From Aggregatilinea lenta (GTDB lineage: Bacteria > Chloroflexota > Anaerolineae > Aggregatilineales > Aggregatilineaceae), in assembly GCF_003569045.1 (NCBI RefSeq), contig NZ_BFCB01000001.1:651189-715188 (forward strand): a stretch of 64,000 nucleotides of DNA. Direction: 5' to 3'. The translations under genes were made by a program, and so were the position numbers. The notes under the pieces were generated by a model that did no database searches, was not told the DNA's origin, and saw only the letters and a program-made list of their open reading frames with translations. How positions within the stretch are numbered: the first letter of the stretch is position 1; each line of letters begins with the position of its first letter. Positions 1 through 64,000 of the stretch are shown one piece after another.

Positions 1-258
1 GTCGTCCACGTCGAGGTCAGCCAGCGCGGCGGCCAGCTCTTGCGGGATGTCGTCGAGCACCTCGGTCGTCAGGCACTGCATCGCCTGCCAGACCGCGTCG
101 CGCGAGACGGGCGGGTCGCCCGTCATAATCTCTTCATACCACGCAGCAATGATGGGGTGAACCTGATCGCAGGCCGAGCCTTCGACCAGTTCCTCGTTCG
201 CCAGATCTTCGAATTCTTCCAGCCAGTCCGGGTCTTGGGGCGTCTGTTGATCGGTCAT
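1..258 (-). CDS. Hypothetical acidic protein (C-terminus cut by window edge)
   Basis: An open frame reads leftwards from ATG at 258 to the window edge without a stop, giving 86 residues. It begins MTDQQTPQDPDWLEEFEDL and is strongly acidic, rich in Asp and Glu, with a helical look and no signal peptide or membrane segment. I do not recognise a family. The frame is supported by the acidic but non-repetitive composition and by a clean ATG start. The gene ends outside the window, so length and function remain unknown. Confidence 0.6.
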   Translation of the reverse strand, partial: MTDQQTPQDPDWLEEFEDLANEELVEGSACDQVHPIIAAWYEEIMTGDPPVSRDAVWQAMQCLTTEVLDDIPQELAAALADLDVDD

Positions 259-364
259 GAGCGGCGTATCTCCTGGCCTGTATGTCAGCGGAATTGCGAC
301 TCCATGCAGGATGTGACCAGAGTGTAACAGGTCGCTGACGTGGGGGCAATCCAACTCGCGCAGG

Positions 365-1612
365 TTACGAGATCAGCGGCCAGTTTTCCGCCTGATCGAC
401 CACCTGCGTCACGGTCCAGACCGTGTGCGCCGCGCGCTCCAGCGTGGCCGGATCGATCTCATGGATGGTGTCGCTGGCCTGCCCCCACTGCGGCACGAAA
501 CCGGTCACACGGTCGTAACCGGACAGCGCCACCGCACGCAGATTCCGGTCACGCAGGATCGCCACTTCGTCGAGCGTGATCATCGGCTTGCCCATCAGGC
601 CCAGGTCCGGGCGCGCATCGGCGGCGCGTTCCATGACGGCGATGGCTTCGGGCGCGGGGTAGTAGTGCGCGTAGGGGCTGACGCCGTGCTGCGTCACCCA
701 GCACAGCTCGCCCGCGCCGACGTTGCTCACCTCGACCCACAGCGCGTCGGCCCATTCCTCGCCATACGCGGTCGCCAGCAGATCCGCGCCGGTCCCGACG
801 GCGGTCGCGGACGACGTGAAGGCCAGCACCACCTCCGTGGACGCGGTAGGGTGCGCGTGCAGCGCCCCGGCCAGACTCAGCAGCGCTGCCACGCCGGACG
901 CGTTGCCGTTCGCCCCGGCAACGGTCGGCCCCAGCTCGTCCGCCACGGCCAGCGCCGCCTCCCCGAACGAGAGCGCCGCCAGCAGGGTGCGCAGGGTGCG
1001 CCAGCGCTGTTTGCGCCCCGACAGGGCCGTCAATACACCGCCGACCAGCGCCGCCAGCGTAACGCTGCCCAATGTGCGAGGCAGGTAGCGCACCAGTCGC
1101 GGCTCGGTGGTCACGCGATGATGCGACGAATCGAGGTGAGCGACGAACACCACGCGCCGCCGGACCGATCCGCGTGGCGGGATGCGCACGATGACGTTCT
1201 GCGATTCTCCGCGCGCGAGCAGCTCTTGCCACGGCGCGGGCCGCAGCAGGAACGCGTCACGGCTGAGCACACTGATCCCGACGCTTGCCAGTCCGCCGAG
1301 CACCTGATTGCGCCGCCGCTTGCTCAGGCCCCAGATCAGACTGAAGCCGTTGCCGAGTGCCAGCGGCAGGATGCGGTAGCGAAAGCCGCGCATGCTGCGC
1401 ACCGGCTGGTTGATCACCTCCCAGTGCGGGTCCAGCGCGCGAATCGTGGTGTGCACGTAGCGGGCGGCGTCACGCTCGGCGGGACTCGCCGGGCGGCGCG
1501 GGCCGATCTTCACGCTCAGCGCGCGGATGGTGTCCATCAGGGCGTCGACGTTCAGTTCCTTCGGCGAATTAGGGTCCATCAGTTCAATCTCACAGCGGGA
1601 TACATGCGTCAC
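365..1612 (-). CDS. M28-family peptidase homologue lacking most metal ligands
   Basis: This 415-residue protein follows the M28 (aminopeptidase/Zn-carboxypeptidase) plan: a helical N-terminus, then VVFVAHLDS (H159, D161), a GA-x-x-x-ASG block (233-240), a strand followed by a small-residue loop (261-278), and a late DTIHEID (H384). M28 enzymes normally have Asp in the GAxDxASG block, a Glu-Glu pair after the next strand and an Asp in a later NLDxxG block. Here those read GANGNASG, FTSSATAVG and VSNVGAG, so at least four ligands or catalytic residues are absent. Hydrophobic stretches near 80-95 and 180-197 suggest membrane association. It is probably not an active peptidase. ATG at 1579 (MDPNSPKE) is an alternative start. 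Confidence 0.75.
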   Translation of the reverse strand: MTHVSRCEIELMDPNSPKELNVDALMDTIRALSVKIGPRRPASPAERDAARYVHTTIRALDPHWEVINQPVRSMRGFRYRILPLALGNGFSLIWGLSKRRRNQVLGGLASVGISVLSRDAFLLRPAPWQELLARGESQNVIVRIPPRGSVRRRVVFVAHLDSSHHRVTTEPRLVRYLPRTLGSVTLAALVGGVLTALSGRKQRWRTLRTLLAALSFGEAALAVADELGPTVAGANGNASGVAALLSLAGALHAHPTASTEVVLAFTSSATAVGTGADLLATAYGEEWADALWVEVSNVGAGELCWVTQHGVSPYAHYYPAPEAIAVMERAADARPDLGLMGKPMITLDEVAILRDRNLRAVALSGYDRVTGFVPQWGQASDTIHEIDPATLERAAHTVWTVTQVVDQAENWPLIS

Positions 1613-1945
1613 AGTCGTTAGCGTCGTGCCGATTCAAGTATGCCGCACTTGGTGCAAAATGGCACGCGTGAGGGCAGTTGTTAATGGTTAGTTTTTCAGG
1701 GTTAGTCAACGCAAAAGCAAAAAAGCGACTCAACCGGCGTCGTGTAGAAGGGTATTGATGCGGGTTAACAAATGAATCGGTCACGAGCAGAGCTTACCCC
1801 CGGCCCCTCTCCAGCCTATACACCGTCGCTGGAGAGGGGAGACGAGCAAAATCTCGCGTGCGCCGCCCGGTTTTCCCCTTCCCTCCGCTTGCGTGGGGAA
1901 AGGAGCCAGGGGATGGGGAGCTATCAGTCGGATCACATCGTCTGA
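1613..1945. other. Intergenic region with composite repeat
   Basis: No gene is visible in this 333-base gap between two leftward genes. It contains an AT-rich stretch with TTAGTTTTTCAGGG at about 1690-1705 (repeat C) followed at 1795-1919 by a full copy of the two-hairpin repeat A. A promoter for the gene at 365-1612 should lie in the right part of the gap or inside the AT-rich stretch, but I see no convincing pair of boxes. Confidence 0.6.
1795..1919 (+). repeat. Repeat A, copy 1 (two-hairpin element)
   Basis: The left module begins TTACCCCCGGCCCCTCTCCAG and closes with CTGGAGAGGGGAGACGAGCA, forming a hairpin with CCTCTCCAG/CTGGAGAGG arms. The right module carries CCCCTTCCCTCCGCTTGCG followed by TGGGGAAAGGAGCCAGGGGA, a second hairpin. 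The same order and orientation recur at 15322, 28499, 52456 and 54683. The element is intergenic here. Confidence 0.8.
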
Positions 1946-3457
1946 TTACAGATCGTACAGCTCGCCGTACTTGGTCCGCAGATAGGCGATGTACGGCGCG
2001 ATGGTCAGCGGCTGGCCGGTGACGCGCTCGGTCAGCTCGGCGGCGGTGTACTTGTGTCCGTGCGTGTAGATGTTCGCTTGCAGCCAGTCGTGCAGCGTGG
2101 CGAACTGCCCGCGCCCGATCTCGTCGGGGATTTCCGGGTGGGCATGCAGCGCGGCGTCGTAGAACTGTGCGCTGAGGATGTTGCCCAACGTGTAGCCCTG
2201 GAACGCGCCGCCGATCAGCCCGCCGAACCAGTGCACGTCTTGCAGCACGCCGTCGCTGTGGTTGGGCGGGGTGATGCCGAAGTCTTGCTCGAAGCGCGCG
2301 TTCCACGCATCCGGCAGGTCGCGGATCGCCAGCCGGTCTTCGAGCATCGCCTTCTCGAAGTCGAAGCGCAGCATGACGTGCAGGTTGTACGTCACTTCGT
2401 CGGCGTCGGTGCGGATCAAGGAGCGGGCGACCTTGTTGATCGCGCGGTAGAACGTATCCAGCGAGACGCCGCGCAGTTGGGCGGGGAACATCATCTGAAG
2501 TTGCGGGTAGTAATGTTCCCAGAAACGGCGGCTGCGCCCGACGATGTTTTCCCACAGGCGCGACTGGCTCTCGTGCACACCGGACGATGTGCCGCCGCCC
2601 AGCGGGGTCGCTTCGTAGCCGGGGTTGACGCCCTGCTCGTACATTGCGTGGCCGGATTCGTGCAGCGTGCTGAACAGCGCCTCGTCCAGGCGGCGCTCCT
2701 TGACGCGCGTCGTGATGCGCACGTCGCCATGGGCAAAGGTGATCTCGTAGGGGTGGTGCGTCTTGTCCTGGCGGCCCCGGTTGAAGTCGTAGCCAAAGCG
2801 CCGGATGATCTCCGCGCCGAACGCGAGCTGCTTGTCTTCGGGATAGTACTCGTGCAGGCAGGCATCGTCGGCGGGCGGCTGGCTGACGATGGCCTGCACG
2901 ATGGGCACGAGCTGCTCGCGCAGGTCCGCGAAGATCGCGCCGACCGTCTCGGCCTTCATGCCGTAGTCGCTGAAGTCGATCAGCGGATCGAGGATGTGGT
3001 CGTAGCCGGGGAAGAAATTCGCCAGCTCGCGGCTGAGGTCGAGCGTCTTTTCCAGGGCGGGCTGCACGCGCTTGAAGTCGTTGGCGGGACGCGCCTCGAC
3101 CCAGATCTGGTACGTTTCCGCCGTGTGATTGGCGATCAGCGCGGTGAAGTCGGACGGGACTTTGATCGCGCGCTCGTAGACGCGCCGCGTCTCGCGGATC
3201 AACGCGGCGTCGTCCGAGTCCGAGGGCAGGCTTTCGGCCCACGGCTCCAGCGCGTCGAGCAGGCGGCCAATGGCCGGATCGGTCAGCTTTTCGTGGGCCA
3301 GCTTTTCGAGCGTCGCCATCTGGCGCGCACGCGCAGACGCGCCGCCGGGCGGCATGTAGGTGGACTGGTCCCAATAGAGCACGGCTCCGGCGGTGCTGAG
3401 GTCGTTGGCTTCGATCAATCGGGTTTTGAGGTCTTGAAGTTTGTCTTCCACAGGCAT
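1946..3457 (-). CDS. Carboxypeptidase Taq-type metallopeptidase (M32)
   Basis: This is a 503-residue protein, the usual length for M32 metallocarboxypeptidases, which remove C-terminal residues from peptides in the cytoplasm. The zinc motif HESGH lies at 266-270 in TLHESGHAMYEQG. Further family blocks are YWDQSTYMPPGGA near the N-terminus, the GTSSGVHESQSRLWEN block that supplies the third zinc ligand and substrate contacts, and a C-terminal YTLGNILSAQFY. There is no signal peptide. I chose ATG at 3457 (MPVEDKLQ) because the frame upstream runs through the divergent Nudix gene. It is divergently arranged with the Nudix hydrolase. Confidence 0.95.
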   Translation of the reverse strand: MPVEDKLQDLKTRLIEANDLSTAGAVLYWDQSTYMPPGGASARARQMATLEKLAHEKLTDPAIGRLLDALEPWAESLPSDSDDAALIRETRRVYERAIKVPSDFTALIANHTAETYQIWVEARPANDFKRVQPALEKTLDLSRELANFFPGYDHILDPLIDFSDYGMKAETVGAIFADLREQLVPIVQAIVSQPPADDACLHEYYPEDKQLAFGAEIIRRFGYDFNRGRQDKTHHPYEITFAHGDVRITTRVKERRLDEALFSTLHESGHAMYEQGVNPGYEATPLGGGTSSGVHESQSRLWENIVGRSRRFWEHYYPQLQMMFPAQLRGVSLDTFYRAINKVARSLIRTDADEVTYNLHVMLRFDFEKAMLEDRLAIRDLPDAWNARFEQDFGITPPNHSDGVLQDVHWFGGLIGGAFQGYTLGNILSAQFYDAALHAHPEIPDEIGRGQFATLHDWLQANIYTHGHKYTAAELTERVTGQPLTIAPYIAYLRTKYGELYDL

Positions 3458-3601
3458 AAACCTCGTTTCAGGGTTGGGAGACGCGGGCGTGTGTACAGCG
3501 TTATACGTCCGCATTTTAGCACAGCGGCCAATCGGCATACGCCGGAGCGCGTAAGCTGTTATAACTCCGGCAGGACCAACCGTCAGTTTGGAGGAAACTG
3601 C

Positions 3602-4048
3602 ATGAAATCGCGCGATGAAGTCTCGGCGGGCGGCGTGGTGTACCGCCGCACCCCGGCAGGCGTCGAGGTGCTGATCTGCAAAGCCGCCAGCTACCATCGC
3701 TGGGTGCTGCCCAAGGGCCTCGTCAACGCGGGCGAAGATGTGCGGACGGCGGCGCTGCGCGAGACGGAAGAGGAAGTCGGCGTGAAGGCGCGCATCGTGG
3801 CGGACCTGGGCGAGCCGGAACGCTACATCTACACGGCGCGCGGCATGCGGGTGTTCAAGTCGGTGACGTACTTCCTGATGGCGTACGAATCGGGCAGCGA
3901 GCAGATGCACGATAGGGAAATGGAAGAAATACGCTGGCTGCCCATCGACGAGGCGATCGATCTGCTGGCCTACGACGGCGCGAAGAAGATCGTGCGCCGC
4001 GCGAAGGCCGCGCTCGAAACGCTGCCAGACCCGTCACAGGCGGAGTGA
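3602..4048 (+). CDS. Nudix hydrolase
   Basis: This 148-residue cytoplasmic protein carries a complete Nudix box, GX5EX7REUXEEXGU, read as G-LVNAG-E-DVRTAAL-RETEEEVGV. The rest fits the Nudix fold: an N-terminal SAGGVVYRR strand, KGLVNAG before the box and a WLPIDEA segment after it. Such enzymes hydrolyse nucleoside diphosphates linked to another moiety, but the substrate cannot be told; the DEVSAGGVVYR and RWVLPKG features resemble diadenosine-polyphosphate hydrolases. ATG at 3602 is preceded by TTGGAGGAAACTGC, a strong ribosome-binding site. Confidence 0.93.
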   Translation: MKSRDEVSAGGVVYRRTPAGVEVLICKAASYHRWVLPKGLVNAGEDVRTAALRETEEEVGVKARIVADLGEPERYIYTARGMRVFKSVTYFLMAYESGSEQMHDREMEEIRWLPIDEAIDLLAYDGAKKIVRRAKAALETLPDPSQAE

Positions 4049-4055
4049 CATGAAA

Positions 4056-4083
4056 CAGGGACCGCCCGTTCCGGCGATCCCTG
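4056..4083. terminator. Possible bidirectional hairpin between convergent genes
   Basis: CAGGGA at 4056-4061 pairs with TCCCTG at 4078-4083 in the short gap between the convergent Nudix and ferritin-like genes. There is no clear T-run, so termination is only suggested by position. Confidence 0.35.
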
Positions 4084-4121
4084 CTGTGATGGTCTTGTTC
4101 AGTTGTTATCACCGCGCGATG

Positions 4122-4613
4122 TTAGCGCGCCTTCGCGTTGACCCGGCTCTCGGCGATCTGAGAAAGACGCACGTCGGTCCGGCTTTCCTCGTTGAGCGTC
4201 TGTTCCAGGATCTGCGCTTCCTTGTCGTGGCCCATCGTTTGCGCCCACGTGCGCAGCGTGCCATACGCTGAAATTTCGTAGTGCTCGACCTTCTGCGCGC
4301 TGGCGATGAGGGCAGCGTCCAGCGTTTCCTTGTCATTGACTTCCTTGACGATCTCCTTGCCTTCAGTCAGCAGGCCCTTCATGCCCTTGCAGGCCTTGCG
4401 CTTCGGCGTCTCGCCCAGGCTCTCAAAGACCTGCTCCAGACGGCTGATGTGCTGCTCGGTCTGCGACAGGTGGTCCTTGAAGGCGCTGGTCAGCTCGCGG
4501 TTGGTCGCCGCCTTCTGCATGTCCGGCAGCGCCTCGACGATCTGGTGCTCGGCGTCGTAGAGGTCCTGCAATTCTTCGACAAACATCGCGTGAAGTGTCT
4601 TCGGGGAGGCCAT
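4122..4613 (-). CDS. YciE/YciF-type ferritin-like protein (DUF892)
   Basis: This 163-residue protein starts MASPKTLHAMFVEELQDLYD, the hallmark of the YciE/YciF (DUF892) ferritin-like family. It is a four-helix bundle with carboxylate and His residues spaced for a di-iron site: E-x-x-L-x-D-x-x-x-A-E-x-x-I-V in helix 1, H33-type LSQTEQHISRLEQVF in helix 2, KVEHYEISAYG in helix 3 and ILEQTLNEE in helix 4. Members are linked to general stress responses, but the reaction is not established. ATG is preceded by GGAAAGGAC. Convergent with the Nudix gene. Confidence 0.93.
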   Translation of the reverse strand: MASPKTLHAMFVEELQDLYDAEHQIVEALPDMQKAATNRELTSAFKDHLSQTEQHISRLEQVFESLGETPKRKACKGMKGLLTEGKEIVKEVNDKETLDAALIASAQKVEHYEISAYGTLRTWAQTMGHDKEAQILEQTLNEESRTDVRLSQIAESRVNAKAR

Positions 4614-4861
4614 ATATACAAGTCCTTTCCGTCTCGTTTACGCCCGGTTATTGGTACTCGAATTGAGTCGAATTTCATTCCTTCACATCACGCCCTCTAG
4701 CATAACGTGAGTCCCGATCGCGGATAAGGGACGGTTGGGTCAATTTTGAATGGGCCGGGTGCACTATCGCGGTCTAGACATTTGTGGCACTGCATATAGG
4801 CCGCTTGATCGACGTCGAGATGCGGCGCTCGCGGATCTGGAAAAACGGGGGAGGAATCAGA

Positions 4862-4897
4862 AGGGGCACACCGCGAAAAAACGAGGATGTGCCCCTA
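4862..4897 (-). terminator. Hairpin downstream of the response regulator
   Basis: AGGGGCACA (4862-4870) and TGTGCCCCT (4889-4897) form a perfect 9-bp stem about 60 bases beyond the stop of the leftward response regulator gene. The loop is A-rich on the plus strand. There is no strong T-run directly beyond it, so it may be a terminator or a mobile short repeat. Confidence 0.45.
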
Positions 4898-4957
4898 TGT
4901 GTGCTTCTATAATGTGCGGTGGCCTGCGCGCCGCCGCGCTGGCAAAACGATAATCGC

Positions 4958-5590
4958 CTATAGGCTTTCGACCAGCCCGATGCGTACGGCGTAGAGGGCT
5001 GCCTGGGTGCGGCTGGCGACGCCCAGCTTGCTCAGGATGTTGCTGACGTGCGTCTTGACCGTCTTTTCGCCGATTGTGAGGCTGGACGCGATCTCTTTGT
5101 TGGCGTAGCCCAGTGCCAGCAGACGCAGCACTTCCGTTTCGCGCTCGGTGAGCGTTTCGGGGCTGTCTGGCGTGCGGACCTCGCGCATCAGCCGGGCGGC
5201 GGCTTTGGGCGAAAGCTGCACCTGGCCGGACGCCGCTGCTTTGATGGCGCTGATCAGCTCGCTGGCCTCGGCATCCTTGAGCAGGTAGCCGACCGCGCCC
5301 GCGCGAATTGCGCCGCTGACGGTGTGATCTTCGAGCATGCTGGTCAGCGCGATCACTTCCGTCTCCGGCAGCTCGCGCCGGATGACGCCCGTCGCCGTGA
5401 TGCCGTCCATTTCCGGCATCATGAGGTCCATCAGCACCACGTCGGGCCGCAGCTCGCGCGCCATCTCGACCGCCTGGCTGCCATCGGAGGCTTCGCCAAT
5501 GATTTCCAGGGCCGGATCGGGACTGAGGAACATGTGCAGTCCCTGGCGCACGACCGCGTGATCGTCCGCGATCAAGATGCGGATAGGCAT
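4958..5590 (-). CDS. NarL/FixJ-family response regulator
   Basis: This 210-residue two-domain regulator has a receiver domain (IRILIADDHAVVRQG, acidic pocket D9/D10, phospho-acceptor D55 in VVLMDLMMPEMDG, Thr in ALTSM, Lys in YLLKD) and a C-terminal LuxR-type helix-turn-helix (LTERETEVLRLLALGYANKE, then TVKTHVSNILSKLGV). It should bind DNA as a dimer when phosphorylated. I chose ATG at 5590 (MPIRILIADDH) because receiver domains start this way. A GTG at 5650 would add 20 residues. No histidine kinase is adjacent, so its partner is unknown. Confidence 0.92.
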   Translation of the reverse strand: MPIRILIADDHAVVRQGLHMFLSPDPALEIIGEASDGSQAVEMARELRPDVVLMDLMMPEMDGITATGVIRRELPETEVIALTSMLEDHTVSGAIRAGAVGYLLKDAEASELISAIKAAASGQVQLSPKAAARLMREVRTPDSPETLTERETEVLRLLALGYANKEIASSLTIGEKTVKTHVSNILSKLGVASRTQAALYAVRIGLVESL

Positions 5591-5751
5591 GGGTTCGTTC
5601 AACGCCCCATGAGAGGAATGGTGAGGAAGTACCAGCGGTGCAAGTGTCACGTTCTCACATCCCTTACTCTAGGCTTCCGTCCTGCCCACAGGTGCCGGAA
5701 TCCATCCGTATGATGCAGCTTAACTATAGCATTGATTTTAAAGAAGTGAAG

Positions 5752-5778
5752 TTTTCAGATATAAAGAACTGATATAAT
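5752..5778 (+). promoter_or_regulatory. Possible sigma-70-type promoter for the beta-propeller gene
   Basis: An unusually AT-rich stretch (5720-5790) in a GC-rich window contains TATAAT at 5773-5778, with TTTTCA at 5752-5757 as a weak -35 element at 15 bp spacing. It lies about 155 bases before the start at 5931. Confidence 0.4.
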
Positions 5779-5930
5779 TTTAAAAATACCTCCGACGAAA
5801 GATGGAGCGCGATCTCCATCTTTTTTCCGATGCCGTTTTACCCTGCCTGCTCGACAATCAATGTCGTAACGGTTTTAAGTACCTACTCCCCAAGCGCACC
5901 TCGCGCTTCACCAACACTCAGGAGGATTTC

Positions 5931-6950
5931 ATGCTTCGTAAGTTCCTGGTTTTTGTGATGCTGCTTGCCTGCCTGTCTGTGTTCCACGTGCCCGCCACAG
6001 CGCAGGGTGACGACACCCTGGTCGAGGGCCTGAACGGCCCGCGTGGCATGGCCTACGACGCCGACGGCAACCTGTACGTGGCCGAAGCCGGAACCGGCGG
6101 GACCGTCGTGGCCGGAAATGCCGAACTGGGCAACGGGTCGGTGGGCGGCACGTCGCAGATTACAATGGTCGCGCCGGATGGCACGCAGTCGGTCGTGGTG
6201 GCCGGGCTGCCGAGCCTGAGCACCGGGCCGGAGGGCCTGGGTGCGGTGCACATGATCGTTACCAGCGACTCGTTGTGGCTGGTGCTGAACGAAGGTCTGC
6301 CGATGCTGCCTTTCGCCGACAGCGTGATCGAGCTGGATCGCGCGACCGGGCGCATGAAGAACTTCATCGACCTGTACGCCTATGAGCAGGACAACAACCC
6401 CGACGGCACGGACGAGATCTACAGCAACCCGACCGATATCGCGCTGGCCGGCGACGGCACGCTCTACATCGTGGATACGGGCGCGAATACGCTCTACACG
6501 TGGACGGAAGCCGATGGCCTGCAGGTTTTCAAGTCGTGGGGCGATGACCCGGTCCCAACCGCCATCGACTTTGGGCCGGACGGATCGATATATGTCGGCT
6601 TCCTGGGCACGGGCATCGCGCCCGGCGCAGCGCACGTCGATCAGCTCGATGAAACCGGCGAAGTGGTCCAGTCGTTTGGCGATCTGAGCGCTGTAACCGA
6701 TATCGCCGTAATGGATGACGGCACGGTGTACGCGGTGCAGATGCTCCAATTTGGCGAGCAGGGTCCCGCACCGGAGTCGGGCAGCGTGGTCGCTCTGTCG
6801 GCGGACGGCGCGACGCCGGTGGCCGAGGGCCTCAACTTCCCGTATGGGCTTGAGGAAACCCCTGACGGCAACCTCGTGGTAAGCGTCAACGCGGCCTTCA
6901 CTGATCCGGGCACGGGCGCAGTCCAGCTTATCACCCTGGGCGACATGTAG
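5931..6950 (+). CDS. Secreted ScyD/ScyE-like beta-propeller protein
   Basis: This 339-residue protein has a clear signal peptide (MLRKFLVFVMLLACLSVF, cleavage after ATA or AQG) and repeated NHL/SMP-30-like blades: GPRGMAYDADGNLYVAE, NPTDIALAGDGTLYIVD, VPTAIDFGPDGSIYVGF, VTDIAVMDDGTVYAV and FPYGLEETPDGNLVVSV. This pattern matches the ScyD/ScyE family, named from scytonemin clusters but widespread in bacteria lacking that pathway; no scytonemin genes are nearby. It probably acts outside the membrane; substrate unknown. ATG at 5931 was chosen over a longer frame from 5802 because CAGGAGGATTTC sits just upstream and the signal peptide starts there. Confidence 0.85.
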   Translation: MLRKFLVFVMLLACLSVFHVPATAQGDDTLVEGLNGPRGMAYDADGNLYVAEAGTGGTVVAGNAELGNGSVGGTSQITMVAPDGTQSVVVAGLPSLSTGPEGLGAVHMIVTSDSLWLVLNEGLPMLPFADSVIELDRATGRMKNFIDLYAYEQDNNPDGTDEIYSNPTDIALAGDGTLYIVDTGANTLYTWTEADGLQVFKSWGDDPVPTAIDFGPDGSIYVGFLGTGIAPGAAHVDQLDETGEVVQSFGDLSAVTDIAVMDDGTVYAVQMLQFGEQGPAPESGSVVALSADGATPVAEGLNFPYGLEETPDGNLVVSVNAAFTDPGTGAVQLITLGDM

Positions 6951-6978
6951 CCTGCGCTTGTTGCGCAGAACGGTACTC

Positions 6979-7015
6979 AACCGGGCGGGGTCGCATCATG
7001 CGGCTCCGCCCGGTT
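6979..7015 (+). terminator. Hairpin terminator after the beta-propeller gene
   Basis: AACCGGGCGGGG starting at 6979 pairs with CTCCGCCCGGTT ending at 7015 across a short CATCATG-containing loop, giving a GC-rich stem of about 12-15 bp starting 28 bases after the stop codon. No T-run follows. Confidence 0.6.
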
Positions 7016-7043
7016 GGCGTGTGGGGGCGGAGGGTTGCACGAG

Positions 7044-7069
7044 CGGGGCAATTCGTGAATTGCCCCTAC
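7044..7069. repeat. Repeat B-like palindrome
   Basis: GGGGCAATTC and GAATTGCCCC flank a 2-base centre, ending with CTAC. It is a variant of the GTAGGGGCG...CGCCCCTAC palindromes at 10607, 21705 and 56133, and its GGGGCAATTC arm is shared with the copy at 56091-56118. Confidence 0.6.
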
Positions 7070-7198
7070 GACGTGGGTGTTATTCATCTCGGCTGCCCGC
7101 CTTCCCCCTTACTCAAACTAGAAAATCCGTGCTACTATTGACCATATTCGTATGACTTAACCGACCAGCCGCGCAAGCGGCGAGGCAGGCAACTATCC

Positions 7199-9997
7199 AT
7201 GTCCTTTATTGAAGCGCCTACCACCTTTTACATGGGCCGCCGCTTTGACCCCACGACCCGCCGCCTGGTGGACGAGGTCGTGTACTACGACTCGCGCGAC
7301 CTGACCACGCACGCGGTCGTCGTCGGCATGACCGGCAGCGGCAAGACCGGCCTATGCGTGACCCTGCTTGAAGAAGCGGTGATGGACAACATCCCGTCGA
7401 TCATCATCGATCCCAAGGGCGACATCACCAACCTGATGCTGGCCTTCCCGGACCTGAAGCCGGAAGAGTTCGCGCCGTGGGTCAACGTGGACGACGCACG
7501 CCGCGCCGGGATGGAGCCGGGCGACTACGCGGTCGAAGTGGCCCAGCAGTGGCGCGAGGGCCTCGCTGGGTGGGGTATCGGGCCGCAGCGCGTCGCCACC
7601 TACAAAAACAATGCCCGCTTCACGATTTACACACCCGGCTCGGACGCGGGTATGCCGATCAGTATCCTCGACGCGATGCACGCCCCGCGCGACGGTTTCG
7701 ACAACGACCAGGAGCTGCACCGCGAGCGCCTGAGCGGCATCGTAACGGCGCTGCTGGCACTCATCGGCAAAAGCGCCGATCCGCTCAAGGACCGCGAGCA
7801 CATCCTGATCGCCAACATTTTCGAATACGCCTGGCGGCGTGGGCAGGACCTGACGCTGGAAGACGTGATCCTCCAGGTTCAGAAGCCGCCCTTCACCAAG
7901 CTCGGCGTGTTCGACGTGGAAACGTCCTTTCCTGAAAAAGATCGCTTCGCGCTGGCGATGGAGCTGAACAATATCATGGCCGCGCCCAGCTTCCAGAGCT
8001 GGCTGCAAGGCGAGCCGCTCGACATCCAGAGCCTGCTCTATACGCCGGAGGGCAAACCGCGCGTCAGCATCTTCTACGTGGCCCATCTCAACGACGCGGA
8101 GCGCATGTTCATCGTGACGCTGCTGCTCGAAAACGTGCTGGCGTGGATGCGTACCCTCAGTGGCACGACCAGCCTGCGTGCCCTGCTCTACTTCGACGAG
8201 GTGTTCGGCTTCTTCCCGCCGCACCCGTATAACCCGCCCACCAAAACGCCGCTGCTGCGCCTGCTCAAGCAGGCGCGCGCGTTCGGGTTGGGCCTCGTGC
8301 TGGCGACGCAGAACCCCGGCGACCTCGACTACAAGGGCCTGTCGAACGCGGGCACGTGGTTCATCGGCAAGCTGCAAACCGAAAACGACAAGAACCGCGT
8401 GCTGACCGGCCTGGAAAGCGCCGTCGGCACGAACAGCCAACTCCATGTGGACGACATCGACCGCCTGCTGAGCAGCATCGATCCGCGTGTGTTCGTGATG
8501 AACAACGTGCACGACAATGGCGGCCCCATCGCGATGCACACCCGTTGGGCGATGAGCTACCTGCGCGGCCCGCTCACGCGCCAGCAGATCCGCGTGCTGA
8601 TGGCCGACCAGCGCGAGCAGCCGTACTATCCACCGTACCAGCAGGGACAGAAAAGCAGCCTTGGCCAGGGCAACACGCCCGTGCCGCAGGGCACGCAGCC
8701 GGTTCAGGGCACCGGGCCGCGCCTCGTGGAGCCGCCCGTGCGCGCCGGGGCCACGCCGCCCCCGATGAGTCTGCCCGAAATGCCGGAGCCACCCGTACAG
8801 GCCGGGTCCACCCCGCGCCCGGCGTCCCTGCCGGACTTCGGCGCGCCGCCGCTGCGGCCCACGACGCCGGAGCCTGCGCCTGCCAATGGCAGTCCGATGC
8901 CTTCGGTCAGCGTGGGCACGTTCTCGCCGGATCTGACGCAGCCCTCGATGCCGCTGGACACCGGCATGCAGTCGCGCCCAGTGGCGGAAGACGTGAACAG
9001 CGCACCGCCGCCTGTCTCGGCCACTACAGCGCAGTATTACCTGCCCACGACCGTCTCGCGCGAGCAGGCGATGGCTGCCTGGGAACGTAAGACCGGGATT
9101 CCGGTGTCCAGCTATGGCGGCGCGGCGCTGATGTACCGCCCGATCCTGCTGGCGCAAGCCCAGGCGCGCTACACCGATCGCAAGAGTGATGTGACGACCG
9201 TGCAAGCGTACGCCTACCACGTGCCGCACGTCGCGCGGGCCGGGCTGATCCACTGGGACGAGTACCGCGCGCCGTACACCGATCCGAGAGATCTCAGCCA
9301 GACGCCGCTGATGGAGGCCGGGTACGGGGATCTGTCGCCCGGGCTGGCGGACAGCAAGCGCCTCACCGAGCTGAAGCGCGAGGTGGTCGATTACATCTAC
9401 CAGACTGCCAGCCTCGTCCTGATGCACAACCCGGACCTGGACCTCTACGGCCAGCCGGAGATGAACCGCCGCGACTTTTTGATCCAGGCGCAAACGTTGG
9501 CGCGCCAGGCCCGCGACGGCGAACTGGACAAGGTCATGGGCCAGTACGACAAGAAGTTCGACGACCTGGAAACTAAGCTGCGTAAAAAGGCGCGCGATCT
9601 GGCCGCCGGGCAGCAGCAGTTTGACGCGGTGAAAAATGAGGAGATGTTCACTACGGGCGAGGCGCTGCTCAGTCTGCTGCGGGGCCGCACGACGTACACA
9701 CTCTCCCGCGTGAGCCGCGCGCGCCGCTACAAGAACTACGTGCAGGAAGACGTGACGGACGCGGAAGCCGCCATCGCGGAACTGGAAGCGCAGGTGGACG
9801 GTCTGCACGCCGAGATGGAAAACGCGCTGCACCAGATTCAGGACAGGTGGGCGCGCGCGGCGGCGGTCGTGGAGGATTACCGGATCACGCCGTATAAGAA
9901 GGACATCTACCTCGACGCGTTCGGCATTGGCTGGAAGCCGCATTGGGTCGTGGTAGTCAACGGCCAGCAGCAGCTCATCTCGGCCTGGGGCGATTGA
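7199..9997 (+). CDS. HerA/FtsK-superfamily ATPase with Pro-rich linker and coiled-coil C-terminus
   Basis: This 932-residue protein has a Walker A GMTGSGKT at 43-50, a Walker B LLYFDEVFGF (D333, E334) and a sensor-like VLATQNPGDLDYKG block, the layout of DUF87/HerA-FtsK ATP-dependent translocases. Residues about 467-610 are a Pro/Gln/Thr-rich linker, and the C-terminal 300 residues contain charged helices likely to be coiled coil (about 760-800 and 870-910) plus a terminal hydrophobic strand. No signal or membrane segment is seen. No NurA-like nuclease is adjacent, so a DNA-end-processing role is not supported; the motor may act on DNA or on another polymer. Start ATG at 7199, preceded by GCGAGGCAGG. 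Confidence 0.85.
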   Translation: MSFIEAPTTFYMGRRFDPTTRRLVDEVVYYDSRDLTTHAVVVGMTGSGKTGLCVTLLEEAVMDNIPSIIIDPKGDITNLMLAFPDLKPEEFAPWVNVDDARRAGMEPGDYAVEVAQQWREGLAGWGIGPQRVATYKNNARFTIYTPGSDAGMPISILDAMHAPRDGFDNDQELHRERLSGIVTALLALIGKSADPLKDREHILIANIFEYAWRRGQDLTLEDVILQVQKPPFTKLGVFDVETSFPEKDRFALAMELNNIMAAPSFQSWLQGEPLDIQSLLYTPEGKPRVSIFYVAHLNDAERMFIVTLLLENVLAWMRTLSGTTSLRALLYFDEVFGFFPPHPYNPPTKTPLLRLLKQARAFGLGLVLATQNPGDLDYKGLSNAGTWFIGKLQTENDKNRVLTGLESAVGTNSQLHVDDIDRLLSSIDPRVFVMNNVHDNGGPIAMHTRWAMSYLRGPLTRQQIRVLMADQREQPYYPPYQQGQKSSLGQGNTPVPQGTQPVQGTGPRLVEPPVRAGATPPPMSLPEMPEPPVQAGSTPRPASLPDFGAPPLRPTTPEPAPANGSPMPSVSVGTFSPDLTQPSMPLDTGMQSRPVAEDVNSAPPPVSATTAQYYLPTTVSREQAMAAWERKTGIPVSSYGGAALMYRPILLAQAQARYTDRKSDVTTVQAYAYHVPHVARAGLIHWDEYRAPYTDPRDLSQTPLMEAGYGDLSPGLADSKRLTELKREVVDYIYQTASLVLMHNPDLDLYGQPEMNRRDFLIQAQTLARQARDGELDKVMGQYDKKFDDLETKLRKKARDLAAGQQQFDAVKNEEMFTTGEALLSLLRGRTTYTLSRVSRARRYKNYVQEDVTDAEAAIAELEAQVDGLHAEMENALHQIQDRWARAAAVVEDYRITPYKKDIYLDAFGIGWKPHWVVVVNGQQQLISAWGD

Positions 9998-10009
9998 GCG
10001 AAAAGCAGT

Positions 10010-10040
10010 GGTCAGTTGTTAGTTTTCAGCAGTTAGTTCA
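10010..10040 (+). repeat. Repeat C (TTAGTTTTCAG-type stretch)
   Basis: GTCAGTTGTTAGTTTTCAGC follows directly after the HerA-like gene. Related AT-rich stretches occur at about 1675-1712, 21823-21855 (inverted), 52391-52415 and 54622-54652, usually next to repeat A or B. Confidence 0.55.
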
Positions 10041-10169
10041 AACTGGATGAAGGCGGGCGCGGTGCCATTGGCATCGCGCTCGTTTTTGTCCACAGTGCAA
10101 TGTGCCTCACCCCGACTGCTGGTTTCTTGCGATGGGCTGCTTGATCGTTCCCGCTTAGCGGCGTGTGGT

Positions 10170-10529
10170 TTACCGAGATGTTCCGCGGCTCCTCCGGCTG
10201 GGATTGCCGTGAGGACGGACCGTAGCTTCGGCGCGTACCCTGAAGACGCCAAGCTCAAGCCTGGACTCCGTCCAGTTTTCGAGATCGGTATTGAGTCTGG
10301 CGTACCCCTCTGCGTGTTCGCTCAGAGCCTGCTCTTGCTGCAGTTCCGTATCCCAAAGGTCGATTATCAGATACCGTTGCCCATTGTGGGTGTCATGCAG
10401 CACAGTGGTACCACGGAAGCCAGGGGACTTGCCGATCAGCTTGCTCCAGGCGCCGCCAGGGCCATAGACCAACTCGAGCTTGCCCTGGCCTTTCTGTTTA
10501 ACCAGAATCTCCCACACAACTTCAATCAT
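10170..10529 (-). CDS. Small ABM-fold protein (antibiotic biosynthesis monooxygenase-like)
   Basis: This 119-residue protein has the alternating strands and helices of the ABM/dimeric alpha-beta barrel fold: MIEVVWEILVKQ, the PGGAWSKLIGKSPGFRGTT segment (compare the GF/GF turn in the family), QRYLIIDLWDTE and a helix EQALSEHAEGYARLN. ABM proteins range from cofactor-free oxygenases to haem-degrading and unknown-function proteins, and no catalytic signature can be assigned. The last 15 residues (GNPSRRSRGTSR) are a polar basic tail. Genes on both sides are unrelated. Confidence 0.7.
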   Translation of the reverse strand: MIEVVWEILVKQKGQGKLELVYGPGGAWSKLIGKSPGFRGTTVLHDTHNGQRYLIIDLWDTELQQEQALSEHAEGYARLNTDLENWTESRLELGVFRVRAEATVRPHGNPSRRSRGTSR

Positions 10530-10606
10530 GGCGTTCTACACCTTTATGTGAGAACAACGGCGACAACGCATTCCGAACATGTCAGTGCGTGGCCCGGCGA
10601 GCAGCG

Positions 10607-10634
10607 GTAGGGGCGTATTGCAATACGCCCCTAC
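10607..10634. repeat. Repeat B, perfect 28-bp palindrome
   Basis: GTAGGGGCGTATTG is followed immediately by its exact reverse complement. It lies between two leftward genes, 30 bases after the stop of the SH3 protein gene. Near-identical copies are at 21705-21732 and 56133-56160. Confidence 0.85.
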
Positions 10635-10664
10635 GCGTGAATGTTACTCAGAGAATAGCCGCGC

Positions 10665-12281
10665 CTACCCGACCGGTGTGAGCGTTTGCAGGAAGCTGCC
10701 GCCGTCCATCACACCCTCGACCGCCCAGCCCATGCGGCCATCGTCGGCGCGCACGCGCCACCACGTCAGTGCGTCCGCCTCGACCGGCCCTTCCATCAGG
10801 TTCACGCCCGACCCCGCAGGCAGGTAAAACAACACCGCATAGGCCGTGCCCGCGCCGCTGCGCACGCGGAGCTGGTCGCCTTCGGTCGTGGTGACCGTCG
10901 CGCGACCGCCTACGCTCAGTGCGGTCAACGTGGCAGTGCCGGTCGGCCCGGCGGGCAGGGTCGCGGTGGGTCCGGCGGGTAGCGTTACGGTGGGATCGAG
11001 CGGCGGGACGCCGGTGGTGGCGGTCGGCATCACGGGCGGTTCGCCTAAGATGCCTGCTGGCGGAAAGGCTGGCAGCCCCGCGCCCCCGCTGAGCGGGTTG
11101 GCCCAGATGATGCGCCAGAATCCTCCGGCCATATCCGTCCATGCGACGAACTCGGTCGGCGTGGGATTGCCTTCGGCAAAGCGATGGTAGCGAATCTCCA
11201 CTGGCCCGCCAGACGATGAATTACTGACGAACACGTAGCCGTCCATCGTGCCCCAGACTTCGTAGGTGTCCAGCGCAGGCAGCGCATAGACCGCGCCGCT
11301 GCGATCCACGACCGCCCACGACGTGGCACTACCATCGGCGTTCATCATCATCACCGCCGCTTTGCGCCCATCGTCTACGAATCGCGCGTTCAGGGGGATC
11401 ATGTCTGGTTCGACGAGGATTGGGTAGCGGTCGCCCATCTTGTTCGAGTACATCATCACGTTAAAGGCCGGACCCGGTCCCATCGGCGTAGTAACGGGGA
11501 AGGACGCGTCCGCATCGACCCAAATCACTTCGCTGTTGGGCAGCAGCACGTCAAACCCGGACTTGCCGTATGGTCCCGCGATTTGGACCGTACTGTCGGT
11601 CAGGTTCCAGACCATGCTGGGGTACTCCGGTGCGCCCTCGGAGGCGTAGTAGATCGGCGCGAAGGTGATCAGGCCGGGGAAGGTCGCGGTCTTCATCTGA
11701 AAGGTGCGGATCATCGGCAGCACGTTGACCAGTTCTTCGCCCAGCGCGGCCACGGCGGCGGTATTGGCGTCCAGGCGGTAGAGGATCGCGCTGGTGTTCA
11801 TCTCCATTACGACCACTTCCCAGGACGGGCGCGTTTCCGCCGGGTCGAACCCGAAGTGGTTGATGATCCCAAAGGCGAGCTGCGTGCCGTCTTCGCTGAA
11901 GCTGTACTGGTCCAGCGAGCAGCCGAGGATCGGGCCGGTGGGGATGTAGGCCGCGACGTACACACCCGCGTAAATGTCGTAGACGCGCACGCTGGCCGCG
12001 CCTATGTCGTCGGTGAGGCAGGCGGCCAACAGTGCGCCGTCGCGCGAAATTGTCAGGTCGGTGGGATAGCTCGACGTGCCGGGCGGCAGGGGGAACATCA
12101 TCTCGACGGCAGGCGCGCCGTCCGGGAAGACGTGCACGAGCTGGCCCGTGTCGGCGTTGTATGCCCACGCCGACCACGATCCGCCTGCGTGCGCGGTGGG
12201 CGTGTCGCCCACCGGCGCGAACGGGGTGATGGCGACGATCAGGGCGAGGCCGAGCAGCAGCGGTAAAACTTTGCGGGTCAT
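10665..12281 (-). CDS. Secreted protein with C-terminal bacterial SH3 domain
   Basis: This 538-residue protein has a signal peptide (RKVLPLLLGLALIVAITPF, cleavage after AHA). Residues about 35-410 look like a WD40/PQQ-type beta-propeller with repeats such as LTISRDGALLAACL and YSFSEDGTQLAFG. A Pro/Thr-rich linker (about 412-455, PTVTLPAGPTATLPAGPTG) leads to a bacterial SH3 domain (about 460-530: LRVRSGAGTAYAVLFYLPAG, WWRVRADDGRMGWA). SH3b domains bind cell-wall or surface polymers, so the protein is probably anchored outside the membrane. ATG at 12281 follows TTTGGAGAGACT. Confidence 0.85.
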   Translation of the reverse strand: MTRKVLPLLLGLALIVAITPFAPVGDTPTAHAGGSWSAWAYNADTGQLVHVFPDGAPAVEMMFPLPPGTSSYPTDLTISRDGALLAACLTDDIGAASVRVYDIYAGVYVAAYIPTGPILGCSLDQYSFSEDGTQLAFGIINHFGFDPAETRPSWEVVVMEMNTSAILYRLDANTAAVAALGEELVNVLPMIRTFQMKTATFPGLITFAPIYYASEGAPEYPSMVWNLTDSTVQIAGPYGKSGFDVLLPNSEVIWVDADASFPVTTPMGPGPAFNVMMYSNKMGDRYPILVEPDMIPLNARFVDDGRKAAVMMMNADGSATSWAVVDRSGAVYALPALDTYEVWGTMDGYVFVSNSSSGGPVEIRYHRFAEGNPTPTEFVAWTDMAGGFWRIIWANPLSGGAGLPAFPPAGILGEPPVMPTATTGVPPLDPTVTLPAGPTATLPAGPTGTATLTALSVGGRATVTTTEGDQLRVRSGAGTAYAVLFYLPAGSGVNLMEGPVEADALTWWRVRADDGRMGWAVEGVMDGGSFLQTLTPVG

Positions 12282-12328
12282 GGGATAGTCTCTCCAAACT
12301 AAAGCGATTTTCCTTCTTGGCTGCTCTT

Positions 12329-12356
12329 ATTGTAGAGGAAGACTTACTTTATTTAA
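12329..12356 (-). promoter_or_regulatory. Possible promoter for the SH3 protein gene
   Basis: Read leftwards, TTAAAT (12351-12356) and TACAAT (12329-12334) are separated by 16 bases and lie about 50 bases before the start at 12281, in a locally AT-rich spot. Confidence 0.4.
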
Positions 12357-12478
12357 GTATGGAAGTTATAAAAACGGGTAATCACGGGCTAAACGGCGCG
12401 TCTCCGTCAGCCGGACAGCGGCCAAGCGCCGCGCGGACGCATTGTGATTTGCCGCACCGCCTTTTATAATCGCCCGAC

Positions 12479-14218
12479 ATGAGCAAACTCTTCTCTCACA
12501 CCCTGTTCGGATTCCGCCTGCGCACGCTGGCGATCCTCGCGGCGCTGGGGCTGGCGGCACTGCTGGCGCTGGCCGCCGATCTGCACTTTCACGGCCAGGT
12601 TTACAATCTGTTCTGGAACGTCACGGGCGAGACGGAACCCGCCAAGCAGATCCTCGGCTTCGGGCAGTACCTCGCGCGCTTCACCCGCCAGCAGCCGGAC
12701 ACGGAACCCTACGCGGATTTCCAGCACAACAACGTGAATCCGTTCGGCGTGAACACGTTTCTGGAGCAGGAAGTCGAGCCGGAAAAACGCGAGCGTCAGG
12801 TCCAGATGATCGCGGACGCGGGCTTTCACTGGATCCGCCAGCAGTTCACGTGGGAAGACATCGAGATCGACCACAAGGGCAATTTCATCGACCGGCGCGA
12901 GGGGCGTGATCTCAACCTGGACGGCGTCGTCAGCCCGGACGAAGAGGTCAGCACGTGGGAGAAGTACGACGACATCGTGCGCCTGACGGACGAGTACAGC
13001 CTGGAAATCATCGCACGGTTGAGCACGCCGCCCGCGTGGAGCCAGCCCGAAGGCACGACCAACGGCTTCGCGCCACCCGCCGATTTTCAGGATTACGTCG
13101 ATTTTGCGACGACCGTCGCCACGCGTTACCAGGGCCGCATCTACCATTACCAGATCTGGAACGAGCCGAACCTCTATCCCGAATGGGGCGACCAGACGGT
13201 TAACGCCGAGGCGTACACCGACCTGCTGTGCCGCACGTATACGGCGCTGAAGGCGGTCGATCCCGGCATCATCGTTATCACCGGGGCCATCGGGCCGACC
13301 ATCGACCTGAGCGGCACCAACGCCTACGACCTGCTCTATTTGCAGCGCATGTATCAGGCCGGGGCGGGCGACTGCTTCGACGTGCTCAGCGTGCAGGGCT
13401 ACGGCCTGTGGAGCGGCCCGACCGACCGCCGCCTGCGGCAGGTGACGATCAACTTCCCGCGCCAGGAGTGGATCCGCGACATGATGGTCGCCAACGGCGA
13501 CGCGGACAAGCCGATCTGGATCAGCGAAGTGGCCTGGGATCCGGTGCCGAACGATCCGGCCATCGCGGACCTGGATCGCTACGGCATGGTCACGATGGAC
13601 GAAGCCGCCGAGTGGGCACCGCTGGCCTACGAGCGCGCGCTGGAAGACTGGCCGTGGGTCGGCGTGATGGCGTACTGGTACTTCAAGCCCGCCGACGAAA
13701 CGAACCTCGGCCAAAGCTGGTATTACTTCCGCCTCGTCGAGTCGGACTTCACGCCGACGCCCGTTTACGACGCGCTCAAAGCCTACATCATCGGGACGCA
13801 GCCCAAGACCATCGGTGCGGGGCGGCACGGGACAATCGGCGGAGCCTTGATCCAGACCGAAGACGGCGCCGAATCGCGCACGTACCGCATCGACGGCACG
13901 GACGTGTCGCTGTGTTACGCCGCGCTCGACGTTCCGATGGCGGTTTACGTTCAACAGGGCGACAACGCCCACACGATCACGCTGTCCGCAGGCGATCCCG
14001 GCTGCACGGTCGTCGCGGAGGATCTCGGCCCCGGTACGCACCTGCTCACGCTCACCGCGCCGGAATGGACCGGGCTGGACAGCCTCGCCATCGTGGACCG
14101 GACGTGGCGCGCCGCGCTGCCGTGGCTGCTGGCGGGTTCGCTGGCGGCGCTCGGCGTGCTGATCGTGCTCGGTGCGGCGGTGGTGGGGCGTGTACGTATG
14201 GGGCGTGTTCGCGCATGA
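12479..14218 (+). CDS. Membrane-anchored clan GH-A glycoside hydrolase-like protein
   Basis: This 579-residue protein has an N-terminal membrane segment (about 13-33) and a C-terminal one (about 544-570). Between them is a TIM-barrel GH-A domain with the acid/base in YQIWNEPNLYPEWG (E229) and a nucleophile candidate in IWISEVAWDP (E350), a layout like GH5/GH39 enzymes. Residues 440-540 form a beta-rich C-terminal domain. It probably acts on a glycan at the outer face of the membrane; linkage unknown. Its TGA overlaps the ATG of the next gene by four bases, so the two are translated together. Sequence after the first membrane helix (QVYNLFWNVTGETEP) is not recognised. Confidence 0.85.
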   Translation: MSKLFSHTLFGFRLRTLAILAALGLAALLALAADLHFHGQVYNLFWNVTGETEPAKQILGFGQYLARFTRQQPDTEPYADFQHNNVNPFGVNTFLEQEVEPEKRERQVQMIADAGFHWIRQQFTWEDIEIDHKGNFIDRREGRDLNLDGVVSPDEEVSTWEKYDDIVRLTDEYSLEIIARLSTPPAWSQPEGTTNGFAPPADFQDYVDFATTVATRYQGRIYHYQIWNEPNLYPEWGDQTVNAEAYTDLLCRTYTALKAVDPGIIVITGAIGPTIDLSGTNAYDLLYLQRMYQAGAGDCFDVLSVQGYGLWSGPTDRRLRQVTINFPRQEWIRDMMVANGDADKPIWISEVAWDPVPNDPAIADLDRYGMVTMDEAAEWAPLAYERALEDWPWVGVMAYWYFKPADETNLGQSWYYFRLVESDFTPTPVYDALKAYIIGTQPKTIGAGRHGTIGGALIQTEDGAESRTYRIDGTDVSLCYAALDVPMAVYVQQGDNAHTITLSAGDPGCTVVAEDLGPGTHLLTLTAPEWTGLDSLAIVDRTWRAALPWLLAGSLAALGVLIVLGAAVVGRVRMGRVRA

Positions 14219-16314
14219 GATCCGCGCGCGGGCGTGGCTGGATGCTCCCGGCGCTGGCGCTCGTGCTACTGCTCGCGGCGGGCCTGCGGTTTCACCTGCT
14301 CGGCGCGCAGTCCTTGTGGAACGACGAAGGCAACAGCCTACGCCTCGCGCAGCGCGGCGTGAGCGATCTGATCGACGCGGCGGGCCGCGACATCCATCCC
14401 CCCGGCTACTATTTGCTGCTCAAAGCCTGGATCGCGGGCGCGGGCACGACCGAGTTCGCGCTGCGGGCGCTCTCCGCGTTGGAAGGACTGATCGCGGTGG
14501 CGCTGGCAATCGCGCTGGGCCGCGCCCTGTTTGCGCGTCCGGCGGGGATCGCTGCCGGGCTGCTGGTGGCGCTCAGTCCGCTGGCCGTGTACTACAGCCA
14601 GGAAACGCGCATGTACGCCCAACTCGCGCTGTTGGCCGTCGCGAGCATGTGGATCTTCGTCGTGTGGCTGCGGCGGTTCAGCGTGTTTTTGGACGAAGCT
14701 CCCCCTCCTTCGCTTTCTTTGCCGGGCTTTCTTTCCGCGAAAGAAAGCCGCGCTTTTTTCTGGCTTCTCGCTCTGGGACTGTGCAACGCCGCCGGGATGT
14801 ACACGCAGTACTCGTTCGCGTTCACGCTGGCGGCGCAGGTCGTGTGGCTGCTGGTCTGGAGCGCCGCGCGCCGCCTGGACCGGACCGCGCAGCGCGCCCT
14901 GATCGCGTATGGCGCGGCGGGACTGCTGTCGCTGGCGCTGTTCCTGCCCTGGCTGCCGACCGCGTGGGATCAGGTCACGGCGTGGCCGCGCACGGGCGTC
15001 GAGATGGCCGTCAGCGAACAGGCGCGCGCCGTCCTGACCTGGATCACGGTCGGGAACACGGCGGGCACGGTCGGCTGGGCGATTCTGCTGCTCCCGCTGC
15101 TGCTGGCGGCGCTCTCGCTGATCCCCCCGCGCGGCTCGCGGCGCAAGGATGTGTTGTGGCGGGCGAGTCTGCCGCTGGCCTGGGCCGGGATCGGCGTGGC
15201 GGCGCTGGTTGCGTCCGGCGCGTACCGCGAGGCGAACCTGAAATTCCTGCTGCCCGCGCAGATCGCGCTGGCGGTGAGTCTGGGCGGGGGATTGTGGCGG
15301 GCGTGGCACGTTGTAAGCGGACCTTACCCCGGGACCCTCTCCAATCAAGTTGGAGAGGGGAGCACACCATACGAGGCATCTCGCCCCTTCCCTCCGCGTG
15401 TGTGGGGGAAGGGGATGGGGGATGGGGGGCGGTTTTTCGCCCCTACCGCGTTTTTACGTCTCGCGGCCCTCGCCCTGACCGGCCTGCTGGTCACCGGGCA
15501 GATCGCGGCCCTCGACGCGCTGTACACCGATCCGGCCTATGCGCGCGACGACTACCGCGCGATGGCGGCGCGCATCACGGCGGAAGCACGCCCCGGCGAC
15601 GCCGTGATCCTTGATGCGCCCAATCAGGCCGAGGTGTTCAGCTACTACTATCACGGGGCGGCGGCGGTCTACGAACTGCCGCGCGGCCTGGGCGGGGACG
15701 ACGACGCGACCCGCGCCGAAGTCCGTGCCGTGATCGCGGCGCACGACCGGATCTGGGTGCTGTTCTGGGGCGAGCAGGAGCGCGATTCGCGCCGTGTGGT
15801 GCAGGCCACGCTCGACGCGGAGACGTTCCCGGTGCGTTCGGAGTGGTATGGCGACGTGCGGCTGGCCGAATACGCCGTGCTGGCGGAACCGCCCGCCGCG
15901 CCGGACGTGACGTTGAACGCGTTGTTCGGGGATCGCGTGGCGCTGGATGGCTACGCACTGAGCGATGACGCTGCGCAGCCCGGCGACGTGGTCGGTGTGT
16001 CGCTGTTCTGGCGTGCGGATGCACCGCTCGACGTGCGCTACAAAGTCACCGTGCAGCTTCTCGCGCCGGACGGATCGCTGGTCGATCAGCACGACGCCGA
16101 GCCGGGCAACAACCAGCGCCCCACGGTGACATGGGAGCCGGGCGAGACGGTGATCGACCCGCACGGGCTGGCCGTGCCGCCGGACGCGCCGCCCGGCGAT
16201 TACGCGATCATCGTGGGCGTATACGATGCGGCGAACCCCAAGCAGCGGCTTTCCGTCACAGGCGACGGCGCAGCCGCCGATCATCTGGATCTGGCCGCGC
16301 TCACCGTGCGTTAA
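14215..16314 (+). CDS. GT39/ArnT-like polytopic membrane glycosyltransferase with in-frame repeat insertion
   Basis: This 699-residue protein starts with a membrane helix followed by LWNDEGNSLRLA (D37-E38), the acidic loop motif of the PMT/ArnT lipid-linked glycosyltransferase superfamily, then DIHPPGYYLLLKAW and about ten further hydrophobic segments. The last 200 residues are a soluble beta-rich domain. Such enzymes transfer sugar from a polyprenyl carrier at the outer membrane face. Two loops look like repeat DNA translated in frame: residues about 370-405 (repeat A copy 2) and about 160-182, encoded by a perfect hairpin region. Homologues should lack these. ATG overlaps the upstream stop (ATGA). 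Confidence 0.85.
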   Translation: MRSARGRGWMLPALALVLLLAAGLRFHLLGAQSLWNDEGNSLRLAQRGVSDLIDAAGRDIHPPGYYLLLKAWIAGAGTTEFALRALSALEGLIAVALAIALGRALFARPAGIAAGLLVALSPLAVYYSQETRMYAQLALLAVASMWIFVVWLRRFSVFLDEAPPPSLSLPGFLSAKESRAFFWLLALGLCNAAGMYTQYSFAFTLAAQVVWLLVWSAARRLDRTAQRALIAYGAAGLLSLALFLPWLPTAWDQVTAWPRTGVEMAVSEQARAVLTWITVGNTAGTVGWAILLLPLLLAALSLIPPRGSRRKDVLWRASLPLAWAGIGVAALVASGAYREANLKFLLPAQIALAVSLGGGLWRAWHVVSGPYPGTLSNQVGEGSTPYEASRPFPPRVWGKGMGDGGRFFAPTAFLRLAALALTGLLVTGQIAALDALYTDPAYARDDYRAMAARITAEARPGDAVILDAPNQAEVFSYYYHGAAAVYELPRGLGGDDDATRAEVRAVIAAHDRIWVLFWGEQERDSRRVVQATLDAETFPVRSEWYGDVRLAEYAVLAEPPAAPDVTLNALFGDRVALDGYALSDDAAQPGDVVGVSLFWRADAPLDVRYKVTVQLLAPDGSLVDQHDAEPGNNQRPTVTWEPGETVIDPHGLAVPPDAPPGDYAIIVGVYDAANPKQRLSVTGDGAAADHLDLAALTVR
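14725..14759 (+). repeat. Perfect hairpin with T6 tail inside the glycosyltransferase gene
   Basis: GGCTTTCTTT (14725-14734) and AAAGAAAGCC (14740-14749) form a perfect 10-bp stem over a CCGCG loop; after GCGC comes TTTTTT (14754-14759). It lies in the sense direction inside the coding sequence and resembles an intrinsic terminator or inserted repeat. Confidence 0.6.
15322..15430 (+). repeat. Repeat A, copy 2, inside a coding sequence
   Basis: ACCTTACCCCGGGACCCTCT, the CTCTCCAATCAAGTTGGAGAG hairpin and CCCCTTCCCTCCGCGTGTG followed by GGGGGAAGGGG reproduce both modules of repeat A. It is read in frame as a Gly/Pro-rich loop between two predicted membrane helices of the GT39-like protein. Confidence 0.85.
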
Positions 16315-16372
16315 CAGGCCTCTCACGCCGTACTTGGCCGGTCCCCTCCGCCTTCTGCTAACATCGAACTAG

Positions 16373-16398
16373 TTTTCCCGCACCGCCGGTGCGGAAAA
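16373..16398. terminator. Hairpin between glycosyltransferase and DUF1328 genes
   Basis: TTTTCCCGCACC pairs with GGTGCGGAAAA across a GCC loop (one bulged C). It lies 59 bases after the GT39 stop and 38 bases before the next start. It may end the upstream transcript, although the T-run is on the opposite strand. Confidence 0.4.
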
Positions 16399-16435
16399 AC
16401 GTGTCGTTGGCAGGGTGAAGGAAGGACGGCAAGCC

Positions 16436-16600
16436 ATGTTACGGTGGGCGATCATCTTCCTCGTTCTGGCACTCGTCGCGGCAGTTTTAGGGTTTGCGGT
16501 GTTGGCGGATCTCGCGGCGACGATCGCCAAGATCGTCTTTATCGTATTCCTGGTGCTGCTGGTCGTCGCGTTTTTTGCGGGACGTCGCAGCGCCGCCTGA
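16436..16600 (+). CDS. DUF1328/YtjA-type small membrane protein
   Basis: This 54-residue protein is almost wholly hydrophobic: [20 protein letters not shown], then [20 protein letters not shown] and a basic tail GRRSAA. Two membrane helices with the Gly-Phe turn and the conserved length identify the DUF1328 (YtjA) family of small integral membrane proteins of unknown role. ATG at 16436 follows GAAGGAAGGACGGC. Confidence 0.85.
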
Positions 16601-16694
16601 CACGGCACCCCTTCATTGGGTTCGTCTCAATCAATCAAGGGCCTCCCTTGATCGTCTTCGGCTTTAAACCGCAGCAGCGGGTGATGGAGGATCC

Positions 16695-17651
16695 ATGATT
16701 CTGGTGACAGGCGCGGGGGGATATGTCGGGCATACGCTGGTGCGCCGCCTGGTGGATGCGGGCCTGCCGGTCCGCGCGATGGTGCACAGTCGGGCGAAGG
16801 CTGAGGCGCGGCTGGCAGACGTGCGCGAGCGCATCGAGATCGTGCCCGGCGACGTGACCCGGCCCGGCACGCTGCCGCCTGCGCTGGACGGCGTGCAGGC
16901 GGTCGTGCATCTGGTGGCGGTCGCCATCGAAAAGGGCGGCGCGACCTACGAGAAGATCAACACCGAGGGCACGATCAATCTGATCGAAGCCGCGAAGGTC
17001 GCCGGGGTGCGGCGTTTCGTCAACATGAGCCAGAACGGTGCGGAGGGCGCCTCGCCGTACCGCTTTTTGCGCAGCAAGGGCAAAGCGCAGGACGCCGTGG
17101 CCGCGTCCGGGCTGGACTGGACCGCGCTCAAGCCCTCGGTGATCTGGGGGCCGCAGGACGAGTTCGCCAACGTGCAGGCGCGGCTGCTCAAGATTACGCC
17201 GCTGGTGTTCCCCGTGCCCGGCGACGGGAGCGCGCGCTTCCAGCCGGTATGGGTGGGCGACGTAGTCGAGGCCTTCGCGCGCTGCCTGGACGACGACGCC
17301 ACCATCGGTCACGTCTATGAGCTGGGTGGGCCGGAAGTGCTGACCTACGAGGAGATCGTGCGGCGGGTACTGGTCGCGTTGGGGACGCGGCGGGTACTGC
17401 TGCATACACCCGTGCCGCTGCTGGCGCTGGCGGTCAGGGCCATGCAGATTCTGCCCAATCCGCCCGTGACGCCCAGCCTGCTCGACCTGCTCAAAGTGGA
17501 TAACGCGGTTGCGGACAACGCGCTGACGAAGACGTTCGGCATCGTGCCGCGCGCCTTCGCGCCGGAAAACCTGGGCTACATGCGCCAGTTCACCGCGCTG
17601 GGCACGCTGCGGCGGCTTTTCGGCCAGTCCGTCGAGGAAGCGCAGCCGTGA
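16695..17651 (+). CDS. NAD(P)-binding NDUFA9-like atypical SDR protein
   Basis: This 318-residue protein begins MILVTGAGGYVGHTLVRRL with the Rossmann GxxGxxG signature (G6, G9, G12), then GDVTRPGTLPPAL, a HLVAVAIEKGG strand and VRRFVNMSQNGAEG. The expected YxxxK is replaced by YRFLRSKGKAQ, the form seen in NDUFA9-like atypical short-chain reductases, where catalysis is uncertain. No membrane segment is evident except a hydrophobic patch near 235-255. ATG follows TGATGGAGGATCC. The next gene starts at the GTG overlapping its stop, suggesting a joint role. Confidence 0.88.
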   Translation: MILVTGAGGYVGHTLVRRLVDAGLPVRAMVHSRAKAEARLADVRERIEIVPGDVTRPGTLPPALDGVQAVVHLVAVAIEKGGATYEKINTEGTINLIEAAKVAGVRRFVNMSQNGAEGASPYRFLRSKGKAQDAVAASGLDWTALKPSVIWGPQDEFANVQARLLKITPLVFPVPGDGSARFQPVWVGDVVEAFARCLDDDATIGHVYELGGPEVLTYEEIVRRVLVALGTRRVLLHTPVPLLALAVRAMQILPNPPVTPSLLDLLKVDNAVADNALTKTFGIVPRAFAPENLGYMRQFTALGTLRRLFGQSVEEAQP

Positions 17652-18574
17652 GCGGCCCGGTAGAGTTGCGCTGCTCGGTGACCTCCCGCGAGGCGGACGA
17701 GCAGTTATTCGGCACGGCAGCCACCGCGACGACGTGGCTGCTGCTCGAATATGACGGGCGCTGGGAGCGCAAAGCCTACGAACAGTCCGATTTGCCCGAC
17801 GCGGTCATCGCGTGGCTGGCTCGCCAGGAAGCGGCCCTGCCCGACGCGCGCGTGCAGCTCATCCGGCAGAATCCGCGCCTCGCGCCGGACGGCATCGCGT
17901 TTTTTGTGGCGCTGGCCCGTGAAACCGATCCGCTGCTGGTCGAGTTCAGCCTGGGCGGCTACGAAGACCTGCTTTCGCTAGACCTGAGCGCGATCGGCAC
18001 GGACGCCGATCCATACGTGGCGCAGCGCCGCGACGAGCCGCTGTTCCTGGTGTGCACGCACGGCAAGCGCGACCTGTGCTGCGCGCTGCGCGGCCTGCCC
18101 GTCTACGTCGAGGCGACTGAGCTGGCCGGGGCGAGCGTGTGGCAAACCTCGCACGTCGGCGGGCACCGTTTCGCCGCCAACCTGCTCACTTTTCCGCACG
18201 GCATCGCCTATGGGCGCGTCGAGCCGCAGCACGTCGCGGAGATCGTCGAGGCGACCCGGCGCGGCGAGGTGATGCCGGAGATGATGCGGGGCCGCGCGTG
18301 TTACAATGAGCACGTGCAGGCCGCCGAGCACTTCCTGCGCTCTGCGACGGGCATGCACGCCCTGGATGCGTTCGAGGTGGTGGAGGCCGCGCCGGAGGAG
18401 CCGGACCACTGGCAGATCCGGTTCAAGGAGCGGGCGAGCGGCGAGCTGTACACGCTCGACGTGGCCGCCGAAAAGTCGGACTTCCACGTGTACAAAAGCT
18501 GCGGTGACGCGGAGCCAAAGGCCGTCACACAGCACCGCCTGCTGCACTTCAAAGTGAAGACGCCCGCCTCCTGA
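17648..18574 (+). CDS. Sucrase/ferredoxin-like (thioredoxin-like [2Fe-2S]) protein
   Basis: This 308-residue protein matches the sucrase/ferredoxin-like family (yeast Apd1 type). The diagnostic blocks are CTHGKRDLCC (C136, C144, C145), WQTSHVGGHRFAANLL (H169, H173) and FPHGIAYGR. In Apd1-like proteins a C-terminal thioredoxin-like domain binds a [2Fe-2S] cluster with Cys and His ligands, so redox function is plausible; here the matching Cys/His set is in the middle of the chain. The start is GTG at 17648, overlapping the upstream TGA by four bases. Confidence 0.85.
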   Translation: MSGPVELRCSVTSREADEQLFGTAATATTWLLLEYDGRWERKAYEQSDLPDAVIAWLARQEAALPDARVQLIRQNPRLAPDGIAFFVALARETDPLLVEFSLGGYEDLLSLDLSAIGTDADPYVAQRRDEPLFLVCTHGKRDLCCALRGLPVYVEATELAGASVWQTSHVGGHRFAANLLTFPHGIAYGRVEPQHVAEIVEATRRGEVMPEMMRGRACYNEHVQAAEHFLRSATGMHALDAFEVVEAAPEEPDHWQIRFKERASGELYTLDVAAEKSDFHVYKSCGDAEPKAVTQHRLLHFKVKTPAS

Positions 18575-18717
18575 GCGGGCCGCCGGAGTGCGCCGGTTCG
18601 CCACCCAACACCGTATATGTCTTCGGGGCGCGGTGCCGCCCCGCGTGTTGTCGATCCGCTTAACTGTTCATCTGCTTATCTCACCGCAGCGCGGTAGAAA
18701 GAGTCCGCAGGCCCTTC

Positions 18718-21639
18718 ATGGACACTTTGCATGGCTTCGAGCTGATCCAGGAGCAGGACATCCCTGAGCTGGATACCCACGCGCGCCTGTTCCGCCACCA
18801 GAAGACCGGCGCGGAACTGCTTTCGCTGGAAAATGACGACGAGAACAAGTCATTCGGCGTCGCGTTCTCCACCCCGCCCGCCGACTCGACCGGCGTGCCG
18901 CACATCATGGAACATTCCGTCCTGTGCGGATCGCGTAAATACCCGGTCAAAGAGCCGTTTGTCGAGCTGTTGAAAGGCTCGCTGAACACGTTCCTGAACG
19001 CCTTCACCGGGTCCGACAAAACCATGTACCCGGTTGCCAGCCAGAACGTGCAGGATTTCTACAACCTGATCGACGTGTACCTGGACGCGGTCTTGTACCC
19101 GCGCATCACGCCGCAGACGCTGGAGCAGGAAGGCTGGCACTACGAACTGGACGATCCCGGCCAGCCGATGACGTTCAAGGGTGTGGTATTCAACGAAATG
19201 AAAGGGGCTTATTCCGACCCCGAAAACGTGTTGGGCCGCTTCACGCAGCAGGCGCTGTTCCCCGACACGCCCTACGGCCACGACTCCGGCGGCGACCCGG
19301 CAGTCATCCCGGATCTGACTTACGAGCAGTTCAAAACGTTCCACGACACGTACTACCATCCCACCAACGCGCGCATCGTGTTCTGGGGCGACGACGATCC
19401 CGACACGCGCCTGCGCATCGTGGACGACTACCTGAAGGACTTCGACCGCCTGAGCACGCTGGACGTGACGATCCCGCTGCAACCGCGCTTCGCGGAGCCG
19501 CGTTCCGTGACGCTGCCCTACGACGCGGGCGAAGACGGCGCGGACGGCAGAAAAGCATACCTGACCGTCAACTGGATCCTGGCCGACAACAGCGACACCG
19601 AAACGACCTTCGCGCTGGAAATTTTGAGCCACATCCTGCTGGGCACGCCCGCGTCGCCGCTGCGCAAAGCGCTGATCGAGTCCGGCCTGGGCGAAGACAT
19701 CACCGGCGGCGGGGTGGATACTGATCTGCGCGAGCTGACGTTTTCGGTGGGCCTGAAGGGCATCGCGCCGGACGGTGCGGGGGCCGTCGAGGCGCTGATC
19801 CTGGATACGCTGGCGGATGTGGCCGACAACGGCCTGGACCGCGAGACGGTCGAGGCGTCGCTGAACACCATCGAGTTTTCGCTGCGCGAGCGCAACACGG
19901 GCAGCTTCCCGCGCGGCGTGCTGGCTTTCGTCCAGACGTTGAGCACCTGGAGCTACGGCGGCGATCCGCTGGAGCCGCTGGCCTTCGAGGGCCCCTTGAG
20001 CGCGATCAAGGCCCGGCTGGATGCCGATCCGCGTCTGTTCGAGGGGCTGATCCGTACGTACCTGCTCGACAACACGCACCGCGTGACGCTGCTGCTGACG
20101 CCCGACGAGACGCTGCGCGCCCAGCAGGACGCCGCCGAACGGACGCGCCTGGACGCCGTCCGTGCCGCCATGAGTGACGAGGACGTGCAGCGCATCATCG
20201 CGGAAACCGAAGCACTGCGGCTGGCGCAGGAAACGCCCGATTCGCCCGAAGCGCTGGCGACGATCCCCATGCTGACGCTGGACGATCTCGACCGCGAAAA
20301 CAAGCTGATCCCTATCGAGACGCTGACCAGGCACGATACGCGCGTCTTTTACCACGATATCTTCACCAACGGGATCGTGTACCTCGACCTGGGCATGAAT
20401 CTCTACGCGCTGCCCGCCGAGGATTTGCCGTTTGTGAAGCTGTTCGGGCGCGCGCTGCTCGAAATGGGCACCGAGACGCAGGACTACGTGCGGCTGGCGC
20501 AGCGCATCGGGCGCACGACGGGCGGCATTCACCCGTCGATCCTGACCTCCACGGTGCACCCCACGCGTGAGGGCACGGCGTGGCTGTTCCTGCGCGGCAA
20601 GGCGACCACCGACAAGGCCGACGAACTGCTGGCGATCCTGCATGACGTGCTGCTGACGGTCAAGCTCGACAACCGCGAGCGCTTCCGCCAGATCGTGCTC
20701 GAAGAGAAGGCGCGCCAGGAAGCGAAGCTGGCCCCCGCCGGGCACATGGTGGTTTACGGGCGTCTGAAGAGCCACTTCCATGAGGCCGACTGGGCTGCTG
20801 AGCAAATGCAGGGCCTGGACTACCTGTTCTCGCTGCGCACCCTGGCCGACCGCATCGACGCCGACTGGCCGGGCGTGCTGGCGCGGCTGGAAGGCATCCG
20901 CGCGCGGCTGGTGCGCCGGGCGGCGATGGTCGCCAACGTGACGCTGGACGCGGGTGCGTGGTCCGCCTTCGAACCGGCGCTCGATGGTTTCCTGGCGGGG
21001 CTGCCACAGGAAGAGGTCGATCTGGCGCGCTGGATACCCGCCCGCGACGCGACCAACGAGGGCCTGATCATTCCCGTACAGGTCAATTACGTGGGCAAGG
21101 GCGCGAATCTGTACGCCCAGGGGCACGCCTTCGACGGCTCGCTGCTGGTGGTCAACGACTACCTGCAAAGCACGTGGCTGTGGGAGAAAGTGCGCGTGCA
21201 GGGCGGCGCGTATGGCGGGTTCTCCGCGTTTGACCGGAACACGGGCACGTTCGTCTTCCTGTCGTACCGCGATCCGAACCTGCTGGATACGCTCGACATC
21301 TACGACGCGACGGGCGACTATCTGCGCAAGCTGGATCTGAACGACGACGAGCTGACGAAGGCGATCATCGGCACGATCGGGCAGATGGACGCTTACCAGC
21401 TTCCCGACGCGAAGGGCTACACGTCGATGATTCGCGCCCTCTCCGGCGATACCAACGAGCGCCGCCAGCAGATGCGCGAGCAGATCCTGGGCACGACCGC
21501 TGCGGATTTCAAACGCTTCGCGGATCTGCTGGACGAGGTGCGCACGCACGGGCAGGTCGTCGTGCTGGGCGGGCAGAACGCCATCGAGGAAGCGAACACC
21601 GCCCGCGCAGGCTGGCTCGACGTGCGCAAGGTGCTGTAA
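18718..21639 (+). CDS. M16C metallopeptidase, PreP/Cym1-like
   Basis: This 973-residue protein has the inverted zinc motif HIMEH (H62, E65, H66) in STGVPHIMEHSVLCGS and the distal ligand E160 in FNEMKGAYSDPENVL. FVELLKGSLNTFLNAFTGSD is the conserved substrate-cavity block. Its length and two-half architecture match PreP/Cym1 peptidasomes, which enclose and degrade short unfolded peptides. No signal peptide is present, so it is probably cytoplasmic. The C-terminal half has the Arg/Tyr block VRVQGGAYGGFSAFD expected for substrate C-terminus binding. Confidence 0.96.
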   Translation: MDTLHGFELIQEQDIPELDTHARLFRHQKTGAELLSLENDDENKSFGVAFSTPPADSTGVPHIMEHSVLCGSRKYPVKEPFVELLKGSLNTFLNAFTGSDKTMYPVASQNVQDFYNLIDVYLDAVLYPRITPQTLEQEGWHYELDDPGQPMTFKGVVFNEMKGAYSDPENVLGRFTQQALFPDTPYGHDSGGDPAVIPDLTYEQFKTFHDTYYHPTNARIVFWGDDDPDTRLRIVDDYLKDFDRLSTLDVTIPLQPRFAEPRSVTLPYDAGEDGADGRKAYLTVNWILADNSDTETTFALEILSHILLGTPASPLRKALIESGLGEDITGGGVDTDLRELTFSVGLKGIAPDGAGAVEALILDTLADVADNGLDRETVEASLNTIEFSLRERNTGSFPRGVLAFVQTLSTWSYGGDPLEPLAFEGPLSAIKARLDADPRLFEGLIRTYLLDNTHRVTLLLTPDETLRAQQDAAERTRLDAVRAAMSDEDVQRIIAETEALRLAQETPDSPEALATIPMLTLDDLDRENKLIPIETLTRHDTRVFYHDIFTNGIVYLDLGMNLYALPAEDLPFVKLFGRALLEMGTETQDYVRLAQRIGRTTGGIHPSILTSTVHPTREGTAWLFLRGKATTDKADELLAILHDVLLTVKLDNRERFRQIVLEEKARQEAKLAPAGHMVVYGRLKSHFHEADWAAEQMQGLDYLFSLRTLADRIDADWPGVLARLEGIRARLVRRAAMVANVTLDAGAWSAFEPALDGFLAGLPQEEVDLARWIPARDATNEGLIIPVQVNYVGKGANLYAQGHAFDGSLLVVNDYLQSTWLWEKVRVQGGAYGGFSAFDRNTGTFVFLSYRDPNLLDTLDIYDATGDYLRKLDLNDDELTKAIIGTIGQMDAYQLPDAKGYTSMIRALSGDTNERRQQMREQILGTTAADFKRFADLLDEVRTHGQVVVLGGQNAIEEANTARAGWLDVRKVL

Positions 21640-22001
21640 TCCCCCATGACGTGACAGTTGGCGTAGGGGTACCCACACAGATATGGTTTGGCCTAGAATC
21701 GATCGTAGGGGCGTATTGCGATACGCCCCTACCAACTCCGTTGAGTTGACGGAATGACCGGCGGCTTGCTCCGCCCCTACGAGTTATCGGACCCTACCGA
21801 TCTTTGAGCCTTGTTCTTGTTTTGACTAAAAACTGAAAACTGACGACTAACAACTGTCTTTCGCCATTTTCCCCTAAATCTTAGGGGGTACCCGGACGAG
21901 CAGTTCCATGGCGATCTGCTTTAGAATTACCACCAGCGGCGTGTATCATCACACCGCGCCCCAATGAGCCAGTGAACCTCACAGAGGAAGGAACTCCCCG
22001 A
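21640..22001. other. Intergenic region with repeat B and repeat C
   Basis: The 362-base gap has no recognisable gene. It holds a repeat B palindrome (21705-21732), a half-copy GCTCCGCCCCTACGAG at about 21767-21782, an inverted repeat C (about 21823-21855, ACTAAAAACTGAAAACTG), and an upstream leader of the P-type ATPase with GAGGAAGGAACT before the ATG. No clear promoter is visible. Confidence 0.6.
21705..21732. repeat. Repeat B palindrome
   Basis: GTAGGGGCGTATTG followed by CGATACGCCCCTAC, a 28-bp palindrome with one central mismatch, in the gap after the M16 peptidase gene. Confidence 0.8.
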
Positions 22002-24791
22002 ATGTCAGAGAAGATCGAGGAACGGTGGTATGCGCTCCCCGTCGAGCAGGCGCTGGAACGGCTGGGTACGACTCCCGACAGCGGCCTGACCGAGGGGCAG
22101 GTCGTCGAGCGGCAGGCGGAGCACGGCAAAAACGCGCTGCCAGCGGGCCAGGGCACGTCCATCTGGAAGCTGCTGCTGTCACAGTTCACGGACGTGATGG
22201 TGTTCGTGCTGATCGTGGCCGCCGTCATCTCGTTTGCGATTGGTGATACGAAGGACTCGCTCGTCATCCTGGCGATCGTCGTGCTGAACGCGGCGCTGGG
22301 CTTTTTCCAGGAATATCAGGCCGAGCAGGCGCTGGCCGCGCTGAGCGCGATGCAGACGCCGCAGGTGCGCGTCCGGCGCGGCGGTCACGTGCACGAGGTC
22401 AGCGCGGAGGATCTGGTCCCCGGCGACATCGTGCTGCTGGAAGCGGGCGACCGCATCCCCGCCGACGGGCGGCTGGTTGAGGCGGTGAACTTGCAAATCG
22501 AGGAAGCCGCGCTCACGGGTGAATCGGTCGCGTCCGAAAAATCGGTGAAGCCCCTGCACGACAACGGCACGCCGCCCGCCGTCGCGGACCGGATCAACAT
22601 GGCCTACATGGGCACGGCGGTCACGTATGGACGCGGCGTACTGGCCGTGACCGATATCGGCCTCAAGACGCAGCTCGGCAACATCGCGGCGATGCTCCAG
22701 CGCGTGGAAGAAGGCCGTACCCCGCTGCAGGACCGGCTGGCGCGTATGAGCGTGTGGCTGGCAGGCGCGGCGCTGATCATCACGATCATGGTGTTTGGCG
22801 CGGGCGTGCTGCGCGGCGAAGACCTGCGCGAGATGTTCCTGACCGCCATCGGTCTCGCGGTGGCGGCCATCCCCGAAGGGCTGCCCGCCGTGATCACGAT
22901 CTCGCTGGCCCTGGGCGCGCGGCGTATGGTTAAGCGCAACGCCCTGATCCGCAAGCTGCCCGCCGTGGAGACGCTCGGCTCCGTATCGGTGATCTGCACC
23001 GACAAAACCGGCACGCTGACTCGCAACGAGATGACCGTCACCACCATCGCGGTGCCGGGCCGCGACGAAGAAGTGCGCGTCAGCGGCGTGGGTTACCAGC
23101 CGGTCGGCAATTTCTATTCGGGCGAGCACCAGATCAACGCGGTCAACGACGACGTGCTATCGCGCATTCTGAAGGCATCCGCGCTGAACACCGACGCCTA
23201 CGTCGAGCAGCCGGAAGAAGACGGCCCCTGGTCGGTGGTGGGCGACACGACCGAGGGCGCGCTGCTGGTCGCGGCGGAAAAAGCCGGGTGGGATCGCGGC
23301 GCGCTGGAGAAAGATCTGCCGCGCGTGGCCGAGCTGCCGTTTAGCTCCGAGCGCAAGGCCATGACGACCATTCACCAGCCGACCGGGCGCTTCGCCACCG
23401 AGTTGTTCGAGCGCGCGCCGTACGTGTCATTCACCAAGGGCGCGCCGGATCAGCTTGTGCGCTGGGCGTCCGAGGAGGTCACGCCGGACGGACCCACGCC
23501 GCTGACGCCGGAGCGCAGCGCGGCGTGGAGCAAGCAGATCGAGCGCATGGCGAGCCAGGGCCTGCGCGTCATCGGCATCGGTTACCGGCCCCTGGAGGCC
23601 GTGCCGGAGGAACTGGATCCTGAGAAGGTCGAGCGCGATCTGACGCTGCTGGGCCTGATCGGCATCCTCGACCCGCCCCGCAGCGAAGCCACACGTGCGG
23701 TGAAGGTCGCCGCGGAGGCGGGCATCCGCACGGTGATGATCACGGGCGACCACAAACTGACGGCGGTCGCCATCGGCAAACAGCTCGGGATCATGCAGGA
23801 CGAGGGCCGCGCCATAACTGGGGCCGACCTGGACGCCATGAGCGACGACGAGCTGAAGCAGGCGGTCAACGACGTGTCCGTCTATGCGCGTGTCTCGCCG
23901 GAGCACAAGCTGCGCGTGGTGAAGGCGCTGCAATCGCACGGGCAGATCGTGGCGATGACCGGCGACGGCGTGAACGACGCGCCGGCTCTGAAGCAGGCTA
24001 ACATCGGCGTGGCGATGGGCATCACCGGCACGGACGTGAGCCAGGGTGCATCGGACATGATCCTGACCGACGACAACTTCGCCAGCATCGTGGCGGCGGT
24101 CGAAGAGGGCCGCACGATCTACGACAATATCCGCAAGTTCATCCGCTATCTGCTGAGCACCAACGCGGGCGAGATTTTCACTATGTTTGCCGCGCTGGTC
24201 TTCGGGCTGCGCGTGCCGCTGCTGGCGATCCAGATCCTGTGGATCAATCTCGTCACGGACGGCCTGCCCGCCATTGCGCTGGGCTTCGAGCCGTCCGAGC
24301 CGAACGTCATGAAGCGCAAGCCGCGCCCCCCGCGCGAGAGCATCTTTGCGCATGGCGTCGGGCTGCACGTTGTCTGGGTCGGCACATGGCTGGGTATCGT
24401 CACGCTGCTCGGTTACGTGTGGGCGATCCACCACAACGGCGGCGACCTGCTCGATCCCAGCGAGAGTGTGCTGGCGATAGCGCGCACGATGGCGTTCTCC
24501 ATCCTGGCGCTGTCGCAGGTGTTCGAGGTCTCGGCCATTCACGGCGGCGACGCGTCGTTCTTCCGCGTGCCGCTGCACCGTAACAAGCTGCTGTGGGGCG
24601 CGGTGGTCCTGACTGCCGTGCTGCAGATGATTGCCATCTACGCGCCGTTCGCTAACGACGTCCTGAGCACGGTCCGGCTGGACGCCTCCGAACTGGTCGT
24701 CGCGTGGCTGCTGGCGGGGTCGATCTTCCCGGCGGTGGAAGTCGAAAAGGCGATCCGGCGGCGCTATTACCGCACGCATCCGCAGACGTAA
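22002..24791 (+). CDS. P-type cation ATPase, Ca2+-type (P2A-like)
   Basis: This 929-residue membrane pump has all P-type signatures: TGES in ALTGESVAS, phosphorylated D334 in [20 protein letters not shown] in the nucleotide domain, [10 protein letters not shown] and [13 protein letters not shown]. Ion-site residues match SERCA-type pumps: PEGLPA in TM4, [11 protein letters not shown] (N and E) in TM5 and [12 protein letters not shown] (N, T, D) in TM6. This supports Ca2+ (or Mn2+) export, energised by ATP. The N-terminal cation ATPase domain ([14 protein letters not shown]) and C-terminal four-helix part are present. ATG at 22002 follows GAGGAAGG. Confidence 0.95.
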
Positions 24792-24799
24792 CGGCCCCC

Positions 24800-24818
24800 G
24801 TGCCGGACGTTCCGGCAC
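24800..24818 (+). terminator. Short hairpin after the P-type ATPase
   Basis: GTGCCGG (24800-24806) and CCGGCAC (24812-24818) form a perfect 7-bp stem with a 5-base loop nine bases after the TAA. Confidence 0.5.
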
Positions 24819-24834
24819 GACCTGAAACACGCAT

Positions 24835-24869
24835 CAGGCGAGTCGTCTCATACAGGGACGGCTCGCCTG
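24835..24869 (+). terminator. Second hairpin before the fusion gene
   Basis: CAGGCGAG (24835-24842) pairs with CTCGCCTG (24862-24869), with an inner CGT/ACG pair, followed by TATGTTATACT. It likely separates transcription of the ATPase and the fusion gene. TATACT beyond it could be part of a promoter for the latter. Confidence 0.55.
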
Positions 24870-24957
24870 TATGTTATACTCTGGACGCCTGCTGCGGCCT
24901 GTCCGCGCGCCCTTCTGGGACGTGTTTTGCAGCGATTCGGATCACAATGGTATCGGT

Positions 24958-27447
24958 ATGAAGAGACAGCTCCGGGGCCTTAAACACCGCACGATCCAGC
25001 TCGACCTTGACCTGTACCGCGTCCGCGTGCCGATCAAAGACGTACCCGGCGCGTCGCTGGCGGTCGTGGATCTGTGGCCGGAGGCCGTCGAGCAGACGAT
25101 CATGTTCGTGCATGGATACGCGGGCTGCGCCGAGACGTGGGAGTATCAGGTTAACCACTTCGCACGCGACTACCGCGTTGTCGTGCCGGATCTGCGCGGT
25201 CACGGGCAGAGCGATGCCCCCTACACCGACTACACCATGGACGAGATGCTGCGCGATCTGCAAGCGGTCGTGGATCGGCTGCAACTGCCGGAAAAATTCG
25301 TGCTGGTCGGGCACTCGTTCGGCGGCTCGATCTGCGTCGAGTACGCGAACGCCTTCCCCGAACGCCTGGAGCGTCTGGTGCTGATCGCCACCGCAGGCGA
25401 GTATCCGCTGCCGCGCGCGGTGGCGTTCGCCTATCGCGTGCCAACTTTGTTCTATCGCGGGCTGTGGAAATACCGCTGGCGCTGGAACGCCGAGCTGCAC
25501 GTCATGCAGCGCATGATGCTGAACAACATGCGCAAGTGGCGCGGCTGGCCGCTGCTGCGCAGCGTGCGCACGCCGACGCTGATCATCCGGGGCGAGCGCG
25601 ATACGTACTTCCCGAACTTCGTCTACGACGACGTGGCGAAGCTGGTGCCCGGCGCGGAAGTCTACGACGTGGGCGGGGCCAAGCACAAGGTCCAGATCGA
25701 GCGGCACGAGGCGGTTAACCGGGTCATCGAGCGCTTCATCAAGGGTAAGCGCCGCTCGTCGTGGCGCGGCCCCACCACGCGCACGGCGCTGATCGAGGAA
25801 CGGCCCTGGCTGCTGAACTACCACCCGGAAACGCCGTACACCATCCCGATCCCGCGCCAGCCGCTGTATCGCTTCCTCGAAAGCGCAGCGAACGCCGTGC
25901 CCAAGACCAACGCGATCCTGTTCTATAACCGCGCGATCAAGTACCAGCAGCTCAACCGCCAGGTGAACCAGTTGGCGCACGCGCTGCGCGGGCTGGGGGT
26001 CCAGCCCGGCGACCGGGTGATGATCGTGCTGCCGAACGTGCCGCAGATGGTCGTCGCCTATTACGCCGTGCTCAAGGCGGGCGGTGTGGTCGTGCTGCCC
26101 TATCCCGACGCGGAGCCTGAGGCGCTGGCGGTGCAGGCAGGCGACACGGGCGCGAAGGTGTTGGTCACGCTGGCGAACTTCGGCGCGCTGATCGAGGTCA
26201 TGCGCGCGCAGGCCGCCATCGAGACGGTCGTGTTGGCGGACCTGAGCGGGCTGGTCGGGCCGCCGCTGTCCACCCGGCTCAACGCGCAGTGGGGCAGTCC
26301 TGTAGCAGCGGACGGCGAGGGGCTGCGCGCGATGGCCGACCTGATGCACGGCGCGCCGGACTATAACCCGGACATCGATGTGCCCGGCCACCATGCCGCC
26401 GTGGTCGCCTACACCGGCGGTGCGACCGGGACTCCGATCGGCGTGTGCCTGTCGCACACCAATCTGGTGGCCAACGCGCTGCAAACCCGGCACTGGATTC
26501 CGGGCCTGAACTATGGCCGCGAGTCGTGCCTGTCGGTGATGCCGCTGGCGCACAGCTACGGCATGACGTGCGGCATGAATATGCCCATCGCGCTCGGCTC
26601 GACTATGATTCTGCTGCCCGAATTCGACGTGGAGCAGGTGCTCGATTACGTGAAATCGTACCGCCCGACCGTGCTGCCCGGCACGCCGTCGATGTATCTG
26701 GAGATCAGCCACGCGCCGCGCTCTCGCGCCTATGGGTTGGCGGCGGTGAAGGCGTGCCTGAGCATGGGCGCGCCGCTGCCGGTCGAGGTGAAGGAAGAGT
26801 TCGAGAAGATCACGCGCGGGCAGTTGATCGAGTGCTATGGCCTGACCGAAGCCGGGCCCCTGACCCATGCCAATCCACTGTCCGCCACGCGTAAGGCCGG
26901 GTCGGTGGGCGTGCCCATCTCCAACACCCGCGCGCGCATCGTCGATCCCGCCACGGGCGCGGCGCTGCCCGCCGGGGAGGTCGGGGAACTGGCCGTGCAG
27001 GGGCCGCAGGTGATGATGGGCTACTGGAAGGCGGACGAGCCGACGCCAGCACAGACGACGCTGGAAGCGGACGGCTGGTTGCGTACCGGCGATGTTGGCG
27101 TGATGGACGTGGACGGCTATTTCCAGGTGGTCGGGCGCAAACAGGACGCGATCCGGGTGGACGGGCACGTGGTCTACCCGCGCGATGTGGAAGAAGTGCT
27201 GTACGAGAACGTGAAGGTGCAAGAGGCGGCGGTCGTCAGCGTCAGGAACGGTGACGGCGCGCCATCGCTGCAGGCCTTCGTGGTGCCCAAGCCGGACACC
27301 GACCTGACCACGGATGAGCTGCGCAACCTGTGCCGCCGCCGTCTGGACGCGTTCGCCGTGCCGGACGACATCGTTTTCCGGCCCAACCTGCCGCACTCGT
27401 CCATTGGCCGCGTGATCAAGCCGCAGCTGGTGGTTCATCACGATTAG
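24958..27447 (+). CDS. Alpha/beta-hydrolase fused to AMP-forming acyl-CoA synthetase-like domain
   Basis: This 829-residue protein has two domains. Residues about 45-265 are an alpha/beta-hydrolase: oxyanion FVHGYAG, nucleophile S120 in GHSFGGS, and a GERDTYFPN acid region. Residues about 300-829 are an ANL-superfamily synthetase: YTGGATGTPIG (485-495) in the phosphate loop, YGLTEAGP, WLRTGDVG, GRKQDAIRVDGHVVYPRDVE and a C-terminal K821 in GRVIKP. The loop usually ends PKG; here Lys is Ile. The likely job is hydrolysing and activating fatty acids. The patatin gene downstream fits lipid turnover. Ser nucleophile argues against an OleB-type domain. I start at ATG 24958; ATG 24871 is weaker. Confidence 0.88.
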   Translation: MKRQLRGLKHRTIQLDLDLYRVRVPIKDVPGASLAVVDLWPEAVEQTIMFVHGYAGCAETWEYQVNHFARDYRVVVPDLRGHGQSDAPYTDYTMDEMLRDLQAVVDRLQLPEKFVLVGHSFGGSICVEYANAFPERLERLVLIATAGEYPLPRAVAFAYRVPTLFYRGLWKYRWRWNAELHVMQRMMLNNMRKWRGWPLLRSVRTPTLIIRGERDTYFPNFVYDDVAKLVPGAEVYDVGGAKHKVQIERHEAVNRVIERFIKGKRRSSWRGPTTRTALIEERPWLLNYHPETPYTIPIPRQPLYRFLESAANAVPKTNAILFYNRAIKYQQLNRQVNQLAHALRGLGVQPGDRVMIVLPNVPQMVVAYYAVLKAGGVVVLPYPDAEPEALAVQAGDTGAKVLVTLANFGALIEVMRAQAAIETVVLADLSGLVGPPLSTRLNAQWGSPVAADGEGLRAMADLMHGAPDYNPDIDVPGHHAAVVAYTGGATGTPIGVCLSHTNLVANALQTRHWIPGLNYGRESCLSVMPLAHSYGMTCGMNMPIALGSTMILLPEFDVEQVLDYVKSYRPTVLPGTPSMYLEISHAPRSRAYGLAAVKACLSMGAPLPVEVKEEFEKITRGQLIECYGLTEAGPLTHANPLSATRKAGSVGVPISNTRARIVDPATGAALPAGEVGELAVQGPQVMMGYWKADEPTPAQTTLEADGWLRTGDVGVMDVDGYFQVVGRKQDAIRVDGHVVYPRDVEEVLYENVKVQEAAVVSVRNGDGAPSLQAFVVPKPDTDLTTDELRNLCRRRLDAFAVPDDIVFRPNLPHSSIGRVIKPQLVVHHD

Positions 27448-27605
27448 GGGCCAGGGGTGGGGTTGCAGCGCAGCCGCTTGACCGTAACGCCTGACGGGTA
27501 AATTTCGTAGATATCTTGGTAGACATAAAAGAGTGAGCTTTTGCGTTTGGTCGTTAGCGGACTGCTAACTGCCAGACGCAGAAGGCTTGACGCAGGAGTG
27601 ACTGT

Positions 27606-28463
27606 ATGTGCGCGAAGATCGCACTGGTATTGGGTGGCGGCGGCAGCCGTGGCATGTCGCACCTCGGCGTGCTGGAAGTGCTCGACCGCGAGGGCATCCA
27701 TGTGGACCTGATCGTGGGTACAAGCATGGGAGCCATCGTCGGAACGCTGTACGCGCTCGGTTACGAACCGGCGTTCCTGGCGGAGCGCTTCGGGCAGCTT
27801 CAGTTGAATACCCTGTTGGGCGTGAATTTATTCAGCGCCCGCGCCCGCCAGCGGACCGTCGCGGCGTGGCTTGAGGAACCGCTGGCAGGCAAGACCTTCG
27901 CCGATCTGAAAATACCGTTGGTGGTGACGGCGGTGGACATGGTGCACGGGCGCGAGGTCGAGCTGGACGAGGGTCCGCTGATCCCGGCGCTGCTGGCGTC
28001 CAGCGCGATGCCCGCCGTCTTCCCGCCCGTCGAGCACGACGACATGCATCTGGCCGACGGCGGTGTGATCGACAGCCTGGCGACGCACGTCGCCGCCGAA
28101 CGCGGCGCGGACAAGATCATCGCGGTTGATATCCAGCCGCCGCTGAGCGAGGAACGCATCTGGGGCGACCCGTTATACGACATCATCGGCTTCGGGATGC
28201 CGTTTGGGCTGTTTACCAGCGGTCCCGGCGGCTCGCCGAGTATGCTGGCGTCGATCTGGCGCTCGTCTCGGATCATGACATGGCACCTGCACCAGTCGCG
28301 GCTGGACGCGCATCCGCCGGATGTGCTGATGACGCCGGAGGTCGGGGGCTACGGCTCGCTCGACTTCAAGGATACGGAAGGGCCGCGTCAGGCCGGGATC
28401 GCAGAGGCAGAGCGGCACATCGAGGCGCTGCGGGCGCTCGCCTCCGCGCGTGAGGGCGAGTGA
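27606..28463 (+). CDS. Patatin-like phospholipase
   Basis: This 285-residue protein has the patatin catalytic set: oxyanion GGGGSRG (10-16), nucleophile S40 in GTSMG and the dyad Asp in HLADGGVID. It should hydrolyse acyl esters of phospholipids or related lipids. No signal peptide is visible, but the hydrophobic IIGFGMPFGLF segment may contact membranes. ATG at 27606 is preceded by GCAGGAGTGACTGT. Its position 158 bases after the hydrolase/acyl-CoA synthetase-like fusion gene suggests, but does not prove, that released fatty acids are recycled by that protein. Confidence 0.93.
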   Translation: MCAKIALVLGGGGSRGMSHLGVLEVLDREGIHVDLIVGTSMGAIVGTLYALGYEPAFLAERFGQLQLNTLLGVNLFSARARQRTVAAWLEEPLAGKTFADLKIPLVVTAVDMVHGREVELDEGPLIPALLASSAMPAVFPPVEHDDMHLADGGVIDSLATHVAAERGADKIIAVDIQPPLSEERIWGDPLYDIIGFGMPFGLFTSGPGGSPSMLASIWRSSRIMTWHLHQSRLDAHPPDVLMTPEVGGYGSLDFKDTEGPRQAGIAEAERHIEALRALASAREGE

Positions 28464-28498
28464 GGGCGAGAGCCGCGTTGGCGTGATTCTCGTGAAGA

Positions 28499-28600
28499 CC
28501 TCACTCCCGGCCTCTCTCCAGTTTGGGCTGGAGAGGGGAGACAAGCAAAATCTAGCGTGATCCGTAGCGGTGGCGCTTGCTCTGTCCTGTTTTTCCCCCT
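28499..28600 (+). repeat. Repeat A, copy 3 (right module degraded)
   Basis: CCTCACTCCCGGCCTCTCTC, then CCAGTTTGGGCTGGAGAGG and GGAGACAAGCAAAATCTAGC match copy 1. The right module survives only as TTTTTCCCCCTGCCACCGTG. It lies between the convergent patatin and nucleotidyltransferase-like genes. Confidence 0.7.
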
Positions 28601-28619
28601 GCCACCGTGAGAAGCACGC

Positions 28620-29501
28620 TTACGGCGGCGGTAGTACCTCCCCACCCGCACCGAGCAGCCCCTGCCCGATGAGCATCACTTCCAGGCTGTCCACCAGCGC
28701 ATCGACGCGCGCCAGAATCGGCTGGTGATTCCACGGCGCGCCGACTGCCTCGACCAGCTCGTCCACCAGTACCGGCAGGTGATGCGGCAGCGCGGGGCAC
28801 AGCCGGATCGCCCGGTCCAGCAGGCGCTTTTCGCCGGGATGCGGCACGCGGTTGGCCGCGAAGATCACGTCGAAGGCGCTGGCGAGCAGCGCGGCGGTGC
28901 GGTGGTTGAGGCTCACACGGTCCTGGCGGGCAAGCGCGCTCTCGATCTGGTGGCGGAACGACGACCGCACCTGCCGCAGCAGCGGGAAATTGTTGGCGAT
29001 GATCGCGCGGCGCAGCGCTTCCGGGTAGGGCTGGCGGGCCTTATCTTGCAGGCGGGCATACCAACCGGACGGGTCGATCAGCGGCTCGGAATGCAAAATC
29101 GTGTACCAGAAGCAGGTCGTGTAGCCGACCCAGGCCTCGTGCCGGTCCAGCACGCGCGCAAGCTGTTCCTCGATCCATGCGGCTTCCCAGTAAATCAGGT
29201 CCACGGGCTGACCGCCCTCGCGCAGCGCCCACTCGTCGCCCGGCCCCCAGAAGGGGTTGCCGACCTCCACACGCCCATACTCCGGTCCGGCGAACCGCTC
29301 GGCCAGCGCGCGGCGATCCGCCACCGGAACGGGCGCGGTCGAGATCACGTACAGATCCCAGTCGGAGTGCGCGTCCGCGCCGCCCGTGATTGCCGATCCG
29401 CCCCGTGCCACGGCAATCACGTGGGGCAGCGCGGCCAGCGCCTCCGCGAGCGCTTGCAACCGGGGATTGGGCACCTGCATGGATGGCGAAAGGTCGGGCA
29501 T
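28620..29501 (-). CDS. Nucleotidyltransferase-fold protein (DUF4037-like)
   Basis: This 293-residue protein has the pol-beta nucleotidyltransferase signature: RGGSAITGG (G34-S36) followed by HSDWDLYV (D47, D49). The C-terminal half is helical (EALRRAIIANNFPLLRQV, HRTAALLASAFDVIFAANR), the pattern seen in DUF4037 and aminoglycoside-nucleotidyltransferase-like proteins. The substrate is unknown. It is the last gene of the leftward polysaccharide cluster, 9 bases after the methyltransferase, and may act on a small molecule or be an unrelated passenger. Confidence 0.8.
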   Translation of the reverse strand: MPDLSPSMQVPNPRLQALAEALAALPHVIAVARGGSAITGGADAHSDWDLYVISTAPVPVADRRALAERFAGPEYGRVEVGNPFWGPGDEWALREGGQPVDLIYWEAAWIEEQLARVLDRHEAWVGYTTCFWYTILHSEPLIDPSGWYARLQDKARQPYPEALRRAIIANNFPLLRQVRSSFRHQIESALARQDRVSLNHRTAALLASAFDVIFAANRVPHPGEKRLLDRAIRLCPALPHHLPVLVDELVEAVGAPWNHQPILARVDALVDSLEVMLIGQGLLGAGGEVLPPP

Positions 29502-29510
29502 GGGAGCCTC

Positions 29511-30266
29511 CTAGAGCGGTTTGCGACCAATGACGATCATGCTCGCGCCATTGGGCAGGCGGCGCAGCAGCCGCCAGTCCAGCAGCGCGACGCGGTAGGC
29601 GAGGCGTTTGGAACGCGGGCGGATCAGGTCGTGCGCGATGGTCGTGAAGCCGTGCGTGCGGAAGCGCGAGCGCGTGACCTCCAGCCCGGCGTCCGCGAAC
29701 AGATCCGCGACGTGGCGCGTGTTCAGGCGGCGCAAATGGCCCGGCTCGTCTCGCCGAAAGCGCCCGTAGCCGTCGGCGGAAGGCTGGAACCCGCCGCTGA
29801 GCGCCATCAGAATCCATTCGAGCGAAAACCGGTTGGCGCACGGCGTGGTAAACAGGATCTGGCCGCCGGGCTTCAGCACGCGCGCCCACTCGTCGATCGT
29901 GGCGCGGGCATCCTGCACGTGCTCCAGCGTCTCGATCGAGAAGATCAGGTCGATCGCGTCATTCGCCAGGGGCAGTGCCTCGCCCATGCCGACTGTGTAG
30001 CGCTCGTCGGGGAACTGCGCGCGCGCCTTCTGCACGCCGACGAACGAAATATCCACGCCGAGTAAACGTGCCGCCGGAAACGCTTCTTTCAGAAACGGAA
30101 AATAGCGCCCCTGCCCGCACGCGAAGTCCATGATCAGCCCCGGCGGGGTCGGCCACAGCGTCCGGTCGGCCAGCACCTCGCGCACGGCGACCAGCCGCGC
30201 CGCTTCGTACAGGTCGGTGAAGCCTTCCATATACCCGGTCGCGTAGCGCGCGTTGTAGTCGATCAT
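29511..30266 (-). CDS. SAM-dependent methyltransferase (class I)
   Basis: This 251-residue protein carries the SAM-binding motif LIMDFACGQGRYFPFL, then the acidic LLGVDISFVGV strand, IDLIFSIETLEHVQDAR and WARVLKPGGQILFTTP, the ubiE-like class I methyltransferase pattern. In a polysaccharide cluster it probably methylates a sugar or a lipid-linked intermediate. Its ATG overlaps the stop of the upstream glycosyltransferase by four bases. Confidence 0.9.
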   Translation of the reverse strand: MIDYNARYATGYMEGFTDLYEAARLVAVREVLADRTLWPTPPGLIMDFACGQGRYFPFLKEAFPAARLLGVDISFVGVQKARAQFPDERYTVGMGEALPLANDAIDLIFSIETLEHVQDARATIDEWARVLKPGGQILFTTPCANRFSLEWILMALSGGFQPSADGYGRFRRDEPGHLRRLNTRHVADLFADAGLEVTRSRFRTHGFTTIAHDLIRPRSKRLAYRVALLDWRLLRRLPNGASMIVIGRKPL

Positions 30267-31408
30267 TTGCGATCCTTCCAGGCGGCCAGCACCGAGTCGA
30301 TTACGCCGGTTTCCTGCTCGGCGATCTTATCCAGCGCGAGATGATCGAGCACGTACTGGCGCGCGCCCCGGCCCATACGCTCGCGCAGCGCCACGTCGCC
30401 CAGCACGTCCAGCAGCGCGGCGCGGATCGCTTCCGGTTCGGTCCCGCACAAATAGCCCGTCTCGCGGTGGCGGATCAGATCACGAATGCCCGGCGAATCG
30501 GCCCCCAGGACCGGTGTCCCGCACGACATCGCCTCCAACAGCGACTTGGGATGCCCCTCGGAGAACGACAGCAGCACGAACAGGTCGGCCTCGTTCATCC
30601 AGCCGGGAAGCTGCTCGTTGGGCACGTTCTCGACGAAGTTCACCGTCAGCGCGTACGACTCGGCCAGCGCTTTTAACTCGTCGGCCTGCACACCGCGCCC
30701 GATCAATGTGAGTTCCACATCCAGCCCGCGCGCCGCTTCGAACAGGCCAGGCAGGTTCTTTTCGGCCTGCAGGCGGCCCACATACAGGATCTTGCGGTAG
30801 CCGCTGTAGCTCGTACGCGTCGGTGCGAAGACGTCGGTCAGCATGTAGTTGGGGATGATCGTCACGCGTCCGGCGGGCACGCCGAAGACATTCACGGTGT
30901 GATCGCGCATGCGCTCCGTGGTGACGACGACGTGCTGTGCGCGCTGGAACACGTCGCGTTCCGTGCCGATCAGCGCGTCCTGGTCGTAGGGCGCGGCGAC
31001 GTCGGGCGGCACGTTCGCCAGGAACAACGCCCACATGAAGCCCGCCCGCGCGATCAGCGGCTTGCGCCACAACCGGGCGGCGCGCAGGGCGGCATCGGCC
31101 CCGTAGCTCTGGTTGGTCTTGAACACATCGGCGCGGATCAGGGCGGGCGCGTGCAGCAGCGGTAGAAGGCGGCGGTAGCGGTCCAGCGGCAGGCCCCAGC
31201 GGTTGCAGCGGATGGTGATGCCGGGGATGCGCGGGGCATAGTCCCGGTCGCTGGCGTCGCCGTAGGTGATGAACGTGATCTTGTAGCCGCGCGCTTGCAA
31301 GCGGCGGTACAGCGCGACCTCGCGCTCGAACGTCCCGGTTTCGTCCCAGGTGCGCAGCGAAACGCCGTGCGTGAAGAACAGGACGAGGTGCGGGCTGTGG
31401 GCGCTCAT
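30263..31408 (-). CDS. Glycosyltransferase family 4
   Basis: This 381-residue GT-B enzyme has the family 4 elements ILYVGRLQAEKNLPGLFEAA (donor domain start), VPNEQLPGWMNEADLFVLLS and the SFSEGHPKSLLEAMSCGTPV EX7E-type motif binding the sugar nucleotide, followed by GIRDLIRHRETGYL. It is cytoplasmic and adds a sugar to a growing chain. I start at ATG 31408 (MSAHSPHLVLFFTHG), overlapping the upstream TGA by four bases, rather than a longer frame to 31474 that lies in the previous gene. Confidence 0.93.
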   Translation of the reverse strand: MSAHSPHLVLFFTHGVSLRTWDETGTFEREVALYRRLQARGYKITFITYGDASDRDYAPRIPGITIRCNRWGLPLDRYRRLLPLLHAPALIRADVFKTNQSYGADAALRAARLWRKPLIARAGFMWALFLANVPPDVAAPYDQDALIGTERDVFQRAQHVVVTTERMRDHTVNVFGVPAGRVTIIPNYMLTDVFAPTRTSYSGYRKILYVGRLQAEKNLPGLFEAARGLDVELTLIGRGVQADELKALAESYALTVNFVENVPNEQLPGWMNEADLFVLLSFSEGHPKSLLEAMSCGTPVLGADSPGIRDLIRHRETGYLCGTEPEAIRAALLDVLGDVALRERMGRGARQYVLDHLALDKIAEQETGVIDSVLAAWKDRK

Positions 31409-32472
31409 GCGCCGGTCCTTTCCAGCAGCGGACGGTAAAGCTCGTCCGCGTAGCGGCGCGCGATGACCGGCCACGCGTACTGCCGCACGTCGTCGAGCGC
31501 CTGTGTCTGGCAGTGTGCCCGCAGATCCGCGTCGTCCAGCAGCGCGGCGGCTCCCTCGGCCAGCCCGGCAGCGTCTTCGACCTCGGCCAGCAGGCCGTTA
31601 TCGCCGTCCGCGATCAGGTCGGCGGGCATACCCATGCGCGTGCTGACCAGCGGCACGCCGGTCGCCCAGCTTTCAAGCAGCGCCTGCGGCCCGCCCTCCA
31701 CACGCGACGCGATCAGGTACAGGTCCAGCGCGTGATAGTACGCCACGATCTCGCGGTAATCGTCCAGGTGGTGGTGCGCGTAGGGAATGCCCAGCCGCGC
31801 CAGCCCGGCCCGGACGTATCCCCGCGCGGGGCCGGTCAGCAGCACGAACAGGTTCGGGACGTACGGCTTCAACTGCGCCAGCGTTTCCAGGAACACGTCC
31901 GGCCCTTTGACCAGCTTCGGCTCGCTGCCTTCGCCCCAGCCGACGCCGTCCTTCTGGAACGAGCCGATACACACGGCGTCGTCCGGCACGCCCAGCGCAG
32001 CGCGACCTTCCTCGCGCGCTCCCGGTTCCGGCGGCACGAACAAATCCAGGTCCACGCCCAGCGGGATCTGCACCATCTTGTCGCCGGGCAGCCCGCCGTC
32101 GAGCGCGTGCTGGTGCGTGGCGCTGCACGACACGACGATTTTATCCAGGTGCGGCACGGCGGCGTGCATCTGCGCGAAGACGGGCGTCATCAGCGGATCG
32201 GCGGGGTCGCCGTGGAACCACGTCATGAACAGGTGATTGGACGGATGCAGGCGGTCATGCGGGCCGTTGAAATAGGTGTAGCGGTCGTGGAAGTGGATGA
32301 TCTGGCCCTTGAGATCCCAGGGCGCGGTGGTCAGAACCGACGGCACGCCCTGCGCGTCCAGTTCCGCCGCCAGATAGCGCGCGACCCAATCCAGCACCCA
32401 GCTCGCGCCGTCGCTGGCATGGTAGACCGCAGGCCGCGCCGGGCCGCGCCGGAACACGTCGCGCAGCTTCAT
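31405..32472 (-). CDS. Glycosyltransferase family 4
   Basis: This 355-residue GT-B enzyme has an N-terminal acceptor domain (YHASDGASWVLDWVARYL), PLGVDLDLFVPP, PDVFLETLAQLKPYV, then the LYLIASRVEGGPQALLESWA donor-binding motif and GMPADLIADGDNGLL. These are GT4 features. It is coupled to both neighbours through ATGA overlaps (31405-31408 and 32469-32472), indicating a single transcript and coordinated dosage. Confidence 0.92.
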   Translation of the reverse strand: MKLRDVFRRGPARPAVYHASDGASWVLDWVARYLAAELDAQGVPSVLTTAPWDLKGQIIHFHDRYTYFNGPHDRLHPSNHLFMTWFHGDPADPLMTPVFAQMHAAVPHLDKIVVSCSATHQHALDGGLPGDKMVQIPLGVDLDLFVPPEPGAREEGRAALGVPDDAVCIGSFQKDGVGWGEGSEPKLVKGPDVFLETLAQLKPYVPNLFVLLTGPARGYVRAGLARLGIPYAHHHLDDYREIVAYYHALDLYLIASRVEGGPQALLESWATGVPLVSTRMGMPADLIADGDNGLLAEVEDAAGLAEGAAALLDDADLRAHCQTQALDDVRQYAWPVIARRYADELYRPLLERTGA

Positions 32473-33599
32473 GGCCGGATCACACGCCAGCCGTCCGGGT
32501 TAGCGCCCAGCAGCTCAAAGATCATGGTCAGCGCCCACGTGAGCAGAATCGTGCCGTGAATGTCCGCCACTGGCTCACCGCGCGTGATCGTCACGCCATA
32601 GTAGACTGTCTGGCTGGCCCCGACGTTGTACGAGAAGCCGCCCTCCTGCGGGACGTAATGGCGCTCGATCATGTTCAGCAACTGCGTGCAGTAGGTGCGG
32701 ATGTCGTCGCGACGGTGCTCGGTCTGCTGCGCGCAGCGATACAACACGTAGACCGCATCCACGAGGTGGCAGCCTTCGGAGCGCGGCGGCTGCGCGAGGC
32801 AGGTGTCGATCAAGCGCTCCGGTTGGTGCACGGGTACTTCAAGCCAGTCCAGTGCGGTGAGCACCTTCATCGCGCCGTTGATCAGATTGCCATGATCCGG
32901 CGTCTCGCCCAGAAAATACGCGCCCGTTTCGGCGTCCAGTACTTCGTCCACGAATCCGCATGCCGTCGAGACCAGCGCGGTCACGTCGGCAGCGGGCAGC
33001 AGGCGCGGCGCTTCGGTGCGGAAGAAGACGGACAGGGTCGCTAACTGCGCCCCCGCGCCCCAGGGCTGTGCCCAGTCCAGCGCGGCGAGGTAGATCTGCA
33101 CGTCGTTGGGCTGCTGCGGGAAGGCATCGTAGGGATGGTGGGTTGGCACACCCACCTGCGCCAGCGTTGCGACTGCCTGCTTGGTCTCCGCGATCATCGT
33201 GCGGCGGAAGTGGTTCAGTTCCCAACTCGGATGGCGGCGCGCATGCAGGCGCTCGCGCCACGAGAGACGCGGCTCCTGGCGAACCAGCGTGTCTGCCACG
33301 ACCGGATCGACGAACGCGTTGCGCGCGGCCCAGTCCTTGAGCGGGTTGCCGTGTACCTGAAAGCTGAGCAGATAGGCGTTCCACGCGGCCCGATCCGCTT
33401 CCGGAAGTGTGTCCCAGAGGCCCAGCATATACACAATTTTGTGCGCGTAGCAGCTAAAGCCCAGCGTGACGCGCTCGCCTTCGGGCGTCAGCCCGGCAGT
33501 TGCCGGACGGTAGCGGCCCACCTGCTCCGGCACGCACAGCCGGTCCAGGTAGGCGCCGATATGCGGCGTAAGGTCGCGCGTCCAGGCGGGCAGCGTCAT
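32469..33599 (-). CDS. Uncharacterised helical (alpha-toroid-like) protein of the polysaccharide cluster
   Basis: This 376-residue protein has no sugar-nucleotide-binding or membrane signature. It is largely helical with repeated Trp/Phe-rich pairs (LSFQVHGNPLKDWAARN, YLAALDWAQPWGAGAQL, ALDWLEVPVHQPERLI, CHLVDAVYVLYRCAQ), which resembles six-hairpin glycosidase or prenyltransferase-type toroids. A role in trimming or modifying the glycan is possible but not shown. ATG at 33599 overlaps the upstream glycosyltransferase stop by four bases, so translation is tied to the cluster. Confidence 0.7.
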   Translation of the reverse strand: MTLPAWTRDLTPHIGAYLDRLCVPEQVGRYRPATAGLTPEGERVTLGFSCYAHKIVYMLGLWDTLPEADRAAWNAYLLSFQVHGNPLKDWAARNAFVDPVVADTLVRQEPRLSWRERLHARRHPSWELNHFRRTMIAETKQAVATLAQVGVPTHHPYDAFPQQPNDVQIYLAALDWAQPWGAGAQLATLSVFFRTEAPRLLPAADVTALVSTACGFVDEVLDAETGAYFLGETPDHGNLINGAMKVLTALDWLEVPVHQPERLIDTCLAQPPRSEGCHLVDAVYVLYRCAQQTEHRRDDIRTYCTQLLNMIERHYVPQEGGFSYNVGASQTVYYGVTITRGEPVADIHGTILLTWALTMIFELLGANPDGWRVIRP

Positions 33600-34636
33600 C
33601 GCGGCAGCGCTCGCTTGATCTGGTGTCGGGTGCGATCCCACCACGAAGGCCGGGGCAGGCCACGCGCCGCGACAATCGCTTCGCGCCGGGCGAGCAGATC
33701 GTCGAACAGGGCCGCATAGCCTGCGGCGGTGCGGTCGGCGGTGCGCGGATAGTCTGGCATGCGTACGGCCCACGTGGCGTAGGTCGCGGCCATCTCGTCC
33801 AGCGCCTCCTCGAACGTCTCTGCCGTGTAGGAGATGCCGAAGCCCGCGCAGTATTCGGGCATACAGCCGCTCTCGCGATAGATCAGCGGCAGGCCGCAGC
33901 ACGCGCCTTCGTTCTGGTGGTTGCCGCCCGGCTCGTTTTGGGAGGCGGTCAGATACACGTGATTGTCGCGCAGCGCGGCGGCCAGTTCCGGCCCGTGTTT
34001 GGGCGGCAGGTAGGTCGTGTTGTGGAAGGTGAAGCCATCCGGCAGGTTGCCGATGTAGGTGAAAGCGAAGCGCTCGCGGACAGCGTCCGTGCCGAGCATC
34101 TCGTCGAGGCGCTGGTAAATGTCGAAGCCCTTCAGCCAGTTCGCGCCCCAATGATGCGTTACCAACCGCAGTGGACCGCTGCCCTCCCAGGGCCGGTAGC
34201 CATCCGCATTGAAGATCGCACGATCGGAGCCGTTCAGGATCACGCTGGTCGCGCGGCTGCCGATGCCCTGCGCCAGGAACAGGTCCCGCAGCCAGGACGA
34301 CACGAACACGGTGTGGTCGGCGCAGCGGTTGGCCTCGATCAGGCGCGCGTTGACGCCGGTCGTGCCCTTGCGCTCGTCACACTCGTTGATGCGGTGGACC
34401 ACCACGACATCGGCGTTCACCTTGTGCAGGTAATGCAGGATGTCCTGGTCGTTATAGGCGGAGATCTTCAGGGTGGCGCGCGGCTCGGTCAGCAGGATGA
34501 TGTCCAGATCGGCGGCGTTCAGGTCGAACACGACCGTGTGCCCGAGCGCGCGCAGATGATCGACCAGCGCGTGGCCGAACTGGTTGCCGCCGCCCCACGG
34601 GCCAGGCTGCAAATTCATCCCGATGCTGATCTTCAT
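33596..34636 (-). CDS. Glycosyltransferase family 4-like protein
   Basis: This 346-residue protein starts MKISIGMNLQPGPWGGGNQF, a GT-B acceptor-domain opening with a glycine-rich loop. It continues with VVVVHRINECDERKGTT, FVSSWLRDLF, VILNGSDRAIFN and YLTASQNEPGGNHQNEGACC, the last standing where GT4 enzymes bind the donor (E-P-G-G...E). It is cytoplasmic. It sits between the helical unknown protein and a methyltransferase. Confidence 0.85.
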   Translation of the reverse strand: MKISIGMNLQPGPWGGGNQFGHALVDHLRALGHTVVFDLNAADLDIILLTEPRATLKISAYNDQDILHYLHKVNADVVVVHRINECDERKGTTGVNARLIEANRCADHTVFVSSWLRDLFLAQGIGSRATSVILNGSDRAIFNADGYRPWEGSGPLRLVTHHWGANWLKGFDIYQRLDEMLGTDAVRERFAFTYIGNLPDGFTFHNTTYLPPKHGPELAAALRDNHVYLTASQNEPGGNHQNEGACCGLPLIYRESGCMPEYCAGFGISYTAETFEEALDEMAATYATWAVRMPDYPRTADRTAAGYAALFDDLLARREAIVAARGLPRPSWWDRTRHQIKRALPR

Positions 34637-34648
34637 GCCGTGTATTCC

Positions 34649-35512
34649 TTAAAGCCCGATCCGCCGCCGGAGTTTGCCCAGCGTATGCCGCACGTCGAGC
34701 CACAGACCGTCCAGCGGCCCGGTCTTCTTCCGCGCCGCGATGCGCTCGTACTCGTCCCGCGCAACCGAATCGAGCACGATGAAGCCCGCGTCACGCAGCA
34801 TCCGGGCCAGCTCACCGGGCGCGAAGTTATAGACGTGCGCGTACCGCAGGCTGATCGCTTCGAGCGGAATCTCGATGTGGATCGCGCCGCGCTCGCCCAG
34901 GATGGTGTGGAACTCGCGCAGCACCTTCGTCGGATCGTACGTGTGCTCCAGCACGTGATAGGCGAAGATCGCGTCGAAGGAACCCGGCGCGTACGTCTGC
35001 GACAGGGTGTGCGCGTCGCCCAGCTTCACGTCGAAGCCGTTCTTCTGGCACCACAACACGTTGAGCTTGACCACGTCCATGCCGGACACGCGCCGGTAAC
35101 CGCGATCGTTCAGGAAGTAGATCAACTGCCCGTTGCGCGAGCCGATGTCGAGGATGCGCGACTCAGGCGTGAGCGGCACGAAGCGCGTGAAGTGATCCAG
35201 CCGCCCGGCGTTCATCTCCGCGTGCGTGGTTGTGCCGACTTCGGGGCTGTCGAAGATCCATTCGTCGCTGTCCGGGCTGGCAGGCCGGGACGCCCCGCGC
35301 GACAGTTGCAGGTCGTAATAAACCTGCATGTCGGTGGGCAGCAGGCGCTTGCCGCCGTCTGTCTCCACGAAGCGATCGGTCGCGGCGCGCGGCTTCCACA
35401 CGACTTGCGCCTCGCCGGACTCGCTCTGTTCCCAGTCCACCGCCTCGCGTGAGAGGCGCTCGATCTCGGCGCGGATCTGCGCATCAATGTCGGAATTGGG
35501 TGTCGTGCTCAT
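34649..35512 (-). CDS. SAM-dependent methyltransferase
   Basis: This 287-residue protein has an N-terminal region of about 110 residues and a class I methyltransferase domain: SRILDIGSRNGQLIYFLND (SAM loop), FDAIFAYHVLEHTYDPTKV and GAIHIEIPLEAI. The HVLEH block is typical of sugar or FkbM/BioC-like methyltransferases. I chose ATG at 35512 (MSTTPNSD) because AAGGAACG precedes it. An ATG at 35527 directly abuts the upstream stop and is the alternative. Confidence 0.88.
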   Translation of the reverse strand: MSTTPNSDIDAQIRAEIERLSREAVDWEQSESGEAQVVWKPRAATDRFVETDGGKRLLPTDMQVYYDLQLSRGASRPASPDSDEWIFDSPEVGTTTHAEMNAGRLDHFTRFVPLTPESRILDIGSRNGQLIYFLNDRGYRRVSGMDVVKLNVLWCQKNGFDVKLGDAHTLSQTYAPGSFDAIFAYHVLEHTYDPTKVLREFHTILGERGAIHIEIPLEAISLRYAHVYNFAPGELARMLRDAGFIVLDSVARDEYERIAARKKTGPLDGLWLDVRHTLGKLRRRIGL

Positions 35513-35527
35513 AAGACGTTCCTTCAT

Positions 35528-36448
35528 TCAGGGTATTCGCTGGCGCAGCAAACGGCGCAGACGGCGCACGGCGCGCCGCGCGGGATGCGCGGGCGGCGCT
35601 GCCGGAGCAGGTGCAGGCGGCTGGTAACGGTCGAGCAGCAGGTGCGAGACAAAATCGGGACGGCTGGCCGCCGCAATCGCGCGCCCGGTCGGGTCGAGCG
35701 GCTCATCCGAAATATGCTTGACGTTGAACTTGCGCACGTAGTATTCGCGGATGTAGTCCCAATCAAAGCCGGTCGGGGCGTTCGGGTTAAGCTCCGCGTA
35801 AAAGCGCGTGAACTCTTTGAAATCCACCAGATCCTGCGGCGTGCGCTCCATCGGGCAGTCCACGATGGCGACGTCGTCGTGCGCGCGGAAGTCGGCGCTC
35901 TCGATGCGGACGGTCTCGCCCGTGTCGCGCTGCGCGAGCGAATCCGGCGAGAACGTGTACGGGTTGTCGATGCGCAGATTCACGATCCAGGGCACGCGCA
36001 CATCGGCGTGAAACAGGCGGTCATGAAGCTGGTACTTTTTGTACAGCCAGTCGTAGGGCCGCCCGTCGTCCAGCATGCGCTGCGCCACGCCGCGCAGCGG
36101 GTCCATCGCGCCGTCCTGCACGTACTGGCTGATGTGGATCGAGATGCCCACGTCCATGCCGTCGCGCCGGGCGTGCTCCATCATGCGCGTGACGTTGCGC
36201 GTGATCTGGAAGATCTCATGCATCTCGTCGCCGTGCTCGTCCTGCGCGAACCACGTCTCCGGCCCGGCGATGTACTCGACGTTAGGGAACGTCTCAAGGA
36301 TCGTATCGATCTGCGCGCGGTTGCGCGTCGAGGAGCACAGGTACACCTTCGTCCCAAAGGTCGTCAGGCTGCGCAGGATCGGCAGCGTATTGTACTGGTA
36401 GCCGAAGCGATCCAGCGGGCCGATGGGGCAGAGAATGCCGATCTTCAC
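35528..36448 (-). CDS. Glycosyltransferase-like protein of the polysaccharide cluster (unassigned)
   Basis: This 306-residue protein opens MKIGILCPIGPLDRFGYQYN, which looks like a GT-B N-terminal Rossmann domain with a flexible loop, but the donor-binding EX7E motif is not evident. It has WLYKKYQLHDRLF and many Asp/Arg pairs, and ends in a Pro/Ala/Arg-rich tail. I cannot assign a family. Its placement among glycan genes suggests a transferase or modification role. Confidence 0.65.
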   Translation of the reverse strand: MKIGILCPIGPLDRFGYQYNTLPILRSLTTFGTKVYLCSSTRNRAQIDTILETFPNVEYIAGPETWFAQDEHGDEMHEIFQITRNVTRMMEHARRDGMDVGISIHISQYVQDGAMDPLRGVAQRMLDDGRPYDWLYKKYQLHDRLFHADVRVPWIVNLRIDNPYTFSPDSLAQRDTGETVRIESADFRAHDDVAIVDCPMERTPQDLVDFKEFTRFYAELNPNAPTGFDWDYIREYYVRKFNVKHISDEPLDPTGRAIAAASRPDFVSHLLLDRYQPPAPAPAAPPAHPARRAVRRLRRLLRQRIP

Positions 36449-36514
36449 GGTGTGTCCTCGTGATGTGCCATACGTGCAAGAGTCTTTCCGAGGTTCTGCG
36501 CGCCCGGCGCGCGC

Positions 36515-37738
36515 TCAAACGGCGTGCGGCTGGACCGGGTGCGCCAGCTGCGCGCGGACCTCGCCCGCGTGCTCCAGCGCCAATCGTATAATCGCGCTCA
36601 CGCCCGCCACCTCGTCCGGCCCGACCGCCGTGCCGTTGGGCAGCGACATCAACTGCGTGCTCAGCCGCTCGGTATGCGGCAGCAGCAGCCCCGCGTGCGG
36701 GAAGTAGGAGCGGTACGGTTCCATCTGGTGACAGCCGGGATAGAAGTAGCGCCGGGCGAGCACCTTTTCGGGCTTGAGCAGCGTCACCAGCTCGTCCCGG
36801 CTGAGGCCCGCTTTGGCCTCGTCCACTTCCAGCACGATGTACTGGTAATTGAGCCGTTCCGTGCCGTCGTAGTCGATCACCTTCACGCCGGGCAGATCGC
36901 TCAGCGCGGCGCGATACTGCGTATAGTTGCGGCGGTTGGTTTCGATCAGCATGTCGATGTCTTCGAGCTGCGTCAGGCCCATCGCCGCCGAAATCTCGCT
37001 CATTTTGCCGTTCGTGCCGACGTGCGTCACCGTGTCCACCCCGGCGAAGCCGAAGTTTTTCATCAGGCGCAGGCGCGCGGCCAGATCGTCGTTGTTGGTG
37101 GCGATGCCGCCGCCCTCGAACGTGTTGAAGAACTTTGTGGCGTGGAAGCTGAACACTTCCGCGTCGCCGAAATTCCCGATCATCACGCCGTCATACGAGC
37201 AGCTGAAAGCATGCGCCGCGTCGTACATCAGCTTGAGGTTGTGCCGCTGTGCGATGTCTGACAGCCGCTCGACCTCGCAGGCGCGGCCCCACAGGTGCAC
37301 GCCGACGATGCCCGTTGTGCGCGGCGTGATCATGCGCTCCACCGCGTCAGGATCGAGGTTGTGGGTATCGGGATTCACGTCCGCGAAGACGGGCGTGATC
37401 GCCTGCCACTGCAGCGCGTGCGCCGTGGCGACGAACGTCAGCGAGGGCACGATCACCTCGCCCGTCATGCCCAGCGCGCGGATCGCAATTTCCAGCGCGA
37501 TCGTGCCGTTGGTGATGGCGACGAAGTGCTTCACGCCCAGGTAGTTCGCCACGCGCTGCTGGAAGTCCTGCACGTAGGGGCCGTTGTTCGTCAGCCAGCG
37601 GTTGTCCAGAATGTCGTTGATGCGCGCCAGCAAGTGCTCGCGGTTGCCGATGTTGGGACGGCCCACGTGCAGCGCCTCGTCAAAGGCAGGCTCGCCGGAG
37701 AATATGGCAAGGTCATTAACGCTTGTTTTCAGCGTCAT
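36515..37738 (-). CDS. DegT/DnrJ/EryC1/StrS aminotransferase
   Basis: This 407-residue PLP enzyme aminates a keto-sugar nucleotide. Family blocks are NRWLTNNGPYVQDFQ, FVAITNGTIALEIAIRALG, VIVPSLTFVATAHA, LMYDAAHAF (D173, PLP pyridine contact) and SFHATKFFNTFEGG with the internal aldimine Lys (K202). The gene next upstream, a NeuD/PglD-like acyltransferase, overlaps it by four bases, so the pair likely makes an N-acylated amino sugar. The dehydratase that provides the keto-sugar is not in the window. Confidence 0.95.
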   Translation of the reverse strand: MTLKTSVNDLAIFSGEPAFDEALHVGRPNIGNREHLLARINDILDNRWLTNNGPYVQDFQQRVANYLGVKHFVAITNGTIALEIAIRALGMTGEVIVPSLTFVATAHALQWQAITPVFADVNPDTHNLDPDAVERMITPRTTGIVGVHLWGRACEVERLSDIAQRHNLKLMYDAAHAFSCSYDGVMIGNFGDAEVFSFHATKFFNTFEGGGIATNNDDLAARLRLMKNFGFAGVDTVTHVGTNGKMSEISAAMGLTQLEDIDMLIETNRRNYTQYRAALSDLPGVKVIDYDGTERLNYQYIVLEVDEAKAGLSRDELVTLLKPEKVLARRYFYPGCHQMEPYRSYFPHAGLLLPHTERLSTQLMSLPNGTAVGPDEVAGVSAIIRLALEHAGEVRAQLAHPVQPHAV

Positions 37739-38382
37739 TCCGTTATCCTTCTGATGAGTTTGGCAGGCACACCGTAGGCGACGACGCCATCCGGGATATC
37801 ATCCAGCACCACAGCGCCTGCACCGATAATCGATCCGCTGCCGATGCGGACCTTATCTTTCACCACGGCTCCGATGCCGATCCACGTTCCGCGCCCCACA
37901 CTGACTCTGCCACCCAGGCACACGCCCGGCGACAGGTGCGCGCCGTCCTCGATCACACATTCATGATCCACACTGGCGCGGGTGTTCAAAATCGCGTTTT
38001 CCCCGATGCGCACGGCAGGGTTGACCACGACACCCGCCATGATCGCCGTGCCCGCGCCAACAGGCACGCTGGGCGCGATCACTGCCGACGGATGCACCGC
38101 CGTCGCCAGTGAGAACCCCTGCGCGCGGACAAAATCCGCCAGCTTCAACCGCTCCGCACAGTCGCCAAAGGCCAGGAACAGGGTGTGAATCCCCTGCGCG
38201 TGCAGCCCGTCGAGCTGCTCGCGCCCGCCGAGCACGACCGATCCCGCAAAGGCGCTGCCCCGGCGTTCCGGCGTCACGTCGTCGATAAATCCGGCGATGG
38301 TGAAGTCACCGCGCTGGCGGAAGATATCCGCTACGACCAGCGCGTGCCCACCTGCACCCCAAATAACCAACGGCTCCGGCAT
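37735..38382 (-). CDS. NeuD/PglD-like sugar O/N-acyltransferase
   Basis: This 215-residue protein has an N-terminal Rossmann domain (LVIWGAGGHALVVADIF) and a C-terminal left-handed beta-helix of hexapeptide repeats (VPVGAGTAIMAGVVVNPAVR, VGRGTWIGIGAVVKD, IGSGSIIGAGAVV). The catalytic His of PglD-like enzymes fits H in TRASVDHEC. It probably N-acetylates the amino sugar made by the overlapping DegT aminotransferase. ATG at 38382 (MPEPLVIWGAGGHAL) follows AGGAGGAACACGGGAAG; a longer frame to 38613 is unlikely. Confidence 0.92.
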   Translation of the reverse strand: MPEPLVIWGAGGHALVVADIFRQRGDFTIAGFIDDVTPERRGSAFAGSVVLGGREQLDGLHAQGIHTLFLAFGDCAERLKLADFVRAQGFSLATAVHPSAVIAPSVPVGAGTAIMAGVVVNPAVRIGENAILNTRASVDHECVIEDGAHLSPGVCLGGRVSVGRGTWIGIGAVVKDKVRIGSGSIIGAGAVVLDDIPDGVVAYGVPAKLIRRITE

Positions 38383-38446
38383 GGTGTCTTCCCGTGTTCC
38401 TCCTGGCGACATTATACCGCCCGATACCCTGCCCGCCCCAGTCCGC

Positions 38447-39382
38447 TCAGAGCCGCGCTGCGATCTGCTCGTAGCGGAAGCGCGTAATCGCGTCGGGATC
38501 GAACTTCGTGCGGATCTCGTCGCTGGTGCGGCGGCTGTGCGCCGCGACGTCAAGGCTGTCGCGGATCTCCAGGATGCGTTGGGCGGCAGCGGGCGGATCC
38601 AGCGGCAGGTCAAACACGGTTTCGAGATCGTTGCCCAGTCCCAGCGTATCGTGCCAGAACAGGATCGATCCGGTCAGCCCGGCCTCCAAAAAGGACGCCG
38701 TATATTTGCCGTCGCTGTAGGGCGGCACTTCGCCCGCGACGTGCACGAAGCCGTCGTACTCCAGGTATTTCTTGACCACGGTGCCATGCCGCGCATAGCT
38801 GGGATGCAGGAACAGCGGCGCGGGCAGGTTGTGCTTGCGCAGCCACTTGCGCAGCCGGTACATGCGCTTCTGCATCGGCGTATACGTCGCGCGCGGCGGG
38901 AACAGTTCGTGCCGCAGGCCGGTCAGCGCCATGATCTCGGCGCTGCGGGCGGAATCCTTCTGCGGCTGCTCGCTGGAAATGTGCACCAGCGAATCGATTC
39001 GCGTGCGGGGGCGAAAATGCCGCGCGATACTGGTCTTGACCGCGAACAGGTGCGTAACCACCTTCGGGCTGGACTTTAGCGCTTCGAAGATCGGGCCGGG
39101 ATTCGTGAACGCGAGATCGTAGCTGGCGTCAATCGTGTCGAGCAGGTGCGCGCGGCGATCCTCGTCATAGAGAGGGCTGGGACCGTAGCCGGGCAGCACG
39201 TAGGCGACGCGCAGCCGGGCAGGCAGCGTCGGCGGAATGTCGAACGCGTCCGGGCCATAACCGAAGACGACTGTGTCTGGGCCGGGCCGGGACACAAGGT
39301 CGAAATACTGCTCGAAGTAGGGCCGCTCGTAGCTCAGAAAGTGCGTTGCGCCGCGCACGACGAAATGCAGCTTGGGCTTCAT
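38447..39382 (-). CDS. Glycosyltransferase-like protein
   Basis: This 311-residue protein has MKPKLHFVVRGATHFLSYE at the N-terminus, a CgeB-like layout (YDLAFTNPGPIFEAL, RIDSLVHISSEQPQKDS) and a donor-domain-like PPYSDGKYTASFLEAGLTG followed by LFWHDTLGLGNDL. The Glu in SFLEAGLTG could serve as the donor-binding residue. It is probably a glycosyltransferase of the GT-B fold; exact family uncertain. It lies between the exporter ATPase and the NeuD-like gene. Confidence 0.7.
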   Translation of the reverse strand: MKPKLHFVVRGATHFLSYERPYFEQYFDLVSRPGPDTVVFGYGPDAFDIPPTLPARLRVAYVLPGYGPSPLYDEDRRAHLLDTIDASYDLAFTNPGPIFEALKSSPKVVTHLFAVKTSIARHFRPRTRIDSLVHISSEQPQKDSARSAEIMALTGLRHELFPPRATYTPMQKRMYRLRKWLRKHNLPAPLFLHPSYARHGTVVKKYLEYDGFVHVAGEVPPYSDGKYTASFLEAGLTGSILFWHDTLGLGNDLETVFDLPLDPPAAAQRILEIRDSLDVAAHSRRTSDEIRTKFDPDAITRFRYEQIAARL

Positions 39383-39408
39383 ACCATGCCTTCTACCGGC
39401 ATCCGGCG

Positions 39409-40725
39409 CTAGTCTGCTTCTGCGGTCTGAACCGGATTTTTGATGATGGCGCGATCATCGAGGCGTTCGGTGTGCCAGTCGAGCAGAGGGCGCACAATGC
39501 CGCCCCAATAACCAAAATAACCACGGCGGTACGTGCCCAGCTCGACCATGTCCACTGACACGATGCCGTCTTCCTGCGCCAGGATGTAGCGCCCTTCTTC
39601 GACCAGCAGCGCGGTGACGCTGTAGCTGCCCAGGTTGAGCGTGTTGGCCGGGATGACCACGCGGCTGCGGTAGCGTCCAACCGGGTGAGGTCGCTGGAAC
39701 CACGTCTCGTCGGTGTTCGACGGCGACGCCAGGACGTAAATCCCCTTTTCGTCGTAAACCGAGATCGAGATATTCAGCACCGTGTCCGGCTCCAGGACGG
39801 CGTATTCGACCTCAACCGCCAGTGGCTCCTCGATGCGCCCCTGGCCGGATGCCTCACCCGCTGCGTCCAGCACGCGCACGGCGACCAGCCGCGCCTTGCT
39901 GCTGCCCGGCGCGCTGTCCAGATCCGCCCAGACGCGCTCCGCGTTGGAAAAGATCGAGGTCTTCAGGTAGTTGGACACGACTTCCCCCGTGGGGCCGTCC
40001 TGCTCGACCTGCCCGTCGCGCAGCCAGACGGTGCGCTGGCACAAGCCCTGCACCGCCGCCATGTTGTGGCTGACGAACAGGATCGTGCGGCCTTCTTTCG
40101 CTACGTCGGACATCTTGCCCAGACTTTTCTTCTGGAACTCCGCATCGCCGACCGACAGCACCTCGTCCACCAGCAGGATCTCCGGTTCCAGGTGCGCTGC
40201 CACGGCGAACGCCAGCCGGACGTACATGCCGCTCGAATAACGCTTGACGGGGGTGTCGAGGAACTTCTCCACGCCGGAGAACGCCACGATCTCGTCGAAT
40301 TTGCGTTCGATCTCGTGGCGGTGCATGCCCAGGAACGTGCCGTTGAGGTAGATGTTCTCGCGTCCGGTCAATTCGGGATGGAAGCCAGTGCCGACCTCCA
40401 GCATCGAGCCGACGCGCCCACGAATGACGGCCCGGCCCAACGTCGGCTCGGTGATGCGCGACAGGATCTTTAGCAGCGTGCTTTTGCCCGCGCCGTTTTT
40501 GCCGATCAGCCCGACGACTTCGCCCGGCTGCACGGTGAACGACACGCCGCGCAGCGCCCACACAATCTCGTCTTCTTCCGGCGGGCGCAGACGCATGCGC
40601 AGGTACTTGAACGGCAACAGCAGCGTTTCGCGCACGGCGTCGCGGCGGGTCGCCGGGTGTTTGTCGGCCAGCCCGATGCGATAGGACTTGGCGATGTTTT
40701 CGATCTCGATCGCTGAATGGGTCAT
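39409..40725 (-). CDS. Polysaccharide ABC transporter ATPase with Wzt-like C-terminal domain
   Basis: This 438-residue protein has Walker A GKNGAGKST (75-83), the signature YSSGMYVRLAFAVAAHL, Walker B ILLVDEVLSVGD and an N-terminal region typical of the TagH/RfbE/Wzt subfamily. Residues about 270-420 form an extra beta-rich domain like the Wzt C-terminal domain that recognises a modified chain end. It should couple ATP hydrolysis to export of a lipid-linked polysaccharide. The permease gene ends 10 bases upstream. Confidence 0.95.
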   Translation of the reverse strand: MTHSAIEIENIAKSYRIGLADKHPATRRDAVRETLLLPFKYLRMRLRPPEEDEIVWALRGVSFTVQPGEVVGLIGKNGAGKSTLLKILSRITEPTLGRAVIRGRVGSMLEVGTGFHPELTGRENIYLNGTFLGMHRHEIERKFDEIVAFSGVEKFLDTPVKRYSSGMYVRLAFAVAAHLEPEILLVDEVLSVGDAEFQKKSLGKMSDVAKEGRTILFVSHNMAAVQGLCQRTVWLRDGQVEQDGPTGEVVSNYLKTSIFSNAERVWADLDSAPGSSKARLVAVRVLDAAGEASGQGRIEEPLAVEVEYAVLEPDTVLNISISVYDEKGIYVLASPSNTDETWFQRPHPVGRYRSRVVIPANTLNLGSYSVTALLVEEGRYILAQEDGIVSVDMVELGTYRRGYFGYWGGIVRPLLDWHTERLDDRAIIKNPVQTAEAD

Positions 40726-40735
40726 AGTCGTCTAT

Positions 40736-41608
40736 CTAGGCAATGTCAATAATGTTTCGCTCGGACCGGCGGAAGTAGTACATGCCGGAGATGAGCACGG
40801 GCAGTACGCACAGGGTCGAGACCAGGAAATAGATATCCGGCGCGCGGCCCTGACCGAGCAGCGCCCAGCGGAAACCTTCGACCACGCCATTCATGGGATT
40901 CAGCTTGTAAAGTGGGAGCCACCGGTCGGGGATGACGCTCGACGCGTATACGATCGGTGTGGCGTACATCCAGAAGCGCGTGACATAGCCCACGAGCGTG
41001 CTCACGTCGCGGTAGTGCACGATCCACGACGACACCCACAAGCCGACCGCCATGCCCGTCAGTGAGGCGACAAGCAGCATCACCGGCACCAGCAGAATGC
41101 CCCAGCCGGGCACGTAGCCATAGGCCAGCATCATGCCCAGGAAGATCGCGAACGAGATGGCGAAATCGACCATGTTGCCCAGCACACCCACGATCGGAAT
41201 GATCAGGCGTGGGAAGTACACCTTGGAGATCAACCCGCGCGAATTAAGCAGACTGTTGGCCGAGGCATTGAGCGCGGCCATGAAGAAATTCCAGGGCAGC
41301 AGCCCGGCAAAGTTGAACAGCGGGTAAGGGATGCCGTCCGACGGCATCTTGGCCAGGCTGCCGAAGATGATCGAGTTCATGGCAATGGAGAGCAGCGGGC
41401 CAAGCACGATCCACACGGGGCCAAGCGCCATCTGGCGGTAGCGCCCCTTGATCTCGCGCGTGAGCATGTAGTAGGCCAGCTCGCGGTATTCCCATACCTC
41501 GCGCAGCGCCAGGCTGCTCCAGCCGGACGTGGGCTTGATGACCAGCACGGGCCTGTCGTCGGGAACAGCGGGCACGGCGGGTGGTGTTACGGTTTGTGGA
41601 ACATCCAT
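40736..41608 (-). CDS. Polysaccharide ABC transporter permease (Wzm/TagG-like)
   Basis: This 290-residue protein has about six membrane helices: YRQMALGPVWIVLGPLL, the NFAGLLPWNFFMAAL region, NMVDFAISFAIFLGMMLAY, GILLVPVMLLVASLTGMAVG and later segments including YVTRFWMYATPIVY. The VWIVLGPLL and LLPWNFF patterns are hallmarks of ABC-2 Wzm/TagG permeases. With the Wzt-like ATPase it forms an exporter for a surface polymer. It is the first gene of the leftward cluster. Confidence 0.93.
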   Translation of the reverse strand: MDVPQTVTPPAVPAVPDDRPVLVIKPTSGWSSLALREVWEYRELAYYMLTREIKGRYRQMALGPVWIVLGPLLSIAMNSIIFGSLAKMPSDGIPYPLFNFAGLLPWNFFMAALNASANSLLNSRGLISKVYFPRLIIPIVGVLGNMVDFAISFAIFLGMMLAYGYVPGWGILLVPVMLLVASLTGMAVGLWVSSWIVHYRDVSTLVGYVTRFWMYATPIVYASSVIPDRWLPLYKLNPMNGVVEGFRWALLGQGRAPDIYFLVSTLCVLPVLISGMYYFRRSERNIIDIA

Positions 41609-41716
41609 GAGTTCGAGCTTTCAACCTTCATGACAGGCGTGCAACCGGCGAAGGCGTCGTGGCGCAGGGGCAATCTTCCTTCACTGTGTACGCCTTGTCA
41701 AGGACGCTCGCCCTTC

Positions 41717-42637
41717 TTAAGGCTGACGGACGGCGCGGGCCAGGGGCACGCCGTTCGCTTCGAGGGCGGCAGCCAGCCGCGCGCGCTGCGTCTCGTCCAG
41801 CGGCAGGATCGGGCGGCGAGCAGGCCCGGCAGGCAGGCCCATCAGGTTCAGCGCTTCCTTGACCGGCACGGGATACGACCCGACCGATCCCAGCACCTCG
41901 CGGCAGGCCGAGAACTGCGCTTGCAGCGTCCGCGCGCGGGCGTGATCGCCTGCCTGGAATGCGTCGTAGATGCCCACCGCCAGCCCCGGCACGACGTTAG
42001 CCGCCAGCGCGACCGCACCCGCCGCGCCGTAGCACAGCGCGCCGTAAAAGAGCTGTTCACGCCCGACGAACGCCAGAAAGTCCGGCGGGCAGGCGCGCAC
42101 GAGCGCGCCCAGCTCGGACAGGTCGCCGCTGGAGTCCTTGATGCCGACGATGTGCGGGAAGCTGACGGCCAGCCGCGCCATCGTCGCCGGGGCGATGCGC
42201 ACGCCGCCGGTCCGCATCGGGTTGGAATAGGCCAGGATCGGGATCGTCACGGCCTCGGCAATCGCCGCGTAATGCGCGTACAGCTCGTCCTGCGAAGGCG
42301 AAATGTAGTAGGGCGTCACGATCGACAGCGCGTCCGCGCCCGCCTGCTGCGCCTGCCGCGACAGCGCGATGGCGTCGCGCGTGGTGATCGCGCCCGATCC
42401 GGCGATGACCGGCACGCGCCCGCCGACTGCCGCGATCACGGCGTCGAGTACCTGCCGCTTCTCGTCGGTGGACAGCGCGAAGGCTTCGCCCTGACTGCCC
42501 AACGTGAAGATGCCATGCACGCCCTGTGACAGCACAAACTCGACCAGCGGGGCGACACCCGCCAAATTGAGCGACCCATCGGCGTGCATGGGCGTGGCGA
42601 GCGCCGGAATCACGCCCCGAAGTTGTGACCGGTCCAT
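41717..42637 (-). CDS. Dihydrodipicolinate synthase-family (DapA-like) lyase
   Basis: This 306-residue TIM-barrel protein has the Schiff-base Lys in HIVGIKDSSGD and the catalytic Tyr in ILAYSNPMRTGG (usual form YNxP, here YSNP). The usual GTTGE block reads GSQGE. These changes point away from certain DapA assignment; members of this superfamily also act on N-acetylneuraminate, KDG or related keto acids. ATG at 42637 was chosen because GGAGGAACATACG lies just before it. It is separated from the exporter genes by 108 bases. Confidence 0.88.
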   Translation of the reverse strand: MDRSQLRGVIPALATPMHADGSLNLAGVAPLVEFVLSQGVHGIFTLGSQGEAFALSTDEKRQVLDAVIAAVGGRVPVIAGSGAITTRDAIALSRQAQQAGADALSIVTPYYISPSQDELYAHYAAIAEAVTIPILAYSNPMRTGGVRIAPATMARLAVSFPHIVGIKDSSGDLSELGALVRACPPDFLAFVGREQLFYGALCYGAAGAVALAANVVPGLAVGIYDAFQAGDHARARTLQAQFSACREVLGSVGSYPVPVKEALNLMGLPAGPARRPILPLDETQRARLAAALEANGVPLARAVRQP

Positions 42638-42991
42638 CGTATGTTCCTCCATGTTGGCGCTTCGCAGACTGTGCGGCGGCGGTTATCCCCGTTTGACGGG
42701 CGGGATCTCAGCCGTCAGGCAGGCCACGAACTATACTCGATTCGTGCGCGCCCGCCTACAATCGTGCAGGCAGCGCGTCCTCGCAGTGCGAATCGACTCT
42801 ATTCTTCTGTGTCTTTTGCTACTACAGACTCGACTGGCTCATTGGTATACTAATGCGAGAATAAGTCCACTGTGAATCGACATTATTCGCCGTCTATCCC
42901 GGATTGCGAACTCACAGTATAACTCGTCTGTGCCACAAATCAGCGAGTATACTGTTCAGACAGAACTGCACTATTGACAGGGCCTATCATC
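42638..42991 (+). promoter_or_regulatory. Divergent regulatory region of DapA-like and sensor kinase genes
   Basis: The 354-base gap has no gene. It has several TATACT-like boxes (ACTATACTCG near 42730, GGTATACTAA near 42846, GAGTATACTG near 42948) and two related 14-mers, AATCGACTCTATTC (42791) and AATCGACATTATTC (42875), which differ at two positions. These may be operators, but the sites are not proven. Confidence 0.4.
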
Positions 42992-45900
42992 GTGACCAAC
43001 CCGGTTCAGATCAATGTCTTCGTCATACAACCTGTGCCGGAGGATTTGCAAGACATCCTTCAGGCCGCCGGGCAAAGCGGTGCGCTGCAATCGTGGACGA
43101 TCCCGTGCGAGCAGCTGCGCGACCTGACTGCCGGGTCCGACGCCACCCGGATCGAGGCGGTTCTGCTATACAAGCCAGGACTCGACTCGCCCGCGCTGAG
43201 CATGCTGGCGACGATTCGCGGCATCACGCTGAAGGACGCCGTCGTCGTCGTGACCGATGCCCCTGAAGAGACGCACCAGAATGCACTGGATGCCGGGGCG
43301 CAGTTGTGCCTGATGCGCGCCGGCCTGACGCCTGACCGGCTGGTCGCGGGGCTACGTCAGGCCGTCAACCAGGCTTCGTGCGAAAACGCACTCTCCCGCC
43401 AGCGGCACGATCTGCAAGTGTCAACCATCAACCTGCGCAACATCATCGACAACAGCTTCGACGGCATCGTCGTGGTAGACATGCAGGGCAAGATCCACTT
43501 CGTCAATCCCACTGCCGAGGCGTTGTTCGGCTGCGACGACGAAGAGATGCGCGGCACGTTCTTCGAGTTTCCGCTGGAAGTCGGCCAGATCACCGAGCTG
43601 AGCCTGTCCCGCCCCGAACAGCCGCCGCTGATGGTCGAAATGCGCGTGGGCACGGTCGGTTGGGAGGGCGAGATCGCGTATCTCGTCTCCCTGCGCGATA
43701 TGACGGTCCATAAGCAGGCGGACATGAAGGTGCGCGAGGAGCGCGATTTTTCGTCGGCGGTGCTGGACACGGTCGCCGCGCTGGTGGTGGTGATGGATCC
43801 GCAGGGGCGCATCGTGCGCTGCAACCGTGCCTGGGAACAGTTGACGGGCTACAGTGCCGACGAGGTCGTCGGGCACTATTTCTGGGACGTGTTCGTCACC
43901 CCGGCTGAGACACCCGCGATCCGCGCCATTTTCGGCGAGCTGGCCGCCGGGCGGTTCCCAAACACCCACCAGAACTATGTCGTGTGCAAAAGCGGCGAAG
44001 AACGCCTGATCGCATGGTCGAATACGGCCCTGCTGGGCGCAGACGGCGCGGTCAGTCACGTGCTGGGGACCGGGATCGATATCACGGCACGTGCGGCGGT
44101 CGAACGCACGTTGCAGCGGAGTGAGGCGCGCTTCCGTGCGGTGTTTGCGCAGGCCCCGGTGGGCATGATCCTGGTCGATATCGGCGGGCGGCTGATCGAA
44201 ACGAATGCTGCCATGCAGCGCATGCTGGGCTACGAGGACGCCGAGCTGTCCGAACTGACTTTCGACACCATCACGCACCCCGACGATCTGCCGCTGAACC
44301 AGCGCTATTTCCGCGAACTGGTGCTGGGTCACCGCGATCAGTACCAGATCGAAAAGCGTTACATTCACCGGAACGGCGACCCGGTGTGGGTGCGCGTCAC
44401 GGCCTATCCGGTCAAGGGGCAGGGCATCGAGCGCCAGATGATCCTGGCGATGGCGGAGGACATCACCGCGCGTAAGCAGGCCGAACAGGCCGAGCACGAG
44501 CAGCGCGCCCTGACCGATGCCCTGCGCGATGCGGCTGAAGCGATCACCATGACGCTGGAAGTAGACGAGGTGCTCGACCGGCTGCTGATGAGCGTGGCGC
44601 GCGTGGTCCCGCACGATTCGGCCAACATTATGGTGCTGGAAGGCGACCGGGCGCGCGTGGTGCGCTGGCAGGGCCATTACGGCGACGAGGCGCTGGGCGA
44701 TTGGCTGGCCGATCAGGTCCTGCCGCTTGAGGAAGCGCCCAGCCTGGGCGAGGTGATCGAGAGCGGCGAGCCGATGGTAATCAACGACGTGCGCCTGTCC
44801 GACACCTGGTTTCACCGGCCCCAGACCGAGTGGATCCGCGCGCATATCAAGGTGCCGATCCGGCGGCACGGGCACGTCTTTGGCTTCCTCAACCTGGACA
44901 GCGCCAGGCCGGGCGTCTTCTCGCTCGAACACGCGCGGCTGCTGCAAACCTTTGCCGATCAGGCCGCCGTGGCGATCTGGAACGCGCAGCTTTACGACGC
45001 CGTGCGCCGCCATGCCGCCGAGCTGGAGGAGCGCGTCGCCCGGCGTACGCTGGAGCTGGCGAGCGAGCGCGCGCAGCTTGAAACGATCCTCGACGCGATG
45101 GGCGAAGGCGTCATTTACCTGGACAACGATCGACAGGTCCTCTACACCAACAGCGCGTTTGTCGAGCTGCTGGGTTATAACAGCGCGCAGGACGACGCGC
45201 GGGCGGCCTCGGTGGAGGCATACGAGCGGGCCATCGCCGCAATCAAAAACCCGGAGCAGTGGCGCGTCGAAGTGGCCGAGACGCTGCAACTGGACATGAC
45301 ATGGTGCGAAGAATTGGCGCTGCGCCGCGCCGACGGCAGCGTGTTCGATGCTGCCGTGACGATTAATGCCGTGATCGGACCAGACGGCCAGCCTATCGGC
45401 CAGGTGGAACTGATCCGCGATGTGAGCCAGGAAAAAGCCCTGCGCGAGCAGAAGGATCGCTTCATCGCCAACGCGTCTCACGAGCTGCGCACGCCGATCA
45501 CCAACATCAAGATGCGCCTGTACCTGCTGCACAAGGACCCGTCCGGGCTGTCGGAGCACCTGGGGGTGCTCGATTACGTCACGCGCCGCATGGAAAGCCT
45601 GGTGGACGACCTGCTCGACATGTCGCGCTTCGAGCGCGGCACGATTTTATTGAAGCGCGAAGACGTCGATTTGCAGGATCTGCTGGAGCACATCGTCGTC
45701 GTGCAGCAACCGCACGCCGGGGCCAAGCACATCCAGCTTGTCATGCGTCACCCTCATACGCCGCTGCTGGCGTATGCCGACGCCAACCGGCTGGCGCAGG
45801 TGCTGACCAACCTCGTCACGAACGCGATCAATTACACGCCGGACCAGGGCAAGATCGAGATCAGCCTGGAGCGCGACGAGGGCAAAGACGGCCCGCAGGC

Positions 45901-46156
45901 CGTGATCCGCGTGCGCGACACCGGCATCGGCATTCCTGACGATCAGGTTTCGCAGGTATTCGAGCCGTTTTTCCGCGTGACGCATGGGACCAATCGTGGG
46001 ACCGGGCTGGGCCTGACCATTTCGAAGGAGATCGTAGAGCTGCACGGCGGCACGATCGGCGTGGACAGCCGGTTCGGGCAGGGCAGCGTCTTCACCGTGC
46101 GGCTGAACCTGAGCGACGCGCTCAGGCAGCAGCAGAGCGCCGGGTCCGGCGCGTAG
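42992..46156 (+). CDS. Soluble multi-PAS/GAF sensor histidine kinase with pseudo-receiver N-terminus
   Basis: This 1054-residue kinase has no membrane segment. From N to C: a receiver-like domain (about 5-120) lacking a phospho-acceptor (VLLYKPGL where an Asp is expected); PAS domains at about 147, 252 and 380; a GAF domain (about 525-665); a fourth PAS at about 696; HisKA with H830 in FIANASHELRTPITN; and HATPase with LTNLVTNAINYTP, DTGIGIPDD and GTNRGTGLGLTIS. It should sense a cytoplasmic signal and phosphorylate an unknown regulator. GTG at 42992 and TTG at 42974 are both possible starts. Confidence 0.92.
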   Translation: MTNPVQINVFVIQPVPEDLQDILQAAGQSGALQSWTIPCEQLRDLTAGSDATRIEAVLLYKPGLDSPALSMLATIRGITLKDAVVVVTDAPEETHQNALDAGAQLCLMRAGLTPDRLVAGLRQAVNQASCENALSRQRHDLQVSTINLRNIIDNSFDGIVVVDMQGKIHFVNPTAEALFGCDDEEMRGTFFEFPLEVGQITELSLSRPEQPPLMVEMRVGTVGWEGEIAYLVSLRDMTVHKQADMKVREERDFSSAVLDTVAALVVVMDPQGRIVRCNRAWEQLTGYSADEVVGHYFWDVFVTPAETPAIRAIFGELAAGRFPNTHQNYVVCKSGEERLIAWSNTALLGADGAVSHVLGTGIDITARAAVERTLQRSEARFRAVFAQAPVGMILVDIGGRLIETNAAMQRMLGYEDAELSELTFDTITHPDDLPLNQRYFRELVLGHRDQYQIEKRYIHRNGDPVWVRVTAYPVKGQGIERQMILAMAEDITARKQAEQAEHEQRALTDALRDAAEAITMTLEVDEVLDRLLMSVARVVPHDSANIMVLEGDRARVVRWQGHYGDEALGDWLADQVLPLEEAPSLGEVIESGEPMVINDVRLSDTWFHRPQTEWIRAHIKVPIRRHGHVFGFLNLDSARPGVFSLEHARLLQTFADQAAVAIWNAQLYDAVRRHAAELEERVARRTLELASERAQLETILDAMGEGVIYLDNDRQVLYTNSAFVELLGYNSAQDDARAASVEAYERAIAAIKNPEQWRVEVAETLQLDMTWCEELALRRADGSVFDAAVTINAVIGPDGQPIGQVELIRDVSQEKALREQKDRFIANASHELRTPITNIKMRLYLLHKDPSGLSEHLGVLDYVTRRMESLVDDLLDMSRFERGTILLKREDVDLQDLLEHIVVVQQPHAGAKHIQLVMRHPHTPLLAYADANRLAQVLTNLVTNAINYTPDQGKIEISLERDEGKDGPQAVIRVRDTGIGIPDDQVSQVFEPFFRVTHGTNRGTGLGLTISKEIVELHGGTIGVDSRFGQGSVFTVRLNLSDALRQQQSAGSGA

Positions 46157-46177
46157 ATTCCCCTCAGCGTGCGAACG

Positions 46178-46213
46178 AAAAACGGCGTGTGCCCGATGGC
46201 ACACGCCGTTTTT
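46178..46213. terminator. Bidirectional intrinsic terminator
   Basis: AAAAACGGCGTGTGCC (46178-46193) and GGCACACGCCGTTTTT (46198-46213) form a perfect 16-bp stem over a CGAT loop, with T-run on either strand. It lies between the convergent kinase and cytochrome genes. Confidence 0.9.
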
Positions 46214-46239
46214 GTGTCGGCGATGGTTAGCAGGATCGC

Positions 46240-47445
46240 TTATTCGGGCGGTTCTTCCTCCGTCCGGGCGCGCGGCAGCAGCATGAAGGCGACCAGCCCG
46301 GCGACGATCACGCCCACGATCACGCCCAGGATCAACTGGAGGTAGTTCGTGTCGTTTTCTTCCTGCGACTGGTTTTCCGACTGAAGCTGCTCGTTGAGAT
46401 CGGTCACCTGCTGCTGGAGCGCATCACGCTCGATCACCAGATTATCGTCCACCTCGCGGATCTCCGACCAAATGCCGGTTTCGGCCATCTGCTGGTGGCA
46501 GGTGTTGCACGACCGAATCTGCGTGTGCATTTCGTGATCGGTCGGCTCGTGGGCCGGGTCGCGCAACAGGTCGGACGTCTGGCTCGTGTCGGTCGATTCC
46601 CCTTGCAGTGAGGCCAGCGTGAGGGTCGGATCGACGCCCATGTGGCAGTCGGTGCACGTCACTTCGACGGCGTTGCTGTCCAGGTGGGTCGCGTGCACGT
46701 AGATGTCGCCCGGTACGCGGTGGCAGCCCGTGCACAGCTCGACCGTATTTTCGTGGCGAAGCTGCTGGCCGTGCGGCAGGTGGCACACCGCGCAGCCCAG
46801 CGATCCCATGTCCACGTGCGGGCTGTCCGACCATTCCTGGAACGTTTGCGTATGGCAGTCACCGCACACCTGCGCGACCAACTGCGGCTGATCTTCAGTG
46901 CGCTGGATCTCGTGGGAGCCGTGACAGTCCACGCACGTCGCCGCCTGGAGGTTGCCCGCTGCCAGCGCTTCGAGGTGGGCGCTGTCGGCCAACAGCTCGT
47001 TGTGGCAGTTGGAGCACGATTCGGCGGCGGTGATGGTCAGCACCCGGCGGCTGTCGGGCAGCGGATCGTCGTGCGGGAAGGCGTCTTCGCCGTGGCAATC
47101 GGTGCAGCCCAGGTTCGGCGCGCCTTCGCCCTCGCCGTGGATGGAGTGCGCCAGCAGGTTCGGGTCCACATACAGATCGAGCACGCTGCCATCGGGCAGC
47201 GTAACGGCGCGTCCGGGTGTGCCGTGACACACGATACAGTAGCTGTTGCCGTCGTCCTCGGCAGGCTGCGGCGCTTCTTCAGTCGGCGCGCTGCCGTCGT
47301 CGTCACCCTGCGCAGCAGCAGGGGACGTGACCAGCGCCAGCGCCAGCAAGGCGAGGGCGAGTACCCCACCGATCAGCATGAGCCGCCGCAGCGACCGGGG
47401 TGCCCTTGCGCCCATGCCGGATTCCATATCGAGACGGTCGATCAT
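46240..47445 (-). CDS. Membrane-anchored nonaheme c-type cytochrome
   Basis: This 401-residue protein has an N-terminal signal or anchor (about 22-45), nine CXXCH heme sites from CIVCH (70-74) to CNTCH near 317 (CIVCH, CTDCH, CSNCH, CVDCH, CGDCH, CAVCH, CTGCH, CTDCH, CNTCH), then a coiled-coil stretch (about 340-365) and a C-terminal membrane helix (LQLILGVIVGVIVAGLV) with an acidic tail. It should carry electrons outside the cytoplasmic membrane. It is 17 bases downstream of the nonaheme gene at 47463, so they are one operon. No known catalytic signature is visible. Confidence 0.92.
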   Translation of the reverse strand: MIDRLDMESGMGARAPRSLRRLMLIGGVLALALLALALVTSPAAAQGDDDGSAPTEEAPQPAEDDGNSYCIVCHGTPGRAVTLPDGSVLDLYVDPNLLAHSIHGEGEGAPNLGCTDCHGEDAFPHDDPLPDSRRVLTITAAESCSNCHNELLADSAHLEALAAGNLQAATCVDCHGSHEIQRTEDQPQLVAQVCGDCHTQTFQEWSDSPHVDMGSLGCAVCHLPHGQQLRHENTVELCTGCHRVPGDIYVHATHLDSNAVEVTCTDCHMGVDPTLTLASLQGESTDTSQTSDLLRDPAHEPTDHEMHTQIRSCNTCHQQMAETGIWSEIREVDDNLVIERDALQQQVTDLNEQLQSENQSQEENDTNYLQLILGVIVGVIVAGLVAFMLLPRARTEEEPPE

Positions 47446-47462
47446 CCTAAATTCTCCGCTTC

Positions 47463-49313
47463 TTAGTTCCCACTCGCGTCGTCAGGCGTTTCCGTCGCTT
47501 CATCCGGCGGAACGACGACCTGGAGCGTGGGGGTTGGTTGGGCCGGTTCTTCGGGCGGCTCGGTAACTTCGACGGTCGGTACGATGGCAATGCCCAATTC
47601 GGTCTCCACGGCGTCGAGCAGGCGGTCAGAGTATTCGTAGTTGTGAATCCCCTGGCTGCCGTCGCCGTCCACGAAGTCGAGCGCGTCCGCGATCCAGTCC
47701 GGCGTGTCGTCGGTGACCGCGTCGCGGGCCGCGTCGATCCGCTGCTGCGTGCTGCGCTGGATCGCGTCGATCAGGTCTTGCATTGAGGCCGGGTTGGCCT
47801 GGTTGCTGTGGCAGGCCGAGCAGGTGTCTTGCAGCGCTTCGATATCGAGCGCCGCGCCCGGCTCGACGATATTCATCGTGTGGCTGGCGCGGGTGCCCAT
47901 GTCCTCGACCGGCACGCGCGGCATGTGGCAGGTGGCGCACTTGGGGCCGTCCACCTCGGTGAAGTGCGGCGACGCGACGCCGTCCACCTCGTCCACGACC
48001 TGCGCGCCTTCGAACATTTCCGTCGTCGGGTGGTGGATGCCGCCCGTCAGGCTCGTGTTGCTGTGGCAGGCCGTGCACTGGTCGTACACGGCGGCGGCCA
48101 TCGCGGCAGCGTCCGGCGCAACATCCTCGCCCTCTTCACCGGTCGTGGCCGGGTGGATGACGTGACAGCTCGTGCACGTGACGCCAAACTGCGCCGTGTC
48201 GAGCGTGGCCGGGGCGGGCGCGCTGGACAGGTTGCCGCTTTCGACGGCGGCCTCAAGCGTATCCACGAACCCGGCGTTGGCGCTGTGGCAGGCCAGGCAG
48301 CCGTCGACGGCCACGCTGCTGGCGCTCATGACGCGCAGCGCGCGCGAATGGCCGGAATTGAGCCACTCGTTGAACTGCATGTACTTCTGGCTCGCGTGGC
48401 CCGTCGCCCACCAGTGCGTGTCGTCGTCGGGCGGGACCAGCTCAAACACCCCATCCGCGAGCAGGTCGCCGCCGGGCAGGTATTGTGTCGGGTAGGGATG
48501 GCCGTCACCGCTCACGCCCTGGCTGTGGCACTGCCCGCAGATCTGCGAATCCGGGCTGAGCACGATCGCGTCCCGGATCTGAGCCAGCTCGTCGGGATCG
48601 TCAGTGCTGCCGAACTCCTGTACGGCGGTGAAGTGTGCACTGCCGGGGCCGTGACAGGTTTCGCACTGCACGCCCGGTTCGAGCCATTCGCCGGTTTCGA
48701 CGTTGAGGGCGGTAGTATGGCATCCAGCGCAGTTTTGCGTCCAGTCGAAGGCGTCGCCGGGCCACTCGGCGTCGTCCGGTCCCCACGCCTGCCAGCTTTG
48801 AGTGCCCGCATTCCACAGCGCGGGCAGCACCCAGTAACGCGTCGTGTCCTCGTCTTCCTGCGCCACCACAAACTGCTGCGCGTACGTGCCGGTGCCCACC
48901 ACAAACGCGACGTCATCCGCTGTGAACGCGCGGGCTTCGTCCTCGCCGGGCAGCTGCACGCCGCGCACGTCCTCACCCTGCGAAAAGTCCGCAACGATCG
49001 TGTCCTCGTCCGCTTCCTGGAAGGTCAGCGCGTGCTGGGTCGAATAGTGCGGTTGGCCGACGCCCCGGTGGCAGCTAAAACAGCGCCGCGACCCGATGTA
49101 TTCGAGCGACGCTTCTTCCGCCGGCTCGGCAGTGGGCGGGGACGCCTCGTCAGTGACAGCGGCGGTTGGTTCGGCGGGCGCGTCAGCGGGCGTTTCCGTT
49201 GGGCCGGCGTCCGGCTCGGCGGTCGGCTCGTCCGTTTGAGCAAAGATCAGTCCGGCGCTGAGAGCCAGCACTAAGATGCTGAACAGCACCGTCATGAACC
49301 GTAACCGTTGCAT
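47463..49313 (-). CDS. Secreted nonaheme c-type cytochrome, NrfA/HAO-like family
   Basis: This 616-residue protein has a signal peptide (LRFMTVLFSILVLALSAG), a Thr/Pro/Glu-rich linker (about 27-70) and nine CXXCH sites from CFSCH (78-82): CFSCH, CAGCH, CETCH, CGQCH, CLACH, CTSCH, CTACH, CATCH, CSACH. A late GIHNYEYSDRLLDAVE helix resembles the HN helix found in pentaheme nitrite reductase and hydroxylamine-oxidoreductase-related cytochromes, although a CXXCK catalytic site is absent. It ends in another acidic Pro/Thr-rich tail. It is probably an electron carrier or reductase outside the membrane. Confidence 0.9.
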   Translation of the reverse strand: MQRLRFMTVLFSILVLALSAGLIFAQTDEPTAEPDAGPTETPADAPAEPTAAVTDEASPPTAEPAEEASLEYIGSRRCFSCHRGVGQPHYSTQHALTFQEADEDTIVADFSQGEDVRGVQLPGEDEARAFTADDVAFVVGTGTYAQQFVVAQEDEDTTRYWVLPALWNAGTQSWQAWGPDDAEWPGDAFDWTQNCAGCHTTALNVETGEWLEPGVQCETCHGPGSAHFTAVQEFGSTDDPDELAQIRDAIVLSPDSQICGQCHSQGVSGDGHPYPTQYLPGGDLLADGVFELVPPDDDTHWWATGHASQKYMQFNEWLNSGHSRALRVMSASSVAVDGCLACHSANAGFVDTLEAAVESGNLSSAPAPATLDTAQFGVTCTSCHVIHPATTGEEGEDVAPDAAAMAAAVYDQCTACHSNTSLTGGIHHPTTEMFEGAQVVDEVDGVASPHFTEVDGPKCATCHMPRVPVEDMGTRASHTMNIVEPGAALDIEALQDTCSACHSNQANPASMQDLIDAIQRSTQQRIDAARDAVTDDTPDWIADALDFVDGDGSQGIHNYEYSDRLLDAVETELGIAIVPTVEVTEPPEEPAQPTPTLQVVVPPDEATETPDDASGN

Positions 49314-49543
49314 AGCGGGCTACCCTTTCCGCAGGATAGGTGGATGCGCGTGTGTCAACAATAATGAGATTCGCATTTTTGGGCAAATTCAATATTATTT
49401 GTACCAATGAACGTTGATATGATATGGTAGATCTGTAGACTTGGACAGTGATCAACCTCACTGGTCCAACTCGCCGGGTGAACAGTATGCTGGATGATGG
49501 CGCGCTGTGGCCTTTATGATACAGCATTTGTTACACTCGCTAT

Positions 49544-49577
49544 ATAGTCGCTAATCATAGATAGTCGCTAATCGTAG
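49544..49577 (+). repeat. Tandem 17-bp direct repeat upstream of the monoheme gene
   Basis: ATAGTCGCTAATCATAG (49544-49560) is followed directly by ATAGTCGCTAATCGTAG (49561-49577), differing at one base. It lies 30 bases before ATG 49607 in the divergent promoter region of the cytochrome genes, and could be an operator or a promoter duplication. Confidence 0.6.
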
Positions 49578-49606
49578 CATTGATTTCAATAGTATACCGG
49601 ACGGCT

Positions 49607-50326
49607 ATGCTCAAGCACGGTTACGCTCTGGCCTTTACAGCGGGACTTCTGCTGCTCGTCGCAGCAGGGCTGCTGCTCCTTGCGCCTCATGGGAGCGCGG
49701 CAACCGATACGCTGGACCAGCGTCTGCACATTCAGGACGCGCTGGTCGATCTTGGTCCGTGCCTGACCTGCCACAGCGAAACCGCCGCCCCGGCCAGCCA
49801 GGATGCCCTGGTGGCCCGCAGCGCCGCCGCTGAGCGCGACGCCGTGCTGGCCGAAACCGCGTCGAACCCCGTGCAAGACCGGCTCAACGAACAGCTCGTC
49901 ACGCTCGGCCATCGCCTGCTGGAACTGCCTGAAGCCCAGGCGTCCACCGCGCAGGCCGCCGCGCTGATGGATGGCTATCTGCACGCCTACGAAGCCACTC
50001 GCGCCGACGCCGGGCAGACCACGCTGATGGAGAGCCTCGCCCTGCTGGACGACCTCTCGGCGCAACTGGCGGGCCTGGAGGCGGACGCGGCCCCGGTCAA
50101 GCTGGTGTCGTCGCTGCCAGCCGCACCCCGCTGCGAGCCGGTTACGGCCCGCGTCGCGCCGCCGTCTATCCCCATTGCCGATCACCTGTACCTGGCGCTC
50201 GTCTCTACCGACGTATCGCCAGCCAGTTTGCTTGAAACGCACCCCCGGTTCGTCCAGGATGTGTGTGTGATTCTCGTCCACCGTCGTGGTCCGCCGTCTG
50301 ACCTGGGGGTGGAATCTGTTTTGTGA
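49607..50326 (+). CDS. Membrane-anchored monoheme c-type protein
   Basis: This 239-residue protein has a long N-terminal hydrophobic helix (about 6-26), then one CLTCH heme motif at 52-56 (DLGPCLTCHSETAAP). The rest is a helical bundle (about 60-175) rich in Ala/Leu with a basic/Pro C-terminus and no second heme motif. I do not recognise a family. It starts a rightward pair with the octaheme gene and diverges from the nonaheme operon, suggesting it is a small electron carrier or accessory protein of the same system. ATG at 49607 is preferred over an upstream TTG. Confidence 0.8.
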   Translation: MLKHGYALAFTAGLLLLVAAGLLLLAPHGSAATDTLDQRLHIQDALVDLGPCLTCHSETAAPASQDALVARSAAAERDAVLAETASNPVQDRLNEQLVTLGHRLLELPEAQASTAQAAALMDGYLHAYEATRADAGQTTLMESLALLDDLSAQLAGLEADAAPVKLVSSLPAAPRCEPVTARVAPPSIPIADHLYLALVSTDVSPASLLETHPRFVQDVCVILVHRRGPPSDLGVESVL

Positions 50327-50438
50327 TAGGAGAGATTGCCGCATCGAGCGCGCAGTCTCTTTTATTTTTTGTGGATTAGCGTTCGCCATCCGGTTCGACC
50401 AGCGTGCACCTGCGCGCGATATGTGAGAGGAGCAAAAG

Positions 50439-52289
50439 ATGGCACGACATTTGTACAAGGTGCTTTTGGTTTTAGGCGCTGCCCTGCTGCTGTTGGCGTT
50501 TGGCGCTCTCAGCGCCAGCGGGCAGGGCGACGAGCCGCCGATCACCACGTCGGCGACGAACGTCGTGGGCGTCGGGAACTACGTCGCGGCGATGGCGTAT
50601 GCCGTCCCAGCAGGCGAGGACCCGGCAGCCGAACCGGCTCAGGCCCTGATCTTCCCCTTCGGCGTTTATCCGCTGATGGACGTCCAGAGCATCGACGACT
50701 TCCAGCAGCCGGACTCGCCGGTGGAGGGCTTTAGTTGGGAGTGGAGCCTGGAAGCGCCCGAAGGGTCTGCTGCGGAGCTGGTCACGGGCAACGTGGCGAT
50801 CTTCCTGGCCGACGTCGAAGGCGACTACCTGCTGACGCTGAATGCGACGGACGAGAGCGGCACCACGGCCACGACCACCTGGACCGTCCACGCCACGACC
50901 TATGTGGGCAACGGCGGCTCGGAAGGGTTGGAGCCGGACTTCGACCAGTGCGCGTTCTGTCACGTCGATCAGGCTGACGCATGGAGCGAAACCGGCCACG
51001 CGACGATCTTCACCCGCGCGATCAACGGCGAACTTGGCCCGCAGATCGGCGAGGAGGCCCTGTCGCACTTCACTACCGGATACAACACGAGCGAAGCCGC
51101 CAATAACGGCGGGTTCGACGACATCGCCCGTGACGCCGGGTGGACCATGCCCGAAACACTCGAAGAGGGCAACTGGGAAGCTATGATCAACGACTTCCCC
51201 GAAGTCGCGGACATGGCGAACGTCCAGTGCGAAGCCTGCCACGGCCCCGGTAACCTCCACGTGAATCTGGCCACCCCACAGGACGATCCCCTGATCTCGC
51301 TGGGCATGTCCGCCGGGACGTGCGCGCAGTGCCATGCGTCCAGCACGGAACACAACACGGTCGTGCAGTGGGAACAGAGCGCTCATGCGGATCTGAACGC
51401 CCAGGCGTTCTGGTATCCCATCGGTGAGGATCACGCGGCGTGCGTGCGCTGCCACAGCGGCGTCGGCTATATCGACTTCGTGAGCGGCGTGGAGCAGGAA
51501 GAAGCCCGCACGGACTATCAGGTGATCACCTGCTCGGTCTGCCACGATCCGCACGACGCGGAAAACCCGAACCAGCTGCGCGTCTTCGATTCGGTGGTCC
51601 TGCCGGACGGCACGGACGTGACCGACGCGGGGCCTGCGGCGACCTGTATGACCTGCCACAACGCTCGCACCGTGCCCGAAAACTCGGTCGAGGGCGAGAA
51701 CTTCAGCGTGCCGCACTACTCGACCGCTGCCGAGCTGATGAACGGCACCGGCGGCTACGACTGGGGCGAGGTGCTGCCTTCCAGCTTGCACGGTGACATC
51801 GTGCCCGATACCTGTATCGGCTGCCACATGAGCGCGGTGCTCGAGGAGCAGCCCGCCAATGCTGAGGGCGTGACCGAAGACCACATGATGGGCGGACACA
51901 CCTTCTCGATGGTGGCTGAGGACGGGACGGAAAACGTTGCGGTCTGCCAGACCTGCCACGAAGGCGTCGAGAGCTTCGCGTTTGAGTCGCTGGACGACTA
52001 CGATGGCGACGGCACGGTGGAAACCAACCAGGAAGAGGTTGCCGGTCTGCTTGACGCGCTCACGGCGGCGTTGCAGGACGCAGGCGTCGAAGTACTGGAT
52101 CATCACCCGTACTTCACCCTGCCTGAGGATGCCAGCGTGGACCTGAAGGGCGCTGTGTACAACCTGAAGTTCGCGCGTGACGACGCATCGACCATTCACA
52201 ACATGCTCTACACGGTGTCGCTCTTGCAGCTCAGCTACGAGAAGGTCACTGGTGAGCCTGTGCCGGATGCGGTGCTGGTCGCGCCCTAG
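50439..52289 (+). CDS. Secreted octaheme c-type cytochrome with Ig-like N-terminal domain
   Basis: This 616-residue protein has a signal peptide (LYKVLLVLGAALLLLAFG), a PKD/Ig-like beta domain (about 95-155: FSWEWSLEAPEGS, VEGDYLLTLNATDES) and then eight CXXCH sites from CAFCH (171-175): CAFCH, CEACH, CAQCH, CVRCH, CSVCH, CMTCH, CIGCH, CQTCH. Near the C-terminus DASTIHNMLYTVSLLQ matches the HN helix of NrfA/HAO-like cytochromes. ATG follows GTGAGAGGAGCAAAAG. The partner of the monoheme gene; its ectodomain may bind another surface protein or a solid acceptor. Confidence 0.9.
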   Translation: MARHLYKVLLVLGAALLLLAFGALSASGQGDEPPITTSATNVVGVGNYVAAMAYAVPAGEDPAAEPAQALIFPFGVYPLMDVQSIDDFQQPDSPVEGFSWEWSLEAPEGSAAELVTGNVAIFLADVEGDYLLTLNATDESGTTATTTWTVHATTYVGNGGSEGLEPDFDQCAFCHVDQADAWSETGHATIFTRAINGELGPQIGEEALSHFTTGYNTSEAANNGGFDDIARDAGWTMPETLEEGNWEAMINDFPEVADMANVQCEACHGPGNLHVNLATPQDDPLISLGMSAGTCAQCHASSTEHNTVVQWEQSAHADLNAQAFWYPIGEDHAACVRCHSGVGYIDFVSGVEQEEARTDYQVITCSVCHDPHDAENPNQLRVFDSVVLPDGTDVTDAGPAATCMTCHNARTVPENSVEGENFSVPHYSTAAELMNGTGGYDWGEVLPSSLHGDIVPDTCIGCHMSAVLEEQPANAEGVTEDHMMGGHTFSMVAEDGTENVAVCQTCHEGVESFAFESLDDYDGDGTVETNQEEVAGLLDALTAALQDAGVEVLDHHPYFTLPEDASVDLKGAVYNLKFARDDASTIHNMLYTVSLLQLSYEKVTGEPVPDAVLVAP

Positions 52290-52339
52290 CATCCATACGT
52301 GACGTAAACCGCACGCGGTCGAACCCTAACTCCACAGCC

Positions 52340-52376
52340 CCCGCCGGTCAGCAATGGCCGGCGGGAGCGCTTTTTT
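52340..52376 (+). terminator. Intrinsic terminator of the octaheme gene
   Basis: CCCGCCGG (52340-52347) pairs with CCGGCGGG (52358-52365), followed after GAGCGC by T6 (52371-52376). Confidence 0.85.
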
Positions 52377-52455
52377 AAAGGCAGGCGTCGGTGGTTAGTT
52401 TTCAGTTTTGGCGAAGTCAAGAGCAGGGGATGGGGGCAGGTGGGATCGTCGTGGA

Positions 52456-52609
52456 GACCTTACCCCCGGCCCCTATCCGATCATGTTGGAGAGGGGAGAC
52501 AAGCAGCGCCAAACGTGGCGTTGTAGGGGCGGAAGCTTGTTCCGCCCGGATTTTTGCATTTTCCCCTTCCCTCCGCTTGCGTGGGGGAAGAGGCTGGGGG
52601 ATGGGGGGC
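52456..52609 (+). repeat. Repeat A, copy 4, with internal repeat B module
   Basis: GACCTTACCCCCGGCCCC and GTTGGAGAGGGGAGACAAGC form the left module. TTGTAGGGGCGGAAGCTTG followed by TTCCGCCCGG is the inner B-type module. CCCCTTCCCTCCGCTTGCG with GGGGGAAGAGG is the right module. The region lies between convergent genes. Confidence 0.8.
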
Positions 52610-52637
52610 GATGCGGTTGGGGCGTATGTTCTGTGCG

Positions 52638-53072
52638 TTATCCCTCGTCGCGGGCCAGCAGCGCTTCGAGCGCCAGCCGGTAGCCGATCCAGCCCAGGCC
52701 GCAGATCTGCCCGACGCACACCGGCGCGATCAGCGAGGTATGGCGAAACGGCTCGCGCGCGTGAACGTTCGACAGGTGCACCTCGATGACAGGCAGCGCT
52801 ACGGCACTGATCGCGTCCCGCAGCGCGACGCTGGTATGCGTGTAGCCGCCGGGATTGATGATCACGCCTTGCGCCCAGCCGCGCGCCTCGTGCAGCGCGT
52901 CGATCAGGCCGCCTTCGTGGTTGCTCTGCAAGCAGCGGACTTCCGCCCCATGCTCGGCGGCATACGCGGTCAAAGCGGCATTGATCTCATCCATCGTCAC
53001 CGCGCCGTAGACGCCCGGCTCGCGCGTGCCGAGCAGGTTCAGGTTGGGGCCGTGCATCACTAAAATGTTCAT
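52638..53072 (-). CDS. aroQ: Type II 3-dehydroquinate dehydratase
   Basis: This 144-residue enzyme dehydrates 3-dehydroquinate to 3-dehydroshikimate (third shikimate step). It has [17 protein letters not shown] with the catalytic Tyr, [15 protein letters not shown] and [15 protein letters not shown] with the conserved His and Arg, all type II features; it should form a dodecamer. ATG at 53072 ([11 protein letters not shown]) follows GCGGGAGGACAC and overlaps the aroB stop (53069) by four bases. The longer frame to 53189 belongs to the aroB region. It is the last gene of the aromatic operon. Confidence 0.96.
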
Positions 53073-54127
53073 GTGTCCTCCCGCAGCCCGGCCAGCACGT
53101 CGATCACGTCCGTTTGCGCCACGCCGCGCCTGACGACCGGCGAGCCGACATCTTCCAGCAGAACGAACGTCGCCGCGCCGCCGTGCCATTTTTTGTCGTG
53201 GCTCATTGCGCCCCAGATCTGTTCCGGCGTCAGGCCGCTGTAGCGCACCGGCAGGCCCAACATGCGAAAGACGTTTTCCACGCGCTCCGCCAGCCCCGGC
53301 CCGCAGAGGTCCAGCGTTTCCGACAGGCGCGCCGCCGCGACCGTACCCAGCGCGACCGCCTCACCGTGTCGCCACGCATAATGGCTGGCCTGCTCGACCG
53401 CGTGCCCAAAGGTATGCCCCAGGTTGAGGAATGCGCGCGGCCCGCCTTCCAGCCGGTCGCGCTGCACGAGATCGATTTTGACCGACGCCGCGCGCTCGAT
53501 GATCCACTCCACCGGCTGCGGACCGTTCGCCTCGATATGTTCCAGCAGCTCCGGATCACCGATCAGCGCCGATTTCACCGCTTCCGCCAGCCCACAGCGG
53601 AACTCGACCTCCGGCAGCGTCGCCAGCGTGGACGTATCCGCGAACACGGCCAGCGGATCCTTGAACGCGCCGACGAGATTTTTGCCCTGTGGCAGATCCA
53701 CGCCGACTTTCCCGCCCAGGCTGGAATCGACTATCGCCAGCAGCGACGTAGGTGCCTGTACCAGCGCGATGCCGCGCATGAACGATGCCGCCGCGAAGCC
53801 CGCCATATCGCCCACCACGCCGCCGCCCAGCGCGATCACCACGCTGCCCCGATCCGCGCCGTTGGCCAGCAGCCCGTCGTAGAGCGTGCGCATCGTGTCG
53901 AGCGTCTTGTACTGTTCGCCATCCGGCACGGTGATCAGGCCGCCGTCCGGCAGGCGTTCGGCCAGCGCCTGCCCGTAGAGCGGCGCGATCGTCTCGTTGG
54001 TGATCACGATCGCGCGCGAAAACTTCCCCTTGGCGACGAACTCCGGCAGCCCCGCGATGAGCGCTTCCGGCGCGATCATGACCGGATAGGTGTGTTCCAG
54101 TCCCTCGATACTCAGGTGTGCTGCCAT
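53069..54127 (-). CDS. aroB: 3-dehydroquinate synthase
   Basis: This 352-residue enzyme converts DAHP to 3-dehydroquinate using NAD and a divalent metal. Diagnostic blocks are [75 protein letters not shown] and [11 protein letters not shown] with the metal ligands. Length and motifs are typical. Its ATG at 54127 lies within the end of aroK (16-base overlap), and its stop overlaps aroQ, so the three are translated as one unit. Confidence 0.97.
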
Positions 54128-54612
54128 AACCGTATGATCTCCTCTGCCGCCTGCTGCGGGGTAAGGGATGACGTGTCGATCTGGTGCGGTACGCGGGCGT
54201 AAATGGGACGGCGTGATTCCAGCAGCCGGGCCAGCCGCTCGATGCCGTCGCGGGCCAGGGGTCGCAGCGGATCGTCACCGATGCGCCGTGCGATCTCGTC
54301 CAGGTCGCACATCAGGCACACGAACAGATTCCCGTCCGCGAACACCTCGACCGTGCGCGGATCGAGCAGCGCGCCGCCGCCCGTGGCGATCACCTGCCCG
54401 CCGCCCGCCGCGAGATCGGCGCAGACCTCCGCTTCCAGCGCGCGGAAGGCCGGTTCGCCCTGCGCCGCGAAAATCTCCGCGATGGACTGCTCCGCGCGGG
54501 CCACGATCACCGCGTCCGTATCCACGAACGCCAGCCCGGTTTGCGTCGCAACGATCTGCCCGACCGTCGTTTTGCCTGTGCCCATGAACCCCGTCAGGAC
54601 GATGTTGCGCAT
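54112..54612 (-). CDS. aroK: Shikimate kinase
   Basis: This 166-residue kinase phosphorylates shikimate at O3. It has the P-loop GFMGTGKT (8-15), the magnesium/substrate pair D31-x-D33 in AFVDTDAVI, the shikimate-binding FRALE region and ATGGGALLD. It also has the DPLRPLARDG lid segment. ATG at 54612 (MRNIVLTGFMG) is the chosen start; the longer TTG at 54621 is less likely. It is now the first gene of the downstream part of the operon, because an IS element lies upstream. Confidence 0.96.
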   Translation of the reverse strand: MRNIVLTGFMGTGKTTVGQIVATQTGLAFVDTDAVIVARAEQSIAEIFAAQGEPAFRALEAEVCADLAAGGGQVIATGGGALLDPRTVEVFADGNLFVCLMCDLDEIARRIGDDPLRPLARDGIERLARLLESRRPIYARVPHQIDTSSLTPQQAAEEIIRLWQHT

Positions 54613-54621
54613 AAAGAGCAA

Positions 54622-54652
54622 TTCTCAGTTTTCAGTGATCAGTGGTCAGTCA
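54622..54652 (+). repeat. Repeat C stretch before repeat A copy 5
   Basis: TTCTCAGTTTTCAGTGATCA and GTGGTCAGTCAAAGCAGAAG run directly into repeat A copy 5. Similar C stretches precede A copies 1 and 4. Confidence 0.6.
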
Positions 54653-54682
54653 AAGCAGAAGCAACGGCAAGAGCAAACGCGA

Positions 54683-54795
54683 CCTCACCCCCGGCCCCTC
54701 TCCAATCAAGTTGGAGAGGGGAGACAAGCAGCGCCCAGCAGGGTTTTGTAGGGGCGGGTTTGCAACCCGTCCGGCTCTTGCTTTTTCCCCTTCCC
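54683..54795 (+). repeat. Repeat A, copy 5, left part (interrupted by the IS3 element)
   Basis: CCTCACCCCCGGCCCCTC and the CTCTCCAATCAAGTTGGAGAG hairpin form the left module, then TTGTAGGGGCGGGTTTGCA with ACCCGTCC is the inner B-type module. The right module starts as CCCCTTCCC at 54787-54795 and stops at the IS. It continues at 56049. Confidence 0.85.
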
Positions 54796-54810
54796 TGACC
54801 TTGCCCCGTT

Positions 54811-55686
54811 TCAACGGACGGGAAAAGTGTCGTAGAAACGACGTTCAAAAAGGGCGGGGCTGGTGTAGTCCAGCGACGAATGCAGCCGCTGGCGGTTATA
54901 CCAGACCTCGATGTACTCGAAAATCGCCTGCCGCGCCAGGGCATGGGTCGCAAACGGGCCGGCAGCGCACTCGGTCTTCAAGGTGCCGATGAAGCTTTCC
55001 ATCGGCGCATTGTCGTAGCAGCAGCCCGCGCCACTCATGCTGACCTGGATGTGATGGTCAGCCAGCAGGGTCTGGACGAGATGACTGGTGTACTGGCTGC
55101 CCCGGTCAGAGTGATGCAGCAGGGACGTCAGCGGCAGCCGCCAGCCCAACGCCATGCGCAGGGCTTGCTCGACCAACGTCGCACGCAGATGGGGTGCCAT
55201 GGCCCAGCCCACAACCCTGCGACTGAACAGGTCCATCACCAGGGCGAGATACAGCCAGCCCTCGTATGTATCGAGGTAGGTGATGTCGCCCAGCCAGATC
55301 TCGTCCGGCTGGCTGGCCGTGAAGTGCTGGGCCAGCCGGTTCGGCGCAACCGGTGCGTCGACCTCGCGCTGCGTGGTGTGGGGCGGCCTGCGACGCGACC
55401 CTTTTCCGACAAGATCGTGCTGCTGCATCAGGCGCGCGACGCGCTTCCGGCTCACGCACAGCCCTTGCTGCTTCAACGCGGCGTGAATCCGCGGGCTGCC
55501 ATACGTCTGGCGGCTCGTTTCATACGCGCGCTCAATCGCGCCCAGCAGACCGTCGTTCGCTTGCTGGCGTTGACTGCGTGGGCGCTTGCGCCAGTCGTAG
55601 TAGCCGCTCGGCGATACCTTCAGCACCTGGCACATCCGCCGCACCGGGTACTCGCCACAGTGCGCGGCGATGAAGGCATACTTCAC
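54811..55686 (-). CDS. IS3-family transposase OrfB (DDE)
   Basis: This 291-residue integrase-fold transposase starts MKYAFIAAHCGEYPVRRMC, an IS3 OrfB hallmark. Catalytic DDE positions are Asp in WLGDITYLDTYEG, Asp in LLHHSDRGSQYTS and Glu in CYDNAPMESFIGTLK. HTH_21-type segment GYYDWRKRPRSQ is at the N-terminus. It is likely active as the C-terminal part of an OrfAB fusion produced by -1 frameshifting on the A7G run at the end of orfA. Confidence 0.96.
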   Translation of the reverse strand: MKYAFIAAHCGEYPVRRMCQVLKVSPSGYYDWRKRPRSQRQQANDGLLGAIERAYETSRQTYGSPRIHAALKQQGLCVSRKRVARLMQQHDLVGKGSRRRPPHTTQREVDAPVAPNRLAQHFTASQPDEIWLGDITYLDTYEGWLYLALVMDLFSRRVVGWAMAPHLRATLVEQALRMALGWRLPLTSLLHHSDRGSQYTSHLVQTLLADHHIQVSMSGAGCCYDNAPMESFIGTLKTECAAGPFATHALARQAIFEYIEVWYNRQRLHSSLDYTSPALFERRFYDTFPVR

Positions 55687-55985
55687 CGCTCCAGCTTGCT
55701 GAAGATGCTCACCGCTTTTTTTAGGATGTCTCGTTCTTGCTCGGCGATGGCCAGCGCTCGCCGCAATCGTCGCACTTCCTGCTGTGATGCGGCCAGATCA
55801 CTCGGCGCCAACTCGCTCTGGCCTGCTTGCCGTGTCACCTGATACCGGTCTCGCCACTTCAGCAGCAGTCCCTTGGTGATCCCTAGCTCGCGTTCCACTT
55901 GCGACGCACTCTTGCCGCTGCTTTCCCACAGCTCCAGTGCATCCCGCTTGAACTCCTTCGTGTAGGTTCGATATTGCCTGTCCAT
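55683..55985 (-). CDS. IS3-family transposase OrfA (helix-turn-helix)
   Basis: This 100-residue protein has the HTH_Tnp_1 fold: MDRQYRTYTKEFKRDALELW, GKSASQVERELGITKGLLLKW, then a leucine-rich coiled coil (SQQEVRRLRRALAIAEQERD) ending ILKKAVSIFSKLER. It binds the IS ends. The reading frame crosses CTAAAAAAAGCG near 55715-55725; a shift of -1 there joins the frame of orfB before its ATG, the usual IS3 route to OrfAB. Confidence 0.93.
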   Translation of the reverse strand: MDRQYRTYTKEFKRDALELWESSGKSASQVERELGITKGLLLKWRDRYQVTRQAGQSELAPSDLAASQQEVRRLRRALAIAEQERDILKKAVSIFSKLER

Positions 55986-56048
55986 GCGCCTCTCCTGATT
56001 TCTCCAGTCTACGACTTTTCTTCTGTCCGAGAAATCGGGGGAAGGTCA

Positions 56049-56091
56049 CCCTCCGCTTGCGTGGGGGAAGGGGCCAGGGGATGGGGGGCCG
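56049..56091 (+). repeat. Repeat A, copy 5, right part after the IS
   Basis: CCCTCCGCTTGCGTGGGGGA and AGGGGCCAGGGGATGGGG complete the right module started at 54787. CCC at its left edge is the duplicated target. Confidence 0.85.
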
Positions 56092-56160
56092 TAGGGGCAG
56101 TTCACGAATTGCCCCGCTCACCGGTCCTGACGGTAGGGGCGTATCGCAATACGCCCCTAC
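56091..56160. repeat. Two repeat B palindromes side by side
   Basis: GTAGGGGCAGTTCACGAAT followed by TGCCCCGCTC (56091-56118) and then GTAGGGGCGTATCG with CAATACGCCCCTAC (56133-56160). They lie between repeat A copy 5 and the end of aroC. Confidence 0.75.
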
Positions 56161-56178
56161 GAAAGTCCCTGTCCTGCC

Positions 56179-57366
56179 TCACATCCACGCATCGTACCCG
56201 AACCGCCACGGGACGTTGTCCATCGGCAGGTCGTCTACGCGGCCCTGGCGCAGCGTCTCGAAGCGCGGACGGATTTCGTCCAGGCTGTCGCCGCCGAGCT
56301 TGATCAGTAGCTCGTCAGCCAGCACAAACGCGATCACTGCTTCCAGCACGGGCACGGCACGCGGCGTCGCGCAAAAATCGCTGCGCTCATACACGGTGTG
56401 ATCGGGTTCCCCGGTGGCAAGATTCACCGTGTCCAGCGGCGTCAGCGTCGTGCTGATCGGCTTCATCGCCGCGCGAACCACCAGCGGCGCGCCGGTCGTC
56501 ATACCGCCTTCCAGCCCGCCGGAACGGTTCGACGTGCGCGCCAGCATCCCGTCCTCGCCGGGCACGATGCGGTCGTGCACCTGCGTGCCGTGTTTGCGAG
56601 CGTTCTCGAACGCGGGGCCGATCTCCACGCCCTTGATGCTCTGCACGCTGCACGCCGCCGCCGCCAGCCGTGCCGTCAGCCGCCGGTCGTGCTGGACGTG
56701 TGTGCCCAGGCCGGGCGGCAGATTCAGCGCGACGACTTCCACCACGCCGCCCAGCGTATCTTTGTCAATTTTCGCCTGCCGGATGGCCGCCTGGATGCGC
56801 GCGGACGCCGCCGGATCGGGGCAGCGCACCTCGGAGGCTTCCGCCGCCGCGAAGCGCGCGAGATAGTCGGGGGCGTCGCCGGAAAGATCCGCCACTTCGC
56901 CCGCGATCTCGGTCACGTAGCCGCCCACGACGATCCCGAACTCGGCCAGCAGCCGCTTGCACACCGCGCCGACCGCCACGCGCGCCGCCGTTTCGCGGGC
57001 GCTGGCGCGTTCCAGGCTCAGGCGCAGGTCGCGGTAGCCGTACTTGATCGCGCCGGTCAGGTCGGCGTGGCCGGGACGCGGCGTGGTCATGGGCGTGATG
57101 TCCTTCTCGACCCAGTTTTTCCAGTCACGGTTTTCGACCACGATCCCGATCGGACCGCCGGTCGTCTGGCCGTTCATCACGCCGCCCGTCACCTGGGCGC
57201 GATCCTGCTCGATCTGCATGCGCCCGCCGCTGCCATAGCCCTGCTGGCGGCGCGCCATCTCGCGGTTCAGGTCATCCGGCGCAAGCGGCAGCCCGGCGGG
57301 CATGCCGTCCAGAATGGCCGTCAGCAGCGGACCGTGACTCTCTCCGGCGGTCAGAAAACGCAGCAC
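56179..57366 (-). CDS. aroC: Chorismate synthase
   Basis: This 395-residue FMN-dependent enzyme makes chorismate from EPSP by trans-1,4-elimination. It contains TAGESHGP near the start, MARRQQGYGSGGRM, the RPGHADLTGAIKYGYRDLR block, ERASARETAARVAVGAV and SNRSGGLEGGMTTGAPLVVR. GTG at 57366 directly follows the tyrS TAA and is preceded by GGAGGAAGCC. It is the last gene before the IS3 element that now separates it from aroK. Confidence 0.96.
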   Translation of the reverse strand: MLRFLTAGESHGPLLTAILDGMPAGLPLAPDDLNREMARRQQGYGSGGRMQIEQDRAQVTGGVMNGQTTGGPIGIVVENRDWKNWVEKDITPMTTPRPGHADLTGAIKYGYRDLRLSLERASARETAARVAVGAVCKRLLAEFGIVVGGYVTEIAGEVADLSGDAPDYLARFAAAEASEVRCPDPAASARIQAAIRQAKIDKDTLGGVVEVVALNLPPGLGTHVQHDRRLTARLAAAACSVQSIKGVEIGPAFENARKHGTQVHDRIVPGEDGMLARTSNRSGGLEGGMTTGAPLVVRAAMKPISTTLTPLDTVNLATGEPDHTVYERSDFCATPRAVPVLEAVIAFVLADELLIKLGGDSLDEIRPRFETLRQGRVDDLPMDNVPWRFGYDAWM

Positions 57367-58665
57367 TTAGGCTTCCTCCATGCGCACCAGCGAGTACTGT
57401 TTGCGCCCCTTGCGCAGCACGATCACGCGCCCGTCGATGGCGTCCGCCAGCGTCACGGACTGGTTCATGTCGTCCACGCGGTGATTGTTCATGTACAGGC
57501 CGCCGCTCTCGATCAGGTTACGCACCTGCTTCTTGGAGCGGTCCAGGCCGCACATCACGCCCAGATCCACCACGCTGAGGCCGTCGCCCTCCAGGTCGGC
57601 GCGCGGCACGGCGCACGACGGCACCTCCGCAAAGATATCCACCAGATCGTCGGCGCTCATGCCGTCCAGCTCGCGGTTACCGAACAGCACGTCCGTCGCG
57701 GCCTGGGCGCGGGCCAATCCGTCCTCGCCGTGCACCGCGCGCGTGACTTCTTCCGCCAGCCGGGTCTGCGCCGCGCGCAAGTGCGGCTCGGTCTCGACGG
57801 CGTGTTCGTACGCCGCGATCTCCTCGCGGCTGAGCAGCGTGAAGTACTTCAGGTACCGGATCGCGTCGTCGTCGGTCGTGTTCAGCCAGAACTGGTAGAA
57901 GCGGTACGGCGACGTGCGCTTCGAGTCGAGCCAGACCGTCCCGGCTTCCGTCTTGCCGAACTTCGTCCCCGCGCTGGTCGTCACCAGCGGCACGACCGCG
58001 CCGTGCGCCTGGGCGTCGGCTACCTTGCGGATGAGCATGATCCCCGCCGTGATGTTGCCCCACTGGTCGCTGCCGCCCATTTGCAGCGTGCAGCCGTAGC
58101 GCTCGTACAACTGCAAAAAGTCGTACGATTGCAGCAGCATGTAACTGAACTCGGTGAACGAGATGCCCTCTTCGCTTTCCAGCCGGGTACGCACCGAGTC
58201 TTTCGCCATCATGTAATTGACGGTGAAATGCTTGCCCGTGTCGCGCAGAAAGTCGAGCAGGTTCATTGGGCGCAGCCAGTCGGCGTTGTTGACCAGACGC
58301 GCCGGGTTACCCGGCTTCTCGAAATCCAAAAAGTGCGCGAGCTGGGCCTTGATGCCTTTGATGTTGATCTGAAGCTGTTCCTCGCTGAGCAGTTGGCGCT
58401 CCTTGGACTTGCCGCTCGGATCGCCGATCATGCCCGTGCCGCCGCCCGCCAGCGCGATCGGGCTGTGGCCGTGGCGCTGCAAGTGCACCAGCACCATGAT
58501 CGGCAGCAGCGACCCGACATGCAGGCTGTCGGCGGTCGGATCAAAGCCGATGTAGCCGGTCACCTTCTGTTTGGCGAGCGCTTCTTCCGCGCCTTCGGTC
58601 ACGTCTTTTAACAGGCCGCGCCAGCGCAGCTCTTCGACGAGGTTTTCCGCGATCTTGACTTCCAT
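57367..58665 (-). CDS. tyrS: Tyrosyl-tRNA synthetase
   Basis: This 432-residue class I synthetase has HVGS (49-52, HIGH motif), a tyrosine-pocket [17 protein letters not shown] (235-239, KMSKS loop) and a C-terminal S4-like RNA-binding domain ([20 protein letters not shown] region and MNNHRVDD). It charges tRNA-Tyr with tyrosine, the end product of the surrounding pathway. No T-box-type conserved TGGNACCGCG motif is visible upstream. The gene lies between a GNAT gene and aroC. Confidence 0.96.
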
Positions 58666-58781
58666 TAGTGCTCAAGCTCCTCAAGCGTGGTTGAACGAAA
58701 AACGTACCTGACGCGCGTTTCTGCGCGGGATTGGCAAGGGTTCAGGGACTGGGCATCCAGGGTATGTTGGGATGCAGCGTA

Positions 58782-59264
58782 CTACTCGATCCCCTTCCAG
58801 AGCCGCCTTACGATCGTCGTGTAGCCTAACTTCTCGTAAAACGCGATTGCATCCTCGTTGAATTCCCATACCGACAGTTCGATCTCTGCAAGGCCCTGTT
58901 CGTGTGCCCACGCATGGACCTCATGCATCAGCGCCTGCCCGATGCCCATCCGCCGGTATGCATTCAGCACCGCCACATTATCCACAACCAACCAGCGGCG
59001 CGGCACAAACATGGGCAAATCGGGGTTGTGCCGCACCAGCGCCGACAGGAATCCGGCAATCATGCCGTCGTGTTCGGCAACGAGCAGCAGCGATTCCGGG
59101 TTTTCCAGCATGTCGATGAACCACTCCAGAGGCCGCGCTGGTTCATCAAAGGGACGAAAGAAATGCGGGAGCGCGCCGGCATGAAAACCGTCCAACTCCC
59201 TTATGACGGGACACAGTCCCTCGTAGTCATCGCGCCGGGCGACTCGGATGTTTGTCATATCCAT
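58782..59264 (-). CDS. GNAT-family N-acetyltransferase
   Basis: This 160-residue protein has a GNAT fold: the acetyl-CoA loop YRRMGIGQALMHEVHAW, a preceding beta-4 (RRWLVVDNVAVLNA) and the C-terminal VWEFNEDAIAFYEKLGYTT motif common to RimI-like proteins. Its substrate is unknown. It lies between aroE and tyrS in the same direction, but with 76- and 116-base gaps, so it may or may not be part of the aromatic operon; a 7-bp hairpin (GCTGTCG/CGACAGC, 59286-59305) sits between aroE and its start. Confidence 0.9.
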   Translation of the reverse strand: MDMTNIRVARRDDYEGLCPVIRELDGFHAGALPHFFRPFDEPARPLEWFIDMLENPESLLLVAEHDGMIAGFLSALVRHNPDLPMFVPRRWLVVDNVAVLNAYRRMGIGQALMHEVHAWAHEQGLAEIELSVWEFNEDAIAFYEKLGYTTIVRRLWKGIE

Positions 59265-59340
59265 GTGCTGCTGCTCGTGGTTTCAGCTGTCGAAGAGACG
59301 ACAGCCGAATTTCAGTGATTGATGGCTTTCCTGATGGGCG

Positions 59341-60180
59341 CTACATCGGCAGGCGCGACCGCTGCCGCGCGGAATGCATTCCCATCGCGGCGCGGGCGGC
59401 GGCAGCCATCACATCCACGGGCGGCGCGATCCCGGTCCACTGGACCTGCGCCAGCGCGCCCTGCTGCACCAGCATGCCCAGCCCACCAACGGCGCGTCCC
59501 CCGGCGGCGCGGATTTCCCGCATCAGCCGCGTCAGGGACGGATTATAAACCAGATCGTACAGCACGAGGTCCGGCGAAATGCGCACGCCGTCCGGCCAGG
59601 GCGAGCGGTCGATCTCCGGCCACATGCCCAATGGCGTGCAGTTGACGATCAGCGTGCCGGGCTGTGCCAGCCGGGGCAGCTCATTGTACCCCACCACATC
59701 CGCCCGGTCGCCCGGACTCCGGCTGATCTGCGTCACCCGCGCCGCGCCCGCCTGTTCCAGCGCGTAGCACACGCCCTTCGCGCTGCCGCCCGTGCCCAGG
59801 ATCACGCACTCGCGCCCTGCCGGGTCGATCTCGTGTGCATGCAGGTCGGCCAGGAACCCGGCCCAGTCGGTGTTATCGACCGTCAGCGATCCGTCCGGCC
59901 CCACGACGAGCGTATTCCCTGCGCCAATGGCCTGCGCCGCCGGGCTGATCACGCGCACCAGCGGGTGATCCATGATCGCCTGCTTGTGCGGGATCGTGAC
60001 GTTGAAGCCGCGCCACCCGTCCGCGACGTGCCGCGCAATCGTTTCGTGCAGTTCGTCCGGCGCGGCGGGAATCAGCACATAGTGCCAATCCAGGCCCAGC
60101 GCCTCGAACGCGGCGTTGTGCAGCGCCGGAGAAATGCTGTGCGCGACGGGCCAGCCCAACAGCCCGACCTGTTCCGTCAT
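59341..60180 (-). CDS. aroE: Shikimate 5-dehydrogenase
   Basis: This 279-residue NADP-dependent enzyme reduces 3-dehydroshikimate. Family markers are GWPVAHSISPALHNAAF, NVTIPHK with the catalytic Lys (K66), NTDWAGF with the catalytic Asp (D105) and the GTGGSAKGV nucleotide loop. The last segment GMLVQQGALAQVQWTG is also typical. Its ATG overlaps the aroA stop by four bases. Confidence 0.96.
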   Translation of the reverse strand: MTEQVGLLGWPVAHSISPALHNAAFEALGLDWHYVLIPAAPDELHETIARHVADGWRGFNVTIPHKQAIMDHPLVRVISPAAQAIGAGNTLVVGPDGSLTVDNTDWAGFLADLHAHEIDPAGRECVILGTGGSAKGVCYALEQAGAARVTQISRSPGDRADVVGYNELPRLAQPGTLIVNCTPLGMWPEIDRSPWPDGVRISPDLVLYDLVYNPSLTRLMREIRAAGGRAVGGLGMLVQQGALAQVQWTGIAPPVDVMAAAARAAMGMHSARQRSRLPM

Positions 60181-61505
60181 GACACGTCCGCTCCCAATGC
60201 CCGCAGCGTCTCCATGAAGCCAGGGAAGGAGTCGTCCATGCAGCGGGCGTCGTCGACGACCGTTTCCCCCTCCGCGACCAGCCCGGCCACCACGAGCGAC
60301 ATCGCCACGCGGTGATCGTCGTGGCCGTGCGCCGTCGCGCCGCGCAGCTTTTGCGGTCCCACGACGCGGAACCCGTCCGGGCGTTCTTCGATCTCCGCGC
60401 CCAGCTTGCGCAGCTCCGCCGCCATGACCGCGATGCGATCCGTCTCTTTGACGCGCAGCTCCTGCGCCCCGGTAACCAGCGTCTCGCCCTCGGCCTGCGT
60501 CGCGGCAACCATCAGCGCCGGGAACTCGTCGATCGCGCGCACGATCAAATCCCCGCCGATTGCAGCGCCCCGCAGCGCCGCGCGCCGCACGACCAGATCC
60601 GCGACCGGCTCGCCCGCTTCGTCGCGCTCGTTGACCAGCTCGATCTCCGCGCCCATCAAGCGCAAAATGTCCACGATGCCGGTGCGCGTCGGATTCACGC
60701 CCACGTTTTCGATCCGCACGGCGTCTCCGGCGGCCAGCAGCGCCGCCACCAGCGGGAACGCGGCGGACGACATATCGCCGGGGATGGTCAGATCCAGCGG
60801 CGCGAGTGTACTGCCGGGCGTCACCGTCACGCGCGGCCCCTCGACCGTCACGTTCGCGCCGACGCTGCGCAGCATGCGCTCGGTGTGGTCACGCGCCGGA
60901 CCCGGCTCGATCACCGTCACGGGGCCGTCCGCGAACAATCCGGCCAGCAGTACGCAGCTTTTGACCTGGGCACTGGCGACGGGCATTGGGTAGGTGAAGG
61001 AGTGGAGCGAAGCGGGAGAAATGTGCAGGGGGGCTTTACCATCCGAGTCTTCGATCTGCGCGCCCATTTGTCGCAGCGGATCGGTCACCCGGCGCATGGG
61101 ACGGCGGCGTAACTGGCCGCTGCCGTCCAACACGGACGGGAACGGTTGGCCCGCCATCACGCCCACCAGCAGCCGGATCAACGTCCCGGCGTTCACGCAG
61201 TCGATCGAGCCGTCCGGCGGCACGAGGCCGTGCAGCCCGCGCCCGTGCACCGTCAGCGTGGCCGCATCGTGCTGCTCGACGGTCACGCCCAGCGCCCGCA
61301 TCGCGCGCAGCGTCGCCAGCGTATCGCCCGCCGGGAGGAAACCGCGCACCTGCGTCACGCCATCTCCCAGCGCGCCCAGGATCAGCGCCCGGTGTGAAAT
61401 CGACTTGTCGCCCGGCACGCGGATACCAGTGGTGTTCCCGTTGGTCATCGTGCCGCGCAGCGCGCCGCCGGGCCGGACGTGGACCGTGATATCTGCGGTA
61501 ATCAT
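60177..61505 (-). CDS. aroA: EPSP synthase (3-phosphoshikimate 1-carboxyvinyltransferase)
   Basis: This 442-residue enzyme joins shikimate-3-phosphate and PEP. The N-terminal PGDKSISHRALIL block (K34, S35, R39) and the LNAGT-like CVNAGTLIR, RRPMRRVTDPLRQMGA, LRVKETDRIAVMAAELR and DHRVAMSLVVAG blocks are all present. The ATG at 61505 overlaps the tyrA stop (61502) by four bases. An internal ATG at 61448 would be a shorter alternative. Confidence 0.96.
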   Translation of the reverse strand: MITADITVHVRPGGALRGTMTNGNTTGIRVPGDKSISHRALILGALGDGVTQVRGFLPAGDTLATLRAMRALGVTVEQHDAATLTVHGRGLHGLVPPDGSIDCVNAGTLIRLLVGVMAGQPFPSVLDGSGQLRRRPMRRVTDPLRQMGAQIEDSDGKAPLHISPASLHSFTYPMPVASAQVKSCVLLAGLFADGPVTVIEPGPARDHTERMLRSVGANVTVEGPRVTVTPGSTLAPLDLTIPGDMSSAAFPLVAALLAAGDAVRIENVGVNPTRTGIVDILRLMGAEIELVNERDEAGEPVADLVVRRAALRGAAIGGDLIVRAIDEFPALMVAATQAEGETLVTGAQELRVKETDRIAVMAAELRKLGAEIEERPDGFRVVGPQKLRGATAHGHDDHRVAMSLVVAGLVAEGETVVDDARCMDDSFPGFMETLRALGADVS

Positions 61506-62362
61506 GAGATCGGTCGCTCCCCGTGAGAGGCGGTATACGCCCGCCGCGCCTGGACGATCTCGCCCAGGTCCTGCTGCAAGCCGGGCACGTTGTCCAGCAG
61601 TGTTTCGAAGTGTTCCAGCTCAGCGCGCAGCCGGGGCAGCAGGCGGCGCAGTTGATCCGCGTTGGTGCTGAACATGCCCGTGATCATATCCGCGTTGGTG
61701 CGTGCCAGCCGCGTCGCGCCGTCGAAGCCACCCGCCGCCAGATCGTACAGCGCGGGATCTTCGTCGGCGGCATTCATTGCCAGCCGCATCAGCGCGAAGC
61801 TGAGCAGGTGCGGCAGGTGGCTGGTGAGCGCCGTCAGGTAATCGTGCTGCTCGCGATCCATCCACAGCGGGACCGCGCCCACGGCGCAGGCCAGCGCCTC
61901 GGCCTGTTGGCGCGCGGCGTCCGTGGTGCGCGCCGTCTCGCACAGGACGAAATGCGCGCCCTTGTACAGCGTCGGGATCGCGTTCGCGTAGCCGTTTTCC
62001 GCCAATCCGCACATCGGGTGCCCGCCGACCGCGAACACATCGCCCGGCAGGCGGTCGAGCTGCGCGCAGATGCGCGTCTTGGTGCTGCCCAGGTCGATCA
62101 CCAGCGTACCCGCCGGGATCGACAACTGGGGAATGAGTTCGACTAGCTGGTTGGCCGGGATCGCCAGCACGACCACGTCCGCGCCGCCGTTCAGGCCGAC
62201 GCCGTCGATCACGCCCTGCGCCTGGGCGGTGCGCAGAACATCGGGATTCACGTCGTCGGCGGTGATGCGCCTGCACCTGTCGCGCAGGGCCATCGCCAGC
62301 GATCCGCCCATCAGCCCCAGGCCGACGACGTGAACCGTAAAGTCGCCGGGGGTTTTATCCAT
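61502..62362 (-). CDS. tyrA: Prephenate dehydrogenase
   Basis: This 286-residue NAD(P)-dependent enzyme decarboxylates and oxidises prephenate to 4-hydroxyphenylpyruvate. The Rossmann [10 protein letters not shown] starts at 14, with [12 protein letters not shown] and [14 protein letters not shown] (H115) as the usual catalytic region, and a helical C-terminal dimerisation part with [13 protein letters not shown]. No ACT domain is fused. ATG at 62362 (MDKTPGDF) overlaps the DAHP synthase end by eight bases; a longer frame to 62413 is unlikely. Confidence 0.95.
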
Positions 62363-63398
62363 GCTGCGCCGCCGGGGTGTGCGTGGCAACCTTACGGCCC
62401 ACGATGGGCGCAAGCTGCGTGATCTTGCTCACCAGCGCGGCGAAGCGTTCCGGTTTGAGCGATTGCCGCCCGTCCGATTCGGCGTGGTCGGGGTCCATGT
62501 GCACTTCCAGGATCACGCCGTCCGCGCCTGCCGCGATCGCGCCCATCGACACGCTTTCGACGTATTCCCACTTGCCGACCGCGTGGCTGGGGTCCGCGAT
62601 GACCGGCAGATGCGACGCCAGCTTGAGTACCGGGATCGCGTTGAGGTCGAACGTGTTGCGTGTGGCCGTCTCGAAGGTGCGGATGCCGCGCTCGCACAGC
62701 ATGACGCGCATGTTGCCGTGGCTGAGGATGTATTCCGCCGCCATCAGCAGTTCCTCGATGGTGCTGCTCATGCCGCGCTTGAGCAGCACGGGATGTTGGC
62801 TTTCGCCCACGGCGTGCAGCAGCGCGTAGTTTTGCATGTTGCGCGCGCCGATTTGCAGCACGTCCGCGTAGTCACAGCAGACCTGCACCGTGGCCGGTTC
62901 CATGACTTCCGTCACGACCGGCAGGCCGGTTTGCTCGCGCGCCTCGGCCAGATAACGCAGGCCCTCTTCGCCCAGCCCCTGGAAGCTGTAGGGCGAGGTG
63001 CGCGGCTTGAAGGCCCCACCGCGCAGCGCCGTCGCGCCTGCTTCCTTGACGGCATAGGCCGTCTCGATGATTTGCTCGCGGCTTTCGACTGCGCACGGCC
63101 CGGCGATGATCGCCAGGTTCGGCCCGCCGACTTCGATCCCGTTGAGCGGGATGAGCGTGTCGTCAGGGTGATATTCGCGGCTGGCGATCTTATACGGATG
63201 GCTGACCGGCACTACATCCTGCACGCCGGGCAGCAGCCCCAACTGGTCGCGGTCCAGCGGACGCCCGCGCCCAATCACGCCGATGATGGTACGCTCCTTG
63301 CCTTCGGACAGGTGTACCTCGTAGCCAATCGAGCGGATGCGGGCGATGACTTCGGAAATATCGCGGGCAGTTGCGTTGGTGGACATGACGACGATCAT
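62355..63398 (-). CDS. aroF: DAHP synthase, type I-beta with ACT-like N-terminal domain
   Basis: This 347-residue enzyme performs the first step, condensing PEP and erythrose-4-phosphate. Residues 1-75 form a ferredoxin/ACT-like regulatory domain ([30 protein letters not shown]), as in Thermotoga DAHP synthase, where it mediates tyrosine inhibition. The catalytic barrel has [43 protein letters not shown] and [14 protein letters not shown] with metal ligands. It starts 55 bases after the chorismate mutase stop and overlaps tyrA by eight bases. Confidence 0.96.
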
Positions 63399-63453
63399 GG
63401 TGTTCCTCCGTGTGCCGGTGTGCGCCGGTGGTCTCTTGGATGCCCGAACAGGG

Positions 63454-63855
63454 TTATTGCGAAAGTGTGTTGGCTCGATCGGGGCGCAGTTGCCACGCGT
63501 CCCGCAGGTAAACGTGTTTGATCTCGCGCGCTGAGCGCGGCGTGTTCCACATGATGAGCACGCGCAGGACCATCGGCAGGCTGTGCGGCACGGCCATCTC
63601 GTGCGAGCACAGGATTGGCGCGTCGATCCAACCCAACTGCCGGGCCGCCACCGCCGGGAACTCGGCGTTGAGGTCCGCCGTGGTGGAGAAGAAGACGCTG
63701 CCGATGTCGTCTAGCTCGATCTCGTTGGCGTCGACCATCGCTTCGAGCAGCTCGCGGGTGGCGCTGAGGATCGCGTCCGCCGTGTTGGCCTCGACGGTGA
63801 TGGCGCCGCGCACGCCACGGCAGTAGTAAGAAGCGGCTAGCTTGGTAGGACTCAC
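63454..63855 (-). CDS. aroH: Chorismate mutase, AroH class
   Basis: This 133-residue protein matches the Bacillus AroH fold: [57 protein letters not shown] with the Glu and Arg of the active site and [15 protein letters not shown]. It rearranges chorismate to prephenate. I chose GTG at 63855 (MSPTKLAAS) because AAGGAGAACACC precedes it; ATG codons further upstream have poor ribosome-binding sites. It is the first gene of the aromatic operon. Confidence 0.93.
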
Positions 63856-63904
63856 GGTGTTCTCCTTCAAACGGTCCGAGAGACGCATTCCCGGACAAGG
63901 AAAC

Positions 63905-63939
63905 AAAAAGGGCGCTGAGCTTGTCTCTCAGCGCCCTTT
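63905..63939 (-). terminator. Hairpin terminator just upstream of the aro operon
   Basis: GGGCGCTGAG and CTCAGCGCCC (63910-63936) form a perfect 10-bp stem extended by AAA/TTT, and the minus strand continues with TTTTT. It lies 50 bases before the aroH GTG, so it may end an upstream gene or act as an attenuator. No T-box signature or leader peptide rich in aromatic residues is seen in the visible 60 bases. Confidence 0.75.
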
Positions 63940-64000
63940 CCCTTATTCGTTTCGGGTCGGGTTAGTGGCTTTCACCAGCAGGCAAGCTCGGATCTCCAGT

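Follow-up and report, generated by a model that had tools for sequence, protein, structure and literature searches.

A palindromic repeat read in frame in a predicted membrane glycosyltransferase of Aggregatilinea lenta, and apparently recurrent insertions in its gene family

A short dispersed palindromic repeat, repeat A, is read in frame inside a predicted membrane glycosyltransferase gene of Aggregatilinea lenta, and the family to which this gene belongs appears to have been the target of independent A-type insertions more than once. In-frame repeats in bacterial genes are known already (RPEs, REPs, and RUs); what appears to be new, judging from the literature searched, is the recurrent capture of repeats by one family of membrane enzymes. 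We analyzed a 64,000-nucleotide stretch of the genome (the window), in which the host gene occupies positions 14215 to 16314 of the forward strand. ORF calling showed it to be open from its ATG to its stop, with 699 codons free of stops and a product of 699 amino acids. The PMT_2 domain (PF13231) was found at residues 61 to 152 (E = 2.2e-8; 34.9 bits against a cutoff of 26.1). The best Foldseek matches were ArnT (5ezm), oligosaccharyltransferases, and similar enzymes, with TM-scores of only about 0.36 to 0.55; we take the ArnT and oligosaccharyltransferase matches to be GT-C enzymes. By domain and fold, the protein therefore qualifies as a putative PMT_2/GT-C glycosyltransferase with a predicted enzymatic role. 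The open frame, the domain, and the genome-wide matches of the repeat bear out the preliminary description of this DNA, which had read repeat A as translated without a stop inside a membrane glycosyltransferase.

The stretch that has no counterpart in homologues spans about 15310 to 15453 on the forward strand (144 nucleotides [nt], 48 codons, roughly residues 366 to 413; the limits are approximate), was delimited by alignments and low model confidence (pLDDT of <50), and has a hairpin z score of −4.16. Within it, repeat matches identified block A at 15320 to 15362, whose palindromic core at 15335 to 15359 is the exact 25-nt sequence CCCTCTCCAATCAAGTTGGAGAGGG, and block R at 15380 to 15433 (both forward strand). 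In five other A-R composites of this genome, A and R are separated by a third palindromic block (GTAGGGGC or a one-base variant of it); the host gene lacks this block. Judged by eye, CGCCCCTAC at 15434 to 15453 (forward strand) may be a remnant of a GTAGGGGC-type palindrome. A full element had been proposed at 15322 to 15430; the location was right, but the stretch is a little longer and, without its middle palindrome, is not the full composite. The consensus of A is stop-free in five of the six reading frames, and the 144-nt stretch in three of the six, including the frame of the host gene; the predicted loop sequence includes the peptide VGEGSTPYEASRPFPPR. We also searched by eye for a target site duplication near 15320 and 15433. 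GCGG is present at 15317 to 15320 and at 15429 to 15432, but other composites had no consistent duplication, and none is claimed here. A second repeat-like insert is read in frame in loop CL2 of the same gene (14695 to 14763, forward strand), with six partial matches elsewhere in the genome (about 36 to 41 nt, 84 to 92% identical). Loop CL2 is short and lacks this insert in L034 to L037, and other homologues hold different inserts there.

Repeat A is abundant in this genome. Allowing up to three mismatches, its core had 195 matches in 6.2 Mb (a few diverged places being counted on both strands, as the core is palindromic), whereas the reversed pattern had none; the exact core occurred at 63 places, 62 of them outside the host gene. 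Block R had 32 matches at up to three mismatches, against none for its reversed control. In the window, the A core matched three times at this threshold, compared with no match in 100 shuffles. Other forward-strand copies in the window are an A-R composite at 52456 to 52612 that retains the middle palindrome, an A copy at 54681 to 54723, and R copies at 1871 to 1924 and 56039 to 56092. The repeat is unevenly spread, as about 1.4 Mb of one contig (C3, about 0.81 to 2.25 Mb) contains none of the 63 exact cores. The coding windows that lie closest to A copies on their two sides (e.g., L001 to L030) often converge or share a strand, as also described for REPs in the available text of PMC3733652. 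A transposase partner for the repeat was sought in this genome and not found: as candidates for a RAYT transposase there were two Y1_Tnp matches, but at distances up to about 1.5 kb from each locus no exact copy of CCCCTCTCC or GGAGAGGGG was seen, and a single GTAGGGGC lay near the first (L141), with none near the second.

An in-frame copy is exceptional in this genome. We applied a codon-usage frame caller (correct in 137 of 141 windows) to a core set of 101 distinct places with up to three mismatches. These make up about half of the 195 matches, and the rest of the 170 hits screened were reverse-strand echoes at these same places; an initial count of 104 fell to 101 on recount, as three places proved to be such echoes of the palindrome. 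The host gene was the only one of the 101 that was open and coding in one single frame on both sides. Another 19 places outside this set gave no in-frame case, which makes 1 in 120 distinct places screened. We repeated the analysis in G060, a relative that is rich in the repeat and belongs to a different family of the same order; it was picked since its homologue of the host gene carried the repeat. G060 had 212 pattern matches, of which about 100 were listed; the fetched loci held 108 sites with up to three mismatches, and after 22 near locus ends were dropped, 86 were tested (frame caller correct in 622 of 656 windows). Two of the 86 were in frame, and both lie in PMT_2 proteins. One is the homologue of the host gene (L047). 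The other, L268, is a different PMT_2 protein (score of 27.1 bits, cutoff of 26.1) with the A-type repeat in a loop at about residue 163. The same two cases were obtained with the codon table of the other genome (88 sites tested). By eye, the C-terminal tail of L268 also looks repeat-like.

The loop is absent from related proteins, as the preliminary description had anticipated. Twelve same-family homologues that cover it (L033 to L043 and L046; 52 to 59% identical) align without the insert, and the loop measures 49 residues in the host protein, compared with a median of 14 in 85 homologues. No A-type motif was found at the CL5 position in the 85-homologue alignment other than in the window's own row. 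The alignment and tree omit L032, a partial gene that was handled apart (the alignment was built after removal of 18 partial loci and 16 duplicates, with 2 loci giving no match). In L032, from another genus (genome G006), this loop also holds an A-type repeat, whose opposite orientation points to a separate insertion, so that no homologue outside the genus appears to hold the loop as an inherited sequence. These data bear on the idea of an ancient loop with a function in the glycosyltransferase, from which the repeats elsewhere derive or on which they converged. The intact frame and the retained conserved residues that flank the insert would fit such a history, but 62 further places in the genome share exactly this 25-nt core and not one of them was called in-frame coding, and a loop in this orientation is missing from every homologue in the set. 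We rejected this explanation on both grounds and regard it as extremely improbable. A recent origin of the insert, raised in the preliminary description as a recent allele, is likely rather than proven: the 25-nt core matches the consensus exactly, and three differences are seen across the 43-nt A block.

The structural model places the insert between two membrane helices, in agreement with the initial reading of the sequence. AlphaFold2 gave a mean pLDDT of 86 for the host protein (alignment of 24 sequences), with values below 50 at residues 370 to 398 and 400 to 407, between helices 339 to 365 and 410 to 438. For topology, we counted helices from a cytoplasmic N terminus and placed the D37/E38 loop outside, relying on the model and on general topology rules; this conserved loop is presumably external, as in GT-C enzymes, and served to orient the protein. 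With this orientation, the inserted loop CL5 would face the cytoplasm, opposite the active-site side. The homologues without the loop and the low pLDDT between helices make it well supported that the insertion was tolerated because it sits in a loop, as had been suggested, a conclusion that draws on alignments and the model. The two repeat-like insertions in one gene might instead indicate a decaying pseudogene, or the frame might be an accident of assembly. We find this very improbable, given the 699 codons without a stop, codon usage that is coding in one single frame on either side of the insert, an assembly of 5 contigs, and the recurrence of the pattern in several homologues. Many residues are also invariant across all 24 aligned sequences, which include five of the eight A carriers, and the host protein keeps them. 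We rejected a pseudogene.

We then looked at inserts across this one membrane protein family (PMT_2), to which both the survey and the tree are confined. Among 85 homologues, inserts of at least 10 residues were located in CL2 (18 cases), CL3 (12), CL5 (7), and CL4 (1), all loops predicted to be cytoplasmic; elsewhere there were none in any extracytoplasmic loop, one at helix 8, and two in the C-terminal domain. Thus, 38 of the 41 cases of inserted segments lie in putatively cytoplasmic loops. Long loops were often hairpin rich at the nucleotide level: the z score was below −2 in 17 of 37, compared with 15 of 222 windows taken as controls from other parts of these genes (P = 1.5e-5). The other 20 long loops did not reach a z score of −2, and six of the seven long CL5 loops, all but that of the host gene, were neither A-type nor hairpin rich. 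A profile built from A copies of the window's genome was too specific for other glycosyltransferase genes (it recovered the window copy, L039 at E = 0.0013, L050 at 0.17, and L155 at 1.2), and we used in its place a looser A motif with reversed and shuffled controls. This motif was present in 11 of 87 genes; its reversed form was present in 2, and codon-shuffled genes gave 0.75 on average (maximum, 3). It also matched L157, L189, and L192, which fall outside the 51-genome set described below and were not counted as A inserts.

For the order Aggregatilineales, we could use the best homologue from 51 of 61 genomes, one per genome. Eight of the 51 had A-type inserts, in different loops predicted to be cytoplasmic and in both orientations. 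The seven carriers in the tree require seven changes, six of which are forced by well-supported branches, and the carrier label was no more clustered than shuffled labels. From these sequences, the family of the host gene seems to be a repeated target of apparently independent A-type insertions. Carriers were also concentrated in repeat-rich genomes. The four genomes with the most A matches (500, 215, 150, and 61) all carry an A insert in their homologue, and the five that follow (54, 49, 28, 20, and one of the two with 17) do not. At a cut of 15 A matches, 5 of 10 genomes at or above it were carriers (the other five repeat-rich genomes had no A insert in the gene), compared with 3 of 41 below it (P = 0.004); the P values were 0.015 and 0.001 at cuts of 20 and 50. 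Without the window's genome, the proportions were 4 of 9 and 3 of 41 (P = 0.015; 0.048 and 0.007 at cuts of 20 and 50). All of these P values are indicative, as the cuts were set after the data had been seen and G060 had been picked as a carrier.

Other repeat families occupy the same loops as the A-type inserts. The CL2 insert of L039 has from at least 31 to at least 66 matches (both strands counted) in each of the five genomes assigned to its genus group (G005, G013, G015, G016, and G017) and lies at the same place in G013, G005, and G016. For the CL2 insert of L043, we counted 51 matches in G017, a number that includes the insert itself and covers both strands; nearly all of them fall in an inner repeat at about positions 111 to 209, and the outer part is probably also a repeat. 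A search of G006 with the CL5 insert of L032 gave 42 matches, counting the insert itself, and most of these were to either of its two palindromes. The CL2 insert of L033 is single copy, matching only itself in its own genome. On inspection, positions 670 to 930 of L043 show a genomic repeat nested in a longer repeat-like insert, all translated in frame, and the CL2 and CL3 loops of L171, L182, L190, L208, and others hold stretches that look like repeats, together with short tandem motifs that form part of the translated sequence. It could be argued that the repeats prefer DNA motifs within these loops, an integration hot spot in place of random landing followed by selection, as one gene family has independent A-type insertions recurring in a small set of loops and both in-frame cases of G060 are PMT_2 proteins. 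Against such a preference, the inserts differ in orientation and in where they sit within the loops, these loops hold several different repeats, and 119 of 120 screened copies in the A. lenta genome and 84 of 86 in G060 are not in-frame coding. We consider a target preference improbable.

The best explanation, and in our view a highly probable one, is passive insertion of a nonautonomous, mostly stop-free palindromic repeat that is retained solely in loops free of constraint. A composite of short, GC-rich, nonautonomous palindromic repeats (A plus R, the middle block missing) would have entered the loop between helices 339 to 365 and 410 to 438, the copy presumably being supplied by transposition-like movement through a putative enzyme. 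The A consensus has few stops, and the frame was kept. Because the loop is predicted to be cytoplasmic and away from the active-site side, the added residues would form a disordered loop that selection tolerates. The same filter may operate elsewhere, through unconstrained loops, many paralogous genes, and a repeat supply that grows with copy number, and this would be why independent repeats of this and other families are found in putatively cytoplasmic loops of other genera.

Three groups of known repeats resemble this case. The Rickettsia RPEs are short palindromic dispersed repeats of about 150 bp found in frame in protein genes that are likely still functional, and the available parts of the sources report them in many unrelated genes (PMC3733652, PMC10969869). 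The likeness, by description and not by sequence, is a short palindromic dispersed repeat in frame within a protein gene. The Rickettsia elements differ in belonging to another phylum and in their many unrelated hosts, whereas the three screened in-frame copies here are all in PMT_2 proteins; nor did we meet a high, RPE-like in-frame frequency (1 of 101 core plus 19 further places in A. lenta, and 2 of 86 in G060). REPs have been found inside ORFs of several species, and Chloroflexi are among the phyla with GTAG repeats, according to the accessible text of PMC3733652. That text also describes two Xanthomonas recB genes with different REPs at about the same site, which offers a same-site parallel to a dispersed repeat within coding sequence. 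Many of its REP-bearing ORFs are DNA synthesis or repair genes, and the words "membrane" and "glycosyltransferase" are absent from its main text (PMC3733652). In contrast to GTAG REPs, the consensus of A (GACCTCACCCCCGGCCCCTCTCCAATCAAGTTGGAGAGGGGAGACAAGC) carries no GTAG tag at either end; a GTAG-like appearance is confined to the GTAGGGGC-like block that the host gene lacks. The MITE-like RU-1, RU-2, and RU-3 of enterobacteria are small intergenic repeats that can be fused in frame to genes, as here; in the accessible portion of PMC2759123, they lie at C-terminal regions of large family proteins, outside conserved domains, and no recurrent loop is described, whereas the inserts here recur in internal loops. 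In the literature searched, by title and the start of the abstract (most subscription papers and supplements lay beyond reach), we found no report of repeat hot spots in membrane glycosyltransferase loops.

A bolder interpretation is that the cytoplasmic loops of the PMT_2 family are landing pads, where many repeat families have been captured independently across Chloroflexota, diversifying this face of the protein and perhaps proving useful. We think this unlikely; if it were true, RNA hairpins or disordered loops might be of use, e.g., in translation pausing between helices or in tuning contacts with partners. For practical purposes, repeat-derived residues in such loops should not be mistaken for conserved domains. 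Many repeat insertions in genes have been seen once and cannot be compared, whereas here there is a series of apparently independent insertions of known repeats, which share a small number of loops and occur in both orientations. The PMT_2 series therefore lets one ask how selfish DNA turns into protein, and whether this involves tolerance only or also gain.
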